In this document: positions 1 to 64,000 of the stretch, piece after piece
How positions within the stretch are numbered: the stretch's first letter is position 1
Layout of the letters: each line of letters starts with the position of its first letter
From: Paractinoplanes durhamensis
Lineage (GTDB): Bacteria; Actinomycetota; Actinomycetes; Mycobacteriales; Micromonosporaceae
NCBI RefSeq assembly: GCF_016862175.1
Contig: NZ_BOML01000010.1
Location: 1-64,000 of the forward strand
Direction: 5' to 3'
Length of the DNA: 64,000 nucleotides
Notes under the pieces: generated by a model
The model's database searches: none
Told to the model about the DNA's origin: nothing
The model's input: only the letters and a program-made list of their open reading frames with translations
Program-made: the position numbers and the translations under genes

Positions 1-42
1 ACCAAGTACCCCGTGGGTCCCGAGCTGGGCGGGCACCGCCAA

Positions 43-207
43 GCCCAACCCACACCTCGCGAGTACCTCAGCCACTCCACCCACACTCCGCCAGTGCCTC
101 ACCGCCCCAACCCACACCCGGCAGGGCCTCACCCACCCCAACCCACACCCCGGCAGGGCCTCACCCGCCCCAACCCACACCCCGCCAGTGCCTCGCTGCC
201 CCAACCC
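43..207. repeat. Degenerate tandem repeat, period about 30-32 bp
   Basis: Four imperfect copies begin at 92, 122, 154 and 186, each opening with CAGKGCCTC and continuing with a C-rich CCCAACCCACACC block; a looser copy precedes them. The tract lies upstream of the fliJ promoter. A reading frame is open through it on both strands, but the Pro/His-rich translation looks like repeat translation rather than a protein. Nothing else is recognisable in positions 1-240. Confidence 0.7.
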
Positions 208-244
208 CGCGGCCGGCGAGGACGGCGGGCGGCTGCAAAAAAGC

Positions 245-262
245 GGGGTGCATCTCGGGTGC
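245..262 (-). promoter_or_regulatory. TcrA-box-like direct repeat upstream of fliJ
   Basis: Read on the minus strand this is GCACCCG, 4 nt, GCACCCC. It matches, with one mismatch, the direct repeat I recall for the Actinoplanes missouriensis regulator TcrA (GCA(A/C)CCG-n4-GCA(A/C)CCG). It ends 5 nt before the -35 element of the putative fliJ promoter. Its orientation is opposite to the gene. The assignment rests on motif similarity only. Confidence 0.45.
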
Positions 263-266
263 AGCA

Positions 267-294
267 CTCAGCGGAACGCGGTCTGGGCCGAAGC
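267..294 (+). promoter_or_regulatory. FliA-type promoter for fliJ
   Basis: CTCA (267-270), a 16-nt spacer, then GCCGAAGC (287-294), which fits the flagellar sigma factor pattern CTCA-n15/17-GCCGAWNN. Predicted transcription starts near 301, about 40 nt before the fliJ start. The same architecture recurs before flgD, flbD, fliM and cheA in this window. Confidence 0.65.
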
Positions 295-340
295 CATGGT
301 TGAGGAGTTCTGCCCGGATTAGCGCTTGGAGGCGTACACC

Positions 341-778
341 TTGAAACGGATTTTTGGACTTGCACCTGTTCTTCGTGCTCGCAAGGCTCAAGAAGACGCT
401 GCCCGTGGTGCTGTCAATCAGTCGCGTGCCGAGATCCGCGACGCCCAGGCCCTTGTCAAGCGTCGTTCTCTTCAACTCGTTGGCGCGGAAGCGCCCTCTG
501 AGGGGTCGGCTCGGGCCATGGTTGCCTCGCTTGTCGCGCGGCAGTCGCTGGCCGCCTGTCTCTTTGACGCGCAGCGCATGGTGACCGACGCCGAGGAGGT
601 CGAGCGGGAGCGGCTGGCCGTTCTCGCCGACGCGGCCAAGCGCCGCCGGGCCGTCGAGATGATGGCCGAGCGGCACGCCGAGATGGTCCGGGTCCACGAC
701 CTGCGCACCGACCAGGCGTCGCTGGACGAGCTGGCCACCACCTCCAAAGCCCGTAACGCCGCTCGCGGTCTCGCCTAG
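341..778 (+). CDS. fliJ: Flagellar export protein FliJ
   Basis: A 145-residue, highly charged, probably all-helical protein with the size and coiled-coil character of FliJ, the stalk-like protein that couples the FliI ATPase ring to the FlhA export gate and acts as a chaperone-escort factor. Position supports the call, since it precedes a flagellar hydrolase and fliK. The TTG at 341 is preferred over the in-frame TTG at 326 because GGAGG at 328-332 lies 8 nt before it. Sequence conservation in FliJ is low, so the call rests on size, composition and context. It appears to head its own transcription unit. Confidence 0.75.
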   Translation: MKRIFGLAPVLRARKAQEDAARGAVNQSRAEIRDAQALVKRRSLQLVGAEAPSEGSARAMVASLVARQSLAACLFDAQRMVTDAEEVERERLAVLADAAKRRRAVEMMAERHAEMVRVHDLRTDQASLDELATTSKARNAARGLA

Positions 779-789
779 GGGAGCCATAG

Positions 790-1782
790 ATGCCGACGAT
801 GGGCGTCAGCGGGGTTCTCTCCCGCATCCAGCAATTGCAGGGTCAGCTCGGCCTTACTCCGCCCACCCCGGAGATCGCGCCCGGCACGGTGATCAGCAAG
901 CCGGGCGACAAGTCGTTCGCGTCGGCGCTGACCGACGCCACCGGCGCCCCGCTGCCGACCATCGGCGGCGGCACCTCCGGCGACGACGTGGTGGCTTCGG
1001 CGAAGAAATACCTCGGCACGCCGTACGTCTTCGGCAGCACCAATCCGGACAAGGGTCTCGACTGTTCCGGCCTGGTCCAGAAGACCTACGCCGACCTGGG
1101 CATCCAGCTGCCCCGCAACTCGTGGCAGCAGGCCAAGGCCGGCCAGCCGGTGGCGAGTCTGGCCGAGGCGAAGCCGGGCGACATCCTGGCTTTCGACTCG
1201 CCGGTCGACCACGTCGGCATCTACCTCGGCGACAACAAGATGATCGCGGCGCCCAAGCCCGGCGACCACGTCAAGATCCAGAAAGTCTGGGAGACGCCCA
1301 CCCAGATCCGCCGGGTGGTCGGCGACTCGGCCACGGTCGCGGCCCAGAACATGGCTTCGGTGCGCCCGGCTGCTCTCGCCAACTCCGGCGCGCTGCCCGG
1401 CGTCCCGTACGGCGACCTGTTCGTCAAGGCCGGCGCCAAGTACGGCGTCTCGCCGAAGCTGCTCGCCGCGGTCGCCAAGGTCGAGTCCGGCTACAACCCG
1501 CAGGCCGTCAGCAAGGTCGGCGCCCGCGGCCTGATGCAGCTCATGCCGTCCACCGCCAAGGGCCTCGGCGTCGACAACGCGTTCGACCCCGAGCAAGCCA
1601 TCTTCGGCGGGGCCAAGCTGCTCGCCCGCAACCTGCGTGAGTTCAAGTCGGTGCCGCTGGCGCTGGCCGCCTACAACGCGGGCGGTGGCGCGGTGAAGAA
1701 GTACGACGGCATCCCGCCGTTCGCCGAGACCCAGGCGTACGTGCCGAAGGTCCAGAAGGCTCTCGCCGCCCTCGGCGGCTGA
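790..1782 (+). CDS. Flagellar peptidoglycan hydrolase: NlpC/P60 plus lytic transglycosylase
   Basis: A 330-residue protein with two wall-cutting domains. Residues about 65-175 form an NlpC/P60 peptidase (Cys92 in DCSGLV, His141 in DHVGIY, His160). Residues about 205-325 form a soluble lytic transglycosylase domain with catalytic Glu232 in KVESGYNPQ, followed by GLMQLMPSTA and AAYNAGGGAV. There is no signal peptide, although both domains must act outside the membrane; the N-terminus (VSGVLSRIQQL) could be a flagellar export signal. It lies between fliJ and fliK and probably opens the wall for the rod, as FlgJ does elsewhere, with a different domain set. Confidence 0.85.
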   Translation: MPTMGVSGVLSRIQQLQGQLGLTPPTPEIAPGTVISKPGDKSFASALTDATGAPLPTIGGGTSGDDVVASAKKYLGTPYVFGSTNPDKGLDCSGLVQKTYADLGIQLPRNSWQQAKAGQPVASLAEAKPGDILAFDSPVDHVGIYLGDNKMIAAPKPGDHVKIQKVWETPTQIRRVVGDSATVAAQNMASVRPAALANSGALPGVPYGDLFVKAGAKYGVSPKLLAAVAKVESGYNPQAVSKVGARGLMQLMPSTAKGLGVDNAFDPEQAIFGGAKLLARNLREFKSVPLALAAYNAGGGAVKKYDGIPPFAETQAYVPKVQKALAALGG

Positions 1783-1823
1783 CCTCCAAGACGCACTGAA
1801 CCACTTCAGAGCAGGAGATCCGC

Positions 1824-3803
1824 ATGAAGATGCCGAGTTCCGTCTCCGGTACCGATCGGACGACCGCGGCCGACGCCGCGCGGCGGACGCATGGCAAACG
1901 CGGCGACGGCGAGGAGTTCGGCTCGGCGCTCTCGGCCGAGCTCGGCCGGCCGGATCGCGAGGACGACGCCGGCCCGGAGCGGACCGCCGGCCGGGACAAT
2001 ACCGAGCGGGCCGCCACCCAGCGGGCCGAGCGCGTCGAGGCGGACCGGGTCGCCGCGGGGCGGGCCGCGCTCGATCGGGCCGCCGCCAACCGGGCCGCGA
2101 ACCGGTCGGCCGAGGACCGGGCCGCCGCGAACCGGGGCGCCCAGGTACGCGACACCGCGGACCGGGCCGACGCCGCCCGCCGCGCGGCCGACCACCGGGC
2201 GGATACCGACCGGCCGGATACCGACCGGGTGGACACGGATCGCGCCGACAGCCGCCGCACCACCGGCCGGGACGGCGCCGACCGGGCCGCCGACGACCGC
2301 ACCGGGACCGATCGGGCCGACCGGAGCAGGGCGGACCAGAGCAGGGCCGACCAGAGCAGGGTGGACCAGGACCGCGACCGCGCCGACGCCACCCCCGGCC
2401 GGGACGACACCGTCGGGACGGCCGAGAAGCCGGTCGAGGCCAAGACGACGGACACCGCCAAGACCGAGGACGCGAAGCCGGCCGACGCCGCGAAGACCGA
2501 CGAGGCCAAGCCGGCCGACGCCGCCGCGACCGACGCCGCGCAGGCCACCGCGGCCGCCGCCACCACCACCGCGTCCGCGGCCGCGATGACCGGCCAGGTC
2601 GCGGCCGTACCCGTACCCGTACCGCAAGTTCCGGCGCCGGATGCCGGCAAAGCCGCCGCCGAAGCCAAGACCGCCGCCGTCGGCGGGATCTCGCCCGCCG
2701 GTGAGCCGGCCGTTGCCGCCCCGGCCACCGGTGCCGCGGCGAACGCGACCACCACGACGACCGGCCCGCAGGAGACCGTCACCAACACCCCGGCCGAGGC
2801 CGCGGCGGTGCCGGCCGGAACCCTGCGCGACGCCGCCGGCAAGCCGGTGACCGGCGCGAACCCCGCGAACGGTCCGGCTCTGCCGGGCGCCCTGGCGGCC
2901 GAGCTCGCGAAGGCGGGCGGACCGTCCACCGAAACCGCCCCCGCCCCGACCACCGCCACCGCCACCGCCGGCCCACTGACCGGGCCCGCCCCGGACCAGG
3001 CGTTGCAGGCGACCGCCGTGACCGGCGCGGCCCCGCCGACCGCCGCGCCGGCGAACGCGACCGCGGACGCCGCCGCCCAGACCGCTCCGGCACCGACCGG
3101 TCCCGCCCCGGACCAGAACCAGCAGCCGACTGCTCCGGACACCGCGACCGCGCCGACGACCGCCGCCCCCGACCGGGCCGCTCCGGACGCCACGACCGGG
3201 CCGGCGACCGGCCTGCCGCCCGCGCCGGCCGCGACCCCCGGTGTCGCCACCGACGGGACCGCCAATCCCGGCGTACTCGGTCAGGCCGGCATTGCCGGAG
3301 TCTCCGGACCGCAAGCCACCGCCCCGGCCGCCCCGGCGGCCGGCACCCCGCCGCCCAGCCCGCAGGGACCGCCACCGCCGGCCGCCGCCCAGGTCGCCGT
3401 GCGGATCATCCCGCTGCGTCTGGATGCCGACGGCATCCACCGGCTGACCGTGCACCTGCACCCGGCCGACCTCGGGCCGGTCCAGGTGGTGGCCGAGATC
3501 CGCAACGGGGACATCAATCTGCAGCTCACCGGCACTACCGACGCGGGCACCGACGCGCTGCGCAACGCGCTCAGCGACCTGCGCCGCGAGCTGGAGGACT
3601 CCGGCTTCGGCAACTGCACGCTCGACCTGCGGCAGGGCACGGCCCAGCAGGAGCAGACCCGGCAGCAGTTCAACGCGCCCGGTTACCCCGGTGGCGGACG
3701 CCGCGGCAACGGCCCGGGCGGGAACGACGCGCCGCCGACGACCGAACCGGCCACCGCGCCGCGGCGGGCACCGGGCAACAGCCGGCTCGACATCCACGCA
3801 TAA
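1824..3803 (+). CDS. fliK: Flagellar hook-length control protein FliK
   Basis: A 659-residue protein, long for FliK, which measures hook length and switches export specificity by contacting FlhB. The C-terminal part (about residues 520-605) is the conserved Flg_hook domain, with LTVHLHPADLGPVQV and a helix ending LRRELEDSGF. The rest is a very long Ala/Pro/Thr/Asp-rich disordered region. Its first third is built of short DR-containing repeats, including three copies of a 15-bp unit near 2324-2370. AGGAG precedes the ATG. It closes the plus-strand unit and is followed by a strong terminator. Confidence 0.85.
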   Translation: MKMPSSVSGTDRTTAADAARRTHGKRGDGEEFGSALSAELGRPDREDDAGPERTAGRDNTERAATQRAERVEADRVAAGRAALDRAAANRAANRSAEDRAAANRGAQVRDTADRADAARRAADHRADTDRPDTDRVDTDRADSRRTTGRDGADRAADDRTGTDRADRSRADQSRADQSRVDQDRDRADATPGRDDTVGTAEKPVEAKTTDTAKTEDAKPADAAKTDEAKPADAAATDAAQATAAAATTTASAAAMTGQVAAVPVPVPQVPAPDAGKAAAEAKTAAVGGISPAGEPAVAAPATGAAANATTTTTGPQETVTNTPAEAAAVPAGTLRDAAGKPVTGANPANGPALPGALAAELAKAGGPSTETAPAPTTATATAGPLTGPAPDQALQATAVTGAAPPTAAPANATADAAAQTAPAPTGPAPDQNQQPTAPDTATAPTTAAPDRAAPDATTGPATGLPPAPAATPGVATDGTANPGVLGQAGIAGVSGPQATAPAAPAAGTPPPSPQGPPPPAAAQVAVRIIPLRLDADGIHRLTVHLHPADLGPVQVVAEIRNGDINLQLTGTTDAGTDALRNALSDLRRELEDSGFGNCTLDLRQGTAQQEQTRQQFNAPGYPGGGRRGNGPGGNDAPPTTEPATAPRRAPGNSRLDIHA

Positions 3804-3811
3804 ATAGAAGC

Positions 3812-3849
3812 GGCGCCGGCGAACACCCGAGAGGGTGTTCGCCGGCGCC
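3812..3849. terminator. Bidirectional terminator between fliK and the minus-strand flagellar block
   Basis: A perfect 16-bp inverted repeat (3812-3827 and 3834-3849) around a 6-nt loop, lying between two convergent genes. The plus side is followed by a short CCTTT tract. It should stop transcription from both directions. Confidence 0.85.
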
Positions 3850-3862
3850 GTCCTTTGTGCTT

Positions 3863-4099
3863 CTAGGCCTCGCGCACGTCGACCGGGGTGGGCGTGACAG
3901 CGGTGGCTTCCCCACCATCGCCGTTCCGCCCGTACCCCGCCGTCACGAATCGCAATGCGGCCAGCAGCAGTGCCGCGATCGGCACCGCGATGATGAACCG
4001 GATCATGACGTCGGTGAGGTCCAGCTGATCGAGCACGTACCGGTACAACGCAGGCGCGCTGATCACGAATGCGAACAGCAGGACCGACGGACGGATCAT
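3863..4099 (-). CDS. Small two-helix membrane protein after the flhF-like gene
   Basis: A 78-residue protein with two hydrophobic segments (about residues 4-20 and 34-54) and a hydrophilic tail. The ATG overlaps the stop of the upstream gene by one base (TAATG), so translation is probably coupled, and this start is preferred over longer in-frame starts that lie inside that gene. I do not recognise the family. The size and two helices superficially recall FliQ, which is missing from its normal place, but I see no FliQ sequence motif. It is the last gene of the minus-strand flagellar block. Confidence 0.6.
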   Translation of the reverse strand: MIRPSVLLFAFVISAPALYRYVLDQLDLTDVMIRFIIAVPIAALLLAALRFVTAGYGRNGDGGEATAVTPTPVDVREA

Positions 4100-5691
4100 T
4101 ACCGCACCGGACGCGACGCCCGCCGAGGCGGCGCCGCCACCGGCATCACGTCGGTCGCGATCCGCGCGCAGAGCATGGCGGCCCACGCGTGCGGAGTGGC
4201 CTGCTTACCGTCCAGCGAGAAGATCGGCAGGTCCAGGCCGAGTACCGAGGCCGGGTCCTGGGTCAGCTCCACGCCGTGCACCACCAGCGACTCGACCTCG
4301 CCGAGCGTGCGCAGGTGGCGGGCCGTGTCGGCGGTCTTGCGGGTGGCGTCGACGATCGCCCAGACCGCGGTGGCCCCGATCGCGTCGCACATCTCGTTGA
4401 CCCAGAGCGGGTCGGTGCCACCCACCGGTGCGTCCAGCACGACGACCCAGGCCTGCTCGGCGTTGTGCAGCTTGTCCACCCGGGACTCGGCCGCTTCCCG
4501 GTTGGGAATCAGCCGGGACGAGTGCAGCCCGGTGCCGGCCGTGGTCGGCGCGGCGAGGAGAAGGTGGTTCTCCGGCACGCCGATCTGGTCCAGCAGGTGA
4601 CGAGCGATGGGTACGCCGAGGTTGATGTCCCCGGCCAGGACGAGGATCTCGCCCGGCCCGTCCGGGATACCCGGCGCCGAGGGCCGCGCGGCCAGCACGC
4701 TCAGCACCCCCGCGTACGTGTCGGCCCCGGTGATCTGGCCGGCCATCGCCTCCGGCATGCCGACCGAGATCAGGTTGCGGATCACCGGGTCGCTGTCGGC
4801 GATCGGTGCGGCCACGGCCGGCTGCGACGCCGGCGTGATCGGCTTCAGCCCGAAGGCCTCGGCCGCCGAGATCACCGGCGTCTCGATCGTCTCCTCCACC
4901 GGCGGCTCGTCCACCTCGACCGCGCTGGCACCGAGGCCGCCGATCCGATCGGCCAGACTGGGTTGGGCCGGACCGGGCTGGGGCTGCGCGTGCTGCGCGA
5001 CGTGCGCCGTCGGCTCGGCGGCCGGAGCCGGCGGGGCCGACACGACCGGTGCGGTCGCCTTGGGCGGGTGGTTCACCGGTGCCTCCGTGGTCGCGGCCGG
5101 CCGGAACGGGCGCACCGTCGGCGCGTCCTCGCCGCGCAGTGGCACCCCCGCCTTCGGCCGGGGCGGATTCCGCTCGGCCTCCGGCATCGGTGCGTGCCCG
5201 GTGGTCTCCAGGCCGGCCATCAGCTCGGCGAACGCCGCGTTGGTGTCGCTGTGCGCGGCACCCCGGCCCTCGTCGGCGCCGAAGTTGGTCTCCGGCCCAG
5301 CAGCCGGCCCCGCGGCCGGCCGGGCCGCCGGGCGGGAGAATGTCGTCTCCCCCGGCCGGGCCTGGCCGAAAGCGGCCGGCGTCACCGTCCGGGCCGCCTG
5401 TGGGCGTCCCGGTTCGTCCAGTCGGTCCTGCGATTCGGCCCGTTCCAGCAATCGTTCCAGCGTGTGGCCGTTATCCGGGTTCGTACTCCGTTTCGCCATG
5501 TCAGTCCTGTCCTCGTTCGGGTCCGGCACCTCCACGGATAGCTCGTAATGCTGCTTCGCGAAGAAGCCCCCGACTCCGCCACTGCGGACTTTGTCGGCTG
5601 AGATGATCCGGACACCGGAGCCGTACTCATCGCGTACCTGAGCCAGCAGTGGCTCGATGGCCGGTCCCTCAAGCAGCACCCGCGTAGGCAC
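4099..5691 (-). CDS. FlhF-like protein with degenerate GTPase motifs
   Basis: A 530-residue protein. The first 55 residues (ending in KVRSGGVGGFFAKQHYELSV) match the FlhF N-terminus, and the C-terminal 180 residues follow the layout of the FlhF SRP-type GTPase domain. FlhF normally places the flagellum and recruits FliF. Here the P-loop position reads LAGDINLGVPI (near residue 352) with no GKT, DTAGR is replaced by VLDAPVG, and TKLDE by VHGVELT. The LPIFSLDGKQ segment near the end corresponds to the FlhF LPIxYLTTGQ region. The middle 250 residues are Pro/Ala-rich. The GTG start lies 23 nt inside flhA. GTP binding is unlikely. Confidence 0.7.
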   Translation of the reverse strand: MPTRVLLEGPAIEPLLAQVRDEYGSGVRIISADKVRSGGVGGFFAKQHYELSVEVPDPNEDRTDMAKRSTNPDNGHTLERLLERAESQDRLDEPGRPQAARTVTPAAFGQARPGETTFSRPAARPAAGPAAGPETNFGADEGRGAAHSDTNAAFAELMAGLETTGHAPMPEAERNPPRPKAGVPLRGEDAPTVRPFRPAATTEAPVNHPPKATAPVVSAPPAPAAEPTAHVAQHAQPQPGPAQPSLADRIGGLGASAVEVDEPPVEETIETPVISAAEAFGLKPITPASQPAVAAPIADSDPVIRNLISVGMPEAMAGQITGADTYAGVLSVLAARPSAPGIPDGPGEILVLAGDINLGVPIARHLLDQIGVPENHLLLAAPTTAGTGLHSSRLIPNREAAESRVDKLHNAEQAWVVVLDAPVGGTDPLWVNEMCDAIGATAVWAIVDATRKTADTARHLRTLGEVESLVVHGVELTQDPASVLGLDLPIFSLDGKQATPHAWAAMLCARIATDVMPVAAPPRRASRPVR

Positions 5692-7714
5692 CGTTCACCA
5701 CCCCTATCGTCTCGATCTGTGCTGTGGAACCAGAGATTTCGCCGTACGACAGCACCTGCACCCGGCGTGAACCGGCGCGTAGCAGACGCATCAGTGGAAG
5801 CCGCAGCTGTGGCGAGCAGGCGAGCACGGGCGAGAGGCCCTGTTGCTCGGCGGTCTCGGCCAGGCGGGCGGCCTCGCTGACGATCGCCTCGGCGCGCAAA
5901 CCGTCGATCGCCATGAAGGCTCCCGTCTCGCTGGGCCGCAACGATTCGAGCAGTTGTTGCTCGAGCATGGGGTCGAGGGTGATCACCGTGAGCCGGCCGC
6001 CGGTGACGTACTGGGCGGCGATGGCCGGGCCGAGCGCGGCTCGCGCCGACTCCACCAGGCTGTCCTGGTCGACGGAGATCTTCGCTCTCAGCGAGAGCGC
6101 CTCGAAGATTCGGACCAGGTCGCGAATGGGCACGCCCTCGTCCAGCATGGCCTGCAGCACCTTCTGGATCTGACCGAGGCTGAGGACAGCCGGGGTCAGC
6201 TCCTCCACGACGACCGGGTGCGTGCGCTTCACCATCTCGGTCAGCGCCCGGACGTCCTCGCGGCCGAGGAGCCGGCTCGCGTTGCTGCGGACCACTTCGG
6301 CCAGGTGCGTGATGATCACGCTGGCCCGGTCGACGACCGTCGCTCCGGAGAGCTCGGCCTGGTAGTGCAGTTCGGCCGGTACCCACTTGCCGGGCAGGCC
6401 GAAGACTGGTTCGACACCGGCACGGCCGGGCAGCCCCTGCAGCCCGTCGCCGATCGCCAGCACCGTGCCGGGCGGGGCTTCGCCGGTGCCGGCGTCCACC
6501 CCGGAGATCCGGATCGCGTACGAGGAGAGCGGGAGATCCAGGTCGTCCCGGGTGCGCACCGGCGGCATGATCACCCCGAGTTCCATGGCCATCTTGCGGC
6601 GCAGGGCGCGAACCCGGTCGAGCAGGTCGCCGCTGCTGGTGTCGACCAGGTCGACCAGGTCGGGCGAGAGCGCGAGCTCGAGCGGGTCGACCCGCATCTC
6701 GCCGAGCAGCTGTTCCGGCGAGTCGGGGGCCGGCATGTCGACCGCCTCGGCGACCGCCGCGGCCTCGGCCTCCGGCACCGGGTCCTTGACCCGCTGCGCG
6801 ATCACCAGCACCAGCACGCCGACGATCAGGAACGGGACCTTGGGCAGCCCGGGGATGACGCAGAGGGCGAGCGCGGCGCCGCCGGCGATGCGCAGGGCCA
6901 GCTTGTTCTGGCCGAGTTGCTCGGTGACGCTGGTGCCCATGTCGCCGGAGGTCGCCGACCGGGTCACGATCAGACCGGTGGCCACCGAGAGCAGCAGGGC
7001 CGGGACCTGGGAGACCAGGCCGTCGCCGACGCTCAGCAGGCTGTAGTGGTTCATCGCGTCGGAGGCCGACATGCCCTGCTGGATCAGGCCGACGGCGAAG
7101 CCGCCGACCAGGTTGATCACGGTGATGATGACGGCCGCGATCGCGTCGCCCTTGACGAACTTGGACCCACCGTCCATGGCGCCGTAGAACTCGGCCTCGG
7201 CGCCCACCTCGGCCCGCCGCTTCTTGGCCTGGTCCTCGTCGATCAGCCCGGCGTTGAGGTCGGCGTCGATCGCCATCTGCTTGCCGGGCATGGCGTCGAG
7301 GGTGAAGCGGGCGCCGACCTCGGCGACCCGCTCGGCACCCTTGGTCACCACGACCATCTGGACGATCACCAGGATCAGGAAGATGACCAGGCCGATGACC
7401 AGGTTGCCACCGACCACGAAGCTGCCGAACGCGTGGATCACCTTGCCGGCGTCGCCGTCGCGCAGCACCAGCCGGGTGGCGCTGATGTTGAGCGCGAGCC
7501 GGAACAGGGTGGCGACCAGCAGCAGCGCCGGGAAGACCGCGAAGTCGAGCGGCTTCTGGACGAACATACTGGTGAGAAGGATGAGAAGGGCCGCCGTGAT
7601 GTTCAGCGCGATGAAAAGATCGAGCAGGAACGTCGGCAACGGGACGACCATCATGATGATGATGCCGATGACCCCGATGGGGACGGCTAGTCGGCTCACG
7701 TTGCGCTTCTTCAC
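5669..7714 (-). CDS. flhA: Flagellar export gate protein FlhA
   Basis: A 681-residue integral membrane protein forming the nonameric export gate of the flagellar type III secretion system. The N-terminal half holds about eight transmembrane helices and the FHIPEP-family signature region (LFRLALNISATRLVL near residues 66-80), then the conserved cytoplasmic loop with DAMPGKQMAIDADLNAG. The C-terminal half is the soluble domain that docks chaperone-substrate complexes. The length is normal for the family. The 93 nt before it hold no clear hairpin, so it may be cotranscribed with flhB. Confidence 0.95.
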   Translation of the reverse strand: MKKRNVSRLAVPIGVIGIIIMMVVPLPTFLLDLFIALNITAALLILLTSMFVQKPLDFAVFPALLLVATLFRLALNISATRLVLRDGDAGKVIHAFGSFVVGGNLVIGLVIFLILVIVQMVVVTKGAERVAEVGARFTLDAMPGKQMAIDADLNAGLIDEDQAKKRRAEVGAEAEFYGAMDGGSKFVKGDAIAAVIITVINLVGGFAVGLIQQGMSASDAMNHYSLLSVGDGLVSQVPALLLSVATGLIVTRSATSGDMGTSVTEQLGQNKLALRIAGGAALALCVIPGLPKVPFLIVGVLVLVIAQRVKDPVPEAEAAAVAEAVDMPAPDSPEQLLGEMRVDPLELALSPDLVDLVDTSSGDLLDRVRALRRKMAMELGVIMPPVRTRDDLDLPLSSYAIRISGVDAGTGEAPPGTVLAIGDGLQGLPGRAGVEPVFGLPGKWVPAELHYQAELSGATVVDRASVIITHLAEVVRSNASRLLGREDVRALTEMVKRTHPVVVEELTPAVLSLGQIQKVLQAMLDEGVPIRDLVRIFEALSLRAKISVDQDSLVESARAALGPAIAAQYVTGGRLTVITLDPMLEQQLLESLRPSETGAFMAIDGLRAEAIVSEAARLAETAEQQGLSPVLACSPQLRLPLMRLLRAGSRRVQVLSYGEISGSTAQIETIGVVNGAYAGAA

Positions 7715-7807
7715 GGCACCTTCCCGAGCACAGGGTGTAGCTCACCCCTTCACGCAGAGTCTCCCCCGTACGAGGGACGCATGTGAGGAAATCTCCTAAA
7801 AACTCGG

Positions 7808-8899
7808 TTATGCGGCTGTTGATGCGGAATTAGGGTTGCGGTGCAGGCCTGCCGCCGATCCACGCGCCTTCAGACTCATCACGAACGCCAGCACCTTGGC
7901 CACCGCGCCGTAGAAGTCGGCCGGGATCTCCGCGCCCACCTCGCAGCCGGCGTGCAGGGCCCGGGCCAGCGGCACGTCCTGGACCAGTGGCACCCGGTGC
8001 TCGGTGGCGATCTCCCGGATCTTGGTGGCGAGCGGGCCCTGGCCCTTGGCCACCACCCGGGGTGCGCCCTTGGTCGGTTCGTACCGCAGCGCCACCGCCA
8101 CGTGCGTCGGGTTGACCATCACCACGTCGGCGGTCGGCACGTCGGCCATCTGCCGGTTCCGGGCCATGGCCATCTGCCGGGCCCGGATCTGGGCCTTGAT
8201 CAGCGGGTCACCGTCGGAGTTCTTGTGCTCCTGCTTCACCTCTTCCTTGGTCATCCGCAGCTGCTTGTTGGTGCGGCGGCGGACCACGAAGTAGTCGGCG
8301 GCGGCCATCACGATGCCGGCCGCCGACGCGGCCCGGATCAACCCGATGGTGGCGTCCTTGACCACCGCCAGCAGCGTGCCGAGCGGCAGCTGACCGGCGG
8401 TCATCAGGATCGGGATGGTGTCCTTGGTCGTGCTGTACAGCACGGCGGCCAGCACCGACGTCTTGACCAGGGCCTTGATCCCCTCCCAGAGCGACTGCGG
8501 CCCGAACATCTTCTTGATCCCGGGCAGCGGGTTGAGCCGGCTGAACTTCGGGATGAACAGCTTGGTGGCGACCCGGATGCCGCCCTGCGCGCCGGCCGCC
8601 GCGATCCCGACGAACATCAGCGTCATCGACAACGGCAGCACCGACCAGGCGATGCCGAAGCCCGCTTCCTTGAGCATCCGCAGGGCCAGGGCCGGTTCCG
8701 GGCGCTCGATCACCTGGGGCACCTGGGACAGCAGCTCCTGGGCGTGCTTGATCGCCGACTCGAGGGTGCGGGGCAGCATGATGCTCGCGGCCAGCATGCC
8801 GAACCAGGCGCCGATGTCCTGGGTCCGGCCGATCTGGCCTTCCCGCTTGGCCTTCTTGAGTTTCTGTGGAGTTGGCTGTTCGGTCTTCTCACCGGACAC
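7808..8899 (-). CDS. flhB: Flagellar export protein FlhB, specificity switch
   Basis: A 363-residue protein with the FlhB N-terminus (GEKTEQPTPQKLKKAKREGQ), four transmembrane helices and a cytoplasmic domain carrying the autocleavage motif NPTH (residues 263-266). Cleavage there, together with FliK, switches export from rod/hook to filament substrates. Downstream motifs such as RYEPTKGAPRVVAKG fit the family. The gene follows fliR with a 12-nt gap. Confidence 0.95.
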   Translation of the reverse strand: MSGEKTEQPTPQKLKKAKREGQIGRTQDIGAWFGMLAASIMLPRTLESAIKHAQELLSQVPQVIERPEPALALRMLKEAGFGIAWSVLPLSMTLMFVGIAAAGAQGGIRVATKLFIPKFSRLNPLPGIKKMFGPQSLWEGIKALVKTSVLAAVLYSTTKDTIPILMTAGQLPLGTLLAVVKDATIGLIRAASAAGIVMAAADYFVVRRRTNKQLRMTKEEVKQEHKNSDGDPLIKAQIRARQMAMARNRQMADVPTADVVMVNPTHVAVALRYEPTKGAPRVVAKGQGPLATKIREIATEHRVPLVQDVPLARALHAGCEVGAEIPADFYGAVAKVLAFVMSLKARGSAAGLHRNPNSASTAA

Positions 8900-8911
8900 G
8901 AGTCACCACCC

Positions 8912-9676
8912 TCAACCCCCGGTCAGCTTGAGTACGGCGGTGACCGAGCGATCGACCAGCGCCTCGACGACCGTCGGCAGGGTGGTGATGGCCAGCCCGG
9001 AGAGCAGCAGCAGGACCATGATCTTGGCGGGGAAGCCGAGCTGGAACGCGTTGAGCGCGGGCGCCACCCGGTTCAGCAGGCCGAACGCCACGTCGGTGAG
9101 GAACAGGACGATCACCAGCGGGCCGGCGATCTGGATGGCCGACAGGAACATGTCGCCGATGCCCTTGAGCAGCAGCTGGCTGAAGGTGGCCAGGTCGTAG
9201 TGGGCGTTCAGCGGCAGGGTGCGGAAGGACTGCAGGAAACCGCGCAGGATCACCTGATGACCCCCGCTGGTGAAGAGGATGGTCACCGCGACCAGGTTGT
9301 AGAAGCGGCCGAACACCGAGCTCTGGTTGAGCGACAGCGGGTCGTACCCGCTGGAGAGGGTGAAGCCGCCGAAGAGGTCGAGCAGGTCGCCGGCCGCCTG
9401 GAGGGCGGAGAACAGCAGGGCCGTGATGAAGCCGAGCGAGGCGCCCACGAAGACCTGCAGGGCGGCGCAGGCGATGATGTCCGGCGTCTCCAGGCTCGGC
9501 ACGGTCCCCTTGAGGTACGGCGCGAGCGGCAGGGTCAGCCCGACCGAGAGCAGCGCCTTGACCGTGCCCGGGATGAACCGGGAGTTGAACGGCGGGCTGA
9601 TCATCAGCCATGCCCCGGTGCGGGCGGCGCCCAGCAGGATGGCGAGGAGGTCCGCGGTCGGGACGTCCCAGTTCAT
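8912..9676 (-). CDS. fliR: Flagellar export protein FliR
   Basis: A 254-residue hydrophobic protein with about six membrane helices, of FliR length and pattern (SPPFNSRFIPGTVKALLSVGL near the N-terminus, PLVIVLFLTDVAFGLLNRVAP in the C-terminal half). With FliP and FliQ it forms the export core. Its ATG overlaps the fliP stop by 4 nt (ATGA), so no fliQ gene lies between them, which is unusual. Confidence 0.93.
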   Translation of the reverse strand: MNWDVPTADLLAILLGAARTGAWLMISPPFNSRFIPGTVKALLSVGLTLPLAPYLKGTVPSLETPDIIACAALQVFVGASLGFITALLFSALQAAGDLLDLFGGFTLSSGYDPLSLNQSSVFGRFYNLVAVTILFTSGGHQVILRGFLQSFRTLPLNAHYDLATFSQLLLKGIGDMFLSAIQIAGPLVIVLFLTDVAFGLLNRVAPALNAFQLGFPAKIMVLLLLSGLAITTLPTVVEALVDRSVTAVLKLTGG

Positions 9677-10509
9677 CGGTAGGACGCCACCAGCGACGTG
9701 AGAATCAGCCCCCAGCCGTTGACCATCACGAACAGCAACAGCTTGAACGGCAGGGAGATGGTGACCGGCGGCAGCATCATCATGCCCAGTGACATGAGTG
9801 ACGCGGAGACCACCATGTCGATCAGCAGGAACGGGATGAAGATGACGAAGCCGATGATGAACGCGGCCCGCAGTTCGGAGAGGACGAACGCCGGGATCAG
9901 CGTGGTCAGCTCGACGTCGTCCTTGTTCCGCGGCTTGTCCGAGCCGGACAGCTTGATCATGAGGCCGACCTCGTCCTCACGGGTGGTCTTCCACATGAAG
10001 TCGCGCAGCGGCTGGATGCCGTCCTTGAACGCCTGCGCCTGGGTCTTGTCGCCCTTGAGGTAGGGCTGCACGCCCTTCTCGTTCATCGCCGAGACGGTCG
10101 GGCCCATGATGAACAGGGTCAGGAACAGCGCCAGGCCGGCCAGCACCTGGTTGGGCGGCATGCTGGTCAGGCCGAGCGCGTTGCGGGTGATCCCGAGGAC
10201 CATGAAGACCTTGGTGAACGCCGTGCACAGCAGCAGCAGGGCCGGGGCCACCGAGAGCACGGTGAGGCCCAGCATGATCACCAGCGAGGACGCCGGGCGG
10301 CTGCCGTCCGGATTGGTCCCGTTGACGTTGAGGTTGATGCTCGGCGGCGTCGGTGGGGTCGGCGCCTGCGGTACGCGATCCGGCATCGCCACGGTCACCA
10401 CGGCCGAGGCCGGCGGCGCCGGTCTCGGCTCGGCGGACGCGGCCGCCGGCAGCAGCACCAGCGCCAGGCCGAACGTGGCGAACAGAAGCAGGATCGCGCG
10501 TCGCATCAC
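9673..10509 (-). CDS. fliP: Flagellar export protein FliP
   Basis: A 278-residue protein with a cleavable-type signal sequence (first 27 residues, ending AAASA), a Pro-rich stretch, then the conserved FliP membrane domain: KVFMVLGITRNALG, a periplasmic loop, ELRAAFIIGFVIFIPFLLIDMVV and LPFKLLLFVMVNGW. It forms the pentameric core of the export channel. The start lies one base after the stop of the FliO-like gene. Confidence 0.95.
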   Translation of the reverse strand: MMRRAILLLFATFGLALVLLPAAASAEPRPAPPASAVVTVAMPDRVPQAPTPPTPPSINLNVNGTNPDGSRPASSLVIMLGLTVLSVAPALLLLCTAFTKVFMVLGITRNALGLTSMPPNQVLAGLALFLTLFIMGPTVSAMNEKGVQPYLKGDKTQAQAFKDGIQPLRDFMWKTTREDEVGLMIKLSGSDKPRNKDDVELTTLIPAFVLSELRAAFIIGFVIFIPFLLIDMVVSASLMSLGMMMLPPVTISLPFKLLLFVMVNGWGLILTSLVASYR

Positions 10510-10510
10510 A

Positions 10511-10891
10511 TCATCGCCTCGATGTTCGGTCGCGGAGGGTTTCCAAGATCGTCCGGTCCAGGCGATTCGCGCCCGGGCCGGCCGGGTGAACGACCGGCAG
10601 ATCGGCCGGTTCCAGCGGTACGTGCTCCTCGTGCTCGTGCTTCTCGAAGTCGGCGACGTCGGCCTCGCCGAGGAGGTTCACCTGGTTCTCGGTGATGCCG
10701 AGGACGATCGCCCGGCCGGCCACCCGCACCACGGCCACCTCGGAGTTGCGGGTGAGCTGCTGCCGATTGAGGACGGCGAGCGCGCCGTGCGCCCGGCGAG
10801 CGCTCAGCGGCCGGCGGACCAGCCGTGCCACCGCCCACATCAGGCCCAGGACCACGAACAGCGAGAAGCCGATCCGCAGGACGAGCTCCAT
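10511..10891 (-). CDS. fliO: FliO-like flagellar assembly protein
   Basis: A 126-residue protein with one N-terminal membrane helix (VLRIGFSLFVVLGLMWAVA) and a cytoplasmic domain with LAVLNRQQLTRNSEVAVVRVAGRAIVLGI, the FliO-type beta core. FliO is a scaffold for assembly of FliP rings. The position between fliN and fliP is canonical. The ATG at 10891 is chosen because it sits 8 nt after fliN; longer in-frame extensions run across fliN. Confidence 0.85.
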   Translation of the reverse strand: MELVLRIGFSLFVVLGLMWAVARLVRRPLSARRAHGALAVLNRQQLTRNSEVAVVRVAGRAIVLGITENQVNLLGEADVADFEKHEHEEHVPLEPADLPVVHPAGPGANRLDRTILETLRDRTSRR

Positions 10892-10899
10892 CAAGGCCG

Positions 10900-11667
10900 T
10901 TACTCCCGCTCGGTGCCCGGTGCGACGATCTCGGTGATCCGGATGCCGAAGTTCTCGTCCACCACGACCACCTCGCCCCGGGCGATCAGCCGGCCGTTGA
11001 CCAGCAGGTCGGCCGGGCTGCCGGCGGCCCGGTCGAGCTCGACGATCGCGCCCGGGTTGAGCGAGAGCAACTCGCGCACGCTCATCCGGGTGCGGCCGAG
11101 CTCGGCCGAGACCTCCATCTCGACGTCGTGCAGCATGTCCAGGCCGCCGCGGGTCAGCGCCGCGCCGGCCGCGGCCGGGGCCGGGTCCCGGCGGGCCACG
11201 TCGACCTGACCGGGTTCGCCGCTCGGCCACGGGCTCAGCGCGAGCGCCAGCACCGCCCGTACCTCTTCGCCCTCGACCAGCGGCACCACCACCGCGTCTT
11301 CCTTGGTGGCGAGCGCGCTGAGCGCGACTCCCGGCTCCATCACCTGGCCGGGGTCGAGGACGACCGGTCCGAAGACCCGGGCCGCCGCCTCCAGGGCCGG
11401 CCGGACCGCGGCGGTCAGGTCGAGCTCGCCGAGCGGGCTCTCCTTGAGCGCGTCCGCGAGGTCCTGGCCGACCACCACGACGACCTCGCCGGTGGCCGCA
11501 CCGCTGAACTTGGCGGTGATCGCCTGTCCCTCGATCACGGTCTCCGCGGAGGCGGCGACCGGGTTCGCGACGGCAAGGGCGCGGCTGGTGGGCAGGACGG
11601 CCAGGGCAGCTTCGGCGGCGTTCCGGGCGAGCGCCAGCTGGGGCGCGGTGATGGTGGGCGCGGTCAT
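10900..11667 (-). CDS. fliN: Flagellar switch protein FliN (FliY-like, extended N-terminus)
   Basis: A 255-residue C-ring protein. The last 80 residues form the FliN/SpoA domain (DVEMEVSAELGRTRMSVRE, LLSLNPGAIVELDR, GEVVVVDENFGIRITEIV). Residues 1-165 form an extra domain that resembles a CheC/FliM-middle-type fold, so the protein is closer to FliY than to short FliN. It forms the base of the C-ring, responds to CheY signals and aids export. It overlaps fliM by 4 nt. Confidence 0.9.
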   Translation of the reverse strand: MTAPTITAPQLALARNAAEAALAVLPTSRALAVANPVAASAETVIEGQAITAKFSGAATGEVVVVVGQDLADALKESPLGELDLTAAVRPALEAAARVFGPVVLDPGQVMEPGVALSALATKEDAVVVPLVEGEEVRAVLALALSPWPSGEPGQVDVARRDPAPAAAGAALTRGGLDMLHDVEMEVSAELGRTRMSVRELLSLNPGAIVELDRAAGSPADLLVNGRLIARGEVVVVDENFGIRITEIVAPGTERE

Positions 11668-12611
11668 GAGCGGCCTGACTCCTTGGACGACTCCTTGGGC
11701 GGCGGCACCACGAGACAGGCAAGCCGGGCGCCCTGATTACCGGGAACTGCGTGAGCGAAGACGGTCTCGTTGACGGTCACCTCGAGCGGCCGGCTGGTCG
11801 GATGACCGAGCGGCACGACGTCACCGGGACGCAGGTCCACGATGTCATCGGTACGCATACGAATGGGCTGGAATCGGACTGCAACGTCGATCGGAGCCGA
11901 GAAAAGGCCGGCGGTCAGGTTGCGCAGCGCCAGGTCCTTGCTGGCCCGTTCCTTGTCGCTGAGCACGACCGCCTCGGTCCGGGACAGCACCGGCACGATC
12001 ATGTTGAACGGCATGCAGATGCTGGCCAGGCACTCCTCCGCACCGATCTTCAGGTCGAAGGTGGCGACCACGCAGGCATCACGGGGAGCGTGCGCCCGTA
12101 GGAACTGGGCGTTGTACTCGATCTCCTTGAGCCGCGGCTGAATGTCGACAAGGGTCTCGAAGCCGTACCTCAGCTCGCCCAGCATGCGTTCCAGCAGCCC
12201 GCGCAGCAGCGGCATCTCGACCTCGGTCAGCGGCCGCTCCGGCTGGGGGCCGCCCGGTCCGCCGAGCATGTGGTCGATCGCGGTCATCACGGCCGAGGAG
12301 GACATCTCCATCAAGGCCGTACCGTCCAGCGGCTCCATCGTGACCACCGCGATCACGGTGGGATTGTTGAGCGACGAGACGTACTCGTCGTAGTTGAGCT
12401 GCTCGATGGCGGCCAGCGTGACGCTGCTGACCACGCGCAGACGGGTGGTCAGCAGGGTGCCGCAGCTGCGCGCGTACGTCTCGAACGCGGTCTGCAGCGT
12501 GCGAACGTGGTCCCGGGAGAGCTTCACCGGCCGGCGGAAGTCGTACGCCGTCGGCCCTGCGCCCTGCCCACGACGCGACATCTTGCCCGGGGATCGTGTT
12601 GCGGAGGTCAC
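11664..12611 (-). CDS. fliM: Flagellar motor switch protein FliM
   Basis: A 315-residue protein with YDFRRPVKLSRDHVRTL near the N-terminus, the CheC-like middle domain (NPTVIAVVTMEPLDGTALMEM, IDHMLGGPG) and a C-terminal SpoA domain (IVDLRPGDVVPLGH). FliM binds phosphorylated CheY and FliG. The very N-terminal CheY-binding motif of enterobacterial FliM is not obvious. The GTG at 12611 sits almost at the predicted transcription start; ATG at 12581 (MSRRGQG) is an alternative. It heads the fliM-fliN-fliO-fliP-fliR-flhB unit. Confidence 0.93.
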   Translation of the reverse strand: MTSATRSPGKMSRRGQGAGPTAYDFRRPVKLSRDHVRTLQTAFETYARSCGTLLTTRLRVVSSVTLAAIEQLNYDEYVSSLNNPTVIAVVTMEPLDGTALMEMSSSAVMTAIDHMLGGPGGPQPERPLTEVEMPLLRGLLERMLGELRYGFETLVDIQPRLKEIEYNAQFLRAHAPRDACVVATFDLKIGAEECLASICMPFNMIVPVLSRTEAVVLSDKERASKDLALRNLTAGLFSAPIDVAVRFQPIRMRTDDIVDLRPGDVVPLGHPTSRPLEVTVNETVFAHAVPGNQGARLACLVVPPPKESSKESGRS

Positions 12612-12618
12612 GCCGTCC

Positions 12619-12646
12619 CCATCGACTCATTTCCGGAACCGCTGAG
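12619..12646 (-). promoter_or_regulatory. FliA-type promoter for fliM
   Basis: Minus strand CTCA (12646-12643), a 16-nt spacer, then GTCGATGG (12626-12619). It lies downstream of the fliL terminator and just before fliM. The -10 is imperfect against GCCGATAA but very close to the one before cheA (GTCGATGA). Confidence 0.5.
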
Positions 12647-12680
12647 CCGGAGAGCCGTATTTACCCCCAAATCGACGAAT

Positions 12681-12708
12681 GGGCGGGATCACCGAAGTGA
12701 TCCCGCCC
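12681..12708 (-). terminator. Terminator after fliL
   Basis: A 12-bp perfect inverted repeat (12681-12692 and 12697-12708) with a 4-nt loop, starting 16 nt beyond the fliL stop. The following minus-strand sequence is only moderately T-rich. It separates the motility unit from fliM. Confidence 0.75.
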
Positions 12709-12723
12709 GTCCGATTCAGTTGA

Positions 12724-13176
12724 TTACTGGGTCACGAACTGCGTGTAGTAGATGCCCATGACCTCTTGCGTGCCGTCCGTCGTGTACGCCTTGATGATCT
12801 TCGCCAGGAGCTCTTCCTTGACGGCCTCGCGGCCCTTCTCGGTGGAGAGCTCGGCAACGGTCTTGCCGGTGTACTCGTCGATCGCCAGGTTGATCGCCTC
12901 GCCGGTGTCCACGTCCTCGCTGACGTCAGCGGTCTGCTGGAGCGAGAACTGGAGCTTCAGGTAGTGGCTGTCGGCCAGGTTGATCGTCAACGCGTCGCTG
13001 ATCGCCACCACGGTGCCCTTGGTCGGCGTCTTCGCCTCGGCGGAGTCGCCCTTCAGCATGAAGAACGCGCCGGCGCCGCCGCCGATCAGCACGACCGCCG
13101 CGATCACAATGATCATCAGCATCTTCTTGGACTTCTTGGGCGCCTCGGCAGCGCCATCCTTCGTCTCGTCAGCCAT
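12724..13176 (-). CDS. fliL: Flagellar basal body-associated protein FliL
   Basis: A 150-residue single-pass inner membrane protein: a short Lys-rich cytoplasmic N-terminus, a membrane helix (about residues 19-41) and a periplasmic FliL domain (INLADSHYLKLQFSLQ, EGR-type helix, IYYTQFVTQ at the end). It surrounds and supports stators. It follows motB and is the last gene before a strong hairpin. Confidence 0.92.
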   Translation of the reverse strand: MADETKDGAAEAPKKSKKMLMIIVIAAVVLIGGGAGAFFMLKGDSAEAKTPTKGTVVAISDALTINLADSHYLKLQFSLQQTADVSEDVDTGEAINLAIDEYTGKTVAELSTEKGREAVKEELLAKIIKAYTTDGTQEVMGIYYTQFVTQ

Positions 13177-13192
13177 TGGAATCGGACTCCCC

Positions 13193-14227
13193 TCAGTTGG
13201 TCGTGGTCGTGGTGGTGGTGGTGGAAGTAGCGGTGTCGGCGGCGCTGTTCGCCTGCTCGACTGCCTTTTCGAGCGCCGCGGCCTGCGCCGTGGTCTGACC
13301 GGAGTGCAGCTTGGCGTCCGCGCCGGCCGCGGCCGGCAGCAGTGCCGCCTGGTCGGCCGGGAGCGTGGTGAGGACGACGACGTCCACCCGGCGGTTCATC
13401 GTGATCGAGCGTGGGTCGGACGGGCTGATCAGTGGCTTGGTGTCGGAGAAGCCGACCGCGCTCATCCGGTTCTTGGCGATGCCGTGGCCGGCGAAGTACC
13501 GGACCGTGGTCGAGGCGCGAGCCGCGGAGAGCTCCCAGCCGCTCGGGTAGTAGGTGGTGACTGCCTTGAGCTGGTTGGTGTTGCCGTCAACCTCGATGTT
13601 GTTCGGCAGCTTCGCCAGCGTCGGTGCCAGCGCGTTCAGGATCTTCTTGCCACCCGCCTGCAGGTCGGCCCGGTTACCGGCGAAGACGACCTCGTTGGTG
13701 ACGATGGTGACGACAAGCCCCCGCTTGTCGATCGTGAACTTCACGTTGTTGAGCTGACCGGCCTTGGTCAGTGCATCGGACAGCTTGTTCTCGATGTTCT
13801 TGAGGTTCTCGGCTTCCTTGGTCGCCGCCTGGGCGTTCGCCGAGGCCTTGAGCCGGTCCTCGGCGGCGACGGCCGCCTTGACCGCGGCCTTCTGCGCTTC
13901 GGTCATGTTCGAGGTGCCGGTCTTGCCGTCACCCGGGTTGGCACCCGGGTCGATCTGCACGATCTCGGAACTCTGGCCGGCGCCGTCCAGGGTCGAAGCG
14001 GAGCCGGAGAACGCCGCGCTCTCCGCGCCGAACCCCTTGGACAGGCCGGACGCCAGCTGAGCGAACTTCTTCATGTTGACGTCGGACATCGAGTAGAGAA
14101 CAACGAACAGTACGAACAGAAGAGTCAGCATGTCGGCGTACGACACGAGCCAGCGCTCGTGGTTGACGTGCTCCTCGTGCTCCTCATGAGCCTTCTTGCG
14201 CCTGCCGCCACCACCGCCTGAGCTCAT
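13193..14227 (-). CDS. motB: Flagellar motor stator protein MotB
   Basis: A 344-residue protein with a short cytoplasmic N-terminus (HEEHVNHERWLVSYADMLTL), one membrane helix holding the proton-path Asp of SYADML, a plug/linker, and a periplasmic OmpA-like domain with YPSGWELSAARASTTVRYF and ITMNRRVDVVV. The motif usually reading GHTD at the start of the peptidoglycan-binding helix reads DGNTNQLK, so wall binding may be altered. The C-terminus ends in a run of eight Thr. The start lies 3 nt from the end of motA. Confidence 0.92.
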   Translation of the reverse strand: MSSGGGGGRRKKAHEEHEEHVNHERWLVSYADMLTLLFVLFVVLYSMSDVNMKKFAQLASGLSKGFGAESAAFSGSASTLDGAGQSSEIVQIDPGANPGDGKTGTSNMTEAQKAAVKAAVAAEDRLKASANAQAATKEAENLKNIENKLSDALTKAGQLNNVKFTIDKRGLVVTIVTNEVVFAGNRADLQAGGKKILNALAPTLAKLPNNIEVDGNTNQLKAVTTYYPSGWELSAARASTTVRYFAGHGIAKNRMSAVGFSDTKPLISPSDPRSITMNRRVDVVVLTTLPADQAALLPAAAGADAKLHSGQTTAQAAALEKAVEQANSAADTATSTTTTTTTTN

Positions 14228-14230
14228 CTG

Positions 14231-15022
14231 TTATGCCGCCTTCTTCGTGCTCGCGGCCGCCTCGGCCTTCTTGGCCTCGTCCGGCGGGAGGAGGCTGCGC
14301 AGCTTCTGGGCAACCAGACGCGGGTTCGAGCCGGCCTGGATAGCAAGGACACCGTCGACGACCAGTTCCATCTCCTCCGCCTCGACCGCGCTGAGGCGGG
14401 TCAGACGAGCGGCGACCGGAAGCCAGATCAGGTTGGCGCTGAGCACACCCCAGAGGGTGGCGACGAACGCGGCGGAGATCGAGTGGCCGAGCGTGTCGGG
14501 CTTGTTCAGGTTCTCGAGAACGTGCACGAGGCCCATGACCGTGCCGATGATGCCGATCGTCGGGGCGTAGCCGCCCATGTTCTCGAAGAGCTTCGAGCTG
14601 GCCTTGTCGGCCTTCTTCTTGGCCGCGATCTCGGCGTGGAGGATGTCGTGCAGTTCCTCCGGGTCGGTGCCGTCGATCGCCAGCTGCAGACCGCGCTTCA
14701 GGAACGGGTGCTCAACGGTCTTGACCGCGTCCTCGAGGGCCAGCAGACCCTCGCGGCGGGCCCGCTCGGCCAGCTTGACGATGTTCTCGACCAGCTGGGT
14801 CGGCGGCGTGACCTTGGCGAGGAACGCCTTCTGGAGCTGCTTGCCGGCGCCGGTCGCGTCCTTCAGAACTCCACCGGCCATACCGGCCATGAACGCGCCA
14901 CCGAACACCAGCAGCATCGACGGGATCAGGATGATGGAGGACGGTGAACCGCCTTCCAGGATCTGAACGGTGAAGACGATCACCAGGGATACGACTACAC
15001 CGACGATGGTTGAGATGTCCAT
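14231..15022 (-). CDS. motA: Flagellar motor stator protein MotA
   Basis: A 263-residue protein with four membrane helices and the cytoplasmic power loop (ARREGLLALEDAVKTVEHPFL) whose charged residues contact FliG. The third and fourth helices carry YAPTIGIIGTVMGLVHVL and AAFVATLWGVLSANLIWLPV, typical of MotA/PomA. With MotB it forms the ion-driven stator. The ATG overlaps the flbD stop by one base (TGATG). Confidence 0.95.
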   Translation of the reverse strand: MDISTIVGVVVSLVIVFTVQILEGGSPSSIILIPSMLLVFGGAFMAGMAGGVLKDATGAGKQLQKAFLAKVTPPTQLVENIVKLAERARREGLLALEDAVKTVEHPFLKRGLQLAIDGTDPEELHDILHAEIAAKKKADKASSKLFENMGGYAPTIGIIGTVMGLVHVLENLNKPDTLGHSISAAFVATLWGVLSANLIWLPVAARLTRLSAVEAEEMELVVDGVLAIQAGSNPRLVAQKLRSLLPPDEAKKAEAAASTKKAA

Positions 15023-15315
15023 CAGCGTTCCTTCCGGTGCAGCGGGAGCACCTTGGCGTCGTGGTCTTGGTCGTCAGCGGAGTCAGCGGACGACGGGGCA
15101 ACTGGCGCGGGCTCGTTCTCGAGGCGACTCGCCTGGGCGATCAGGGAGGCGCGGTAGTGGCGAACCGAGTCGATGAACTCGGGCACGGACTCGGCAATGA
15201 CGTACTTAGTGCCGTCCACCAGCGTTACGACCGTGTCGGGCGTGCAGTCCGCGCGCTCGATCAGATCCGGATTCAGGGCGAACACTGCACCGTTGATGCG
15301 GGTTACGAGGATCAC
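15022..15315 (-). CDS. flbD: FlbD-family flagellar protein
   Basis: A 97-residue protein whose first 60 residues match the small FlbD family found beside motA in Gram-positive flagellar operons (MILVTRINGAVFALNPDLIE, then DTVVTLVDGTKYVIAESV). The role is not well defined. The C-terminal 35 residues are a disordered acidic tail. It is the first gene of the flbD-motA-motB-fliL unit. Confidence 0.85.
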   Translation of the reverse strand: MILVTRINGAVFALNPDLIERADCTPDTVVTLVDGTKYVIAESVPEFIDSVRHYRASLIAQASRLENEPAPVAPSSADSADDQDHDAKVLPLHRKER

Positions 15316-15384
15316 TTACATCCGTCCTTGGGTGGTGGTGTGGTCCTGACTGGCGGGCCGTCCCTGGCCCCTCGTTCACATGTC

Positions 15385-15413
15385 ATTTCGGCGACCTGAC
15401 GGTTGCTGATGAG
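15385..15413 (-). promoter_or_regulatory. FliA-type promoter for flbD-motA-motB-fliL
   Basis: Minus strand CTCA (15413-15410), a 17-nt spacer, then GCCGAAAT (15392-15385). The predicted start lies about 60 nt upstream of flbD. This is the best match to the FliA consensus in the window. Confidence 0.7.
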
Positions 15414-15420
15414 ATCCAAC

Positions 15421-15438
15421 CGGTCGCACTACGGGTGC
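15421..15438 (-). promoter_or_regulatory. TcrA-box-like direct repeat upstream of flbD
   Basis: On the minus strand: GCACCCG, 4 nt (TAGT), GCGACCG, one mismatch from the recalled TcrA consensus. It ends 7 nt upstream of the FliA -35 element. A further GCAACCG lies inside the promoter spacer. Motif evidence only. Confidence 0.5.
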
Positions 15439-15450
15439 AGCCTTTCGGCT

Positions 15451-15494
15451 AAAAACGGACGGCCGGGACAGACACGTGAGTGCCTGTCCCGGCC
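15451..15494 (-). terminator. Rho-independent terminator after flgE
   Basis: The inverted repeat GGCCGGGACAG (15461-15471) and its complement (15484-15494) is extended by an inner CAC/GTG pairing, and is followed on the minus strand by TTTTT (15455-15451). It begins 22 nt past the flgE stop. Confidence 0.9.
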
Positions 15495-15516
15495 GCCGGC
15501 CGGTCTGGTGGTACTA

Positions 15517-16779
15517 CTAGCGCTTCATACTGACGAGCTCCTGGAGCAGCTCGTCGGACGTGGTGATGACCCGGGAATTCGCCTGGAAGCCGCGTTGGGC
15601 GATGACCAGGTTGGTGAACTCCTGGGCGAGGTCGACGTTCGACATCTCCAGTGCGCCGCTGATGACCTGACCCATGCCGGCGCTGGCCGGCACACCCACT
15701 TGCGGATAGCCGGAGTTGACCGTCGACCGGTACGACGAGTCGCCGGTCTTCTCCAGGCCGTTCACGTTCTTGAAGGTCGCCATGGCGATCTGGCCGAGAA
15801 CCTGCTTCAGGCCGTTGCTGTACACACCGACGATCTGGCCGGTGTCGGAGACGGTGTACGACAGTGAGGTCAGCGCACCGGCGACCTGGCCGTCCGCGTC
15901 GAACACCCGCGCGTCCGACTGCCCGGAGAAGTTGGTGATGTCGGAGATGTCGACGGTGTACTCGTACGGATTGCTGGGGTCCGAGTTGTTGGTGATCTTG
16001 AAGCTTGTCGCGTCCGGTTTGCCGGGTTCGGTAGTGCCGAAGGTCAGCTGGGTGCCACCACCGGTGGGCAGGTCGGTCACCTGCGTACCGCTGTTGGTGG
16101 CGGTGTCCCACGGGTAGTAGACCGCGTAGGCACCGGTGGCGTCCTGCTGGAAGTTGACGATCTGGGTGCTCGGCGTGCCCAGCTTGTCGTAGACCTTCAC
16201 CGGGATCGCGTAGTTCTTCGGATAGTCCGTCGCGACCCCGGTCGTGTCGCTGGTCAGGTTGCCCTTCAGCGTGATCGCGGTGGTCGCCTTGGCCGGAATC
16301 GTGCTGCCCAGCGGCATCGTGATGTCACCCGGTTTCGAGGCCGAGTTGACCACCCCGTCCGTCGCGGTCCAGCCCTGCACGGGCTCACCGGTCGCGGTGG
16401 TCAGCAGACCGTTGCCGTCGAAGGAGAACGAGCCGGCTCGGGTGTACAGATTCTCGTTGCCGTTACGCGTGATGAAGAAGCCGTCGCCCTGGATCATCAT
16501 GTCGCCGGCGCGCCCGGTGGTCTCCTGCGAGCCCTGGGTCCAGTTCGAGATGATGCCGGCGTTGCGCACACCGAGGCCGACCTGGGCCGGGTTGGTGCCG
16601 CCCATGGTTCCCTGGGGCGCACCGGCCGCACCGATCATCTGGCTGAGCGTGTCCTGGAACTGCACGCTGCTCGCCTTGAAACCGACGGTGTTGACGTTGG
16701 CGATGTTGTTACCGGTGATGTCCATCATCTGCTGGTGCGCGTGCAGGCCACTGATGCCGGAGTACAGAGAGCGCAGCAT
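15517..16779 (-). CDS. flgE: Flagellar hook protein FlgE
   Basis: A 420-residue rod/hook-family protein. The N-terminus MLRSLYSGISGLHAHQQMMD with NNIANVNTVGFK is the conserved flg_bb_rod motif, and the C-terminus (VDLAQEFTNLVIAQRGFQAN, VITTSDELLQELVSMKR) is the matching coiled-coil end. The central FlgE D2-type domain includes GDGFFITRNGNENLYTRAGS. No cleaved signal is expected; it is exported by the flagellar apparatus. The ATG at 16779 is used; longer frames run over flgD. Confidence 0.93.
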   Translation of the reverse strand: MLRSLYSGISGLHAHQQMMDITGNNIANVNTVGFKASSVQFQDTLSQMIGAAGAPQGTMGGTNPAQVGLGVRNAGIISNWTQGSQETTGRAGDMMIQGDGFFITRNGNENLYTRAGSFSFDGNGLLTTATGEPVQGWTATDGVVNSASKPGDITMPLGSTIPAKATTAITLKGNLTSDTTGVATDYPKNYAIPVKVYDKLGTPSTQIVNFQQDATGAYAVYYPWDTATNSGTQVTDLPTGGGTQLTFGTTEPGKPDATSFKITNNSDPSNPYEYTVDISDITNFSGQSDARVFDADGQVAGALTSLSYTVSDTGQIVGVYSNGLKQVLGQIAMATFKNVNGLEKTGDSSYRSTVNSGYPQVGVPASAGMGQVISGALEMSNVDLAQEFTNLVIAQRGFQANSRVITTSDELLQELVSMKR

Positions 16780-16813
16780 GAATCGAGTCCTTTGCGGTTG
16801 AGGGGAACGCTGA

Positions 16814-17389
16814 TCAGGCGGTCGCGGGACCGGTGGTCGGCTTGACGTCCTCGTCATCCGACTTCGGTGCCACCGGGCCGGCCGCGGCGGCGGCCGCCGA
16901 GCCGGCGAGGCCGGCGGCAGCAACGGCGGCACCGGCCACATTGGCAGCGGCGGCACCGCCCGACTGGCCCAGTGACTGGACTTCCATGACCTTGGACAGC
17001 TGCACGTCCGTGTTCCCGACCCGAAGCATCGGTTCGCTGTCTCCGTTGAGCTTTGCGGCCGAGACCGTGCCCGACTGCCGGGCGCCGTTCGCGTCCATGA
17101 AGGTGACCTCATGCCCGACCAGGCTGCTCACGCCGATCATCCGTTGCGACTTGAGCATGTCGGCGATGTCGCCGAGCTTCTCGACCTGGGTGAACTGGGC
17201 GGTCTGCGCCAGGAACTGGGTCGAGTCGGCCGGATTGCTGGGGTCCTGATACTTGAGCTGAGCCACGAGCAGCTTGAGGAAGGTGTCCTTGTCCCCGAGC
17301 TCCTTGCCCTTGGCCTTTTCGGAGGCGCTCGGCCCACTCACCCCAGAGGTACCTGAAGTGCCCGAAATTCCCGAGGTCGGCGAGGTCAT
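16814..17389 (-). CDS. flgD: Flagellar hook-assembly scaffold FlgD
   Basis: A 191-residue protein whose N-terminal region carries the FlgD signature (DTFLKLLVAQLKYQDPSNP, STQFLAQTAQFTQVEKL). FlgD caps the growing hook during FlgE assembly. The middle domain holds the VGHEVTF and SGTVSAAKL segments. The C-terminus is an Ala/Gly-rich tail that lacks the usual second FlgD/Ig-like domain, so the protein is on the short side. It sits directly upstream of flgE with a 34-nt gap. Confidence 0.9.
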   Translation of the reverse strand: MTSPTSGISGTSGTSGVSGPSASEKAKGKELGDKDTFLKLLVAQLKYQDPSNPADSTQFLAQTAQFTQVEKLGDIADMLKSQRMIGVSSLVGHEVTFMDANGARQSGTVSAAKLNGDSEPMLRVGNTDVQLSKVMEVQSLGQSGGAAAANVAGAAVAAAGLAGSAAAAAAGPVAPKSDDEDVKPTTGPATA

Positions 17390-17423
17390 GACTACTCCTG
17401 TCCGTTTGCATTGCTCGACCTAA

Positions 17424-17451
17424 GGTTCGACCGGACAGAGTTTTTACTTAG
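17424..17451 (-). promoter_or_regulatory. FliA-type promoter for flgD-flgE
   Basis: Minus strand CTAA (17451-17448), a 16-nt spacer, then GTCGAACC (17431-17424). Immediately upstream is an 11-bp-period direct repeat (CCCACCG at 17452-17458 and 17463-17469, plus strand) with the same 7-4-7 layout as a TcrA box but a poor sequence match. Confidence 0.45.
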
Positions 17452-17498
17452 CCCACCGCTCGCCCACCGCCGCCCTTGACCGGACTGAAGGCTCAATG

Positions 17499-17535
17499 AA
17501 AAATCACGGGCCCGCCACCAAGGCGGACCCGTGAT
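17499..17535 (-). terminator. Rho-independent terminator of the chemotaxis operon
   Basis: A 14-bp stem (17503-17516 with 17522-17535) around a 5-nt loop. The only mismatch becomes a G-U pair in minus-strand RNA. The minus strand then reads TTTT (17502-17499). It starts 22 nt after the stop of the last che-operon gene. Confidence 0.92.
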
Positions 17536-17556
17536 ACGTACTTACTGACGACCCGA

Positions 17557-18045
17557 TCAGGGCGCCAGGGACAGGCTCAACTTTCCCTTGCCGTACCGGT
17601 TGACCTCGATCGACAGGTCGACCCGGCGGCCGAGCGCCATCAGGTGCGCCCGGGCGTCCGCCGGCAGCGGATCGCCGGGGTAGATGACCTGGTACATCTT
17701 GATGTGCGGGCCACCCTCCCGGTTGAGCAGGCTGGTCAGCACGTTGCAGAGCTCGAAGACGTTCTCGGCGAGGTTCGGGAACAACTGCTTCTCGTCGATG
17801 CTGTCCTCGGCCGCGCCGGCCGGTAGCAGGCCGAGCGCCGCACCCGCGTTCGCCGCCAGGGGAAGGTCCATCCCCAGGACCCCGTAGATGTTCTGTGAAG
17901 TGTCAGTGAAAATCGCAACCGTTGCCGTCGCGATCTCCTCAGCGGAGATCGGATCGCCGGGGCTGACGGTCACCTCTCGGCCGAGCAGGTCCTCGAAGAG
18001 GTTGCGTACGGCCACATTGCCAGGAAGAACCGAGACGTCGGACAT
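17557..18045 (-). CDS. Uncharacterised protein ending the chemotaxis operon, possibly CheC/CheX-like
   Basis: A 162-residue soluble protein. The ATG at 18045 (MSDVSV) is used; it lies 7 nt after the preceding cheY stop. I do not recognise a close family. A helix reading NVFELCNVLTSLLN around residue 100 loosely resembles the E-x3-N helix of CheC/CheX phosphatases, and the size fits one such domain. The location downstream of a cheX-cheY pair makes a role in phospho-CheY turnover plausible but unproven. Confidence 0.55.
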   Translation of the reverse strand: MSDVSVLPGNVAVRNLFEDLLGREVTVSPGDPISAEEIATATVAIFTDTSQNIYGVLGMDLPLAANAGAALGLLPAGAAEDSIDEKQLFPNLAENVFELCNVLTSLLNREGGPHIKMYQVIYPGDPLPADARAHLMALGRRVDLSIEVNRYGKGKLSLSLAP

Positions 18046-18052
18046 GTCGTAA

Positions 18053-18415
18053 TCATCCCAAAATAGGAGCGAAGACCTCATCGAATCGCTCAGCTGAGAA
18101 CGGCTTCACGATGAAAAAAAGCGCGCCGGCCGCTTCCGCCTGGTCTTTCATCTCAGGCGTGCTCTCCGACGTCACAAAGCCGAACTTCACGGCGTTGCCC
18201 GCCGCCCGAAGTTGACGAAGTACCTCAATACCGGTCATTTCGGGCATATTCCAGTCCGACAGGACCAGGTCCGGGTTCTCGGCCTTCGTCATGTCGAACG
18301 CTTCCCGCCCGTTGGCGGCCTCGATCAGGTCATGGTCGCCGAAACCGGCCTGACGCAGGGTCCGGACCACGATCTGCCGCATGACCCGACTGTCGTCGGC
18401 GATGAGAATCTTCAT
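18053..18415 (-). CDS. cheY: Chemotaxis response regulator CheY (second copy)
   Basis: A 120-residue single receiver domain: acidic pair in ILIADDSRVMR, phosphoacceptor Asp in LVLSDWNMPEMTG, Thr/Ser switch in FVTSES, and Lys in FIVKPFS. It probably carries the phosphoryl signal from CheA to FliM, or acts as a phosphate sink for the other CheY. The ATG overlaps the cheX stop by 4 nt. Confidence 0.9.
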   Translation of the reverse strand: MKILIADDSRVMRQIVVRTLRQAGFGDHDLIEAANGREAFDMTKAENPDLVLSDWNMPEMTGIEVLRQLRAAGNAVKFGFVTSESTPEMKDQAEAAGALFFIVKPFSAERFDEVFAPILG

Positions 18416-18900
18416 TTGCTCTCCTCCTCGTTCTTGACCGCGCGGCTCTGCCACATGGAAATGGACACGGGTTCGCCCTCCCAGACGCCGTAGACGCCGC
18501 CGATCCGCTCGGTGTTCGGGTACCGAGCCGTGGATTCGGGAGCCAGGGCCACCTGGGGCAGGGAGAGAAGGGCGCCGGGCGGCAACATCGCCTTCACGTT
18601 GCCGCCGACGATGTTGGCGAGTTCGCCGAGCACATCGGAGAGGTCGTCCTCGCTCACCTCGTCCGGTTCCATGGCCAGGAACGCGGCGGCGGCGCGACGG
18701 GCCGCCAGGGTTGAGCAGGCATAGACCAGATGTCCGGTCCAGGAACCGCTGATGGAGACGGAGGAGTGCACCTCGGAGGGCTGGTTCTCGTCGTACGTCG
18801 GGATGAAGGGGTTGATCCCCTCCGGATCCAGGTACGACTCCCAGACTTGATCCACCATCTCGGCGAGGTCATCCTCATTGACCTCGACTTCGACGCTCAT
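18412..18900 (-). CDS. cheX: CheX-type CheY-phosphate phosphatase
   Basis: A 162-residue protein with the CheX-like core: acidic N-terminus, LVYACSTLAARRAAAAFL, and the catalytic helix ELANIVGGNVKAML carrying the Glu and Asn used to hydrolyse CheY phosphate. It lies between two cheY genes with 4-nt overlaps on both sides, which supports the role of resetting one or both. Confidence 0.8.
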   Translation of the reverse strand: MSVEVEVNEDDLAEMVDQVWESYLDPEGINPFIPTYDENQPSEVHSSVSISGSWTGHLVYACSTLAARRAAAAFLAMEPDEVSEDDLSDVLGELANIVGGNVKAMLPPGALLSLPQVALAPESTARYPNTERIGGVYGVWEGEPVSISMWQSRAVKNEEESK

Positions 18901-19283
18901 GAGTTTGCTCCGGTCGGGACGAGGCCCAGCAGGGCCAGCTTTTCGATCATGGCGCCTTCGGTGAAGGGCTTGATCACGTATTCGTGGGCGCCCGCGGCGA
19001 GCGCCCGGACGATCTGGCTCTGTTCGCTCTCCGTGGTCACCATGACCAGCGTCATCTCACGCAGACGTGGGTCGGCCCGGACGTGGGTGACGAACTCGAG
19101 CCCGTTCATGTTGGGCATGTTCCAGTCGATGAGGGCCAGGTCCGGCACCTCGGGCATCTCGAGCAGAAGGTCCAGTGCCTCCTTGCCGTCGCCTGCTTCG
19201 ACCGCATCGAAGTTCAGCTTCGTGACAATGCGCTTGAGGATCATGCGCATTGCGCGGGAGTCGTCGATCACCATGGCGCGCAT
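18897..19283 (-). CDS. cheY: Chemotaxis response regulator CheY (first copy)
   Basis: A 128-residue receiver domain with VIDDSRAMR, phosphoacceptor Asp in LALIDWNMPNMNG, the VTTES switch and the VIKPFT Lys motif. It differs clearly from the second cheY 0.9 kb downstream, so the two probably have separate outputs. It follows cheR after a 7-nt gap. Confidence 0.92.
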   Translation of the reverse strand: MRAMVIDDSRAMRMILKRIVTKLNFDAVEAGDGKEALDLLLEMPEVPDLALIDWNMPNMNGLEFVTHVRADPRLREMTLVMVTTESEQSQIVRALAAGAHEYVIKPFTEGAMIEKLALLGLVPTGANS

Positions 19284-19290
19284 CGCGTCG

Positions 19291-20136
19291 TCATCCCCTT
19301 CTCAAGGCGCCCGCGGGCGCCCCGTTACGGACTCGGTAGGCAGAGGTGCGGCCGGCGGCCACCCGCTCGTAGTTGTCGTCGATCCCGATCGTCGTCTCGG
19401 CCGCACCGAGGAAGAGCCACCCGTCGGGGCGGAGAAGCTTGGCCGCGTTCTGCAGTACGGTCCGCTTCGTCGCGACATCGAAATAGATCAGGACATTGCG
19501 CAGGAAGACGATGTCGAAGGGCTGCATGGCCGGCAGCGGCGCGGTCAGGTTCATCAGCCGGAACGAGACGTTCTTGCGGAGCTGCGCGGTGATCCGCCAG
19601 TGCGCACCGGCACGCTCGAAGTACTGCACCAGCTGCTGCGCCGGCAGGCCGCGGTTGATCTCGACCTGGCTGTACTCGGCCGCCTCCGCACGCTTGACCA
19701 TCTCGGTGGAGATGTCGGTGCCCATGATCTCGTAGGTCCAGCCCGGCGGCAGGTTCTCCTGCATCGTGATCGCGAGGCTGTACGCCTCCTGGCCGCTGGA
19801 GCTCGCGGCCGACCAGATCCGGATCTTGCGGGCCGCCGACCGCGACTTGATCAGCTCGGGCAGCACCACGTCGGTGAGCGCCAAGAACGGCTCCCGGTCC
19901 CGGAACCACGAGGTCTCGTTGGTGGTGAGCGCGTCGATGATCCGGCGCTGGTGGGCCGGGTTCGGCCGGCGCTGGAGCTCGGCGAGGAACTCGTTGACGT
20001 TCGCCGCGCCGACCGCCCGGGCGACCGGGATCAGCCGGGCCTCGACCAGGTATTCCTTGCCCGGCGCGAGGACGATCGAGGCTTCCTTGCGGACGAGCGT
20101 CGAGACGTAGGTGAACTCAGCTTGGGAAAGGGTCAT
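19291..20136 (-). CDS. cheR: Chemotaxis protein methyltransferase CheR
   Basis: A 281-residue CheR. An N-terminal helical domain includes TTNETSWFRDREPF, and the C-terminal SAM-binding methyltransferase domain includes IRIWSAASSSGQEAYSLA, IMGTDIS and FDIVFLRNVLIYFD. It methylates Glu residues of chemoreceptors, although no receptor gene lies in this window. It overlaps cheB by 4 nt. Confidence 0.95.
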   Translation of the reverse strand: MTLSQAEFTYVSTLVRKEASIVLAPGKEYLVEARLIPVARAVGAANVNEFLAELQRRPNPAHQRRIIDALTTNETSWFRDREPFLALTDVVLPELIKSRSAARKIRIWSAASSSGQEAYSLAITMQENLPPGWTYEIMGTDISTEMVKRAEAAEYSQVEINRGLPAQQLVQYFERAGAHWRITAQLRKNVSFRLMNLTAPLPAMQPFDIVFLRNVLIYFDVATKRTVLQNAAKLLRPDGWLFLGAAETTIGIDDNYERVAAGRTSAYRVRNGAPAGALRRG

Positions 20137-21311
20137 CGGGCCACCGCCGCCGATCGGCCGGTCTTCACCCGGTTGATCAGATGCGCGGCGATCCGCTCCA
20201 GCGGCAGGACCTCGTCCGCCAGGCCCGCGCCGACCACGGCACCCGGCATTCCCCAGACCACCGAGGTGGCCTCGTCCTGAGCCAGAATTTCGGCACCTGC
20301 GTCTCTCAGCACCTTCGCACCACCCCGTCCGTCATGTCCCATTCCGGTGAGCACGGTGGCATAGGCCGATGCCCCGTAGAGGGCCGCGACCGACCGGAAC
20401 ATGACGTCCACGGCCGGGCGGCAGGAGTTCTCCGGCGGTGCGCTGCTGAGCTGCGTCAGCGTCGCCGTTCCCCGGCGATGCAGCACCAGGTGCGAGTCGC
20501 CGGGAGCGATGTAGGCCCAGCCGGGCTGCAGTTCCATCCCGTCGCCGGCCTCGACCACGTGCAGCGGGGTGCTGCGGTCCAGGCGCTCGGCGAACATCTT
20601 GGTGAAGACCGGCGGCATGTGCTGGGTGATCACGATCGGCACCGCGATGTCCGACGGCAGGCCGGTGAGCACCTTGGTGAGCGCGTCGGGGCCGCCGGTC
20701 GAGGAGCCGATCGCCAGGATGTCGACCTTGCCACCGGGCGTCCCGCGCTTCGCCGGACGTGGCGGCGCTCCGGACGGCGGCGCACCCGGACGGCCGGGGG
20801 GACCGGCCGGAGGTAGACCGGCCCGCGGCGGGGCGGCACCCGGCCGGGTCCGGATCGGGGCGGCGGGAGCGCTCGGACGCCCGGGCGGGGCGCCCGGTGC
20901 GACGCGTCGCCGGCCGCCCAGCGCGTGGATCTTCGGGACCAACTCGCTCCGGACCGCCGCGATGGACTCGTTGACCGAGCCGACGTTGCTCGGCTTGGTG
21001 ACGTAGTCGGTCGCGCCGGCCGCGAGCGCTTCGAGCGTGGCCGAGGCACCGGCCGCGGAGAGCGTGCTGAACATGATCACCGGGATCTGCTTGTGCCGCT
21101 TGCGCAGTTCCCGGACCGCCTCGATGCCGTCCATCTGCGGCATCTCGATGTCCATCGTGATCACGTCGGGCTTGAGCTGATCGATCTTCGCCTGGGCCAG
21201 GAGACCATTGGAGGCCGTACCGACGACCTCGATGTTCTCGGCGCCGCCCAGGGCGTCGACGATGAGCCGACGAACCACGACAGAGTCGTCGACGACGAGC
21301 ACCGTAATCAT
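20133..21311 (-). CDS. cheB: Chemotaxis methylesterase/deamidase CheB
   Basis: A 392-residue protein: an N-terminal receiver domain (VLVVDDSVVVRRL, phosphoacceptor Asp in DVITMDIEMPQMDG), a long Pro/Ala/Arg-rich linker (about residues 145-205), then the C-terminal methylesterase with the catalytic Ser in IGSSTGGPDAL, His in ITQHMPP and Asp in TGMGHDG. It removes receptor methyl groups for adaptation. The ATG at 21311 is chosen at the start of the receiver; the longer frame overlaps the upstream gene. Confidence 0.95.
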   Translation of the reverse strand: MITVLVVDDSVVVRRLIVDALGGAENIEVVGTASNGLLAQAKIDQLKPDVITMDIEMPQMDGIEAVRELRKRHKQIPVIMFSTLSAAGASATLEALAAGATDYVTKPSNVGSVNESIAAVRSELVPKIHALGGRRRVAPGAPPGRPSAPAAPIRTRPGAAPPRAGLPPAGPPGRPGAPPSGAPPRPAKRGTPGGKVDILAIGSSTGGPDALTKVLTGLPSDIAVPIVITQHMPPVFTKMFAERLDRSTPLHVVEAGDGMELQPGWAYIAPGDSHLVLHRRGTATLTQLSSAPPENSCRPAVDVMFRSVAALYGASAYATVLTGMGHDGRGGAKVLRDAGAEILAQDEATSVVWGMPGAVVGAGLADEVLPLERIAAHLINRVKTGRSAAVAR

Positions 21312-21324
21312 CCGACCACCTCCC

Positions 21325-22197
21325 TCACCCGAGCCACGCCGGGCCCAATGCCGCGACGACCGGCGCCAGCAGCCGATGCGCGGTGGAGGTGTCCAGAAGG
21401 TCACGTACCACCAGCGCCTGTACGGCACCGCTGAGCATGTTCCAAACCCCGCCGGCCCGGTCGGCCAGCGGAATGTCGGCCGTGTCCACGGCCTGTACCA
21501 ACAGCATCTGCGCCGCGGCGGCGGTGCGGACCCGATCCGAGAGATACGCGGCCCAGGAGGCCGAATGGACGGCCGGGGACCAGCCACCCGCGTTCCGGCG
21601 CGCGTCCTCCGCCGAGGCCGTCAGCCGGCTCACATCCTTGGCCCGCAACGAACGCAGGCGGTCCAGCAGGGCCGACACCGTGTAGTGGTGCGGGCCCAGG
21701 TCGATCGGGGCGCCGGCCGGCAGCTTGCGCATCGCCGACACCCAACCGGCGCCGAGCATCCGGCGCGAATCGTTGTCCAGCACCTCGCGGAGGTAGCTGG
21801 CGACCGCGGCATCGCACAGCAGCGCGGTGGCGGCCGAGGCCGTCTCGGTCTGCTGTGCCTCCCGGCCGGTCCCGCTCCAGGTCCAGGCCATCACGTCGTA
21901 GCGCAGGCAGGTGAGCAGCGCGTCGACCGAACCGATCGGCGCCCGCTCGACCAGCGCCAGGCTGCCGGCCGGGTCCTCCTTCGACATGCCCTTGAGGGAC
22001 GGCATCCGGCGGGCCGCGCTCTCCACCTCGACCCACAGCGGCCCCCGGATACCCTCATCCGGCAGCCGCTCGGCCAGGATCTGCAGGTCGTCCTTCTGCA
22101 AGCGCAGGCCACGCAGCACCACTTCGGCCGTCGCCGACCCGCCGGCCAGGCGGGTCAGGTCGAAGCCGAGCACCGGGGCGCTGACCAGGCTGTACAT
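21325..22197 (-). CDS. Uncharacterised protein between cheW and cheB
   Basis: A 290-residue, mostly helical, Ala/Leu/Arg-rich soluble protein with no signal peptide or membrane helix. I recognise no domain or catalytic motif. The N-terminus (MYSLVSAPVLGFDL) reaches back to overlap the cheW stop by one base, and it is 13 nt from cheB, so it is certainly cotranscribed and probably translationally coupled with chemotaxis genes. It may be a lineage-specific adaptor or a regulator of CheW/CheB, but nothing in the sequence shows this. Confidence 0.75.
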   Translation of the reverse strand: MYSLVSAPVLGFDLTRLAGGSATAEVVLRGLRLQKDDLQILAERLPDEGIRGPLWVEVESAARRMPSLKGMSKEDPAGSLALVERAPIGSVDALLTCLRYDVMAWTWSGTGREAQQTETASAATALLCDAAVASYLREVLDNDSRRMLGAGWVSAMRKLPAGAPIDLGPHHYTVSALLDRLRSLRAKDVSRLTASAEDARRNAGGWSPAVHSASWAAYLSDRVRTAAAAQMLLVQAVDTADIPLADRAGGVWNMLSGAVQALVVRDLLDTSTAHRLLAPVVAALGPAWLG

Positions 22198-22634
22198 CAG
22201 GTGGTGGCGCGGTACGTGTCGACGGCCTGGTTGACGTCGAGCGCGAGCATCAGCCGGCCGTCGAGCTTGAACGTGCCGACGACGAGTTCCCGGGTCGGGC
22301 CGCTGAGCGTGTCCGGCGGCGGCTCGAACCGCTCGTCGTCCAGGTCCACGACCTCACCGATCTTGTCGACCAGCAGGCTTACCGGCTCGCCGTCGCCGCG
22401 CAGGATCACGTTCATCACCGGACCCTGCAACGCCTTGCGCGCCATGCCCAACTGGACCCGCAGGTCCACCGCGGCGATCACCTGACCGCGCAGGTTGAAC
22501 AACCCGCCGACGGCCGGCGGAGCCAACGGCACCGGGGTGTACTCGTTGTACGAGAGCACCTCCTGCACCGTGTGCACCTCGACGCCGAAGAGCTGACCCG
22601 CCACCTCGAAGGTGGCGAACTGTCGGCTCGCCAT
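22197..22634 (-). CDS. cheW: Chemotaxis coupling protein CheW
   Basis: A 145-residue single CheW domain: FEVAGQLFGVEVHTVQEVL at the N-terminus, PPAVGGLFNLRGQVIAAVDLR in the centre and VSLLVDKIGEVVDL. It links CheA to chemoreceptor tips. It starts one base downstream of the cheA stop and is the second gene of the operon. Confidence 0.95.
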   Translation of the reverse strand: MASRQFATFEVAGQLFGVEVHTVQEVLSYNEYTPVPLAPPAVGGLFNLRGQVIAAVDLRVQLGMARKALQGPVMNVILRGDGEPVSLLVDKIGEVVDLDDERFEPPPDTLSGPTRELVVGTFKLDGRLMLALDVNQAVDTYRATT

Positions 22635-22635
22635 C

Positions 22636-25005
22636 TCAGGCCTCCACCAGCATCTCGTCGTTCTCCAGATCGGTGTAGAAATTCGGGTCGGCGGCGAGGA
22701 TCGCGCGGCGGACGTCGAGCAGCTCGGTCACCCGTTGCTGGATGACCGCGGTGCCGACCAGGCCGTCCTCCTCCGCGTCCCGGCGCGCGGTCGTGGAGTT
22801 CTCGGCGATGTCGACGATCCGGTCCACCACCAGGGCCACGCTCCGTCCGGCTTCGCTGTAGACGACCACCGACACGGTGTCGCCCTCGGGCTCCTCGCCG
22901 TACGCACCGAGCAGGTGCGACAGCCGCACCAGGGGCAGGATCTGCCCGCGGTACTGCACGACCTCGCGGGAGCCGGCGTGCTCGATCCGATCGCGCGGGA
23001 ATTCCTCGAGCCGGGTGACGGTGTCCAGCGGGATCGCGACCCGCCGATCACCGACCGCGGTGACCAGCAGCCGTTCGCCGGTTCCGCTGACCGCGTTGGC
23101 CCGCGACGAACCCTCGAGACTCTTGCGGTCGGCGTCGGCGGCCAGGTGACTGCGCCGGGCGAGCGACGAGACGTCCAGGATCAGGCCGACCTTGCCGTCG
23201 CCGAGGATGGTGGCCCCGGCGTACAGGCCAATGTCCTTGAATCGGCTGTTGAGGGCCTTGACCACGACCTCTTCGGTGTTCAGCACGCGGTCCACGATCA
23301 GGCCGAACCGTCGGCCGTCGGCCTGCAGCACCATGATGTAGACGCCCTGGTCACCGCCGACCTCGAGGCCGAGCGCCCGGTCCAGCCGGACCAGCGGCAA
23401 CAGCTTGCCGCGCAAGCGGTAGACGGGCGCGCCCGAGGCGTACTCAATCTTGGTGGAATTTCCGTCGATGAAGACCAATTCCAAGACCGCGACCTGGGGT
23501 ACGACGTAACGCTGCTCGCCGCAGTCGACGGTGAGCGCCTGGATGATCGCCAGGGTCAGCGGGATGGTGAGTCGCCAGACCGTGCCCTCGCCGGGCGTCG
23601 AGTCGACGCTGACCGCACCACCGATGTTCTCGATGTTGGTCTTGACCACGTCCATGCCCACGCCACGGCCGGACACGTTGGTGACCTTGGCGGCGGTGGA
23701 GAAGCCCGGCTGGAAGACCATTGCCATGATGTCGCGCTTGTCCATGTTGGGGATCTGGTCCGCCCGGAGCAGGCCGTTCTCCACGGCCTTCTGCGCGATG
23801 CGGTCCACGTTCAGGCCGGCCCCGTCGTCGGCGACCTCGACCGCCACGTGCCCGCCCTCGTGGTAGGCGCGCAGAGTCAGCGTTCCCTCGGGGTCCTTGC
23901 CGGACGCGATCCGCCGTTCGGGTTCCTCGATACCGTGGTCGACCGCGTTGCGGACGAGGTGGGTCAGCGGGTCCTTGACCGCCTCCAGCAGGCTTCGGTC
24001 GAGCTCGGTCTCCTTGCCCTGCATGACCAGCTCGACCTTCTTGCCGAGCGAGTTGCTCAGGTCCCGGATGACTCGGGGCAGCTTCGACCAGATGTGCTCG
24101 ATGGGCTGCATCCGGGTCTTCATGATGCCCTCTTGCAGCTCACTGGTGATCATGCCGAGCCGCTGCGCACTGCGCACCAGGGTCGCGTCGCCGGTCTCCA
24201 TCACGCCGCGGACCAGCTGGTTCCGGGCCAGGACGAGTTCGCCGACCATGTTCAGCAGGGTGTCGAGGAGATCGACGTCGACCCGGATCGCGCTGTCCGC
24301 GATGCTGCGCTTGGGTGCCTGCTGCGACAGCGCCTCGTTGACCGCGGCCGGCTTGGCCTTGCCCTCCTCGAGAAGGATCGTGCCGAGCTTGCGCTCGTCG
24401 CCCTCGAGCTGCTGAGCCAGTGCCGAGCCGACGTCCTGCGGCGCGGCCCCGCCCGTCTCGACGAGGATCTCGCCGATCGGCTTGCGCTGCTCCTCGACCG
24501 GCTCGGGCGCCGGCCGCGCGGCGGCGGGCACCTCGTCGAGCGGCACCGGCGTCTCGCCGGCCGGAGCGGCGTCCTCGGCGGGCGCGGCGGCCGGAGCGGC
24601 CGCCTCCGCCGCTGCTTCGCCGGCGTTCATCTGGGCGTGGACCTGGGCGAGGATGCTGTCGATGTCGACGTCGTTCTCGCTGCCGTTCTCCTCGATCGAG
24701 GAGAGGATCGACCGCACGCCGTCGATCATCGCGAGCAGCACCGTGATCGTCGCCGGGGTTACCGGCTGCACGCCGTCGCGCAGCCGGGAGAGCAGCGACT
24801 CACCACCGTGGGCGAGCTTCTCAAGCCGGCTGAAGGCCAGGAAGCCGCTCGTACCCTTGATCGTGTGGATCGCCCGGAAGATCCGCGAGATCAGATCACG
24901 CGAGTCCGGTTCCTGCTCGAGGGAGACCAGGTCGCGGTCGATCTGGTCAAGGTTCTCGTGGCTCTCCAATAGGAATTCGCCAACGATTTCACCAAGGTCT
25001 TCCAC
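22636..25005 (-). CDS. cheA: Chemotaxis histidine kinase CheA
   Basis: A 789-residue CheA. P1 (about 1-110) holds the phosphorylated His in RAIHTIKGTSGF. A long acidic/Ala-rich linker follows, with two GEILVE/GTILLEEGKA-type segments instead of a clear P2. Then come the P3 dimer helices (LLDTLLNMVGELVLARNQLV), the P4 kinase (VRNAVDHGIEEP, GRGVGMDVVK, GEGTVWRLTIPL) and two CheW-like P5 domains, where most CheA proteins have one. It is the first gene of the che operon. The GTG at 25005 follows an AGGAGG site. Confidence 0.95.
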   Translation of the reverse strand: MEDLGEIVGEFLLESHENLDQIDRDLVSLEQEPDSRDLISRIFRAIHTIKGTSGFLAFSRLEKLAHGGESLLSRLRDGVQPVTPATITVLLAMIDGVRSILSSIEENGSENDVDIDSILAQVHAQMNAGEAAAEAAAPAAAPAEDAAPAGETPVPLDEVPAAARPAPEPVEEQRKPIGEILVETGGAAPQDVGSALAQQLEGDERKLGTILLEEGKAKPAAVNEALSQQAPKRSIADSAIRVDVDLLDTLLNMVGELVLARNQLVRGVMETGDATLVRSAQRLGMITSELQEGIMKTRMQPIEHIWSKLPRVIRDLSNSLGKKVELVMQGKETELDRSLLEAVKDPLTHLVRNAVDHGIEEPERRIASGKDPEGTLTLRAYHEGGHVAVEVADDGAGLNVDRIAQKAVENGLLRADQIPNMDKRDIMAMVFQPGFSTAAKVTNVSGRGVGMDVVKTNIENIGGAVSVDSTPGEGTVWRLTIPLTLAIIQALTVDCGEQRYVVPQVAVLELVFIDGNSTKIEYASGAPVYRLRGKLLPLVRLDRALGLEVGGDQGVYIMVLQADGRRFGLIVDRVLNTEEVVVKALNSRFKDIGLYAGATILGDGKVGLILDVSSLARRSHLAADADRKSLEGSSRANAVSGTGERLLVTAVGDRRVAIPLDTVTRLEEFPRDRIEHAGSREVVQYRGQILPLVRLSHLLGAYGEEPEGDTVSVVVYSEAGRSVALVVDRIVDIAENSTTARRDAEEDGLVGTAVIQQRVTELLDVRRAILAADPNFYTDLENDEMLVEA

Positions 25006-25038
25006 GCTTACCTACCTCCTGCTCGGCTTCCACAGCTC

Positions 25039-25066
25039 TCATCGACGGTTACGTCCGTCACCTGAG
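25039..25066 (-). promoter_or_regulatory. FliA-type promoter for the che operon
   Basis: Minus strand CTCA (25066-25063), a 16-nt spacer, then GTCGATGA (25046-25039). Predicted start about 30 nt upstream of cheA. It lies between the response-regulator stop (25079) and cheA, so the che operon can be transcribed independently. Confidence 0.6.
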
Positions 25067-25078
25067 AACACCTGTGAG

Positions 25079-25777
25079 TCAGGCCTCTCCGCCGGGTCGG
25101 CGGTAGCGATAACCGAACCCGCGCACGGATTCGATGGGCGACTCGTCCGGGTCGGACCAGCCGAGCTTGCGGCGCAGCCGGAGTACGGCGAACTTCACCC
25201 GCTCCTGACCGATGCCGGTGGGGTCGTCCCACGCCTGGGTCAGCAGCTGGTTCGGGCTCAGCACCGCACCGGCGTGCCGGACCAGCGCATTGAGCAGGCG
25301 GAACTCGGTCGGAGTCAGTCGCTTCTCGTCACCCTTGACGTAGACCCGCCGCTTGGTCGGGTCGAGGTGCACGAGACCGTCGTCGTAGACCTGACTGGCC
25401 CAGCTGTTCTGGCCGTTCGAGGAGCGGCGCAGCAGGGCCTCGACCCGGGCGAGCAGCTCGTTGTTGGCGAACGGCTTGGTCAGGTAGTCGTCGGCACCGC
25501 CGCGCAGGCCGCGTACCTTCTCCGCCTCCTGGCCGTGCGCGGTCAGCACCAGCACCGGCACGTCGGAGACGTCACGCAGGCGCTCGAGGACCTGCCAGCC
25601 GTCCATCTCGGGCAGCCCGACGTCGAGCACCACCAGATCGGGATGCTCGGCGTATGCCTCCTTCAGGCCGGTACGCCCGTCGCCGGCATGTGCCACCTCA
25701 TAGCCCGCACGGCTGAACAGCAGCCGGAGGGCGAGAGCGATGTCCGGATCGTCCTCGACGACGAGAAGGCGACTCAT
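25079..25777 (-). CDS. OmpR-type response regulator
   Basis: A 232-residue two-component regulator. The receiver (residues 1-115) has VVEDDPDIALAL, phosphoacceptor Asp in LVVLDVGLPEMDGW, VLTAHG and YLTKPF. The C-terminal winged helix has LTPTEFRLLNALVRHAGAVLS and VKFAVLRLRRKLGW, ending IESVRGFGYRY. No histidine kinase gene is adjacent, so its partner is unknown. The ATG at 25777 is used. The gene lies just upstream of cheA but is probably a separate unit, given the FliA-type promoter between them. Confidence 0.9.
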   Translation of the reverse strand: MSRLLVVEDDPDIALALRLLFSRAGYEVAHAGDGRTGLKEAYAEHPDLVVLDVGLPEMDGWQVLERLRDVSDVPVLVLTAHGQEAEKVRGLRGGADDYLTKPFANNELLARVEALLRRSSNGQNSWASQVYDDGLVHLDPTKRRVYVKGDEKRLTPTEFRLLNALVRHAGAVLSPNQLLTQAWDDPTGIGQERVKFAVLRLRRKLGWSDPDESPIESVRGFGYRYRRPGGEA

Positions 25778-25935
25778 CGTGTGCTCACCGTTGCCCCCCA
25801 CCCCTCGCTCACGCCCGTGTTGTGCACACGGCCGTCCGCCGGATCCGCCGGTGGCGGCCCGTCCAGGTCAGCGTCTTGCTCGGCGCCGTTCGCGCGACCG
25901 CGAGCGGCGGAATCAACCGTGTAAAGCCACGATAG

Positions 25936-25968
25936 CGTGATGTCACGGTCTATTTACGGACAGTGACA
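25936..25968. promoter_or_regulatory. Nested palindromes upstream of the response regulator gene
   Basis: CGTGATGTCACG (25936-25947) is a near-perfect palindrome. TGTCAC (25941-25946) and GTGACA (25963-25968) form an outer inverted repeat 16 nt apart. They lie about 160 nt upstream of the regulator gene in a 400-nt divergent gap (25778-26184) that has no gene. Probably a regulator-binding site; the cognate protein is unknown. Confidence 0.4.
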
Positions 25969-26082
25969 GTTTAGCGGGCTATCCGGCTCGTGGAGGGCGT
26001 CCGCACGTTTCCGGCGGCAAGGGACCGGAGTGACAGCTGAGGTCGGCGCACGAGGCCATCCCACCAGCGTGACACTTTTGCG

Positions 26083-26166
26083 TAGGGTGATGCCGGTTTC
26101 CGCCAAATAAGGGACTTACGGCCGGGAAACAGCTGCGATATCCCTAGGTGGGCGACTCGGCCCACC
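26083..26166 (+). promoter_or_regulatory. Structured 5' leader of the CAP-domain gene
   Basis: A -10-like TAGGGT (26083-26088) is followed by a leader with GTTTCC (26096-26101) pairing with GGAAAC (26125-26130) and an inner GCC/GGC extension. Its loop GGGA (26111-26114) can pair with TCCC (26141-26144), a pseudoknot-like layout. A separate 7-bp hairpin (26147-26153 with 26160-26166) follows just ahead of the GGGAGG ribosome site. It matches no riboswitch class that I recognise. Confidence 0.4.
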
Positions 26167-26184
26167 ATAATCCGGGAGGCATCC

Positions 26185-26703
26185 GTGCACGTCCAGGCCG
26201 TACAGCGTCTCGTACTGCTCACCGCCGCGCCCGTCGCGCTGCTGGCGGTCGGCACGCCTGCGCAGGCCCGGGTCCCGGCGCCGCCGCTCCCGGCGAACGC
26301 ACCGGACACCGCCATCACCCCGGCCCAGCTGATGTCCGAGGTCGTCACGAAGACCAACCAGCAGCGCCGGGCGAACGGGTGCACCTCGCTCGCGGTCGAC
26401 CAGGAACTGACCATCGCGTCCATCCGGCAGAGCATCTACATGGCCAAGACCGGCCAGTTCACGCACGTATGGAAGGACGGCACGACGTTCATCGCCCGCT
26501 CGCACGCGGCCGGCTACGAACAGCCGTCCGGCGAGAACATCGCCTGGGGCTACCGCACCTCGGAGGAGGTGCTGGACGCCTGGATGGCCAGCCCGAGTCA
26601 CCGGGAGAACATCCTCAACTGCAGCGCCCATTCGATCGGCACCGGCGTCGCCTACGGCCCCAACGGCCTGCCTTATTACACCCAGGTCTTCGGGTACGAG
26701 TGA
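26185..26703 (+). CDS. Secreted CAP-domain (SCP/PR-1) protein
   Basis: A 172-residue protein with an N-terminal signal peptide (cleavage near AQA/R, residue 28) and a CAP domain containing VDQELTIASIRQSIYMA, GENIAWGY, AWMASPSHRENILN and YYTQVFGY. The usual first CAP-cavity His of bacterial members appears replaced in this copy (FTHVWKDG carries one His). The function of bacterial CAP proteins is mostly unknown; it is extracellular here. GTG start with GGGAGG 6 nt upstream. It stands alone, convergent with murB. Confidence 0.85.
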   Translation: MHVQAVQRLVLLTAAPVALLAVGTPAQARVPAPPLPANAPDTAITPAQLMSEVVTKTNQQRRANGCTSLAVDQELTIASIRQSIYMAKTGQFTHVWKDGTTFIARSHAAGYEQPSGENIAWGYRTSEEVLDAWMASPSHRENILNCSAHSIGTGVAYGPNGLPYYTQVFGYE

Positions 26704-26713
26704 GCCGAACCCC

Positions 26714-27775
26714 TTAGAACTCGCAGTTCACCAGCACCGGCTCGGGGTGCAGCTCGATGCCGAACGTGGCCACGACGCCCGCCCGGATCGTCCGAGCGAG
26801 GTCGAGCAGCGCCGTGGTCGTGCCGGCGCCGCGGTTGGTCAGGGCCAGCGTGTGCTTGGTCGAGATCGCCACGCCCTCGCCGGCGAACCCCTTCGGGAAA
26901 CCGGCGTGCTCGATCAGCCAGGCCGCCGGGATCTTGACGCTGCCGTCCTCGCCCGGCCAGTGCGGCGCGTGCTCGAGACCCAGCGTCGCCCAGAGCTCGG
27001 CGCTCACCACCGGGTTGGTGAAGAACGAGCCCACCGACCAGGTGTCCCGGTCATCCGGGTCGAGCACCATGCCTTTCTGCTCGCGCAGCTTCCGGACGGT
27101 GTCCCGGGCCTGGCGCAGCGGCACCCGGTCACCGGCCTCGGCGCCCAGGCTGCGGGCCAGCTCGGCGTAGCGGATCGGGGCCGACTCCGCCGACACCGCG
27201 AGCCGGAAGTCGACGTGCAGCACCAGGTAGCGGTCGCTGTGCTTGAAGACGCTCGACCGGTACGCGAACGCGCACTCGGCCGGGGACATCGCCCGGACGG
27301 TGTCGTGCTCCCGGTCGTACGCGTGCACGGCCACGATCGTGTCCGCGACCTCCGACCCGTACGCCCCGACGTTCTGGATCGGGGTGGCGCCGGCCGAACC
27401 GGGGATGCCGGACAGGAACTCGATGCCCGACCAGCCGCTGGTCACCGCGTACTCCACGAAGTCGTCCCAGACCTCGCCCGCGGCAACCCGGACGACCACC
27501 CGCTCAGCTCGCGAGTCGACCACCTCGATGCCGCGCGTGCGCAGCAGCAGGACCTCGCCGGCGAAGCCGGCATCGCCGATCACCACGTTGCTTCCGCCGG
27601 CCAGAACGAGGACCGGACGGCCCTGATCTGCGGCGTTACGCACGGTAGCGACGGCAAGGTCCGTTTCGGCAGCCACCGTCAACGTGCCGGGCCGCCCGCC
27701 GAGGCGTAGCGTCGTGTACGCCGCAAGGGAGTCCGCGGGTGCGTCGATTTGGCGTTGGCTACTAACGTCAGGCAC
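26714..27775 (-). CDS. murB: UDP-N-acetylenolpyruvoylglucosamine reductase MurB
   Basis: A 353-residue FAD flavoenzyme that reduces UDP-GlcNAc-enolpyruvate to UDP-MurNAc in peptidoglycan synthesis. It has the FAD-binding segment VLAGGSNVVIGDAGF, the GIEFLSGIPGSAGATPIQNVG motif, YRSSVFK, and the catalytic Ser motif VGSFFTNP. GTG at 27775 (MPDVSSQ) is preferred because AGGGTGA lies 6-8 nt before it; an in-frame GTG at 27808 would add 11 residues. Confidence 0.95.
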   Translation of the reverse strand: MPDVSSQRQIDAPADSLAAYTTLRLGGRPGTLTVAAETDLAVATVRNAADQGRPVLVLAGGSNVVIGDAGFAGEVLLLRTRGIEVVDSRAERVVVRVAAGEVWDDFVEYAVTSGWSGIEFLSGIPGSAGATPIQNVGAYGSEVADTIVAVHAYDREHDTVRAMSPAECAFAYRSSVFKHSDRYLVLHVDFRLAVSAESAPIRYAELARSLGAEAGDRVPLRQARDTVRKLREQKGMVLDPDDRDTWSVGSFFTNPVVSAELWATLGLEHAPHWPGEDGSVKIPAAWLIEHAGFPKGFAGEGVAISTKHTLALTNRGAGTTTALLDLARTIRAGVVATFGIELHPEPVLVNCEF

Positions 27776-27842
27776 GACGTTCACCCTAGGCTCAAGGCGC
27801 CGGGACACTCATCGGCGGTCCGATGAAGCGGAGATTATCGCG

Positions 27843-28607
27843 ATGAACAGGCTGCACGCGACCAAGGAGTTCTGGATCGCTGCCCTGCGGGCGGACAGCC
27901 CGGCCCTGCAGGACGCGGTGGCCCAGGCCGGCCCGTCCGCGCCGGTGCCCTCCTGCCCGGACTGGACCTGCGCCGACCTGGTCGAGCACATCACCACGCT
28001 CGCCCACTGGGTGCGCGCGACCGTGCCGCGCGGTGTCACCACCGGCCCGACCACCGCGCCGGTGCGCGAGGGCGAGCGACCCGAGTGGGATGCCGCGCTC
28101 GACGAGTTGCGCCGCGAGCTCACCGGCACGATCGAGACGCTCGACGCCGTCGAGGCCGACTTCCCCGCGTGGAACTGGGCGCCGCAGGCGAAGCAGGCGG
28201 GTTTCTGGCACCGCCGGATGGCGCACGAGATCTCCGTCCACCGGTGGGACGCGGAGGCGGCGGCCGGGCGGCCGACGTCGATCGAGACCAAGCTCGCCGC
28301 CGACGGCATCAGCGAGGTGCTCGACACCTGGCTGCCGGCCGGCAAGCGGAAAGGCCCCACCGACCTGCACGGAGTCGTGCATCTGGTGGCCGGTGACGCG
28401 GGCTACGAGTGGTTCGTCCGGCTGCGCGGCGCCGGGGTGGCGCTGCTCGACACCAGCACGATTCTGGACACCGACGACCACCACGCGCGGGCCCAGGCGA
28501 CCGGCCCGGCCAGCGACCTGCTGCTCGCCCTGATGGGCCGGCAGCGGATGGATCGCCTGGTGGTTACCGGAGATCCTCGGCTGATCTCGGCCTTGCGGAC
28601 CGGCTGA
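27843..28607 (+). CDS. Mycothiol-dependent maleylpyruvate isomerase family protein
   Basis: A 254-residue protein of the DinB-like TIGR03083 type. The N-terminal helical domain has CPDWTCADLVEHITTLAHW and WHRRMAHEISVHRWDAE, whose His and Glu residues form the metal site, followed by a C-terminal domain (LHGVVHLVAGDAGYEWFV). Members use mycothiol as cofactor or transfer thiols; the substrate here is unknown. It is divergent from murB. Confidence 0.8.
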   Translation: MNRLHATKEFWIAALRADSPALQDAVAQAGPSAPVPSCPDWTCADLVEHITTLAHWVRATVPRGVTTGPTTAPVREGERPEWDAALDELRRELTGTIETLDAVEADFPAWNWAPQAKQAGFWHRRMAHEISVHRWDAEAAAGRPTSIETKLAADGISEVLDTWLPAGKRKGPTDLHGVVHLVAGDAGYEWFVRLRGAGVALLDTSTILDTDDHHARAQATGPASDLLLALMGRQRMDRLVVTGDPRLISALRTG

Positions 28608-28661
28608 CCCGTTTAAATTCGTCTTACCGGCGGTTCGTCGAGGGCCCTTCGGCCCCTATGA

Positions 28662-28673
28662 TTAACCGGTTAA
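28662..28673. promoter_or_regulatory. LacI-type operator before the GH1 gene
   Basis: TTAACCGGTTAA, a perfect 12-bp palindrome with the central CG pair typical of LacI-family operators, 46 nt before the GH1 start. The LacI-family gene right downstream of that gene is the likely ligand-responsive repressor. Confidence 0.7.
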
Positions 28674-28718
28674 GTGACTTCGCGAACACCTTTCGCAACA
28701 CCAGGAAGCGGGGAACGC

Positions 28719-30140
28719 ATGACGGCAACCGTCACGTCCACGTCGGCGCAGCCGGCCCTCGCCGGGATCACCTTCCCCGACGGCTTCGTCTGGGGCGCGG
28801 CCACCGCGTCGTACCAGATCGAGGGCGCGGCGCGGGAGGATGGCCGCGGCCCGTCCATCTGGGACACCTTCAGCCGCGAGCCCGGCCGGGTCTACCGCGG
28901 GCACACCGGCGACGTGGCCGACGACCACTACCACCGCTACGTCGAGGACGTGGCGCTGATGGCGGATCTCGGCCTCGCGTCGTACCGGTACTCCATCGCC
29001 TGGCCGCGGATCCAGCCGGACGGCACCGGCCCGGTCAACGTCAAGGGGCTCGACTTCTACGACCGGCTCACCGACGAACTGCTCGGCAAGGGCATCGACC
29101 CGGTGGTCACGCTCTACCACTGGGACCTGCCGCAGACCCTGGAAGACCTCGGTGGCTGGGCCAACCGGCTCACCGCGGAGGCCTTCGGCGAGTACGCCCA
29201 GATCGTCTACGCCAAGCTCGGTGACCGGGTCGGCACCTGGACCACGCTCAACGAGCCGTGGTGCTCGGCCTACCTCGGTTACGCCAGCGGCCGGCACGCG
29301 CCCGGCAAGCAGGACCCGGCGGCGGCCTTCGCGGCCGTGCACCACCTGCTGCTCGGGCACGGTCTGGCCGCCCGGGCGCTGCGCTCGGCCGGCGCCCGCA
29401 GTGTCAGCATCACGCTCAACCCGTCGGTGGCCTTCCCGCTCGACCCGGACAGCAAGGCCGATCTCGAGGCCGTCCGGATCATCGACGGGCTGTCCAACCG
29501 GATGTTCCTCGACCCGCTGCTCAAGGGTCAGTACCCGGCCGACATGCTCACCCACATGGCCCGGTTCACCGACCTGGCCTACATCCAGGACGGCGACCTG
29601 GCGACCATCAACGCGCCGATCGACGTGCTGGGGATCAACTTCTACATGCCGTCGTACGTGTCGGCGAAGCCCGGCACGCCCGCGGCACCGGACCAGCCCG
29701 GCAGTGAGGGCATCGCCTTCCGCGAGCCCGACGGCCCGGTGACCGACATGAACTGGCTGATCGAACCGTCCGGCCTGACCCGCCTGCTCAAGCGGATCCA
29801 CCAGGACTACCCGGGCACCCCGCTGCTGATCACCGAGAACGGTGCGGCCTACCCCGACGGGCCCGGCCCGGACGGTGAGGTCCATGACACCCGACGCATC
29901 GAATATCTCGACGGTCACCTGCGAGCCTGCCATGATGCCTTGGCGGCCGGTGTCGATCTGCGTGGCTACTTCCTCTGGTCGCTCATGGACAACTTCGAGT
30001 GGGCCGAGGGGTACGCGAAGCGCTTCGGGATCGTGCACGTCGACTACGCCACCCAGGAACGGCGGCTGAAGGACAGCGCGAAGTGGTACCGGGAGGTGAT
30101 CCGCCGCAACGGCATCGCCCCGGGAGAGAGCGAGGGGTGA
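28719..30140 (+). CDS. Family 1 beta-glucosidase
   Basis: A 473-residue GH1 enzyme with TFPDGFVWGAATASYQIEGA at the N-terminus, DHYHRYVEDVALMADLGL, the acid/base Glu in TLNEPW and the nucleophile Glu in LLITENGAAY. The C-terminus has YFLWSLMDNFEWAEGY. It hydrolyses beta-glucosides such as cellobiose; no signal peptide, so it acts in the cytoplasm on imported sugars. It is followed after 4 nt by a LacI regulator. No transporter genes are adjacent. ATG at 28719 is used; the preceding frame crosses the operator. Confidence 0.93.
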   Translation: MTATVTSTSAQPALAGITFPDGFVWGAATASYQIEGAAREDGRGPSIWDTFSREPGRVYRGHTGDVADDHYHRYVEDVALMADLGLASYRYSIAWPRIQPDGTGPVNVKGLDFYDRLTDELLGKGIDPVVTLYHWDLPQTLEDLGGWANRLTAEAFGEYAQIVYAKLGDRVGTWTTLNEPWCSAYLGYASGRHAPGKQDPAAAFAAVHHLLLGHGLAARALRSAGARSVSITLNPSVAFPLDPDSKADLEAVRIIDGLSNRMFLDPLLKGQYPADMLTHMARFTDLAYIQDGDLATINAPIDVLGINFYMPSYVSAKPGTPAAPDQPGSEGIAFREPDGPVTDMNWLIEPSGLTRLLKRIHQDYPGTPLLITENGAAYPDGPGPDGEVHDTRRIEYLDGHLRACHDALAAGVDLRGYFLWSLMDNFEWAEGYAKRFGIVHVDYATQERRLKDSAKWYREVIRRNGIAPGESEG

Positions 30141-30144
30141 CCTG

Positions 30145-31155
30145 GTGGTGACGCGGGAACGACCGACCCTGGAGGCGGTGGCGCGACGCGCCGGAGTGTC
30201 CAGGGCGACCGTTTCCCGCGTCGTCAACGGCTCCACATCGGTGGCCGCCTCGATCCGCGAGGCGGTCAACCGGGCCGTCGAGGAATTGGGGTACGTGCCC
30301 AATCAGGCCGCCCGCAGCCTGGTGACCCAGCGCACCGAGTCGATCGCGCTGATCCTGCCGGAAACGGCCAACCGGGTCTTCTCCGACGATCTCTTCTTCC
30401 CGGCGATCATCCGCGGCGTCGGCGGCGAGCTCGAGGCGGCCGACAAGCAGCTGGTGCTGATGATGGCCGGCTCGGCCAAGAGCCACGACCGCGTCGAGCG
30501 GTACGCGGTGGCCGGGCACGTCGACGGCGTGATGTTCGCGTCCATGCACGGCGCCGACCCGCTGCCCGGCACGCTGGTGCGGCTCGGCATCCCGGTGGTC
30601 TGCAGCGGCCGCCCGATCGGCGAGGCCGCGGTGCCCTACGTGGACGTCGACCACTTCGGCGGGGTCTGCTCGGCGGTCCGCCACCTGGTCGCGGCCGGCC
30701 GCCGCCGGATCGCCACCATCGCCGGTCCGCAGGACATGGTGGCCGGCATCGACCGGCTGGCCGGCTATCGCGCCACCCTCGACGAGGCCGGTCTCGCCCA
30801 GCACGTGCAGATCGGCGACTTCACCCGCGAGTCCGGCATGGTCGCGATGCGCAAGCTGCTCGACGACGACCCGGCCCTGGACGCGGTCTTCGTGGCGTCC
30901 GACATGATGGCGCACGGCGCGCTGACCGCCCTCAAGGACGCCGGCCGACGGGTGCCGGCCGACGTCGCGGTGATCGGCTTCGACGACTTCGAGATCAGCC
31001 GCTACAGCGAGCCGCCGCTGACCACGGTGCGTCAGCCGATCGTCGAGATGGGCCGCACCATGGCCCGCCAGCTGCTCGGCCTGATCAACGGCGAGCCACA
31101 CCTGCCGGACGCCGTGGTGTTACCGACCGAGCTGGTGATCCGCGAGAGCGCGTGA
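30145..31155 (+). CDS. LacI-family transcriptional regulator of the GH1 operon
   Basis: A 336-residue repressor: N-terminal helix-turn-helix (TLEAVARRAGVSRATVSRVV) and hinge helix (NQAARSLVTQRT), then the periplasmic-binding-protein-like sensor domain ending in GFDDFEISRYSEPPLTTVRQP. It is cotranscribed with the beta-glucosidase and probably binds the palindrome at 28662. Its end overlaps the convergent gene by 36 bp. Confidence 0.9.
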   Translation: MVTRERPTLEAVARRAGVSRATVSRVVNGSTSVAASIREAVNRAVEELGYVPNQAARSLVTQRTESIALILPETANRVFSDDLFFPAIIRGVGGELEAADKQLVLMMAGSAKSHDRVERYAVAGHVDGVMFASMHGADPLPGTLVRLGIPVVCSGRPIGEAAVPYVDVDHFGGVCSAVRHLVAAGRRRIATIAGPQDMVAGIDRLAGYRATLDEAGLAQHVQIGDFTRESGMVAMRKLLDDDPALDAVFVASDMMAHGALTALKDAGRRVPADVAVIGFDDFEISRYSEPPLTTVRQPIVEMGRTMARQLLGLINGEPHLPDAVVLPTELVIRESA

Positions 31156-31911
31156 TGTCTCGACGGGGTGACCCAGCGCCATCCGGGACAGCAGGGTGCC
31201 CCCGGCCACCGCGGCCGGCATCAGCAGGACCGCGCCGAGCGGGATCAGGAAGCAGCAGAAGACGGCCACGCCGAAGCCGATCGCGAGCGGCCGCTGGGCG
31301 CGCAGCGCGACCCGGCGGTCGGCCAGCCGCTTTCCTCGCCGCTGGAACGGCACGCCGGTCAGCTCGACCGCGAGCAGCCAGCCGCCGACCGTGGCGCCGA
31401 GCACCGGGATCACCGTCTGCCCGACCAGCGGCAGGAAGCCGAGCAGGAAGAGCGGGACGCCGAACAGGATGGACAGCCCGATGAGCCGCAGCGAGTCGAT
31501 CAGGCTGCGGCGCAGCGACTGCCAGAAGCTCACCTCGACCTCGTCCGGCACTCCGCCGAACCGGTCCTCGACCAGCTCCGAGATGCGCTCGTAGAACGGG
31601 TCGCCGATCAGCAACGTCACCGCGGTGAACGTGAGGATGCCGAGCAGGACGGACACCCCGAGCAGGCCGGCGCCGCCCAGCACCCGGGCCAGGTCGCGCG
31701 GGCCCTCGGACCAGTCGTCGGCGAACCAGGTCACGCCCCGGGACAGCCGGGGCAGGAAGTCGACCAGCACGACCAGGGCGATCGTGTAGATCAGACCGGA
31801 GATCAGGGCGGGCAGCAGGCCGAGCCCGAGCAGCTTGGGGCTGCGCAGGACCAGGCCGAGACCGCGGGCGAGCAGGGAGGCGCCCTGCAGGAACTGCCGA
31901 ACTGCGTTCAC
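31120..31911 (-). CDS. EI24/CysZ-like integral membrane protein
   Basis: A 263-residue protein with about five membrane segments. Motifs such as LLIGDPFYERISELVEDRFGG and the following FWQSLRRSLIDSLRL fit the EI24 domain family, which includes the CysZ sulfate transporter. There is no cys context here, so transport of sulfate is not implied. It overlaps the convergent LacI gene by 36 bp at its 3' end. Confidence 0.75.
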   Translation of the reverse strand: MNAVRQFLQGASLLARGLGLVLRSPKLLGLGLLPALISGLIYTIALVVLVDFLPRLSRGVTWFADDWSEGPRDLARVLGGAGLLGVSVLLGILTFTAVTLLIGDPFYERISELVEDRFGGVPDEVEVSFWQSLRRSLIDSLRLIGLSILFGVPLFLLGFLPLVGQTVIPVLGATVGGWLLAVELTGVPFQRRGKRLADRRVALRAQRPLAIGFGVAVFCCFLIPLGAVLLMPAAVAGGTLLSRMALGHPVETSRALADHQLGR

Positions 31912-31968
31912 GCTTCGGCAGCCTATTGCCTCAGCGCCAGACGCAGCCCATTGCCTCGGGGCGCCGGA

Positions 31969-32409
31969 TCAGTTGTCACCGGTCGGCATGCTCGGGTCGG
32001 CCGACTCGGACGTGCTCGGCGAGCTGGTCGGCGTCACGACGATCTCGGTCGGCGTCGGCACCGGCGGCATGTCCAGCGTCGGCATGCTGGTCGGCGTGAT
32101 CACCAGGACCGGCGGCGCGGTGGTGGCGACCGGCGCCGCCGTGGGCGCCTTGGCCGGCAGCAGGGTGGGGGTCAGCACCTTGGGCTTGGCCGACGCCGGC
32201 ACGGTGGTGACCGGCCGGGGACGGGTGTGTTCGGGGGCCGCGCCGACACCGCCGCTGCCGGCCGCGGCACCGATACCACCGGTGCCGCCGGCCGCGCCGA
32301 TCGCCGCCGGGCTGCTGGGTGGGGTGGCCAGGGTCCAGCCGATCAGGACGGAGATCGGCAAGCCCACCACCACGAGTCCGAAAAAGACTGATTTAGGGGA
32401 TAACCGCAT
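31969..32409 (-). CDS. Membrane-anchored Pro/Thr-rich protein
   Basis: A 146-residue protein. One N-terminal hydrophobic segment (residues 8-29, possibly an uncleaved signal anchor) is followed by a Gly/Ala-rich stretch and a Pro/Thr/Ser tail typical of wall-spanning linkers. No domain is recognisable. It is divergent from the secreted PKD-like gene, 140 nt away. Confidence 0.55.
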   Translation of the reverse strand: MRLSPKSVFFGLVVVGLPISVLIGWTLATPPSSPAAIGAAGGTGGIGAAAGSGGVGAAPEHTRPRPVTTVPASAKPKVLTPTLLPAKAPTAAPVATTAPPVLVITPTSMPTLDMPPVPTPTEIVVTPTSSPSTSESADPSMPTGDN

Positions 32410-32548
32410 GTCCGGAAAACCGAACCGGGAGGGGGAAAAGTTACGGCCCAGCGCTCGGGAAGCGGCTTGATCGATGGCTGCGCAAGCCGGTAGTGTCCGC
32501 TCGCCTCCCTCCGCGCGGACGGGGGCGCGGGTCACCACGGGGGAACAC

Positions 32549-33559
32549 ATGAAGCTCGCACACCGTCGCTCACTGCCCGTAATCCTCGGCCTGGCGCTGA
32601 CCGCCGGCGCCGTCTCGATCGCCTCGCCGGCCCACGCCGACGACCCGGAGAACGCCGCTCCCACCGCCTCGTACGCTCTGGACTCCACCGCCATCTGGGC
32701 CGGGCAGCAGGTCACGCTGACCGAGAGCGGCCTCACCGACGACACCACCGCGCCGGAAGCCATCACCCGCTCCGTCAACTGGGGCGACGGAAGCACCGGC
32801 AGCACGCTCACCCACAAGTACGCCCTGGGCGGCCCCTACCAGGTCACGGTGACGCTGAACGACGGCACGCTGGACGGCCCGGGCGTGTTCACCACCGGCT
32901 CCACGGTGACGGTAACCACCTCCCCGGGCACGTACGCCTGGCAGAAGTCGCCGATCTACGTCTACCCGGATTACCAGGAGCAGGGCACCATGCTCGCCAC
33001 CGGGCTGCCCACCAGCACCCGGGTGTGGACCTCCTGGACCGACGGCGAGACCAGCCTGCTGAACAACGGCACCTCGGCCACCGTCGGCCACTGGTTCGGC
33101 GAGGGCCCTCACACGCCGCAGATCACCCTGCAGAACGGCCAGGGCAAGGCCACCGCCCGCAACGCCGACACGCTGACTGTGCTCCCCGACACCACCCGCC
33201 CGGTCGCGTCACTGACCGTCCCGGCCAGCCCGAACAAGGCCGCCTCCTGGGCGACCGTCCGCGGCAAGGCCAGCGACAGCGAGTCCGGCGTCGACGTGGT
33301 CGGCGTCCAGCTCTACCGGTGGACCGCCACCACGGACTACTACTACAACTTCACGACCAAGGCCTGGGTGAAATACATCTACGGCCAGAGCGTGCCGTCC
33401 GCCGCAGCGTCTCTGCGCCCGGTCGATGCGTCCGGCAACTGGTCGGTGGCCGTGGCCGGCCAGGCCAAGGGCTACACGCTCGAGGTCATCGCGTACGCGT
33501 GGGACAAGGTCGGCAACCTCTCCAGCGACGTCTACGTCGACTACGCCCTGACCAGCTAG
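32549..33559 (+). CDS. Secreted PKD-domain protein
   Basis: A 336-residue protein with a signal peptide (cleavage after SPAHA, residue 27). An N-terminal PKD-like beta-sandwich (residues about 33-125) contains SVNWGDGSTGSTLTHKYA. A second, probably Ig-like module near residues 215-335 contains VRGKASDSESGVDVVGVQLYR and ends WDKVGNLSSDVYVDYAL. No enzyme motif is visible; binding or a surface structure is likely. GGGGGAA precedes the ATG. Its TAG stop shares the palindrome CTAG with the stop of the convergent hydrolase gene. Confidence 0.75.
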   Translation: MKLAHRRSLPVILGLALTAGAVSIASPAHADDPENAAPTASYALDSTAIWAGQQVTLTESGLTDDTTAPEAITRSVNWGDGSTGSTLTHKYALGGPYQVTVTLNDGTLDGPGVFTTGSTVTVTTSPGTYAWQKSPIYVYPDYQEQGTMLATGLPTSTRVWTSWTDGETSLLNNGTSATVGHWFGEGPHTPQITLQNGQGKATARNADTLTVLPDTTRPVASLTVPASPNKAASWATVRGKASDSESGVDVVGVQLYRWTATTDYYYNFTTKAWVKYIYGQSVPSAAASLRPVDASGNWSVAVAGQAKGYTLEVIAYAWDKVGNLSSDVYVDYALTS

Positions 33560-34443
33560 TCCTCGTTGAGGAACGACGAGATGCGCTCGCGGAGCTCGGA
33601 TCGGTTGGTCCAGAGCACCGCGGGCCGGTCGTAGATGTGCAGTTGAGCGGCCGGTAGCAGGGCGGCCAGTCGTTCGGCCCATGCGGCCGGGTGCACCTCG
33701 TCGCCCAGGCAGCCCAGCACCAGTGCGCGCCCGCGGAAGGCCGTCAGCGCCGACTCGTCGGCCACCGCGGGCTCGTGCCACAGGGTGGTCAGCTCGGGGG
33801 CCAAGCCGTCCTTCTGGAGCTGCTCGACCCGCTGCCGCAGGTAGCTCCAGCCGGTCGGGGTGTTGCGCACGACCGGCGGCAGCTCGGACTCGACGGCGGC
33901 GGCGATCGACGCCGCCTCGCCCGACTCGACCGCGGCGAGCAGCCGCTCCACCCGGGCCTCGGCGGCGGCCGGGCGGGTGCCGTCGAGCGGCGCCGGCAGG
34001 TAGAAGACCACCCGTTCGAAGCGGTCGGGTGTCTCGCTGAGCACTCGGGCCAGCGCGCCGGCGCCCATGCTCACGCCGACCGCCCGGGTAGCGCCGGCCA
34101 GATCGGCCACCGCCCGCAGGTCGCCGGCCAGATCGCCGAAGCTCCACGGGCCGGGCGGCGCGTCGGAGCGGCCGTGGCCACGGAAGTGGAAGAACACCCG
34201 GCGCCCGGTCACCGCGCTGCCCAGCGGGCGGGTGCCGGCGATGTCACCGCCGAGGCCGTGCCCGAAGACGGTGACCGGCTCCCCCACCCCGGTGACCAGC
34301 TGTTCGAGACGAACGCCGGACGGGGTGGCGACCAGCTCGGTCGGTGGACCGGGCAGGGTCGGCCGGCCGGTGCGCGGGCCGGTGCGGTCGGGGCGCTGGA
34401 GGCGGGGACCGCCGTCCGGCGGGGGCGGCCCGAACCGCCTCAC
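33556..34443 (-). CDS. Alpha/beta hydrolase
   Basis: A 295-residue alpha/beta-fold hydrolase: oxyanion-hole loop VFGHGLGGD, a FRGHGRSD segment, the nucleophile elbow GVSMGAGAL, and candidate acid residue in LGCLGDEVHPAAW. The usual final catalytic His is not obvious; the C-terminal motif reads LHIYDRPAVLW. The GTG start at 34443 overlaps the stop of the DUF2516 gene by 4 nt (GTGA), which decides the start. It is probably the last gene of the XRE-hbhA operon. Substrate unknown. Confidence 0.8.
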   Translation of the reverse strand: MRRFGPPPPDGGPRLQRPDRTGPRTGRPTLPGPPTELVATPSGVRLEQLVTGVGEPVTVFGHGLGGDIAGTRPLGSAVTGRRVFFHFRGHGRSDAPPGPWSFGDLAGDLRAVADLAGATRAVGVSMGAGALARVLSETPDRFERVVFYLPAPLDGTRPAAAEARVERLLAAVESGEAASIAAAVESELPPVVRNTPTGWSYLRQRVEQLQKDGLAPELTTLWHEPAVADESALTAFRGRALVLGCLGDEVHPAAWAERLAALLPAAQLHIYDRPAVLWTNRSELRERISSFLNED

Positions 34444-34754
34444 CAGAAGCCTTTGCCGTCCGAGAGGTCTTTGAGCCCGGGACGGACGTCGAGAAGGTAG
34501 ACCAGGGCGGCACCGATGCCGATCAGGCTGAAGATGCCGATCGGGCCGCTGACCAGCAAGGTCAGCACGATGCACACGGCGAGAATCGCCGCCCACGCAC
34601 CCTTGGGCAGGGTGCCGATGGCCTGGAAGCCGTCGCCTCGCTGGGTCAGACAGTGGATCAGCGCGACGGCCTGAACTATCAGCGAAAAGATCATGATGAC
34701 CAGATCGATGTAGCTCTGGACGACACCGTAGAAAATCGGCGCGGAGTAGGCCAT
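34440..34754 (-). CDS. DUF2516 membrane protein
   Basis: A 104-residue protein with three hydrophobic segments (about residues 15-35, 52-70 and 72-90), matching the small actinobacterial DUF2516 family. Mycobacteria carry a small membrane protein gene in the same place after hbhA. The function is unknown. It starts 57 nt after the HbhA-like gene, beyond a hairpin. Confidence 0.75.
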   Translation of the reverse strand: MAYSAPIFYGVVQSYIDLVIMIFSLIVQAVALIHCLTQRGDGFQAIGTLPKGAWAAILAVCIVLTLLVSGPIGIFSLIGIGAALVYLLDVRPGLKDLSDGKGFW

Positions 34755-34771
34755 GAGAGAGAGTCTATGAT

Positions 34772-34799
34772 GCGGGCCCCGGCAACTGCCGGGGCCCGC
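34772..34799 (-). terminator. Hairpin between the HbhA-like and DUF2516 genes
   Basis: A 12-bp perfect GC-rich stem (34772-34783 with 34788-34799) and 4-nt loop. No T-run follows on the minus strand, so it may only partly terminate or may protect the upstream mRNA; a T-run does follow on the plus strand. Confidence 0.6.
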
Positions 34800-34811
34800 T
34801 GATCATGTTTT

Positions 34812-35267
34812 TTACTCGGCCGACTTGTCGGCGGGCTTGATGGCCCGCTTGCGCGGCTTCGGGGCCGGCTTGGCGGCCTCGATGACCTTCGGCTCCTCGG
34901 TGGTCTCGATGTCGGCGTTGACCACGTCGGCGACCTCGACGACGCCGGTGCCGACAACCCGCTCACCGCGGGCAACCAGCTGGGTGTACGCCGTGACGGC
35001 GCGCTCCTGGGCGAGCTGGGCGATCGACGTCGCCACGCTCGCGGCGTTGCCACGCAGGGCGTCGAAGTCGGTGGTGCTGGCCTTCTCGCGCAGCTGGGTG
35101 GCCTTGGCGCCGGCCTGCTCGTTGTAGGTGCGCAGCGAGGCGGCGGCGCGCTCGCTCAGCTCGGTCACCACGGCGGGCAGCTTGCGCAGCTGCTCGACGG
35201 CCAGGTCACCGGCGCCGGCGGCGGCGTAGAGCGGGGCGGGGAAACGGGTCTTGGTCTGGTCGGTCAT
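34812..35267 (-). CDS. Heparin-binding haemagglutinin-like (HbhA-type) protein
   Basis: A 151-residue mostly helical protein: a long amphipathic helix region (residues 15-110) and a Lys/Pro/Ala-rich C-terminal tail (KPAPKPRKRAIKPADKSAE), the layout of HbhA. In mycobacteria HbhA is a surface adhesin and lipid-body associated protein, also likened to phasins; the role in a free-living actinomycete is unknown. No signal peptide. Its ATG overlaps the XRE regulator stop by 4 nt. Confidence 0.7.
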   Translation of the reverse strand: MTDQTKTRFPAPLYAAAGAGDLAVEQLRKLPAVVTELSERAAASLRTYNEQAGAKATQLREKASTTDFDALRGNAASVATSIAQLAQERAVTAYTQLVARGERVVGTGVVEVADVVNADIETTEEPKVIEAAKPAPKPRKRAIKPADKSAE

Positions 35268-35695
35268 TTCGGCTCCTCAGAGTCTTGGCTGGTCTCGGGC
35301 GCGCCGGGCTCTGGTGCGCCAGTTTCGGATGCGCTGGGTTGCGGCGCATGCCGGGCGTTCTCGTTGCGGAACGTCTCGTAGATCTGCGACAGCGACTGCT
35401 TCTGGGCGATCGAGAGGTCGGGATCGACCGCGATCGCGGCCAGCACCCCCTGCTGACCCTCGCCGTCGAGCAGGCCGGCCCGCAGGTACATCGCGGGTGT
35501 CGACACCCGCAGCGCGCTGGCGATCTGCTGCAACACCTCGGCACTCGGCTTGCGCAGACCGCGCTCGATCTGGCTGAGGTAGGGATTGCTCACGCCCGCC
35601 TTGTCAGCGAGCTGACGCAGCGAGATCTTCGCGGTCTGCCGCAGGTCACGGATGAAACTCCCGATGTCCTGAGGCAGATCCTTGGGTGTGGCCAC
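35264..35695 (-). CDS. XRE-family transcriptional regulator
   Basis: A 143-residue regulator with a Cro/C1-type helix-turn-helix (SLRQLADKAGVSNPYLSQIERG, residues about 25-47) and a C-terminal region ending in an acidic Pro/Glu tail. Orthologues lie upstream of hbhA in mycobacteria, from memory. GTG at 35695 (MATPKDL) is chosen; the longer frame would run into the operator region. It probably represses its own operon through the palindromes upstream. Confidence 0.85.
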   Translation of the reverse strand: MATPKDLPQDIGSFIRDLRQTAKISLRQLADKAGVSNPYLSQIERGLRKPSAEVLQQIASALRVSTPAMYLRAGLLDGEGQQGVLAAIAVDPDLSIAQKQSLSQIYETFRNENARHAPQPSASETGAPEPGAPETSQDSEEPK

Positions 35696-35718
35696 GAGAC
35701 CGACGTTAGCTCGGAGTG

Positions 35719-35756
35719 CTAGCTGTTGCAAGCAAAACGCTAGCTACAGCTAGCGT
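35719..35756. promoter_or_regulatory. Operator candidates of the XRE-hbhA operon
   Basis: ACGCTAGCT, 2 nt, AGCTAGCGT (35737-35756) is a perfect palindrome with 9-bp arms. A related half site GCTAGCT lies at 35718-35724 in a looser inverted repeat. They occupy the 68-nt gap upstream of the XRE gene, so autoregulation is likely. Confidence 0.65.
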
Positions 35757-35764
35757 GAAACGAG

Positions 35765-36598
35765 TCACCGCGTGGCGACACCGAGCAGAGCACGGGTCTC
35801 GGCGGTGGTCAGCGGGGCACGCTGGGCGAGCTGGGCGAAACCGGCGGCCCGGGCCACCAGCTGCATGTTCGACTCGACCGCCTGGCCCTTCGCGTACGTG
35901 ACCGTGTCCTCCATGCCGACCCGCAGGTGCCCGCCCGCCGACAGCGAGGCGAGCATCACCGGGATGGTGCTGCGGCCGATGCCGGTCGCCGAGAACGTCG
36001 TCCCGGCCGGCAGATCGCGGATCACCCGCTCGCAGGCGACCAGGGCGGCGGCGGTGCCCGGCATCCCGCCAGGCACCCCCATCACCAGATCGAGGTGCAC
36101 GTGCCCGCCGGCCGGCAGACCGTATTTGCCGAGCAGCCGCTCCAGCGTGGTGAGCTGGCCCAGGTCGAAGATCTCGTACTCCGGCACGATGCCCCGCTCC
36201 TGCATGCGGGTGTGCAGGTCGACGATGAACTCCCAGCGGTTCAGGAACACGCCGTCGCCGAAGTTGACCGTGCCCATCGTGCAGGAGGCCATCTCCGGGC
36301 CGGCGTCGAGCACGGCCAGCCGGTCGGACTCCGGATCGGTCACCGCCCCGCCGCTCGACAGCTGCACGATCAGGTCGGTGGCCGCGCGCAGGCCGGCCAC
36401 GGTGTCCCGCAGCCGGCCCTGGTCGAGGGTGGGCTGGGCGTCGGCGTCGCGGATGTGCACGTGGATGATCGAGGCGCCGAGGGCCTCGCATTCCTTGGCG
36501 GTGCGCACGAGCTCGTCGAGGGTGACGGGCAGGGCGGGCACATCCGCCTTGCTGTTCTCGGCGCCGGTCGGAGCAACGGTGATCACGGTCCCGGTCAT
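35765..36598 (-). CDS. Beta-keto acid cleavage enzyme (DUF849/BKACE)
   Basis: A 277-residue TIM-barrel protein of the BKACE family, which condenses acetyl-CoA with beta-keto acids in Zn-dependent cleavage. Family motifs seen: TVAPTGAE-type N-terminus, the Zn ligands in IIHVHIRDADA, a second His pair in HVHLDLVMG, and GIGRSTIPVML. Substrate cannot be told from sequence. ATG at 36598 is preferred to 36607, where the ribosome site would abut the start codon. Confidence 0.85.
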   Translation of the reverse strand: MTGTVITVAPTGAENSKADVPALPVTLDELVRTAKECEALGASIIHVHIRDADAQPTLDQGRLRDTVAGLRAATDLIVQLSSGGAVTDPESDRLAVLDAGPEMASCTMGTVNFGDGVFLNRWEFIVDLHTRMQERGIVPEYEIFDLGQLTTLERLLGKYGLPAGGHVHLDLVMGVPGGMPGTAAALVACERVIRDLPAGTTFSATGIGRSTIPVMLASLSAGGHLRVGMEDTVTYAKGQAVESNMQLVARAAGFAQLAQRAPLTTAETRALLGVATR

Positions 36599-36633
36599 GA
36601 GACGCATCCTGCCACTGCTTTTCAGGCCGAGCT

Positions 36634-37686
36634 TCAGGCTGGGTCGAGGGGCGGGTCGATGGCCGCCACCGAGTCGCCGATGCGCAGCTCGGCGTCGTCG
36701 GCCACGTTGCGCTTCAGCACGGCCAGGGTGATCAGGCCGAGCTCGTGGTGGCGGACCGCGGTGCCGACGAAACCGACCTGCCGGTCGCCCAGGGTCACCG
36801 GGGTGCCCTGCACCGGCGGCTGGTCGGAGGCGATCCCGTCGAGGTGCAGCAGCGCCAGGCGGCGCGGCGGGCGGCCCAGGTGGTGCACCCGGGCGACCGT
36901 CTCCTGGCCGCGGTAGCAGCCCTTGTCGAGGTGCACGGCCGGGGCGGTGAACTCGGCCTCGGCCGGGATGGTGCGGTGGTCGGTCTCCCAGCCGAGCCGG
37001 GGAACCCGGTGCTCGACCCGGATCGCCTCGTAGGCCCAGAGGCCGGCCAGCGGCACGCCGAGCTTCTCGATCACGGCCGCCTTCGCCGAGCGGGGCACGA
37101 GCAGGTCGACGCCCAACGGGACGCGGCGAGCCAGGCCACCCTCGTACGCTCGTACGTCATAAATGCTCGTGGCGTGCGGAGGCACCTCGCCGGCGGCGAA
37201 CTTCGCACCCGGCACCGCACTCAGCCGGGGTGCCGCGAGGTCGGGGAAGAGATCGGCGGCGGCCGGGCCGACCAGGGAGAGGACGGCGAGCTCGGCGGTC
37301 GCGTCGCGCGGCTCGACCCGGGTGAAGAAGCGCATCATCTCGAGGTATTTGAGCAGGCCCGCGCCCGCGCCCGGCTCGGTGTCGAGCCACGCGGTGGTGC
37401 CGTCCTCGGTGACGAACGCATGCTGCTCGACGTGCCCGTTGGGGGAAAGGACGAGAAGCTCGGAGCCCGTATTAGCCGACAAATCCGACAAGTGTTGAGT
37501 GGTCAGAGTGTGCAGCCAGCTCGCCCGTTCCTCGCCCGGCACCGCCAGCACGTCCCGGTTGGAGCGGTCGACCAGGCCGACCGCCGTGGCCAGGGTGCGC
37601 TGCTCACGCATCGGGTCGCCATAGTGCGCCGGCACGCCGGCATCGGCGGCGGTGGGATCCAGGTCCTCGACCATGATGGTGGTCAT
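36634..37686 (-). CDS. ygfZ: YgfZ/GcvT-type folate-binding protein
   Basis: A 350-residue protein of the YgfZ family, folate-dependent helpers in Fe-S enzyme maintenance. The signature KGCYRGQETVAR is present, with a GcvT-like N-terminal region (LATAVGLVDRSNRDVLAVPGEERASWLHTLTTQ). ATG at 37686 lies one base after the fur stop and has GGAGC upstream, so fur and ygfZ form an operon. Confidence 0.9.
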   Translation of the reverse strand: MTTIMVEDLDPTAADAGVPAHYGDPMREQRTLATAVGLVDRSNRDVLAVPGEERASWLHTLTTQHLSDLSANTGSELLVLSPNGHVEQHAFVTEDGTTAWLDTEPGAGAGLLKYLEMMRFFTRVEPRDATAELAVLSLVGPAAADLFPDLAAPRLSAVPGAKFAAGEVPPHATSIYDVRAYEGGLARRVPLGVDLLVPRSAKAAVIEKLGVPLAGLWAYEAIRVEHRVPRLGWETDHRTIPAEAEFTAPAVHLDKGCYRGQETVARVHHLGRPPRRLALLHLDGIASDQPPVQGTPVTLGDRQVGFVGTAVRHHELGLITLAVLKRNVADDAELRIGDSVAAIDPPLDPA

Positions 37687-37687
37687 C

Positions 37688-38122
37688 TCACAGCTCCTTG
37701 CGCGGTACTTCCTGGCATTGGCCGCAGACCCCGAAAAGCGACACGTGCCCGACATCGACCCGGAACGCCCGCTCCGCGAGCAGCCGGTCGGTCACCGGCA
37801 GCATCACCGTCGGGTCTACCTCACTGATCGACCCACATCCACGGCAGACCAGGTGAACGTGCTGATCCTCACCCGCCGCGTGATAGGTCGGCGAGCCGTG
37901 CGACAGGTGGGTGTGGTTGACCAACCCGAGCTCTTCGAGCAGCTCAAGCGTCCGGTAGACGGTGGTGATGTTGACTCCGGCGACCCGCTCACGGACCGCG
38001 GTGTGCACTTGCTCGGGGGTGGCGTGCCCGAGGTCATGCACCGCCTCCAGGATGAGCTGACGCTGCGGCGTGAGACGCAGCCCGCGCTCCCGGAGCATTT
38101 CGGCTAGCGATGTGGCGGACAC
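37688..38122 (-). CDS. Fur-family metalloregulator
   Basis: A 144-residue Fur protein. The N-terminal winged helix (MLRERGLRLTPQRQLILEAV, NITTVYRTLELLEELGL) is followed by the metal-binding domain (HVHLVCRGCGSISEV) and C-terminal FGVCGQCQ, giving two CxxC pairs for structural zinc. Whether it senses iron, zinc or peroxide cannot be told. GTG start at 38122. Divergent from the aminotransferase gene, 38 nt away. Confidence 0.9.
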   Translation of the reverse strand: MSATSLAEMLRERGLRLTPQRQLILEAVHDLGHATPEQVHTAVRERVAGVNITTVYRTLELLEELGLVNHTHLSHGSPTYHAAGEDQHVHLVCRGCGSISEVDPTVMLPVTDRLLAERAFRVDVGHVSLFGVCGQCQEVPRKEL

Positions 38123-38160
38123 GTTACGAGCATAGTTCGGTCCGTCGTTACGCTCCGCCC

Positions 38161-38898
38161 GTGACCGATCGAGTTCTGGTGTCGCCGGCCGAGTTGTTCG
38201 GCGACGGCGTCTTCGAGACCGTTCACCTGCGCCCCGACGGCCCCTGGCTGCTTGATCAGCATCTCGCCCGGCTGGCCCGGTCGGCCGCCCTACTGGATCT
38301 TCCGCTGTCCCTGCCGACCGTTTCGGCGCGCGTCGCAGCATTACCCTCGGTGACCGTCGCGAGCGCACTTCGGATCATTCAGACCCGGGAGTCACTGCAC
38401 GTGGCGGTCTCGGCGATCCCGGCCACCGTCCTCGACGAGCGGCGGACGGGCATCCGAGTGGTCAGCGGAGCCGTCGGCCTCCGGCCGCCCTGGTCACTCG
38501 CCGAGGCCAAGACCCTGTCGTACGGGCCGAACTTCGCGGCCCGGCGATGGGCGCGGGCTCAGGGGGGCGACGACCTCTTGTGGGTGACGATTGCGGGGTA
38601 CGCGCTGGAAGGGCCGACGTCCTCGCTGGTCTGGCTGGCCGGGGACGAGCTTCACTCCGTACCCCCCGCGGAGGCCGCAATCCTGGCCGGCACCACCGCC
38701 GCCGAGCTGTTGGCCCGCGCACCCCGGGTGGGTCTTCGCAGTTCCTACCGGATGGTCACGCTCGACGAGCTGACCGGGGCGGACGCGATCTGGTTCGCAT
38801 CCGCCCTGCGTGGTCTGGCCGAGGTGACCGCACTCGACGGGGTTCCGCGCGCCCGGTCACCGTGGACCGCGCGCCTGCTGGACCTGCTCGGTTATTAG
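38161..38898 (+). CDS. Class IV aminotransferase, aminodeoxychorismate lyase-like
   Basis: A 245-residue PLP enzyme of the BCAT/DAAT/PabC fold. Candidate PLP lysine in AEAKTLSYGPNFAARR, preceding GDDLLWV, and the substrate-loop segment LEGPTSSLVWL, with DAIWFASALRG near the C-terminus. The short length fits 4-amino-4-deoxychorismate lyase of folate synthesis, but other class IV roles are possible. GTG start at 38161, chosen at the family N-terminus. Confidence 0.8.
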   Translation: MTDRVLVSPAELFGDGVFETVHLRPDGPWLLDQHLARLARSAALLDLPLSLPTVSARVAALPSVTVASALRIIQTRESLHVAVSAIPATVLDERRTGIRVVSGAVGLRPPWSLAEAKTLSYGPNFAARRWARAQGGDDLLWVTIAGYALEGPTSSLVWLAGDELHSVPPAEAAILAGTTAAELLARAPRVGLRSSYRMVTLDELTGADAIWFASALRGLAEVTALDGVPRARSPWTARLLDLLGY

Positions 38899-39500
38899 CC
38901 GCCGATGCGCAGGAGGCGGGCCGACATGTGCGGGCGCAGGCCGCTCTCGCCGACCGACACCTCGTGCGCGTAGAGCAGCGCGGCATCGACGATGCCGAAC
39001 AGCCGCTTGGCGCCGCTCAACGGCAGGCCGGACGGTGTGTACGCGACCGCGTCGGCCTCCATCTCCAGGCGGGTCGGGCCGATCGTCGTGCCCAGGTAGA
39101 GCTCGGCGGTGCCGTCCGGGGTGATCACCACGGCTTCCATCTCGTCGGTGGCCCGCTCCGCGGCGTTGAGCACCGGCCGCCAGAAGCCCGACTCGACGAT
39201 CCACTCACTGAGCGGCTTGCCCTCGCCGTCGAGCAGCCAGGACCGCGCCTCGAAGCGCAGGAACGGACGCCCGTCGTGGCTGATCCGGATCTCCTGCGCG
39301 AAGTCGTAGTCCTCCTCCGCCGGGAAGCCGCCCTGCCCGCGCCCGCGCCACAGCCCCACGAACGGGAGCAGCCCGAGCAGCGCCGGATGCAGATCTGCAC
39401 CCTTGCGCAGGTCGTGGGTGTCCTCGTACGGATAGGGCTCGACCGGCGGCGCGTTGAGCCACGGCGGCGGGCCGAGGGGGTTGTCCGACACGTCACTCAC
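38895..39500 (-). CDS. FABP-like beta-barrel protein (nitrobindin/DUF1794 family)
   Basis: A 201-residue protein with the DUF1794 fatty-acid-binding-protein-like barrel. Signature LLGLLPFVGLWRGRGQGGFP is followed by YDFAQEIRISHDGRPFLRFEARSW and FWRPV. Many members bind heme through a conserved His near the C-terminus, and HEVSVGE-type sequence is present. GTG at 39500 or 39491. Its stop overlaps the convergent pabC-like stop by 4 bp. The 34-codon gene ends 2 nt upstream. Confidence 0.85.
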   Translation of the reverse strand: MSDVSDNPLGPPPWLNAPPVEPYPYEDTHDLRKGADLHPALLGLLPFVGLWRGRGQGGFPAEEDYDFAQEIRISHDGRPFLRFEARSWLLDGEGKPLSEWIVESGFWRPVLNAAERATDEMEAVVITPDGTAELYLGTTIGPTRLEMEADAVAYTPSGLPLSGAKRLFGIVDAALLYAHEVSVGESGLRPHMSARLLRIGG

Positions 39501-39502
39501 TC

Positions 39503-39607
39503 TTACCAACGCCCCCTGGAAACACGAACGGCCAAATAGCCGATGCCACCCGCCAGCGCGCCCAATCCGGCGACCAGCAAGCTCACGAACCCGATCTCGG
39601 TAACCAT
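39503..39607 (-). CDS. 34-residue single-helix membrane protein
   Basis: An ATG-initiated frame of 34 residues. A hydrophobic span with Gly zipper-like pattern (SLLVAGLGALAGGIGYLAV) is followed by a positively charged end (RVSRGRW). The stop is 2 nt before the FABP-like gene start, so the two are probably coupled. A -10-like TAAGAT 9 nt before the ATG suggests a leaderless transcript. I do not recognise the family. Confidence 0.55.
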   Translation of the reverse strand: MVTEIGFVSLLVAGLGALAGGIGYLAVRVSRGRW

Positions 39608-39616
39608 GACCGGCCC

Positions 39617-39626
39617 ATCTTATGCT
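39617..39626. promoter_or_regulatory. Overlapping divergent -10 elements giving two leaderless transcripts
   Basis: The 10 bp ATCTTATGCT reads as TATGCT on the plus strand (39621-39626), 7 nt before the dsrE-like ATG, and as TAAGAT on the minus strand (39622-39617), 9 nt before the small membrane protein ATG. Both genes lack a ribosome site. The two promoters would compete. Confidence 0.5.
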
Positions 39627-39633
39627 GGCCCCC

Positions 39634-39996
39634 ATGGCACGTTTGCTGGTCGTCAAGGCAACCGCCGGCGCCGACGCTCCCGAGCGTTGCTCGCAGGCCT
39701 TCACCGTCGCGTCGACCGCCGCCGCGTCCGGCGTGGACGTCTCGTTCTGGCTCACCGGCGAGTCCACCTGGTTCGCCCTGCCGGGCCGGGCCGCCGAGTT
39801 CGAGCTGCCGCACGCCGCTCCCCTGCCCGACCTGATCGACCTGCTGCTGTCCTCGGGCCGGGTGACGGCGTGCACCCAGTGCGCGGCCCGCCGCGACATC
39901 ACCCCGGATGACGTGCTCCCCGGCATCCGGATCGCCGGCGCCGCGGTCTTCGTCGAGGAAGTGACGTCCCCGGACGCCCAGGCCCTGGTCTACTGA
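39634..39996 (+). CDS. DsrE-family protein
   Basis: A 120-residue protein with the DsrE-like fold: LLVVKATAGADAPERCSQAF at the N-terminus, FWLTGESTW, and a CxxC-type pair in VTACTQCAARRDIT. DsrE-type proteins take part in sulfur transfer, usually through one Cys; here two Cys lie side by side. The role is unknown. Probably leaderless. It overlaps the convergent membrane protein gene by 7 bp. Confidence 0.8.
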   Translation: MARLLVVKATAGADAPERCSQAFTVASTAAASGVDVSFWLTGESTWFALPGRAAEFELPHAAPLPDLIDLLLSSGRVTACTQCAARRDITPDDVLPGIRIAGAAVFVEEVTSPDAQALVY

Positions 39997-40820
39997 CTGA
40001 CGGTCACCTTCACCCGGTCACCGTCCGGCACGACGACCACCGAGCTGTCCCCGGTCCGGTAGGCCCAGGCACTGCCGTCGTCGCGGATGATCGTCGCGCC
40101 GACGCTGACCTTGCGCAGCCGCTGCGGCAGATCCGCGGGTTCGTCCAGCTCCGCACTCCAGCTGGCCGCCACCCCACCGTCCGGGTTGCTGACGCTCTGC
40201 ACCTCCGGCACCGCCGTGCCCCCGAGCGCCTCCAGCACCGCCGCCAGCGTGGCCGGCGCCGCCGCCGCGCTCGGGTCGATCGCCCCCGGCACGTCGGCAC
40301 TGGCCGGCCGGCACCCGCTGGTGATCCGCAGCGTCAGCACCTTGGCCGTGGCCTCGGCGTTGCTGTCGATCCCGATGAAGTTGCCGGCGTCCGCGTGAAA
40401 CCCGAGCCGGGTCCCGCCGCGGGTGGCGACGACACTCGGCTGGTACGCCCGCGGAAGCCCGTCCGCGATCCCGTCGAGCGCCGCTCGGGCCCGCCCGGCC
40501 CCGACGTAAATGGTGAGGTTGCGGGCCGCTTCGACGCCGCTGCGCACCGGCGTGATCCGGCAGTCCCCGAGCAGTTCGAGCCCACCGAGCACGAGGGCCC
40601 GTCCATCACCGTTCGCGGCCGCGAAGAGCACGCCGGCCGCTTGCTGAAGCTCAGGCACGGCATCCGCGATGTCCCGCTGTTCCGGCACGGTGGCCCGCTC
40701 ATGCCGCACCGACCAGACGGAGAGCACCACCAACGCGGCAATCCACCCGAAAACCAGCCCGACAAGCCACCACCGCCGCTTCGGCGGGGCCTCGACCCCC
40801 GGACTAATCACGGCAGCCAT
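39990..40820 (-). CDS. Membrane-anchored protein of unknown function
   Basis: A 276-residue protein with one membrane helix (residues about 19-39) preceded by a basic stretch (PPKRRWW), so the bulk is extracytoplasmic. The remainder has alternating beta-strand sequence with two Cys in the second half and no known motif. ATG at 40820 (MAAVISP) is used. Stands alone. Confidence 0.65.
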   Translation of the reverse strand: MAAVISPGVEAPPKRRWWLVGLVFGWIAALVVLSVWSVRHERATVPEQRDIADAVPELQQAAGVLFAAANGDGRALVLGGLELLGDCRITPVRSGVEAARNLTIYVGAGRARAALDGIADGLPRAYQPSVVATRGGTRLGFHADAGNFIGIDSNAEATAKVLTLRITSGCRPASADVPGAIDPSAAAAPATLAAVLEALGGTAVPEVQSVSNPDGGVAASWSAELDEPADLPQRLRKVSVGATIIRDDGSAWAYRTGDSSVVVVPDGDRVKVTVSQ

Positions 40821-40908
40821 GGTGACACGCCCCAACACCGCGCCCGACGGCGCCGCACGAGATGATCACACGCGAAGTTCCCAGCGGGTGCCTACGCCGT
40901 CGGCGACG

Positions 40909-41253
40909 CTAGCGGCCGCCCATCACGGTGGCTCCTGGCCTCGAACCCTGGCTGCCATCCCGCATCACGGACTCGCTAAAGCCTTGCGGACAGTGCCACT
41001 CCGAAGAGTGGCGACATACCGTATATGTCCGATGGCGGCGACCTGGCTCGGTTGGATCTAGTGGACTTACGGTCCGATCGGAGCAGGAAATTTCCAAGAT
41101 CTCTACGAGGTACGGCGGCCAGATGGCCAGCTGGGTGCGGCCCATCTCGGACCGCAGGGCTTCGCGGGCCGGGTCGCAGGGCCACCGCTTTCCGCAGGAC
41201 CGGCAGTCCCACGACGGCCGCTCGGCGATGTGGCCCAGCTCGTCCCGCTTCAC
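40909..41253 (-). pseudogene. Small WPC-motif protein, probably decayed C-terminus
   Basis: The first 50 residues carry PSWDCRSCGKRWPCDPAREAL, a cysteine motif I associate with small actinomycete proteins that sit beside XRE/DUF5753 regulators and DUF397 genes. From about residue 55 the sequence changes to Arg/Ser/Pro-rich text that does not look like a continuation, so the 3' end may be frameshifted or replaced. GTG start. The neighbouring plus-strand regulator is also damaged. Confidence 0.5.
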
Positions 41254-41304
41254 ATCTCTCCTTCCCGGAGAAAGACGCAGCGGCCGGGGTAGGGGGCCTC
41301 CGAC

Positions 41305-42045
41305 GTCGCTGCGAGCACCCTGCGACGAGTCGAGCAGGGCCGGGTGGGAATCAAGAGCCCGGCGCTGAACGCACTGCTCGACGAGTACGGCGTGCAGGAT
41401 CCCGAGCTACGCGAGACCCTGCTGTCGATGGCCCGCGAGGGCAAGCAACGCGGCTGGTGGGCCAAGTACAGCGACCTACCGCCGGTCTATCGCCAGTACA
41501 TCGGCCTGGAGTCCGCAGCCGACGAGATCCACGACTTCCAGACCATCGTGGTTCCGGGCCTGCTCCAGACCGAGGCGTACGCGCAGGCGATCACGAGTCG
41601 TGAGGCTTCTCGACCCACACCCGACGCCATCGCACAGCGAGTGACAGTCCGGATGGAGCGGCAGAAGCTGATCACGGAAGGTCAGCTGCGGCTAGTCGCC
41701 GTGATGGACGAGGCGGTACTCCACCGTCAGATCGGCGGTGCCGAAGTGATGCGTGACCAGCTGACCGCGTTGCTGGAAGCGGCCAAACTGCGCACCGTCA
41801 CCGTGCAGGTGATCCCGTTCCGTGAAGGCGCCTACGCGTCCATGTTGTCGAGCTTCGCCATCCTTAATTTCCCCGACAGCCGAGGCGTGGTCTACATAGA
41901 GGGACTGACCGGCGATCTCTACGCTGAGGGTGACGACGTACAGCGCTGTACGGTGGTCTTCAACGAGCTCAGGTCATCGGCGTTGTCACCCACGGCGTCC
42001 CTTGCGATGATCAAAAAGATCCTCGACACAGGGCTGCAGCCATAG
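41305..42045 (+). pseudogene. DUF5753 XRE-type regulator lacking its helix-turn-helix
   Basis: From a GTG at 41344 there are 233 residues of DUF5753 (WWAKYSDLPPVYRQYIGLE, VVPGLLQTEAYAQAI, RMERQKLI, VQVIPFREGAYASM). Full-length relatives begin with an XRE helix-turn-helix. Here only its last part (ASTLRRVEQGRVGIK, from about 41309) remains in frame, with a stop just before it and no upstream HTH frame. Without DNA-binding helices it cannot act as its family normally does. It precedes a DUF397 gene, the usual partner. Confidence 0.75.
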
Positions 42046-42054
42046 GAGTGAGTC

Positions 42055-42243
42055 ATGCTCGATCAGAACTGGCGCAAGAGCACGCGCAGCGGCGGAAATG
42101 GCGCGTGCGTCGAGGTTCGTCGCGTCGACGACACCATCGAGGTCCGCGACACCAAGGACCGAACCGGCCCGGTGCTCTCGTTCACGATCGCCGAGTGGGT
42201 GGCCTTCACCGGCGGCACCAAGGGCGGCAAGTTCGACCTCTGA
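42055..42243 (+). CDS. DUF397 protein
   Basis: A 62-residue protein matching DUF397, small proteins encoded next to DUF5753 regulators in actinomycetes: NWRKSTRSGGNGACVEV, then VRDTKDRTGPVLSFTIAEW. They are thought to counteract or modulate the regulator; toxin-antitoxin-like behaviour has been proposed. It starts 9 nt after the truncated regulator and is intact. Confidence 0.88.
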   Translation: MLDQNWRKSTRSGGNGACVEVRRVDDTIEVRDTKDRTGPVLSFTIAEWVAFTGGTKGGKFDL

Positions 42244-42293
42244 TCGCAGGCGCATTACATGAGGCAGCTAGAGTGCCCGGTCTTGAAAGCCGG

Positions 42294-42716
42294 TCATGTG
42301 TGGCTGTTCTTGAGTTGGGCGTATTCGGGTGAGGTCAGGAAGCGGTCGATCGTCTCAGCTGTTCCTGGAGTCAGTGGGCGGTTCAGGGCCTCGGCTGCGG
42401 GGATGAAGAGCATCGCGGCGCCCTCGCCCAAGACCACATCGGACTGAGCCGCTGTCGTCGGGCCGTAGAAGTAGTGCTTTACCCGGCCCAGGTCCGGCAG
42501 GTCCTGGCGGGTGAACAGGCGCAGCGGGGCTGATGGGCGCAGGGACGTCTCCTCCCACAGCTCTCGCATCGCGCCCTCCAGTGGGGTCTCGCCCTCCTCT
42601 ATCGCGCCGCCGGGCAAGCCCCAGAAGTTTGGGCAATACGGCGCCTTGTCGTCGCGTAGCTGCAGCAACAACGCACCCGTGGCGTCGACCAGGAACACGC
42701 AGGCGATCTGGAGCAT
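42294..42716 (-). CDS. Nudix hydrolase
   Basis: A 140-residue Nudix protein. The Nudix box is GGAIEEGETPLEGAMRELWE followed by ET, with metal-binding Glu residues intact. MutT-type substrates such as oxidised or other nucleotides are likely but not shown. The ATG overlaps the helicase stop by one base (TGATG), so the two are coupled. Confidence 0.85.
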   Translation of the reverse strand: MLQIACVFLVDATGALLLQLRDDKAPYCPNFWGLPGGAIEEGETPLEGAMRELWEETSLRPSAPLRLFTRQDLPDLGRVKHYFYGPTTAAQSDVVLGEGAAMLFIPAAEALNRPLTPGTAETIDRFLTSPEYAQLKNSHT

Positions 42717-44773
42717 CAGCTCTTGCCCAAGCGCTGCAGGGCGCCCATCGCCACGTCCGGTCGCGTCGTATACCAGAACGGGGGGAGTGACTTTCGCAGG
42801 AAAGCTCCGTATCCCCTCGCCGTCTCCAAGCGGGAGTCGAGGACCGCGACCACGCCCTTGTCGCCGGTGGAGCGGATCAATCGGCCCACCCCCTGGGCCA
42901 GCCGGATCGCGGCGATCGGCACGCTCACCGAGGCGAAGCCGGAGCCGCCGGCCGCGTCGACCGCCGCCGAGCGGGCCGCGGCCAGCGGCTCGTCGGGGCG
43001 CGGGAACGGCAGGCGGTCGATGACCACCAGTTGGCAGGCGTCGCCGGGGACGTCGACGCCCTGCCACAGGGACATCACCCCGAAGAGGCAGCTCTCCTTG
43101 ACCTCGCGGAACTTCCTGACCAGCAGCGGCAGCGCCTCCTCGCCCTGCAGCAGGATCGGCAGGTCGGTGCGGGCGCGCAACAGCTCGGCGGCCTGGGTGG
43201 CGGCCTTGCGGGAGGAGAACAATCCGAGCGTACGGCCACCGATCGCCTCGACCAGCTTGAGCAGCTCCTCGCCGGCGGCGTCGGGCAGGCCGGACGCGGC
43301 CGGCCGGGGCAGGTGCGCGGCGACGTAGAGGATGCCCTGCTTGGGGTAGTCGAACGGGGACCCGACGTCGAGTGACGTCCAGCCGTCGCCGGAGGTGGGC
43401 GGGGCGTCGGCGGTCAGCGAGCCGGGCGCGGCGGTCTCGGCGACCGCCGACCGGGCCGACGGGACGGACGGGGCAGCCGCGGGCAGGCCGAGTGAGCGGG
43501 CCACCGTGTCGAAGCGGCCGCCCAGAGTGAGGGTGGCCGAGGTGGCCACGACCGTACGGTCCGCGTAGAGGCCCTGAGCCAGCGTGCCGGCCACCGAGAG
43601 CGGGGCGACCACCAGCGCGCGGCGGCCGCTGCCCATGTCGGACTTCTCCACCCAGGCCACGTCGAAGTCGGACTCCTCCAACAGCCGCTGGGCGGTGTCC
43701 GACAGATCGCCGAGAGCGGCCTTGGCCTGCTGTTTGCGTACCGGATCGGGGTCGTCGTTCTTGATGTCGCCGATGGCCTGCAGGCCGGCCCGGGTGCCCG
43801 CCTCCAGCAACGTGACCGCCTGGCGCAACATGTCGGGCAGGCCGCCGGTCAGGCGGCCGGCGGGCGACTCGGCGAGACCGACCGTGAGGGAGTCGGCCGC
43901 CTCGGCCAGCTGCTCGGCGGTGGCCGGCGGGATGAACGGCTTGGCCCGGCGGGACGAGCGCTCGATCGCGTCGGGGGTCAGCTCGGCCTGCGCCGCCGAG
44001 GAGACCCGGTCGGCCAGCTCGTGGGCCTCGTCGATGACCAGCAGTTTGTGCGGCGGGACGATGTGCCGGTCGGCGAGCATGTCGACGGCGAGCAGGCTGT
44101 GGTTGGTGACGACGATGTCGGCTTCGCGGGCGCGGACCCGGGAGGCCTCGGCGAAGCACTCGGGGCCGTAGGGGCATTTCTGCGCGCCCACGCAGTCGCG
44201 GGCCGGCATGGACACCTGCCGCCAGGCCGTCTCGTCGACGCCGGGGTCGAGCTCGTCGCGGTCGCCGGTCTTCGTCTTCTCCGACCAGGCCTGCAGGCGC
44301 TGGATCTGTTTGCCCAGCTTGCCGGCCTCGCCGAGCCACTGGGTGGCCTTGGGCGGCGCGTCGTCGAAGAGGGTGTCGGTGGGCTCCTCCTCGTCGGCGT
44401 GTTCCATCTTCGCCAGGCAGAGGTAGTGGTGCCGGCCCTTGAGGACGGCGAACGTCGGACGCCGGCCGAGGACCGGCTCGACCGCCGCGGCCAGGCGTGG
44501 CAGGTCGTGCTCGACCAACTGGTTCTGCAGGGCGAGGGTGGCCGTCGAGACCACCACCGGGCCGTCGACGAGCAGGGCGGGCGTCAGATAGGCGAGGCTT
44601 TTCCCGGTGCCCGTGCCGGCCTGCACGAGCAGGTGCTCGCGCTCCTGGACGGCCCGGTCGATGGCGGCGACCATGGCCTGCTGACCTGGGCGCTCACCGC
44701 CCCCGGGGACCGCACCGACCGCGGCGGCTAGTAGTTGCTCGGCGGTCGCCTTCTTACGGGTAGCTGCGGGCAC
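42716..44773 (-). CDS. DinG-type Fe-S superfamily 2 DNA helicase
   Basis: A 685-residue helicase with Walker A in VQAGTGTGKSLAYLTP, the DEAH box in LLVIDEAHELADR, and motif VI in IRLAQGVGRLIRS. Four Cys for an iron-sulfur cluster appear in HYLCLAKM and ARDCVGAQKCPYGPECF. DinG unwinds forked DNA, R-loops and DNA-RNA hybrids, in line with DNA repair. It is followed by a coupled nudix gene. Confidence 0.9.
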   Translation of the reverse strand: MPAATRKKATAEQLLAAAVGAVPGGGERPGQQAMVAAIDRAVQEREHLLVQAGTGTGKSLAYLTPALLVDGPVVVSTATLALQNQLVEHDLPRLAAAVEPVLGRRPTFAVLKGRHHYLCLAKMEHADEEEPTDTLFDDAPPKATQWLGEAGKLGKQIQRLQAWSEKTKTGDRDELDPGVDETAWRQVSMPARDCVGAQKCPYGPECFAEASRVRAREADIVVTNHSLLAVDMLADRHIVPPHKLLVIDEAHELADRVSSAAQAELTPDAIERSSRRAKPFIPPATAEQLAEAADSLTVGLAESPAGRLTGGLPDMLRQAVTLLEAGTRAGLQAIGDIKNDDPDPVRKQQAKAALGDLSDTAQRLLEESDFDVAWVEKSDMGSGRRALVVAPLSVAGTLAQGLYADRTVVATSATLTLGGRFDTVARSLGLPAAAPSVPSARSAVAETAAPGSLTADAPPTSGDGWTSLDVGSPFDYPKQGILYVAAHLPRPAASGLPDAAGEELLKLVEAIGGRTLGLFSSRKAATQAAELLRARTDLPILLQGEEALPLLVRKFREVKESCLFGVMSLWQGVDVPGDACQLVVIDRLPFPRPDEPLAAARSAAVDAAGGSGFASVSVPIAAIRLAQGVGRLIRSTGDKGVVAVLDSRLETARGYGAFLRKSLPPFWYTTRPDVAMGALQRLGKS

Positions 44774-44829
44774 GCAGAGACGGTACCCGCCACCACCGAC
44801 AGAAGCCGACCACCGTTAGGGTTCTCGTC

Positions 44830-45336
44830 ATGCCGCACGACATGGTCCGGGTCGTCTACACGAAGTACGACGGTTCGGCCCACCGGGACTATCCGGCTCG
44901 CCGCTTCGGCTCCGACGACCTCGGCGTCTGGGTCGGGGTGACGCGCGGGACGAAGTCGGTCTACCACGGCCGCCCGTCGGTCGAGCAGATCCCATTCGTC
45001 CTGCTCATCCCGCATCACGCCTGGTGGACGGGCATGTTCAACCCGCGGCCGCGGACCAGCGAGGTCTACTGCGACATCACCACCCCGGCCCGCTGGGAGG
45101 GTGACACGGTCCACATCATCGACCTCGACCTGGACGTGGTGCGCCGCCGCGAGTCGGGCCGGGTCGAGTTGCGCGACGAGGACGAGTTCGACGAGCACCG
45201 GGTGCAGTTCGGCTACCCGGACGACCTGGTGACCGAGGCGCAGGCGGCCGCGGCGAAGCTGATGGGTGCGCTCGGCGACGGCAGCGAGCCGTTCGCCACG
45301 CAGTACCACAAGTACCTAACCCAGGTCGCCCAGTAG
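44830..45336 (+). CDS. DUF402 protein
   Basis: A 168-residue protein of the DUF402 family (nucleoside di/triphosphatases such as Ntdp and the cytidylyl-phosphonate hydrolase FomD). Seen: VYTKYDGSAHRDYPARR, the VYCDITTPARWEGDTVHIIDLDLDVV core with metal-binding Asp residues, and DEDEFDEHRVQFGYP. Substrate unknown. Overlaps the convergent sigma factor gene by 21 bp. Confidence 0.85.
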   Translation: MPHDMVRVVYTKYDGSAHRDYPARRFGSDDLGVWVGVTRGTKSVYHGRPSVEQIPFVLLIPHHAWWTGMFNPRPRTSEVYCDITTPARWEGDTVHIIDLDLDVVRRRESGRVELRDEDEFDEHRVQFGYPDDLVTEAQAAAAKLMGALGDGSEPFATQYHKYLTQVAQ

Positions 45337-46215
45337 CAGCTTGTCCGGGTTGAGCTGGTTGAAGAGCCCGGTGATCCGGCCGTCGTCGACGGTGACGGCC
45401 AGCACCGACAGCAGCGGTCGCCCGTCGGCGTAGGTGCCGCGCACGAGCACCGCCGCCGCCCCGCTGACCACCACCGGTTCGACCGCGACCTCGCCGACCC
45501 GGCCGCTGAGGATGCCGAGGTAGAAGCGGGCCACGCGGTCCGGCCCCAGGACCGGCCGGGTGCCGACACCGGGGATCAGGCCGCCGCCGTCACCGATCGC
45601 CACCACGTCCGGCGCGAGCACCGCGGCGAGCGCCTGAACGTCGCCACTGTTCGCCGCGGCCAGGAACGCGTTGAGCACCTCGCGCTGTTCGGCCAGGCCG
45701 GCCGAATGCCGCACGCCGCCCTGACCGGCCGCCCGGCGTGCCCGGGACGCGTGCTGGCGAGCCGTGCTCTCGGTGGTGCCGAGCACGGACGCGACATCCT
45801 CGAACGGCACCCCGAACGCGTCGTGCAGGACCAGCGCGACGCGCTGTTCGGGGGTCAGTTTCTCCAGGACGATCAACAGCGCGAGGCCGACCTGGTCACT
45901 CATCTCGGCGCGGGCGTCGGGCCCAAGATCAGGAGAGACGGCGTACGCCGGAAGCCACTGCCCGGGGTACGCCTCCCGGCTCACCCGCGCCGATTTGAGT
46001 ACGTCGAGGCAGATGCGCCCGGTGACGGTGGTGAGCCAGCCGCGCAGGTCGTGGATCGGCCCGCCGTCGCGCGCCCGGTCGTACCGCAACCAGGCTTCCT
46101 GCACGGCGTCCTCGGCCTCGGCCCGGCTGCTCAGCATCCGGTAGGCGAGGGCGATCAGGTGCGGGCGCTCGGCCTCGAACTCGTCGGCGGTGGTGGGCGC
46201 GGTCGGCGACGGCAT
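45316..46215 (-). CDS. ECF41-like sigma factor with C-terminal SnoaL domain
   Basis: A 299-residue ECF sigma factor: sigma region 2 (LIALAYRMLSSRAEAEDAVQ) and region 4 (LTPEQRVALVLHDAFGVPFEDVA), then a SnoaL-like domain (residues 180-299). ECF41 hallmarks are present: WLP (87-89) in the linker, DGGG (209-212) and NPDK (289-292). The SnoaL tail controls activity in place of an anti-sigma factor. The usual COE partner gene (carboxymuconolactone decarboxylase, oxidoreductase or epimerase) is not adjacent. Confidence 0.88.
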   Translation of the reverse strand: MPSPTAPTTADEFEAERPHLIALAYRMLSSRAEAEDAVQEAWLRYDRARDGGPIHDLRGWLTTVTGRICLDVLKSARVSREAYPGQWLPAYAVSPDLGPDARAEMSDQVGLALLIVLEKLTPEQRVALVLHDAFGVPFEDVASVLGTTESTARQHASRARRAAGQGGVRHSAGLAEQREVLNAFLAAANSGDVQALAAVLAPDVVAIGDGGGLIPGVGTRPVLGPDRVARFYLGILSGRVGEVAVEPVVVSGAAAVLVRGTYADGRPLLSVLAVTVDDGRITGLFNQLNPDKLLLGDLG

Positions 46216-46304
46216 GGAGGAATTCTGCGGGACATTGCCCGGCCGCGGGTACCGGATGTGACACAGTAGTAAACACGCGTTTCGGACGAATCGGAAGGTG
46301 CGCT

Positions 46305-47264
46305 GTGAACGGTGCGACGATCGCCGGCGGACTGGCCGGGCTCGCCGGACTCGCCGGCGCGGTGTCGATCGGGACCGTGTTGTCCCGCCGCCCCGGCCCG
46401 TACCTTCCGGCCGGGCACGCAATCGCCAAGCCCGGGCAGATCGATCCGCTGCCCGACGTGCTGCGCCGCGGCCTGGGCGGGCTCACCGTCCCGGTCACGC
46501 CCGGCCCGCACGGCGAGTTGTTCCTCGGTCCCGGCGGGCCGCAACCCGGCCGTACGCTGCGAAGGCTTGTTCTTACCCCGCTCTTCGCCCGCGCCAAGAG
46601 TCGCGGTGGCCGCCTGGCCCTCGACCAGCAGGTGCCGTTCCGGCTGGTGGTCGAGTTCGTCGGGGCCAACCGCGAGGCGGAGACGCTGCTCCGCGCGTAC
46701 CGGATGCTCGATCAGCAGTTGCGGGACCACGCCACCCTGCTCAGCCACTACGACGACGGAAGCCTCGTGCCGGGCGCGGTCACCGTCTCGGTGGCCGGCA
46801 TCGTCGACGTCCGCGAGCTGCTCGCCGGCCAGGAGACCCGGTACGCCTTCGCCGACGGCACCTTCGACGACCTCGGCTCCCAGTCGGCGCCGCCCACCCT
46901 GGTCCCGATGATCAGCGAGCCGTGGAGCCGCCGGTTCGGCTGGGACGGCCGCGAGCCGATCTCGGCCGAGGAGCGCCACCTGCTGAACGCCCTGGTCCGT
47001 CAGGCGCACGAGGACGGCCGCACGGTTCGCGTCACCGGCCTGCCGACCGGCTCGCGCCGCGCCCGCCGGGCGATCTGGACCGAGCTGGGCGCCGCCGGTG
47101 TCGACGTCATCGCCGACACCGACCAGGCCGGGCTGGTCCGGCACCTGCGCCGGCACCCGGTCAGCCGGTGGGTGCCGCGGGCCCCGCTGCCCACCCGCGC
47201 GGTCCGGCGCAACTCCCCGCGACCGCACGCTCCGCGACCGGACCGTCGCCACGAGCCGGTGTAA
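46305..47264 (+). CDS. GDPD/PI-PLC-like pseudoenzyme
   Basis: A 319-residue protein. Its backbone follows the actinobacterial secreted glycerophosphodiester-phosphodiesterase-like family: RTLRRLVLTPL, LVPMISEPWSRRFGWDG, LLNALVRQAHEDGRTVRVTGLP and a final GVDVIADT segment. The catalytic landmarks are missing: HAHND reads HAIAK (from His38), VEAD reads LTVPV and LLVGHD reads LFLGPG. An N-terminal Gly/Ala-rich segment could be a membrane anchor. GTG start. Probably non-catalytic; role unknown. Confidence 0.7.
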   Translation: MNGATIAGGLAGLAGLAGAVSIGTVLSRRPGPYLPAGHAIAKPGQIDPLPDVLRRGLGGLTVPVTPGPHGELFLGPGGPQPGRTLRRLVLTPLFARAKSRGGRLALDQQVPFRLVVEFVGANREAETLLRAYRMLDQQLRDHATLLSHYDDGSLVPGAVTVSVAGIVDVRELLAGQETRYAFADGTFDDLGSQSAPPTLVPMISEPWSRRFGWDGREPISAEERHLLNALVRQAHEDGRTVRVTGLPTGSRRARRAIWTELGAAGVDVIADTDQAGLVRHLRRHPVSRWVPRAPLPTRAVRRNSPRPHAPRPDRRHEPV

Positions 47265-47381
47265 ACGGGGCTGAAAAGGGGCATCGCTGAGCGGAGCCTC
47301 CAGGCGAACGACGAGTGAATCCTGGGCGACCGCTAGCATTCCCGGAGATCCATCCCACCCCCGTCGATCGAGGTCCGCGCC

Positions 47382-48008
47382 GTGAAGTTCTCCTTCCGCC
47401 CCGTCGAGGGGGCCTTCTACGATCTCTTCACCTCGGCTGCGCAGAATCTGGTCAAGGGCACCGAGCTCCTCAACGAGCTGGCGCTGCCGGGGGTGGACGT
47501 CCAATCGGTCAGCGACCGGCTGACCGATGTGGAGCACGACAGCGACCAGATCACCCACGACCTCTACAAGAAGATCAACTCGACCTTCATCACCCCGTTC
47601 GACCGGGCCGACATCTACTCCCTCGGCTCCCAGCTCGACGACGTGATGGACCACCTCGAAGCGGTCGGCAACCTCCTTTACCTGTACGGGCTGACCGAGC
47701 TGCCGTCGCTGCCCCGGGAGATGCACGAGCTGATCACCGTGCTCGACCAGCAGGCGAAGATCACCGCCGAGGCGATGCCGCGGTTGCGCGCGATGAAGGG
47801 CCTCGCGGAGTACTGGATCGAGATCAACCGCCTGGAGAACGACGGCGACCGCGCCTACCGCATGCTGCTGGTCCGGCTCTTCTCCGGTGAGTACGACGCG
47901 CTCACCGTGCTCAAGATGAAGGAGGTCGCCGACGAGCTGGAGGCCGCCTGCGACGCCTTCGAGCACGTGGCGAACACCGTCGAGACCATCGCGGTCAAGG
48001 AGTCCTAG
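47382..48008 (+). CDS. DUF47 PhoU-like regulator of phosphate transport
   Basis: A 208-residue all-helical protein of the DUF47/Pit-accessory family. Two PhoU-like halves are seen, with DRLTDVEHDSDQITHDLYKK and INRLENDGDRAYRMLLVRLF carrying the metal-binding acidic motifs. Such proteins pair with Pit transporters and regulate them. GTG start; 3 nt separate it from pit. Confidence 0.9.
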   Translation: MKFSFRPVEGAFYDLFTSAAQNLVKGTELLNELALPGVDVQSVSDRLTDVEHDSDQITHDLYKKINSTFITPFDRADIYSLGSQLDDVMDHLEAVGNLLYLYGLTELPSLPREMHELITVLDQQAKITAEAMPRLRAMKGLAEYWIEINRLENDGDRAYRMLLVRLFSGEYDALTVLKMKEVADELEAACDAFEHVANTVETIAVKES

Positions 48009-48011
48009 ACC

Positions 48012-49013
48012 TTGTCTGCCGAACTCATCGCCGTCCTGGCGGTGATCGCCGTGGCGATGGTGTTCGACTACACCAACGGCTTCCACGACGCCGCCAACGC
48101 GATCGCGACCAGCGTCAGCACCCGCGCGCTGACGCCGCGCATCGCCCTGCTGATGGCCGCGGCCGGCAACTTCATCGGCACCCACTTCGGCGAGAACGTC
48201 GCCAAGACGGTGAGCGGCATCATCGAGGTGCAACGCTCGGTGACCGGCCTCGGCGTGGTCTTCGCGGCCGTCCTCGGCGCCATCCTGTGGAACCTGATCA
48301 CCTGGTATTTCGGCCTGCCGTCCTCCTCGTCGCACGCCCTCATCGGCGGTCTCGGCGGCGCCGCCCTGGTGGCCGGCTACACGATCAACTGGGACGCGAT
48401 CATCCAGAAGGTCGTCATCCCGATGCTGGCGTCCCCGCTGGTCGGCTTCACGGCCGGCTTTCTGTTCATGGTCGCCCTCATGTGGACCTTCCGGCGCGGC
48501 CGCCCGAGCAAGCTCAACCGAGGTTTCCGCTGGGCCCAAACGGTCTCGGCGGCCGCGATGTCGATCGGCCACGGCCTGCAGGACGCCGCGAAGACCATCG
48601 GCATCATCCTGGTGGCGCTGTACGCGGGCGGCTACCAGGAATCGACCGAGCACATCCCGCAGTGGGCGTACTGGACGTCGGCGACGGTGCTGGCGCTGGG
48701 CACGTACGCCGGCGGCTGGCGCATCATCCGCACCCTGGGCCGCAAAATCATCGACCTGGGCCCACCGGAGGGCTTCGCCGCCGAGGCGGTGGCCAGCGTC
48801 CTGCTCTTCGTCTTCGGCATCAAGCTGGGCGCCCCGATCAGCACCACCCACACGATCACCTCAGCAATCATGGGCGTAGGCGCGACGAAAAAGATGTCCG
48901 CGGTCCGCTGGGGCGTGGCAGGCCAGATCGTAGGGGCATGGATCCTGACGTTCCCCGGCGCAGGGGGCCTGGCCGCCCTCTCCTACTTCGCCGTCCGCCC
49001 CTTCTTCAGCTGA
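48012..49013 (+). CDS. pit: Low-affinity inorganic phosphate transporter (Pit family)
   Basis: A 333-residue membrane protein with about ten helices and the two PD001131-type signatures: DYTNGFHDAANAIATSVSTR near residue 20, and the matching C-terminal repeat GAPISTTHTITSAIMGVGA. It imports metal-phosphate complexes coupled to protons. TTG start. Its 3' end overlaps the small convergent gene by 8 bp. Confidence 0.93.
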   Translation: MSAELIAVLAVIAVAMVFDYTNGFHDAANAIATSVSTRALTPRIALLMAAAGNFIGTHFGENVAKTVSGIIEVQRSVTGLGVVFAAVLGAILWNLITWYFGLPSSSSHALIGGLGGAALVAGYTINWDAIIQKVVIPMLASPLVGFTAGFLFMVALMWTFRRGRPSKLNRGFRWAQTVSAAAMSIGHGLQDAAKTIGIILVALYAGGYQESTEHIPQWAYWTSATVLALGTYAGGWRIIRTLGRKIIDLGPPEGFAAEAVASVLLFVFGIKLGAPISTTHTITSAIMGVGATKKMSAVRWGVAGQIVGAWILTFPGAGGLAALSYFAVRPFFS

Positions 49014-49182
49014 CCCGCGGACCAACCTCAGGCGACGTCGAAACCGACCGCGCCCCACCGACCAAAGCCAGCATCTGCTCGCGCATCAGCGCCCGCTGCG
49101 CGACGCGGTCCGCGTCGTCCCAGCGAGGATCGATTTCCCGAGCCTTCGCCTTGACATCGCGCCAGTCCGAGAAGTCACTCAT
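49006..49182 (-). pseudogene. Truncated antitoxin-like gene (N-terminal part only)
   Basis: A 58-residue protein: FSDWRDVKAKAREIDPRWDD and RVAQRALMREQMLALVGG match the N-terminal helix of XRE-type antitoxins, which normally continue with a helix-turn-helix domain. Here the sequence ends in an unrelated tail (SVSTSPEVGPRVS), so the DNA-binding domain is lost. ATG at 49182 has GAGGA 6 nt upstream. No toxin gene is adjacent. Confidence 0.6.
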
Positions 49183-49208
49183 CAGCATTCCTCTGCCAGT
49201 TCACCTAG

Positions 49209-49234
49209 TCTTGAGACTAGTTTTCTTGAGACTA
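49209..49234. promoter_or_regulatory. Operator-like repeats upstream of the antitoxin fragment
   Basis: TCTTGAGACTA occurs at 49209-49219 and again at 49224-49234 (15-bp period). The first lies in the palindrome CTAGTCT-TG-AGACTAG. A minus-strand TATAGT in the second repeat could be a -10 element. This is a typical layout for an autoregulated toxin-antitoxin promoter and appears intact although the gene is truncated. Confidence 0.6.
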
Positions 49235-49299
49235 TAGAAGGGCAAGCTGGATGCTCTCGCCGAAGGGCGGCACTCGGGAATGAACAGGCGGGCGGAGAC

Positions 49300-49512
49300 A
49301 TGGCAAACCAGGGCGGCGCAGTTCTGACTCCCGAGGCGGAAGCCGCACTGCTCGCCGAGGCAGAGGCGGGTTATGACCCGGAAGAACTCGTCCCGAGGAA
49401 GGCCGCGGGTCGGCCTGGCCCAGAAGGTGCTGCGGGCTGCGTATGGGCCGAAGCCGGGACGGTGAGGTGTCGGCCGTTGCAGGCGGGCGGCACCTCACCG
49501 TTTTCCTGCTAG
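49300..49512 (+). pseudogene. Truncated RHH-type antitoxin-like fragment
   Basis: The first 40 residues (VLTPEAEAALLAEAEAGYDP, then RKAAGRPG) resemble the N-terminus of small actinobacterial antitoxins, in which a ribbon-helix-helix domain (reading SPRV-type) follows. After RPGP the sequence becomes a short unrelated tail, ending in a terminator-like hairpin. No toxin gene is adjacent. Family assignment is tentative. Confidence 0.45.
49460..49504 (+). terminator. Terminator-like hairpin with T-run
   Basis: CGGTGAGGTG (49460-49469) pairs with CACCTCACCG (49491-49500), loop 21 nt, followed by TTTT on the plus strand. It overlaps the end of the antitoxin-like fragment and lies just past the convergent GH13 stop. 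Confidence 0.7.
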
Positions 49513-51122
49513 ATCGACCACCATGCGGTGGTGTCCGGGAGGAGGACGGTGGTGCCGTTCTCCGTTTTTACCGGGCCGCTGGTGGTCAGCACCTCGCCGG
49601 GGGTGGTGATGTGGGCCGGCTCCGTGCCCATGTTGACCGTGCAGCGGAAGCTGCTGCCTCGGTCGAAGGCTAGGACGCCGGCCGGCGCGTCGCGCCATGC
49701 CAGGTCGTCGCCGGCCGCGAAGACCTTGCGTCGCAGGGAGAGGGCCTCGCGGTACATGGTCAAGGTGGAGGTGGGGACGCCGGTCTGGGCCTCTACGCTC
49801 AGCTCGGCCCACGACTCGGGCTGGGGCAGCCAGCTCGGGCCGCCCTCGGGGCCGAAGCCGTACGGCGCCGTCGTGCCGGACCACGGGATCGGCACCCGGC
49901 AACCGTCGCGGTAACCGTCCTGGCCGGTGGCCCGGTGGAACGCCGGGTCCTGGCGGACCTCCGGCGGCAGGTCGATGACCTCCGGCAGGCCCAGCTCCTC
50001 GCCCTGGTAGAGGTACGCCGAGCCGGGCAGGGCCAGCAGCAGCAGGGACGCCGCCCTAGCCCGGCGCAGGCCGGCCACCTGGTCGACCTCGGTGGGCTTC
50101 TTGCCGGCGACCTCGCCGTTGTTGACGTGCATCAGGCGGTTGGTGTGCCGGACCACGTCGTGGTTGGACAGGGTCCAGGTGGTCGGCGCGCCGACCGCGG
50201 CGGTGGCGGCCAGCGAGTCGTCGATCATTGCTCGCTGGGCGGCCACGTCCCATCCGGAGCCCAGGTAGCTGAAGTTGAAGGCCTGGTGCAGCTCGTCGGG
50301 GCGGACGTAGTTGGCGACCCGGTTCAGGGTCGGGGCCCACGCCTCGGCGACGGCGATCCGCTCGCCGGGGTATTCGTCGAGGATGGCCCGCCAGCTGCGG
50401 TAGATGTCGTGCACGCCGTCCCGGTCGAAGCACGGGCTCTCGCCGACGTCGAACAGGTGCCATTCGGCGAGACCGCCGACGTCCGGCAGGCCGGGCTCCT
50501 TGACCAGGCCGTGCGCCACGTCGATGCGGAAACCGTCGACACCCAGGTCGAGCCAGAAGCGCAGGATCGTCCGGAACTCGTCGGCGACGGCCGGGTGGTC
50601 CCAGTTGAAGTCGGGCTGTTCGGCGGCGAACAGGTGCAGGTACCACTGGCCGTCGGCGACCCTGGTCCAGGCCGGGCCGCCGAAGATGGACGGCCAGTCG
50701 TTGGGCGGGAGTTCGCCGTGCTCGCCGCGGCCCTCGCGGAAGTGGTAGCGGGCCCGCAGCGGCGAACCCGGGCCCTCGGCCAGCGCCTGCTGGAACCAGA
50801 CGTGCTGGTCGGACGAGTGGTTGGGGACCAGGTCGACGATCACGCGCAGGCCCAGATCGTGCGCGTCCGACACCAAAAGGTGAGCGTCGGCGACGCTGCC
50901 GAAGATCGGGTCGACGGTGCGGTAGTCGGCGACGTCGTAGCCGGCGTCGGCCTGCGGGGACAGGTAGAAGGGGGACAGCCAGACCGCGTCGACGCCGAGA
51001 TCACTGAGGTACGGCAGGCGGCTCCGGATGCCCGGCAGGTCGCCGATGCCGTCGCCGTTGAGGTCGGCGAAGCTGCGTGGATAGATCTGATAGATGACCG
51101 CATCGCGCCACCAAGAAGTCAT
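49509..51122 (-). CDS. GH13 alpha-glucosidase / oligo-1,6-glucosidase
   Basis: A 537-residue GH13 enzyme with WWRDAVIYQIYPRSFADLNG, conserved DLVPNHSS (region I), GFRIDVAHG with the nucleophile Asp (region II), AEAWAP with the acid/base Glu (region III) and LSNHDVVRH (region IV). No signal peptide; it acts on imported malto- or isomalto-oligosaccharides. A LacI-type gene lies directly upstream. Confidence 0.92.
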   Translation of the reverse strand: MTSWWRDAVIYQIYPRSFADLNGDGIGDLPGIRSRLPYLSDLGVDAVWLSPFYLSPQADAGYDVADYRTVDPIFGSVADAHLLVSDAHDLGLRVIVDLVPNHSSDQHVWFQQALAEGPGSPLRARYHFREGRGEHGELPPNDWPSIFGGPAWTRVADGQWYLHLFAAEQPDFNWDHPAVADEFRTILRFWLDLGVDGFRIDVAHGLVKEPGLPDVGGLAEWHLFDVGESPCFDRDGVHDIYRSWRAILDEYPGERIAVAEAWAPTLNRVANYVRPDELHQAFNFSYLGSGWDVAAQRAMIDDSLAATAAVGAPTTWTLSNHDVVRHTNRLMHVNNGEVAGKKPTEVDQVAGLRRARAASLLLLALPGSAYLYQGEELGLPEVIDLPPEVRQDPAFHRATGQDGYRDGCRVPIPWSGTTAPYGFGPEGGPSWLPQPESWAELSVEAQTGVPTSTLTMYREALSLRRKVFAAGDDLAWRDAPAGVLAFDRGSSFRCTVNMGTEPAHITTPGEVLTTSGPVKTENGTTVLLPDTTAWWSI

Positions 51123-51145
51123 AGGCGATCACGCTACACGGTTAC

Positions 51146-51157
51146 TAACACGTGTTA
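51146..51157. promoter_or_regulatory. LacI-type operator before the GH13 gene
   Basis: TAACACGTGTTA, a perfect 12-bp palindrome with central CG, 24 nt before the GH13 start. Its last three bases are the stop codon (TAA on the minus strand) of the upstream LacI gene, so the operator overlaps the regulator's own 3' end. Confidence 0.65.
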
Positions 51158-52201
51158 CATCAGCGGTTTGATCGCCGAGTCTCGGACGATCAGGGTCGTG
51201 CCGAGGAGCTGATGGGGGTGCTGGTCCTCCCCCCGGACGGCGGAGATGAGGAACGAAGCGGCACTTCTGCCCTTGGTGACGATGGGCTGGCGCACCGTGG
51301 TGAGCCGCGGCCGGAACCAGGCCGACTCGGCCAGGTCGTCGAAACCGGTCACCGAGACCTCATCGGGCACCTGATGCCCGAGCTCCTGCAACGCGTCCAC
51401 CGCGCCATAGGCGAGCACGTCGGAGAGCGCCATGATCGCCGTCGGCGGCACCGGCCGGGCCATCAGCTCCTTGGTCGCGCGGTAGCCGTCGACCCGGGTC
51501 ACCGGCACCTCGGCGAGGGCCACGTCGGCCATGGTCAGGCCGGAGGCGGCGAGGGCCTCCTCGATTCCGGTCATCCGGCGGCCCAGCGGGCCGCGATAGC
51601 CGCGGGTGGCGACGTCCGGTCCGGGTGCGATGGAGAGTACGGCGATCCGACGGTGACCCAGGTCCAGAAGGTAGCGGGTCACCTCACGGGCACCGCCCCG
51701 GTCGTCCACCTCGACGCTCGGGGCGTTCTCGTAACGGTCCGAGTCGATCAGCACGAACGGGATGTCCCGGCGGATCAGCTCGGCCACCTCGGCGCCCTCG
51801 GTCTCCAGGCCGCAGACGATGAAGCCGTCCACCGCCGCGTACGGAATGGCCTTGAGCACCGAATCCTGCAGCGGCGGGGTGAGCAGCAGCGTGTAGCCCT
51901 CCTGGTCACAGATCTGCCCGACGCCCATCAGGAACCGGGCGTAATACGGGTTCTCCAGGATCTGGGCCAGCCGTTGCGGCAGCAGCACACCGATCGAGTT
52001 GGTGGTGCCGGCCTGCAACATCCGGGCCAGCGTGTTCGGCGTGTAGCCGAGGTCGGCGGCGGCCGCGAGGATCCGCTCCCGGGTGGCGGCCGAGATGCGC
52101 TGCGGGTTGTTGAACGCGAACGAGACGGCGGACCGGGAGACCCCCGCGGCCGCGGCCACATCGCTCGACGTCGGCTTGCCGCCGACTTTTCTCGACGGCA
52201 T
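51155..52201 (-). CDS. LacI-family regulator of the GH13 gene
   Basis: A 348-residue regulator with helix-turn-helix TSSDVAAAAGVSRSAVSFAF, hinge helix NTLARMLQAGTTN, and a PBP-like domain ending TGFDDLAESAWFRPRLTTVRQP. ATG at 52201 is preferred over GTG at 52210: a -10-like TAAAGT ends 7 nt before it and no ribosome site is seen, which points to a leaderless transcript. It probably controls the downstream GH13 gene. Confidence 0.88.
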   Translation of the reverse strand: MPSRKVGGKPTSSDVAAAAGVSRSAVSFAFNNPQRISAATRERILAAAADLGYTPNTLARMLQAGTTNSIGVLLPQRLAQILENPYYARFLMGVGQICDQEGYTLLLTPPLQDSVLKAIPYAAVDGFIVCGLETEGAEVAELIRRDIPFVLIDSDRYENAPSVEVDDRGGAREVTRYLLDLGHRRIAVLSIAPGPDVATRGYRGPLGRRMTGIEEALAASGLTMADVALAEVPVTRVDGYRATKELMARPVPPTAIMALSDVLAYGAVDALQELGHQVPDEVSVTGFDDLAESAWFRPRLTTVRQPIVTKGRSAASFLISAVRGEDQHPHQLLGTTLIVRDSAIKPLM

Positions 52202-52215
52202 GCCGACCACTTTAG

Positions 52216-53193
52216 TCAGTAGGCGACACCGATCTCGTCACGGATGGTGTCGAGCAGGCCCATGATCTCCAGCGTGGTGGCGTGCGGCATCAAGGGGCTC
52301 TCCAACTCGCCGGCCAGGATGCTGCGCTGCACCTCGGCCGCCTCGAACTGGTAGCCGCTGCCCTCGAACGGGAAATCGAACGTCTCCGGGTCCCGGCCCG
52401 GGCGGTTCAGCACGAACGACCGCGGCACGAAGAAGCCCGGCGGGATGTCGATCCGGCCGTCGGTGCCGGTGATCGACGCGGCGTTCCGGCTCTCGCCGTT
52501 GATGCTGCAGGTCAGGGCCGCGATCGCGCCGGGCTGCCAGCCGAGCAGGACGCCGGTGTTCTCGTCCACGCCCTCCGGCGTCAGGTGCGCCCACGCCTGC
52601 ACCGAGGTCGGCGCGCCCATGATCAGGTGGGCCAGGTTGATCGGGTAGACGCCGAGGTCGAGCAGCGCGCCGCCGCCGAGCTGCGGGTTGCGCAACCGGT
52701 GCTCGGGCTCGAACGGGCCCTGCAGGCCGAAGTCGGCGTGGATGGCGCTGACCCAGCCGATCGCGCCCTCCTCGACCAGCTCGTGGATCTTACGAACGGC
52801 CGGGTTGAGCCGCATCCACATGGCTTCCATCAGGAACACGCCGTTGGCGTGCGCGGCCTGCACGAGCTGGGCCGCGGAGCTGAGGTCGAGCGTGATCGGC
52901 TTCTCGACCAGCACTCCCTTGCCACCCTCGATGCAGGTCAGGGCAGCGGCCAGGTGCTGCGCGTGTGGGGTGGCGACGTAGACGACGTCGACCTCGGGGT
53001 CGGCGGCGAGCTCCGCGTAGGAGCCGTAGGAGCGGGCGAAACCGTACCGCTCGGCGAACGCGGCCGCGGTCTCGGCCGATCGGGACCCGACGGCGGCGAG
53101 TTCGGCCCCCTCGACCAGCGGGAGGTCCTTGGCGAACTGGGCAGCGATCCCGCCGGGGCCGACGATGCCCCAGCGCACCTTCTGTGCAGTCAT
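52216..53193 (-). CDS. Gfo/Idh/MocA-family oxidoreductase
   Basis: A 325-residue NAD(P)-dependent dehydrogenase. The Rossmann segment VRWGIVGPGGIAAQFAKDL, VVYVATPHAQH, the catalytic Lys in LVEKPITL and the C-terminal domain GGGALLDLGVYPIN are present. The sugar substrate is unknown. ATG at 53193 starts the Rossmann fold. The 86 nt before it hold the divergent nudix promoter. Confidence 0.9.
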   Translation of the reverse strand: MTAQKVRWGIVGPGGIAAQFAKDLPLVEGAELAAVGSRSAETAAAFAERYGFARSYGSYAELAADPEVDVVYVATPHAQHLAAALTCIEGGKGVLVEKPITLDLSSAAQLVQAAHANGVFLMEAMWMRLNPAVRKIHELVEEGAIGWVSAIHADFGLQGPFEPEHRLRNPQLGGGALLDLGVYPINLAHLIMGAPTSVQAWAHLTPEGVDENTGVLLGWQPGAIAALTCSINGESRNAASITGTDGRIDIPPGFFVPRSFVLNRPGRDPETFDFPFEGSGYQFEAAEVQRSILAGELESPLMPHATTLEIMGLLDTIRDEIGVAY

Positions 53194-53279
53194 GATCGCT
53201 ACCGTATCGCCCCACCCCGCGCGCGACCCACCAACCCGCGATCGGGCCGGCGGCCGCCGAATGGGGCAGGATCGACGGG

Positions 53280-54143
53280 GTGACCGCAAACCCCGGCAGG
53301 TTGACCTTTCCGCTCCCCGAGGCGATGGTGCGGCGGGCGCTCGAGTTCCGCGGCGAGCCGGAAACCCCGCGCCCCTCGGCCACCGTCGTTCTCCTGCGCC
53401 CCGAGGGCGACACCTTCCAGGTGTACGTGTTGAAGCGCGCCGCCACGATGGTCTTCGGCGGGCTGTACGCGTTTCCGGGCGGCGGCGTGGACCCGACCGA
53501 CCGGCCGGAGACGCTCCGCACCGACTGGTCGCGCCGGCTCGGCGTGCCGGACGAGCAGGCCCGCGCGATCGTCGGCGCCGCCTGCCGGGAGCTGTTCGAG
53601 GAGGCCGGGGTGCTGCTGGCCGGCCCGGTCGGCGAGCCGGACCGCACGGTGAGCGACGGCTCGATGAGCGGGGTCGTGTCGCACGGCAGCGAGGACGACG
53701 ACGAGCGGATCGTCGGCGACGTCAGCGCCGACGACTGGGAGGCGGACCGGGCCGCGATCGCCGCGCACGAGCTGACCCTCACCGAGGTGCTGCAGCGCCG
53801 TGGCCTGCGGCTGCGCGACGACCTGCTGTTCCCGTGGGCGCGCTGGATCACCCCGGAGTTCGAGCCGCGGCGGTTCGATACGTGGTTCTTCGTCGCTCTC
53901 CTGCCGGAAGGGCAGACGGCCCGCGACGTGTCCGGGGAGAGTGAGGTCGCCACGTGGGCCCACCCGCAGGCAGCTGAGGAGCTGGCCATGCTCCCACCGA
54001 CTCGGTCGACCGTGAACTCATTACGACCGTACGAAAAAATTGCCGAAGTGATCGCGGCCTCGAGTCGCCGTGATGCCGCACGCCCGGTGATGCCTCGCGT
54101 GGAATTCCTCGAAGACGGAAGCGCCCTGCTGCACGTGGAGTGA
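53280..54143 (+). CDS. Nudix hydrolase, long form
   Basis: A 287-residue Nudix protein with the box FPGGGVDPTDR and, after an unusual insert of about 25 residues, ACRELFEEAGVLL. A further insertion (residues 110-155) splits the domain. Such long Nudix proteins act on various nucleoside diphosphate derivatives. GTG start at 53280. The gene is followed by a hairpin that spans its stop codon. Confidence 0.8.
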   Translation: MTANPGRLTFPLPEAMVRRALEFRGEPETPRPSATVVLLRPEGDTFQVYVLKRAATMVFGGLYAFPGGGVDPTDRPETLRTDWSRRLGVPDEQARAIVGAACRELFEEAGVLLAGPVGEPDRTVSDGSMSGVVSHGSEDDDERIVGDVSADDWEADRAAIAAHELTLTEVLQRRGLRLRDDLLFPWARWITPEFEPRRFDTWFFVALLPEGQTARDVSGESEVATWAHPQAAEELAMLPPTRSTVNSLRPYEKIAEVIAASSRRDAARPVMPRVEFLEDGSALLHVE

Positions 54144-54152
54144 GCAGGGCGC
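54121..54152. terminator. Hairpin across the nudix stop, between convergent genes
   Basis: GCGCCCTGCT (54121-54130) pairs with AGCAGGGCGC (54143-54152) around a 12-nt loop containing the stop of the nudix gene. No long T-run follows on either side; probably a weak bidirectional terminator for the nudix and pstB genes. Confidence 0.5.
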
Positions 54153-54181
54153 CTGTCGTGAGAAAAACCAACAGCGAAGGC

Positions 54182-54958
54182 TCAGCCGAAGCGACCCGTG
54201 ATGTAGTCCTCGGTCTTCTTCTGCGTCGGGTTGCTGAAGATCTTCTGGGTGTCGTCGTACTCGATCAGGCGGCCGGGGTCGCCCGTCTTGTCGATCGAGA
54301 AGAAGCCGGTCTTGTCGCTGACCCGCGCCGCCTGCTGCATGTTGTGCGTGACGATGATGATCGTGAAGCGGTCCTTCAGCTTGAACATCAGGTCCTCGAT
54401 CGCCAGCGTCGAGATCGGGTCGAGCGCCGAGCAGGGCTCGTCCATCAGCACGACCTGCGGCTCGACCGCGATGGTGCGGGCGATGCAGAGACGCTGCTGC
54501 TGACCGCCGGAGAGGCCGGCGCCGGGCCGGTTGAGCCGGTCCTTGACCTCGTTCCAGAGGTTCGCCGACTTCAGCGACTGCTCGGCCGCGTCGTCCAGCA
54601 GCGACTTCTTCTTGACGCCGTTGAGCTTGAGGCCGGCCACCACGTTCTCGTAGATCGACATCGTCGGGAACGGGTTGGGGCGCTGGAACACCATGCCGAT
54701 CAGGCGCCGGACCGCGGTGACGTCGACGTCCGGGTCGTAGATGTTCTGCTCGTCGATGGTCAGCCGGCCCTCGATGCGGGCGTTCGGCAGGACCTCGTGC
54801 ATCCGGTTGATCGACCGGAGGAACGTGGACTTGCCGCAGCCGGACGGACCGATCAGGGCGGTGATCGTCTTGGGCTCGACGGTCATCGAGATGCTGTCGA
54901 TCGCCTTGAACGAGCCGTAGTAGGAGGAGACGTTGCTCGCCTCGATGCGCTTGGCCAT
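54182..54958 (-). CDS. pstB: Phosphate ABC transporter ATPase PstB
   Basis: A 258-residue ATPase with Walker [10 protein letters not shown], the signature [13 protein letters not shown], Walker [14 protein letters not shown] and the switch His in [13 protein letters not shown]. It drives high-affinity phosphate import through PstCA. ATG at 54958 is preferred, with AGAGG 8 nt upstream. It is the last gene of pstSCAB; no phoU gene follows. Confidence 0.96.
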
Positions 54959-54970
54959 GGGGGACACCTC

Positions 54971-56056
54971 TTAACGGGTCAAACTGTTGCGACGGGCGAG
55001 CATCTTGGCGGCGATGGTCAGGATCAGCACGATCGCGACCAGCGTCAACGCGGCCGTCCAGGCTCGCGCCGGGGCGTACTTCGAGGCGTCGCCGGCCTGC
55101 TGGTAGACGTAGAGCGCCAGCGAGGACTGGTTGCCCGTGAACGGGTCGAAGTTGATCGCGGCGGCGCCGCCGGCAACCAGCAGGACCGGTGCCGTCTCGC
55201 CGGCCGCGCGGGCGATGGCGAGCATGACGCCGGTGACGATGCCGGGCAGGGCGGTCGGCACGACGATCTTGAGGATCGTCTTCCACTGCGGAACGCCGAG
55301 GGCGTAGGCGCCCTCGCGCAGCGGGCCGGGCACCAGGCGCAGCATCTCCTCGGTGGACCGCACGATCGTCGGCAACATCAGCACCGACAACGCCAGCGAG
55401 GCGGCGAAGCCGGAGAAGCGCGGCTGCCCGTTGTTGAACCAGGGGCTCACGATCAGGACCCAGAACGACAGGATGAACAGGCCGGCCACGATCGACGGGA
55501 TACCGGTCATCACGTCGACGAAGAACCGGACCGTGCCGGCGAACTTGCCCCGGCCGTATTCCACCAGGTAGATCGCGCCGAGCACGCCGAGCGGCACCGC
55601 GATCAGGGCGGCGATGCCGACCTGCTCCAGGGTGCCGATGATCGCGTGGTAGGCGCCGCCGTTCGCGTCGCGGGCACCGATGTTGTTCATCGAGGTGCCG
55701 AAGAAGTTGCCGTCGAGCCGGCTGGCACCCTTGGAGACCAGGGTCCAGACCACGCTCGCGAGCGGCAGGATCGCCAGCAGGCAGGCCGAGTAGATCAGCG
55801 ACTGCCAGGCCCGGTTACGGGCGGCGCGACGGCCCTCGACCCGGCCGGCCGCGTAGAGCAGCCCGACCAGGTAGAGGACCCAGGACAGGACGATGACGAG
55901 CACCCAGTTGCCCAGGCCGAGGCCGAGCACGAGCGCGGCCGAGACCACGACCGCGGCGAGCGCGACGCCGAGGTTGGCGACCAGCGGCAGCTTCTGCGTC
56001 CGGATGTTGTCGGGCGTCATGGCGACGCCGGGAAGCTCTCTGTCCAGAAGACTCAT
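54971..56056 (-). CDS. pstA: Phosphate ABC transporter permease PstA
   Basis: A 361-residue permease. The N-terminal 60 residues are an extension with two extra hydrophobic segments; then come the ABC permease helices with the EAA loop (EEMLRLVPGPLREGAYALGVPQWKTI) and PALPGIVTGVMLAIARAAGETAPVL. ATG overlaps the pstC stop by 4 nt. Confidence 0.95.
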   Translation of the reverse strand: MSLLDRELPGVAMTPDNIRTQKLPLVANLGVALAAVVVSAALVLGLGLGNWVLVIVLSWVLYLVGLLYAAGRVEGRRAARNRAWQSLIYSACLLAILPLASVVWTLVSKGASRLDGNFFGTSMNNIGARDANGGAYHAIIGTLEQVGIAALIAVPLGVLGAIYLVEYGRGKFAGTVRFFVDVMTGIPSIVAGLFILSFWVLIVSPWFNNGQPRFSGFAASLALSVLMLPTIVRSTEEMLRLVPGPLREGAYALGVPQWKTILKIVVPTALPGIVTGVMLAIARAAGETAPVLLVAGGAAAINFDPFTGNQSSLALYVYQQAGDASKYAPARAWTAALTLVAIVLILTIAAKMLARRNSLTR

Positions 56057-57123
56057 GCGGCACTGTCCCGGAACTCGCGACGACGGTAGATGATCGCCCG
56101 GGCCGCCATGTTGACCACCAGGGTGATGGCGAACAGCACCAGACCGGAGGCGATCAGGGCGCCGCGGCCGGTGGCGTTGGCCTCGCCGAAGGTGTTGGCG
56201 ATGTTGGCGGCGATCGAGTTGCCGCCGTTCTCGATGATGTTGAACGAGATGCTGAAGACGGTGCCGAGGGTCAGCGCCAGGGCAATCGTCTCGCCGAGCG
56301 CGCGGCCGAGGCCGAGCATCACCGCGGCGATCACGCCGGGCTTGCCGTACGGCAGGACGGCGGTGCGGATCATCTCCCACTTGGTGGCGCCCAGAGCGAG
56401 GGCGGCCTCCTCGTTCATCCCGGGGGTCTGCTGGAAGACCTCGCGGGAGAGAGAGGTGACGATCGGCAGCACCATGATGGACAGCACCAGGCTGCCGAGC
56501 AGGATCGACCGGCCGAACGGGCCGTCGCCGCCGAAGAGCGGGATCCAGCTGAAGTATTTGTTGAGCCAGACCGAGAAGTCGCGGACCGGCTCCATGAACA
56601 CGTCCCGGCCCCAGAGGCCGAAGACCACACTGGGCACGGCGGCGAGCAGGTCGATGACGAAGCCGAGCGGGTTGGCCAGCCGCTTGGGGGCGTAGTGCGA
56701 GAGGAACAGCGCGATGCCCAGCGCGATCGGCACCGCGACGAGCAGGGCGATCACCGAGGACAGCACCGTGCCGAAGGCCAGCGCCGCGATCCCGAAGTTG
56801 GGGTTGGTGTCGTTCGGGAACCACTGCTTGTAGGTCAGGAAGTTCACCGTGTCGGCGCTGATCGCCGGAGCTGCCTTCGAGATCAGGAAGATCGCGATCG
56901 CCACGATGATGACCAGCACCATCGCGCCGGCCCCCGTCGACAGGCCACGGAACCCGGCCTCCATCGAGAACCGGGACTTCTTGGGAAGGGCGCCACCGCC
57001 GCCGATCGGGGGTTCGTCGTAACTACTCGGCGAAACGCCGGTGCCGGCGGGCCGGGCGTGACGTCCTGTCACACCCGAGCCGCCGGCGCTGGCGTTCGTC
57101 GAGCTGGAGGGGTAGTCACCCAT
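56053..57123 (-). CDS. pstC: Phosphate ABC transporter permease PstC
   Basis: A 356-residue permease with about six helices and the EAA loop near EEAALALGATKWEMIRTAVLP, followed by GVIAAVMLGLGRALGETIAL. The N-terminal 55 residues are a disordered Gly/Ser-rich tail. It forms the channel with PstA. It starts 42 nt after pstS. Confidence 0.95.
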   Translation of the reverse strand: MGDYPSSSTNASAGGSGVTGRHARPAGTGVSPSSYDEPPIGGGGALPKKSRFSMEAGFRGLSTGAGAMVLVIIVAIAIFLISKAAPAISADTVNFLTYKQWFPNDTNPNFGIAALAFGTVLSSVIALLVAVPIALGIALFLSHYAPKRLANPLGFVIDLLAAVPSVVFGLWGRDVFMEPVRDFSVWLNKYFSWIPLFGGDGPFGRSILLGSLVLSIMVLPIVTSLSREVFQQTPGMNEEAALALGATKWEMIRTAVLPYGKPGVIAAVMLGLGRALGETIALALTLGTVFSISFNIIENGGNSIAANIANTFGEANATGRGALIASGLVLFAITLVVNMAARAIIYRRREFRDSAA

Positions 57124-57165
57124 CTGCTCGCTCGCTGTCGTCTCGGAGGGATTAGTTTCCGCAGG

Positions 57166-58260
57166 TCAGCTGATGGTGGCGACCGAGGCCGCGACCTTCG
57201 ACTGGACCGAGGCGGGCAGCGGGGCGTAGCCGAGGTCGCTCAGCGCCGACTGGCCGCCGGTGCTCGAGGTGAAGGTGAGGAAGTTCTTGATGTCGGCAGC
57301 CTTGGCGGAACCCTTGCTGCAGACGATCTCGTAGGTGACCAGAACGATCGGGTACGCACCGGCGGTGGTGGTGGCGTAGTCGATCGACATCTTGAGGTCG
57401 TTGCCGGTGCCGGTGATCTTGGCACCCTCGATGGTCTTGCCGGCGCTCTCGCCGGTCAGCGCGGTGAACTCACCCGCACCGTTCTTGATCTTCGCGGTCT
57501 GCAGGTCGCTGTTCTCGGCGAACGAGAGCTCGACGTAGGAGATCGTGCCGGCCGTGCTCTTGACCTGGCTGGCCACGCCGTCCGACTTGGCCGCGCCGGT
57601 GCCGCCCGGGGCCTTCCAGGCCTTGGCGTTGCCGAAGGTCCAGTCGGTCTCGGCGGTCTTGCTCAGGTACTTGGTGAAGTTGTCGGTGGTGCCCGACTCG
57701 TCCGAGCGGTGCACGGCCTGGATCGCGATCGACGGCAGCTTGGCGCCGCTGTTGAGCGCGGCGATCGCCGGGTCGTCCCACTTGGTGATCTTGCCCGCGA
57801 AGATCTTGGCGATGGTCGAGGCGTCCAGCTGGAGACCGTCGACGCCGTCCACGTTGTAGACGACCGCGATCGGGCCGACGACCATCGGGAGGTTCAGCGC
57901 CGGGCCGGTCGCGCACTTGGCGTCGGCCTGCTTCTGCTCGTCGTCCTTGAGGGCCGAGTCGGAGCCGGCGAAGTCAGCCGTGCCCGCGATGAAGGCCTGG
58001 ATGCCGGCGCCGGAGCCGGTGCCCTGGTAGTCGATCTTCGCGCTGGAACACTGCGCGTTGTACTTCTTGATCCACTCGTCCATGGCGTTCTTCTGGGCCG
58101 AGGAGCCCTGTGCCGTCAGGCTGCCGGACCCACAGTTCGCAGCCGCGGCGGAGTTGTCGCTCCCGCTCGGCTCGGTGGTGTTGTCCGACCCGCACGCGGC
58201 AAGCGCGAGCGTTGCAGTCAAAGCAATACCGGCGAGGTAACCGGACCGCTGGAGCTTCAC
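57166..58260 (-). CDS. pstS: Phosphate-binding lipoprotein PstS
   Basis: A 364-residue substrate-binding lipoprotein. The signal peptide ends with lipobox LALAAC (Cys23). Phosphate-binding motifs are present: QGSSAQKNAMDEW, GSDSALKD, and the SDESGTTDNFTKYL loop. GTG start. It is the first and probably most strongly expressed gene of the operon, with a PHO box about 90 nt upstream. Confidence 0.96.
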   Translation of the reverse strand: MKLQRSGYLAGIALTATLALAACGSDNTTEPSGSDNSAAAANCGSGSLTAQGSSAQKNAMDEWIKKYNAQCSSAKIDYQGTGSGAGIQAFIAGTADFAGSDSALKDDEQKQADAKCATGPALNLPMVVGPIAVVYNVDGVDGLQLDASTIAKIFAGKITKWDDPAIAALNSGAKLPSIAIQAVHRSDESGTTDNFTKYLSKTAETDWTFGNAKAWKAPGGTGAAKSDGVASQVKSTAGTISYVELSFAENSDLQTAKIKNGAGEFTALTGESAGKTIEGAKITGTGNDLKMSIDYATTTAGAYPIVLVTYEIVCSKGSAKAADIKNFLTFTSSTGGQSALSDLGYAPLPASVQSKVAASVATIS

Positions 58261-58346
58261 GAAAATTTCCCTTCGGGGTGAGGTGCAGCGCCGATCTCAT
58301 CGGCACACCCCGAAAGCTAAGAGGGCCAGGTAGCCGGTTTCCCGGC

Positions 58347-58368
58347 CACAAATGAACGCGCGGTGAAC
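58347..58368 (-). promoter_or_regulatory. PHO box of pstSCAB
   Basis: Minus strand: GTTCACCGCGC (58368-58358) directly followed by GTTCATTTGTG (58357-58347), two 11-nt direct repeat units that match the Streptomyces PhoP binding site (G(G/T)TCAYYYR(G/C)G). It lies 87 nt upstream of pstS, so the operon is probably induced by PhoRP under phosphate starvation. Confidence 0.85.
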
Positions 58369-58466
58369 ACGTACGCACTTCAAGTTTGCTTTCTCCTGAG
58401 CCCGAGTTGTCCGTTCCGTGAACCCGGTGACTGAAGTCCGAAAAATCCTACATTTTGCAGTCACCT

Positions 58467-59735
58467 TTACCGCCCTGAGATCCCGCCTTGTCCGTCCCGT
58501 GACGCGTGGGACTCGGTGAACAGGGTCGCGCCGATGTTGGCGAGGAACGTTCGTTCGCTGGTGAACTCGATCCACTCCGAGCACGTCGCGGCGATCCGCA
58601 TCGGGCCGCAGTCGGTCAGCTGCGGCTCCTGGCTGCCCTGCAGCATGCCGACCGCGGCGGCGCTCACCCCGTCCGAGGACGGGATGAGGATCGGGCCGCC
58701 GCTGTCGCCGCGGGCGCCGGCGATCCCGGACCGGGCGTGCACCCGGATCGACGAGAAGGTTCCGAACCCGTCGTTGAAGGTCACCATGGTGTTCTCGACG
58801 ATCAGGTCGCAGTGCACGCCCGAGTTGGCGCCGCTGCTGCAGACCGAGCTCCCCTCGGAAACATCGGCGAGGCCGTTGACGGTCAGGTGGTAACCGCTGG
58901 CGTTGTCCCACGCGCCGTCGAACACCCAGTAGTAACCGTCCCCGGCGAGCACCCGGTTACCGGTTCCCGCGTCGACGGTGTGCACGTCGCCGTATCGGGA
59001 CTCGGGCGTGTCCAGGTCGTAGGCCGACCAGTCGCCGTCGGTGCAGTGCCGGGCGGTGGTGGTCCAGGTGAAGCCGGCCAGCCGGATCGCGAAGCCGCTC
59101 GTGCACCCGGCGCCCGAGCTGCCGCGGATCATCCCGCCCGCGTTCTTGGCGCCGGTGTCGGTCGAGCGGGTCGAGTACGGGACGGTGGGGTGCCCGGGGA
59201 CGACTCTCCGCCCCTTCACCGCCACGGCTCGCCGGCCGGGCAGCACGCCCGCCACGGTGATCTGGTCGTTCGCCAGCGTCGGGCCGGCCACCGAGGTCAC
59301 CTGCAGGCCGCCCAGCTGGGCGGCGTTGGCCGGGTCGAGCAGCGAGGCGATGGCGCGTTCGATCGAGGCCCGGGTGTAGCCGACCGGCTTGACGACGATG
59401 TCGAGTCCGCGCCGGGCCCCCTCGGCCACCGCCTGCGCCTGCAGGTCCGAGATGCCGTTCCACAGCAGCGTCATCCGCCGGTCGGGAATGCTGACCGCGG
59501 ACTCGTAGAAGCCCTGCTCGACCACGCCCGGCCGGGTGATCAGCCAGGTCTTGAAGTCGTTCAGGTCCTCCTGGTTGCGCATCCCGTCCGCACCGAGCGC
59601 GGCCAGCATCAGCCGGTAGGCGTCAGTGGTCTCGGGAACGCCCTGCCCGCTCTTGGTGGGTGCCGGATCCTTCGGCGGCAGGCCCGCCGCTCCGAGGATC
59701 AGGATCGCGGCCACGCCGAGCACGAATGCCTTCAT
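58467..59735 (-). CDS. Secreted trypsin-like serine protease
   Basis: A 422-residue protein: N-terminal signal sequence (residues 1-18), a pro-region of about 160 residues with repeated acidic helices, then a chymotrypsin-fold domain. The His of the triad is in TTARHCTDG and the Ser in GARGDSGGPIL. Four Cys, including the pair in SGAGCTSGF and RHCTDG, suggest disulfides. The pro-region recalls alpha-lytic-type proteases, so autoprocessing is likely. It lies downstream of mshD by 30 nt and stands outside the pst operon. Confidence 0.85.
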   Translation of the reverse strand: MKAFVLGVAAILILGAAGLPPKDPAPTKSGQGVPETTDAYRLMLAALGADGMRNQEDLNDFKTWLITRPGVVEQGFYESAVSIPDRRMTLLWNGISDLQAQAVAEGARRGLDIVVKPVGYTRASIERAIASLLDPANAAQLGGLQVTSVAGPTLANDQITVAGVLPGRRAVAVKGRRVVPGHPTVPYSTRSTDTGAKNAGGMIRGSSGAGCTSGFAIRLAGFTWTTTARHCTDGDWSAYDLDTPESRYGDVHTVDAGTGNRVLAGDGYYWVFDGAWDNASGYHLTVNGLADVSEGSSVCSSGANSGVHCDLIVENTMVTFNDGFGTFSSIRVHARSGIAGARGDSGGPILIPSSDGVSAAAVGMLQGSQEPQLTDCGPMRIAATCSEWIEFTSERTFLANIGATLFTESHASRDGQGGISGR

Positions 59736-59764
59736 GGCATCCACCCCACCAGAGGAAAAGGTGG

Positions 59765-60625
59765 TCAGCGCTGATAATTGACGTCGGTCTTGTAGACCGC
59801 GAATCCCAGCTTGCGATAGAGATTGACCGCGGCGGTGTTGGATTCGTCGACGTAGAGCTGGGCCTGGGTCAGGCCCGCGTCGGCCAGGTGGCGCAGGCCG
59901 GCGATGCTCAGCGCGACGCCCAGGCCCTTGCGGTGGCCGCCCGGGTCGACGCCGAGCACGTAGATCTCGCCCAGGGCCGGGTCGTCGCCGGACGGCGGGT
60001 GGACCTTGGTCCAGTGGAAGCCGACAAGGGTGTCCTCGATGTCGACGGCGAGCAGGAAGCCGGCCGGGTCGAACCACGGCTCGGCCTCGCGCAGGCGCAG
60101 GTCGTCGAGGGTCCAGCGGCCCTGCTCGGGGTGGTGAGCGAAGGCCCGGGAGTTGACGCCGAGCCACGCCTCTTCGTCGTGGCCGACGCTGAACGCGCGG
60201 ATCGTCACGCCCTCGGGCAGCACGGACTCGGCGGTGAAGTCGGTGAGGGAACGGCGCATCTGCCAGAGAACACGTGCCCGGACAAATCCGTTTTTTTCGG
60301 CAAAAACTTGGGCGCCGGGCTCGTCCCCGTGCGCCCAGAACGCCAGCGGGCCGTCGCCGGCCGCGGCCAGCAGGGCGGTGCCGTGGCCCTGGCGCCGGAA
60401 ATCAGGGGCGACCACGAGCTCGCCGGAATCGTCCACGAAGGCGTACCCGGCCAGCGCGTCGTCGGCGTAGGACAGCAGATGGCGGCCGCCGCCGTTGCGG
60501 ACCCGCAGGACGACATCCTCGGACAGGGGGTAGACCCCGTCCGACAGCTCCGCCGAGGCAGCCAACGCCAGAACGTCGGCCACCTCGGCGGCTGTCAACC
60601 GGTCCGTGGACCGGATCATCGTCAT
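59765..60625 (-). CDS. mshD: Mycothiol synthase MshD
   Basis: A 286-residue protein of two tandem GNAT domains. It acetylates Cys-GlcN-Ins with acetyl-CoA in the final step of mycothiol synthesis. The active C-terminal domain has the acetyl-CoA loop YVLGVDPGGHRKGLGVALSI and the end motif LYVDESNTAAVNLYRKLGF; the N-terminal domain has a weaker loop (VVAPDFRRQGHGTALL). Cotranscription with glnR (11-nt gap) is likely. Confidence 0.93.
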   Translation of the reverse strand: MTMIRSTDRLTAAEVADVLALAASAELSDGVYPLSEDVVLRVRNGGGRHLLSYADDALAGYAFVDDSGELVVAPDFRRQGHGTALLAAAGDGPLAFWAHGDEPGAQVFAEKNGFVRARVLWQMRRSLTDFTAESVLPEGVTIRAFSVGHDEEAWLGVNSRAFAHHPEQGRWTLDDLRLREAEPWFDPAGFLLAVDIEDTLVGFHWTKVHPPSGDDPALGEIYVLGVDPGGHRKGLGVALSIAGLRHLADAGLTQAQLYVDESNTAAVNLYRKLGFAVYKTDVNYQR

Positions 60626-60636
60626 CGAAGGAACAC

Positions 60637-61353
60637 TCAGACCGGCAGCGAGACCGGCTCGTTGTCGGGGAGCTGGCGGCCGGTCGGCGGCACGACGAAC
60701 TTGTAACCGACCTGGCGCACGGTGCCGATCATCGACTCGTGCTCGACGCCCAGCTTGGCGCGCAGGCGACGCACGTGCACGTCGACCGTGCGGGTGCCAC
60801 CGAAGTAGTCGTAGCCCCAGACCTCACGCAGCAGCTGGTCGCGGGTGAAGACCCGGCCGGGGTGCTGCGCCAGGAACTTGAGCAGCTCGAACTCCTTGTA
60901 GGTGAGGTCGAGCGGGCGGCCCTTGAGCTTGGCCGCGTAGGTGTCCGGGTCGATGTTGAGCTCGCCGGCCCGGATCGAGCCGCCGGCTCCGGCGGTCGCG
61001 TTGTTGAGCCGGCCGACGCCCAGGCGCAGACGGGCTTCGACCTCGGCCGGACCAGCGCTGGCCAGGATGACGTCGTCGACACCCCAGTCGGCGTTCAGCG
61101 CGATCAGGCCGGCCTCGGTGACCACCGCGACGAGCGGGACGCCGATGCCGGTCGCGTGCAGCATGCGGCACGTGGCGCGAGCCTCGGAGAGCTCGGAACG
61201 GGCGTCCACCAGAACGGCGTCGGGGCTGGGCCCGGACACCAGTGTGCGGACGTCACGAGGGGCGGTGCGTACGGAGTGGGGAAGCAGATCCAGCGCGGGC
61301 AGCACGGCAGATGGTTCGCCGGCACGTGCTGTCACCAACAGAAGGATTTCCAC
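60637..61353 (-). CDS. glnR: GlnR-type orphan response regulator
   Basis: A 238-residue OmpR-like regulator. The receiver has the GlnR layout with an atypical, probably unphosphorylated pocket ([41 protein letters not shown]), and the winged helix has [20 protein letters not shown] and [17 protein letters not shown]. GlnR controls nitrogen assimilation genes. GTG at 61353 is preferred because GGAGG lies 5 nt upstream. No histidine kinase is adjacent, as usual for GlnR. Confidence 0.9.
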
Positions 61354-61481
61354 ACTCACCTCCGTCCTTGGCGGCACTAGCGGCCGCTAGGGTGACCCGG
61401 TCACGGTCGTGTGTGAACGAACCGCTCCCGGAGGACTGTTTCCCCGGCGTCACCGACGGGTGGGCTGGCGTTACCTTAACC

Positions 61482-61493
61482 GATGCATCGGGG
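61482..61493. promoter_or_regulatory. Palindrome in the glnR divergent region
   Basis: CCGATGCATCGG, a perfect 12-bp palindrome, in the 300-nt gap between glnR and the divergent membrane protein gene. Regulator unknown. I saw no convincing GlnR box in this gap. Confidence 0.3.
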
Positions 61494-61656
61494 TGAGCGC
61501 CCTCATCGTGTGAGCAAGTGATGTAGTGAACGCTCGTAAGGTGTCCGAACGGCCGATTCGTAACCAGCCTTTTACCCGAGTGGAGCGCTCACGCGGGCCT
61601 CGAGTAATTAGGTGCCGCTATCCGGGTCTGGCACCATCGCAGGCGTGTTCCCCTCC

Positions 61657-62649
61657 ATGCCGCAGGAAGACCCCTGGGAGCCCGACGCCTCGCGCGAGAT
61701 CGCGCGCTCAGGCCCGGGCCGACCACCAGCCGGTTTCTACGGCGCGGTGCCCGATGCCGAGCCCCCCGCGGGCGCCGAGCCGGACGCCGAGGACGAGGAG
61801 GAGTTCGAGGAGATCCAGGTCGTCCCGGTCCGGCGGCAGCTGTCGCTGGCCATCGCCGGGTTCGCGGCCCTTCTCGGCCTCGGTCTCGCGCTGGGCGCCC
61901 AGACGTCGGCGCCCGACTACCGCTGGCCGTACGCGATCGTCCTCTTCGGCGTGCAGCTCCTCTATCTATTGGCCTGGATCATGGCGCTGCACCCGCCGTC
62001 GGTCTGGGCGACGGCCGGCGTCTGCGTGGCGGTCGCGGTGGTGGCCGACTACTTCGCGGTGTCGACGACTCCGGCCGGGCTGTTCCCGCTCGTACTGATC
62101 ACCCTGGGCGGCTTCGTCGCGGCCGTGGTCGGGCAGTTGTTCCGGGCGGTGGACCGCAAACGGGTCACCGATTCCTGGCGGACCACCCTGGTGATCGTGG
62201 CCGGCGTGGTGGCGTACGCCATCCCGGTCCTGCTCACCCGGCAGACCGTCGGCACCCAGACGATCGTGGTCTGCGCCGCCGGCGCGGGCGTGGCGCTGCT
62301 GGTCGCCCGGGCCACCGACGCGATCTTCCCGAAGCCGCGGATCGCGCCGCAGGTGCCGCGGGGCGCGACCGGCGTGGTGCTCGGCGCGATGCTCGGCACG
62401 CTGGCGTCGGCCGCCCTGGGCAGCGTGCTGGTGCTGCCGTTCACGCCGGCCAAGGGCGCGGTGATCGGCCTGATCGCCGCGGTGATCGCCAACCTGGTCG
62501 ACCTCGCGGTCAATTTCGGCGAGGCCGGGCGGCGGCTGGCCGGCGACGCGCCCACGTTGTGGCTGGCCCGGCACATGCAGGGCCCGCTCGGCGCGTTCGC
62601 GCTGACCGCTCCGGCGGCGTATGCGCTGACTCATTGGTACCTGCAGTAG
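61657..62649 (+). CDS. Membrane protein with acidic N-terminus
   Basis: A 330-residue protein: an acidic, Pro-rich cytoplasmic N-terminus (residues 1-65, with DEEEFEEIQ), then eight to nine membrane helices. No transporter family is recognisable; the pattern recalls actinobacterial uncharacterised polytopic proteins. ATG at 61657 is used; GTG at 61645 is an alternative. Divergent from glnR. Confidence 0.65.
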   Translation: MPQEDPWEPDASREIARSGPGRPPAGFYGAVPDAEPPAGAEPDAEDEEEFEEIQVVPVRRQLSLAIAGFAALLGLGLALGAQTSAPDYRWPYAIVLFGVQLLYLLAWIMALHPPSVWATAGVCVAVAVVADYFAVSTTPAGLFPLVLITLGGFVAAVVGQLFRAVDRKRVTDSWRTTLVIVAGVVAYAIPVLLTRQTVGTQTIVVCAAGAGVALLVARATDAIFPKPRIAPQVPRGATGVVLGAMLGTLASAALGSVLVLPFTPAKGAVIGLIAAVIANLVDLAVNFGEAGRRLAGDAPTLWLARHMQGPLGAFALTAPAAYALTHWYLQ

Positions 62650-62713
62650 TTTCGCCACCTATTGGTGGCGGGCATGTACGGTCCACCACAGTCGATGGAT
62701 GGCGGGAGGCCCC

Positions 62714-63508
62714 GTGGCCGAGGTGTACGGCGAACGAGTCCGACCGCGACGGCGGTGGGGACGGCGCCTCTTGATCACACTCATCGTGCTGCTGCTGATC
62801 GTGGCGGGCCTGGCGGCGGTGGCCGACCGGGTCGGTAAGAACTACGCCGAGCGCATGATCAGCGACAAGGTGGCCGAGCAGGTCGCCAACCAGAAGGCGA
62901 CCAGCGAGAAGCCGGACGTCACGGTCGAGGGCTTCCCCTTCCTGACCCAGGTCGCCCGCGGTCACTACGACGAGATCAAGATCGGGCTGGCCAACTTCTC
63001 CGGCCCGGCGGGCAACGACCGCACGATCAAGATGAAGCTTCTGGACGTACGCGCCAAGGACGTCGCCGCCCCGCTGGACACGATCCGCTCCGGCAACGGC
63101 AACATCGTGGCCGGTTCGGTGACCGGCTCCGGTTTGATCGACTATCCGCAGCTCGTCGAGCTGGTCGGCCAGCCGGGCGTGAAGCTGGCCGCCAAGAACG
63201 GCAAGCTGACCGGTACGGCGCCGGTGCAGGCGCTCGGCCAGACCTTCACCGTGACCGGCACCGCGGCGTTCACGGTGAAGAGCGGAAACGTGGTCCAGGT
63301 GCGTTTCAGCGATGTGACGGCCGAGGGTCTGCCGGACAACGCGCTCGTCAAGGGCCTGATCAACTCGTACGTCAATAAGTTGGCATTTGATCTTCGGGTT
63401 CCGGCGCTGCCGCTCAAACTCACCGTTCAGAAGGTCGAACCGACCGCCGAGGGCCTTCGGGTGACGGCCGGCGCGTCGGACGTGGCGCTCAACTCGAGTG
63501 GCCTGTGA
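62714..63508 (+). CDS. DUF2993 membrane-anchored protein
   Basis: A 264-residue protein with one N-terminal membrane helix (residues about 20-42) preceded by an Arg-rich stretch, and an extracytoplasmic domain with the DUF2993 pattern (VTVEGFPFLTQVARGHYDEI, KLDVRAKDV-type, VSFSDVTAEG-type). Possible lipid-binding or transport-related role. GTG at 62714 has GGGAGG 5 nt upstream. Stands alone. Confidence 0.75.
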   Translation: MAEVYGERVRPRRRWGRRLLITLIVLLLIVAGLAAVADRVGKNYAERMISDKVAEQVANQKATSEKPDVTVEGFPFLTQVARGHYDEIKIGLANFSGPAGNDRTIKMKLLDVRAKDVAAPLDTIRSGNGNIVAGSVTGSGLIDYPQLVELVGQPGVKLAAKNGKLTGTAPVQALGQTFTVTGTAAFTVKSGNVVQVRFSDVTAEGLPDNALVKGLINSYVNKLAFDLRVPALPLKLTVQKVEPTAEGLRVTAGASDVALNSSGL

Positions 63509-63564
63509 CCCCCGACTCGATCCCGGATGGTGGTCGAGGCTGTTCCGTGGTCTGGAACCGCTGG

Positions 63565-63661
63565 TAGGGTCCAATCTCATGAGCCCCTTGCTCACGAAAA
63601 GGCGCGCGGTCGACCTGTGCCGCGTGGCCGCGTGCCTGTGTTGCCCCGTCATCTGACGGGG
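63565..63661 (+). promoter_or_regulatory. Leaderless promoter and attenuator of the sulfurtransferase gene
   Basis: TAGGGT (63565-63570) lies 8 nt before the leader-peptide ATG, so transcription probably starts at the ATG. CCCCGTC (63644-63650) pairs with GACGGGG (63655-63661) around the leader stop codon, and GCCACTG (63661-63667) can pair with CAGTGGC (63703-63709). Ribosome stalling at the preceding Cys codons could shift these pairings. Confidence 0.6.
63579..63656 (+). CDS. Cysteine-rich leader peptide
   Basis: A 25-residue peptide, MSPLLTKRRAVDLCRVA then ACLCCPVI, with Cys at 14, 19, 21 and 22. Leaderless polycysteine-encoding short frames act as cysteine-responsive attenuators upstream of sulfur genes in mycobacteria, and this one precedes a thiosulfate sulfurtransferase gene by 163 nt. 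It is probably a sensor of charged Cys-tRNA rather than a working protein. Confidence 0.75.
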   Translation: MSPLLTKRRAVDLCRVAACLCCPVI

Positions 63662-63819
63662 CCACTGTGCTGAGCAATTCTTAGCTCCTTCCCATCGCCC
63701 GGCAGTGGCGCCGTCGCACAAGCCCGAGTCCCAACTTTCCATGGGTCCCGCGCGGGGTGCGACAGAACCCTCGTGCGCTGACTCTCCCCCATCTCTCACC
63801 TCACCAAGGGAGTGAACCG

Positions 63820-64000
63820 ATGAGTCGCGACACCGCACTCGTTTCGGCCGACTGGGCCGAGAAGAACCTCGACGCCGCGGGCGTTGTCTTCGTCGAGGTC
63901 GACGAGGACACCACCGCCTACGACGGTGGCCACATCCCCGGCGCCGTCAAGATCGACTGGAAGCAGGACCTCCAGGACCCGGTCCGCCGGGACTTCGTCA
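63820..64000 (+). CDS. Thiosulfate sulfurtransferase (rhodanese), 5' part
   Basis: The first 60 residues of a rhodanese-type sulfurtransferase, cut by the window edge. N-terminal VSADWAEKNLDAAGVVFVEV and YDGGHIPGAVKIDW match the actinobacterial CysA/SseA-type enzyme, which transfers sulfur from thiosulfate to thiols. AGGGAG precedes the ATG. It is regulated through the cysteine-rich leader upstream, by inference. Confidence 0.85.
   Translation, partial: MSRDTALVSADWAEKNLDAAGVVFVEVDEDTTAYDGGHIPGAVKIDWKQDLQDPVRRDFV

Follow-up and report, generated by a model that had tools for sequence, protein, structure and literature searches.

A leaderless cysteine-sensing attenuator of the Ms5788A leader family as the best reading of a short frame before an actinobacterial sulfurtransferase operon

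Does the short frame with four cysteine codons in front of a sulfurtransferase gene belong to a switch that responds to cysteine, and if so, is it an independent counterpart of the mycobacterial polycysteine leaders or the same regulator? The frame lies at the end of the window, the whole 64,000-nucleotide stretch of DNA that was analysed, in a genome of 10.5 Mb. This genome was taken as a member of the Actinoplanes/Paractinoplanes group on the basis of its sulfurtransferase, which shares 93% identity with the enzyme of Paractinoplanes atraurantiacus and 89-91% with those of eight other Actinoplanes or Paractinoplanes. The best reading of the locus is a leaderless cysteine-sensing attenuator before the sulfurtransferase. 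We give a probability of roughly 0.7 to the reading that this leader, a member of the Ms5788A family, acts as an attenuator with a putative response to cysteine. The following elements were recognized.

63565..63570, + strand: -10 element TAGGGT (TANNNT); TANNNT stands here in 62/62 leaders, and the genus consensus is TAnnnT
63579..63656, + strand: leader frame MSPLLTKRRAVDLCRVAACLCCPVI with its stop; NCBIfam NF042933, E=2.2e-17, 62.4 bits, cut-off 45
63643..63650, + strand: region 1, 5' arm of the stop-codon hairpin, GCCCCGTC; pairs with GACGGGGC at 63655-63662
63655..63667, + strand: region 2, GACGGgGCCACTG; pairs with region 1 or region 3
63703..63715, + strand: region 3, CAGTGGCgCCGTC; pairs with region 2
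63713..63719, + strand: GTCGCAC, 5' arm of helix 3:4, overlapping region 3; pairs with region 4
63757..63763, + strand: region 4, GTGCGAC, 3' arm of helix 3:4; pairs with GTCGCAC
63773..63784, + strand: conserved GTGCGCTGACTC; its complement lies at 63822-63833, where the sulfurtransferase gene starts, with no covariation
63806..63812, + strand: Shine-Dalgarno (SD) sequence AAGGGAG of the sulfurtransferase gene, from the sequence; predicted paired in the modelled states
63820..64000, + strand: start of the sulfurtransferase gene (two rhodanese stretches); PF00581 E=3.7e-33

The frame comprises 25 codons plus TGA, with Cys at codons 14, 19, 21 and 22, and the last three make up the stretch CLCC. 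The initial annotation had described it in this way and had placed its ATG 8 nt after the -10 element, and both statements were confirmed directly in the sequence. In all of the 62 distinct Micromonosporaceae leaders a TANNNT motif starts 12-14 nt 5' of the ATG (in L033, L094 and L149 the distance refers to an in-frame ATG that lies 6-9 nt 5' of the start chosen by the script). An SD-like motif precedes the leader in 30 of the 62, and those inspected were the AGGG of TAGGGT itself. Leadered translation of the frame with AGGG as its SD was rejected because TANNNT is conserved and the SD-like motif is not. For Actinoplanes sp. SE50/110, a published study maps TAnnnT as the -10 consensus, and the 1179 transcription start sites classed there as leaderless account for 14.03% of the CDS (PMC7682106). 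The sequence comparison thus supports a leaderless start of the leader.

NF042933 is the Ms5788A family of Cys-rich leader peptides, and the peptide also matches the wider NF042934, putative leader peptide. When the whole genome was searched with NF042933, the leader (E=5.8e-16) was the sole match at E<=0.001. At the same threshold the family was found in 55 of 60 whole genomes of relatives (40 over the cut-off). Of 200 genomes sampled from the order, 176 had a match (53 over the cut-off), as did 26 out of 396 sampled from the phylum (13 over the cut-off); the control genomes gave 0/14 in each of these three surveys. Judged from the sequence matches, chance is excluded as the source of the leader peptide.

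Conservation in the peptide is not limited to cysteine. The segment LT(K/R)RRA(V/I)DLCR is kept in 62/62 Micromonosporaceae leaders with synonymous changes, which suggests that selection extends past the Cys codons, and a role of the nascent chain is possible. Cys19 and Cys21 are present in all 62, and the window's Cys22 is Arg in 52 of them. The codon of Cys21 is TGT in 62/62, although across 36 long GC3-rich frames of the window 16 Cys codons out of 89 are TGT. At the Lys-Arg codons of the leader (63597-63605), AAA occurs in 41/62 and AGG in 34/62; both are uncommon in the long GC3-rich frames of the window (AAA 31 vs AAG 354, AGG 59 vs CGG 420).

The gene at 63820 encodes a rhodanese-domain protein, so the leader does stand before a sulfurtransferase, as had been proposed. 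The gene runs past the window to position 64668 of the contig (C10), and a DUF1416 gene (PF07210 E=1.7e-39) follows. Upstream of the leader lies LmeA, and farther off are GlnR and an acetyltransferase that is MshD (NCBIfam E=8.8e-92). The arrangement DUF1416, rhodanese, LmeA, GlnR and MshD returns in another genome of this taxonomic order (G207; L050, L163), which has a polycysteine leader and a transposase between LmeA and GlnR. LmeA and rhodanese are also present at the leader locus of a same-class genome (L164). Among the 29 loci L049-L077 of the phylum survey, the leader is followed in 25 by a sulfurtransferase 69-84% identical to that of the window; in L074-L077 no such sulfurtransferase follows. 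Starting from 80 named sulfurtransferase loci, a leader was found at 73, by a strict pattern within 700 nt at 54 and by a looser one within 1300 nt, whose matches were judged by eye, at 19 of the remaining 26. Neither pattern gave a leader at L114, L115, L116, L117, L121, L138 and L142.

The initial annotation had taken the locus as an independent case of the mycobacterial logic in a distant genus. This did not hold, because the curated family, the following sulfurtransferase and the neighbouring genes are all shared, and on this sequence evidence the window leader is an orthologue of the mycobacterial Ms5788A-type leader.

Some variation was seen around these loci. In L118, L126 and L127 (Mycobacterium, Nocardia) a membrane-protein-like frame of about 154-160 aa, which we take to be DUF4395-like, separates the leader from the sulfurtransferase gene, unlike in the window, where the gene comes directly after the leader. 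The same genome encodes a second sulfurtransferase, 57% identical (L159, C53:59833-60666, - strand). No leader was seen in the 600 nt upstream of it, which were scanned for frames with Cys near the end; one Cys frame there was rejected as a leader since it does not resemble that of the window. Two further short frames were noticed in this genome. One (L007, C6:16810-16863, - strand), MTAAVDRRFVARRHVDYGRVRSAMCPAY, matches NF042936, the Ms4527A leader, at E=8e-5, below the cut-off, and the gene after it is presumably a nitrite/sulfite reductase. The other (L004, C13:361145-361192, - strand) ends in HLISRRYLDLCRHAGSRGRCSPS, matches NF042934 at E=4.1e-4, below the cut-off, and is followed by what looks to us like an amino-acid permease gene. 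A leader such as that of L007 stands before nirA/Msmeg_4527 in Shell 2015 (PMC4633059).

For M. tuberculosis and M. smegmatis the same study describes a leader ahead of cysA2 (Rv0815); in the latter species it is occupied by ribosomes (PMC4633059). The locus studied here shares with this Ms5788A-type leaderless polycysteine frame its peptide family and a -10 element adjoining the start codon, the sulfurtransferase and DUF1416 operon, and LmeA, GlnR and MshD nearby. It differs in its number of Cys codons, three or four where the mycobacterial type has a long Cys run, in a Cys region without complementarity to the SD, and in the helices 1:2, 2:3 and 3:4 between leader and gene. Cys leader peptides before Mycobacterium cys operons were predicted by Seliverstov 2005, and the short Cys-codon frame before cys genes, no intrinsic terminator seen and the suggestion of Rho all resemble the present case; conserved hairpins were not found there for Mycobacterium, whereas exclusive helices recur in Micromonosporaceae here (PMC1262725). 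In the open-licence PMC literature we found no publication on the leader in Micromonosporaceae.

The leader RNA from 63579 to 63840 folds better than its shuffles (z -3.81, 0/200). An Rfam search of 63400-64000 gave two matches at E up to 1, and a known RNA family was rejected as both were far below the gathering score. No clear overall structure emerged when RNAalifold was applied to mixed alignments, so the helices were tested singly. The hairpin over the stop codon and a pairing that competes with it, both pointed out in the initial annotation, were recovered in the window and recur in relatives. In the hairpin, helix 1:2, 63643-63650 pairs with 63655-63662 over 8 bp (-17.0 kcal/mol). The competing helix 2:3 joins 63655-63667 to 63703-63715 by 12 pairs around one G-G mismatch; its duplex energy of -27.7 kcal/mol, which includes an extra U-G pair, was reached by 0/100 dinucleotide shuffles of the downstream sequence. 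Together with 3:4, these helices are predicted to be mutually exclusive, and they recur across Micromonosporaceae. GTGGCC at 63624-63629 with GGCCAC at 63660-63665 had also been considered as the competing pairing, and was dropped and not counted because the 2:3 helix is longer.

The set used for comparison was cut from 69 loci to 62 sequences by removing five duplicates (L020, L079, L082, L084, L086), L120 (pattern unmatched) and L047 (no gene start found by the script). For L033, L094 and L149 the excised sequence began at an internal ATG, and the upstream ATG was used for L033 in the alignment. L149 has no region 3 anchor and is absent from the cross-genus helix comparison and from the stalling model, which covers 61 sequences.

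Among the 34 Actinoplanes sequences, 99.3% of the cells are paired for 1:2 and 93.0% for 3:4. Taken together, these two helices contain two pairs changed on both sides, which 4/500 shuffles reach, although an alignment slid by +3 columns likewise gives two such pairs; their covariation score is reached by 0/500 shuffles. Gapped cells (9 sequences in four pairs of 3:4) were set aside in this count. Helix 2:3 has 93.4% of its cells paired in Actinoplanes, with no both-side change there and a result no better than that of its shuffles. Across genera, where three sequences with an extra C were excluded from the fixed-register count and 58 remained, 31 sequences have A-U and 20 have G-C at position 10 of this helix, and 25 have C-G and 26 have G-G at position 6. 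Helix 2:3 thus appears to be partly rebuilt across genera. In 35/62 sequences at most 5/100 shuffles reach the 2:3 duplex, and 26 of these 35 are among the 34 Actinoplanes. When regions were cross-paired, those of Actinoplanes paired best with their own partners; region 2 of Micromonospora preferred region 3 of Asanoa (-24.9) over its own (-20.8). Helix 3:4 is built from other bases in both Asanoa (CTC with GAG), in three Catellatospora (CGTCGCC with GGCGACG, one with a U-G change) and in a subclade of six Actinoplanes (CGTACGC with GCGTGCG). It is weak in L095, L109 and L111, and the three-helix scheme is absent from L111, L149 and partly L094 among the Micromonosporaceae sequences compared.

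The loop within helix 3:4 (63722-63756) carries CCCGTGATCC and TGGGTCCCGCGCG in most of the relatives shown. Its sequence is kept across genera beyond the needs of a plain hairpin.

The effect of a ribosome was modelled by a mere block of unpaired bases. For the window, the expected pairs in 1:2, 2:3 and 3:4 were 7.9, 0.2 and 6.6 without a ribosome, 0, 12.8 and 0.0 with the ribosome at the Cys21 codon of CLCC, and 0, 0 and 6.4 with the ribosome on the stop codon. Of the 61 sequences, 52 had at least 5 expected pairs in 1:2 as free RNA, 9 had them in 2:3 and 24 in 3:4; under modelled stalling the corresponding numbers were 0, 53 and 6. In the model, the exchange of 1:2 for 2:3 on stalling is general, and a well-formed 3:4 is predicted in only 24/61 free RNAs.

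A classical trp-type attenuator has four regions with exclusive helices, and its 3:4 helix is a terminator with a U-tract. Like it, the present RNA has four regions, exclusive helices 1:2, 2:3 and 3:4, and control codons directly before region 1; this arrangement was found in the window, but not in every relative. Unlike it, the leader frame here appears to be leaderless, the control residue is cysteine, and 3:4 lacks a U-tract. Where the arms are exact, as in 42 of 62 sequences, no U-tract follows 3:4 and at most three T occur in the 8 nt past region 4, so 3:4 was rejected as a canonical intrinsic terminator. The 28 nt before the SD contain 16 C and 1 G in the window, and 13.9 C and 3.9 G on average. 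Such a C-rich, G-poor stretch would suit Rho, but would also suit a ribosome site.

Transcription would start at the ATG of the leader, and ribosomes would translate it immediately. With ample charged Cys-tRNA the leader would be finished, region 2 would be held by 1:2 or by the terminating ribosome, 3:4 could form, and the sulfurtransferase and DUF1416 genes would be expressed at a lower level. With charged Cys-tRNA in short supply, the ribosome would stall at Cys19-Cys22 and cover region 1; 2:3 would then pair, 3:4 could not close fully, and the operon would be expressed. As the output step, premature transcription termination at or after 3:4 is slightly favoured over a translational output. 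It may occur through the hairpin without U, or through Rho acting on the stretch before the SD.

The alternative for the output step is attenuation at the level of translation, as in mycobacteria, where a stalled ribosome reportedly (Canestrari, 2020) blocks structures that hide the ribosome-binding site. Structure would here keep the sulfurtransferase gene from being translated by hiding its SD and start codon until a stalled ribosome frees both. Fifteen mycobacterial-type loci were compared, 8 of them from named Mycobacterium or Mycolicibacterium and 7 from other genomes of the same order; polycysteine codons and CAACAGGAG are visible in this type. The Cys tract pairs with the SD region at -13 kcal/mol or better in 12 of the 15, and in 6 of the 15 this pairing is matched by at most 10/200 mononucleotide shuffles. 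The Micromonosporaceae gave such a pairing in 3/62 at p<=0.05 (median p 0.52), and the window gave p 0.93. The hiding arm would here be GTGCGCTGACTC together with the sequence that follows it, not the Cys codons. Attenuation at translation fits the predicted pairing of SD and start, the conservation of GTGCGCTGACTC in Actinoplanes, where 95.7% of the cells pair with the gene start, and the view published for M. smegmatis (PMC9031893). Against it, the Cys region lacks complementarity to the SD region, the helix with the coding start shows no both-side change in Actinoplanes, and release of the SD by stalling was not seen in the thermodynamic model, either for the window, whose SD is predicted paired in every state, or for the 62 sequences: on average the SD was unpaired with a probability of 0.15 in free and 0.16 in stalled RNA, and access rose by more than 0.2 in 1/62 and fell in 1/62. 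We consider this alternative unlikely. The RNA switch appears to be wired differently from that of the mycobacterial-type loci. The earlier interpretation was partly supported, peptide and operon being shared and the RNA logic apparently not. What is new in this orthologue is the wiring, which looks like a distinct variant.

Two other explanations centre on the peptide. The chain LTKRRAVDLCR might sense a small molecule or aid stalling, with the Cys codons mattering little; its invariance in 62/62 leaders through synonymous changes, the replacement of Cys22 by Arg in 52/62 and same-class leaders that terminate in MLCR would agree with this. The retention of Cys19 and Cys21 in every leader, up to seven or eight Cys codons in mycobacterial-type leaders, and a region 1 that starts directly past the Cys codons speak against it, and we hold arrest by the nascent peptide to be very improbable. 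That the frame encodes a small protein acting in trans, with incidental structures, has amino-acid conservation alone in its favour; its constant place before one operon and the recurrent exclusive helices make this hardly credible. The cysteine-responsive attenuator is supported because the family match, the spread of the leader and its constant place before the operon agree with the pairing and covariation of 1:2 and 3:4, a 3:4 rebuilt from other bases, a 2:3 that beats its shuffles in 35/62 and the modelled swap. It is weakened because 2:3 shows no both-side change in Actinoplanes, Micromonospora cross-pairs with Asanoa, 3:4 is well formed in 24/61 and has no U-tract, SD access is unchanged, and L111, L149 and L094 deviate. 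The leader, the conserved place of its -10 element, the operon and three recurrent helices that are predicted to be unable to coexist are all seen at the sequence level.

In conclusion, a supposed lone case has become one orthologous regulator that is spread through the order and also occurs in another order within the class. Tentatively, and with somewhat less than even confidence, we suggest that actinobacterial families retained peptide and operon but rewired the RNA switch, and that the peptide may aid stalling. In mycobacteria the Cys codons would pair straight with the SD; in Micromonosporaceae they would control a trp-like three-way switch that ends in a 3:4 hairpin without U and with a conserved loop, the peptide being the constant part. 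If the difference in wiring is true, one sensor peptide and one target operon would be served by two RNA switches. It would then become testable whether hairpins without U or Rho end transcription in high-GC actinobacterial leaders, and how attenuators swap their mechanism while keeping their signal.
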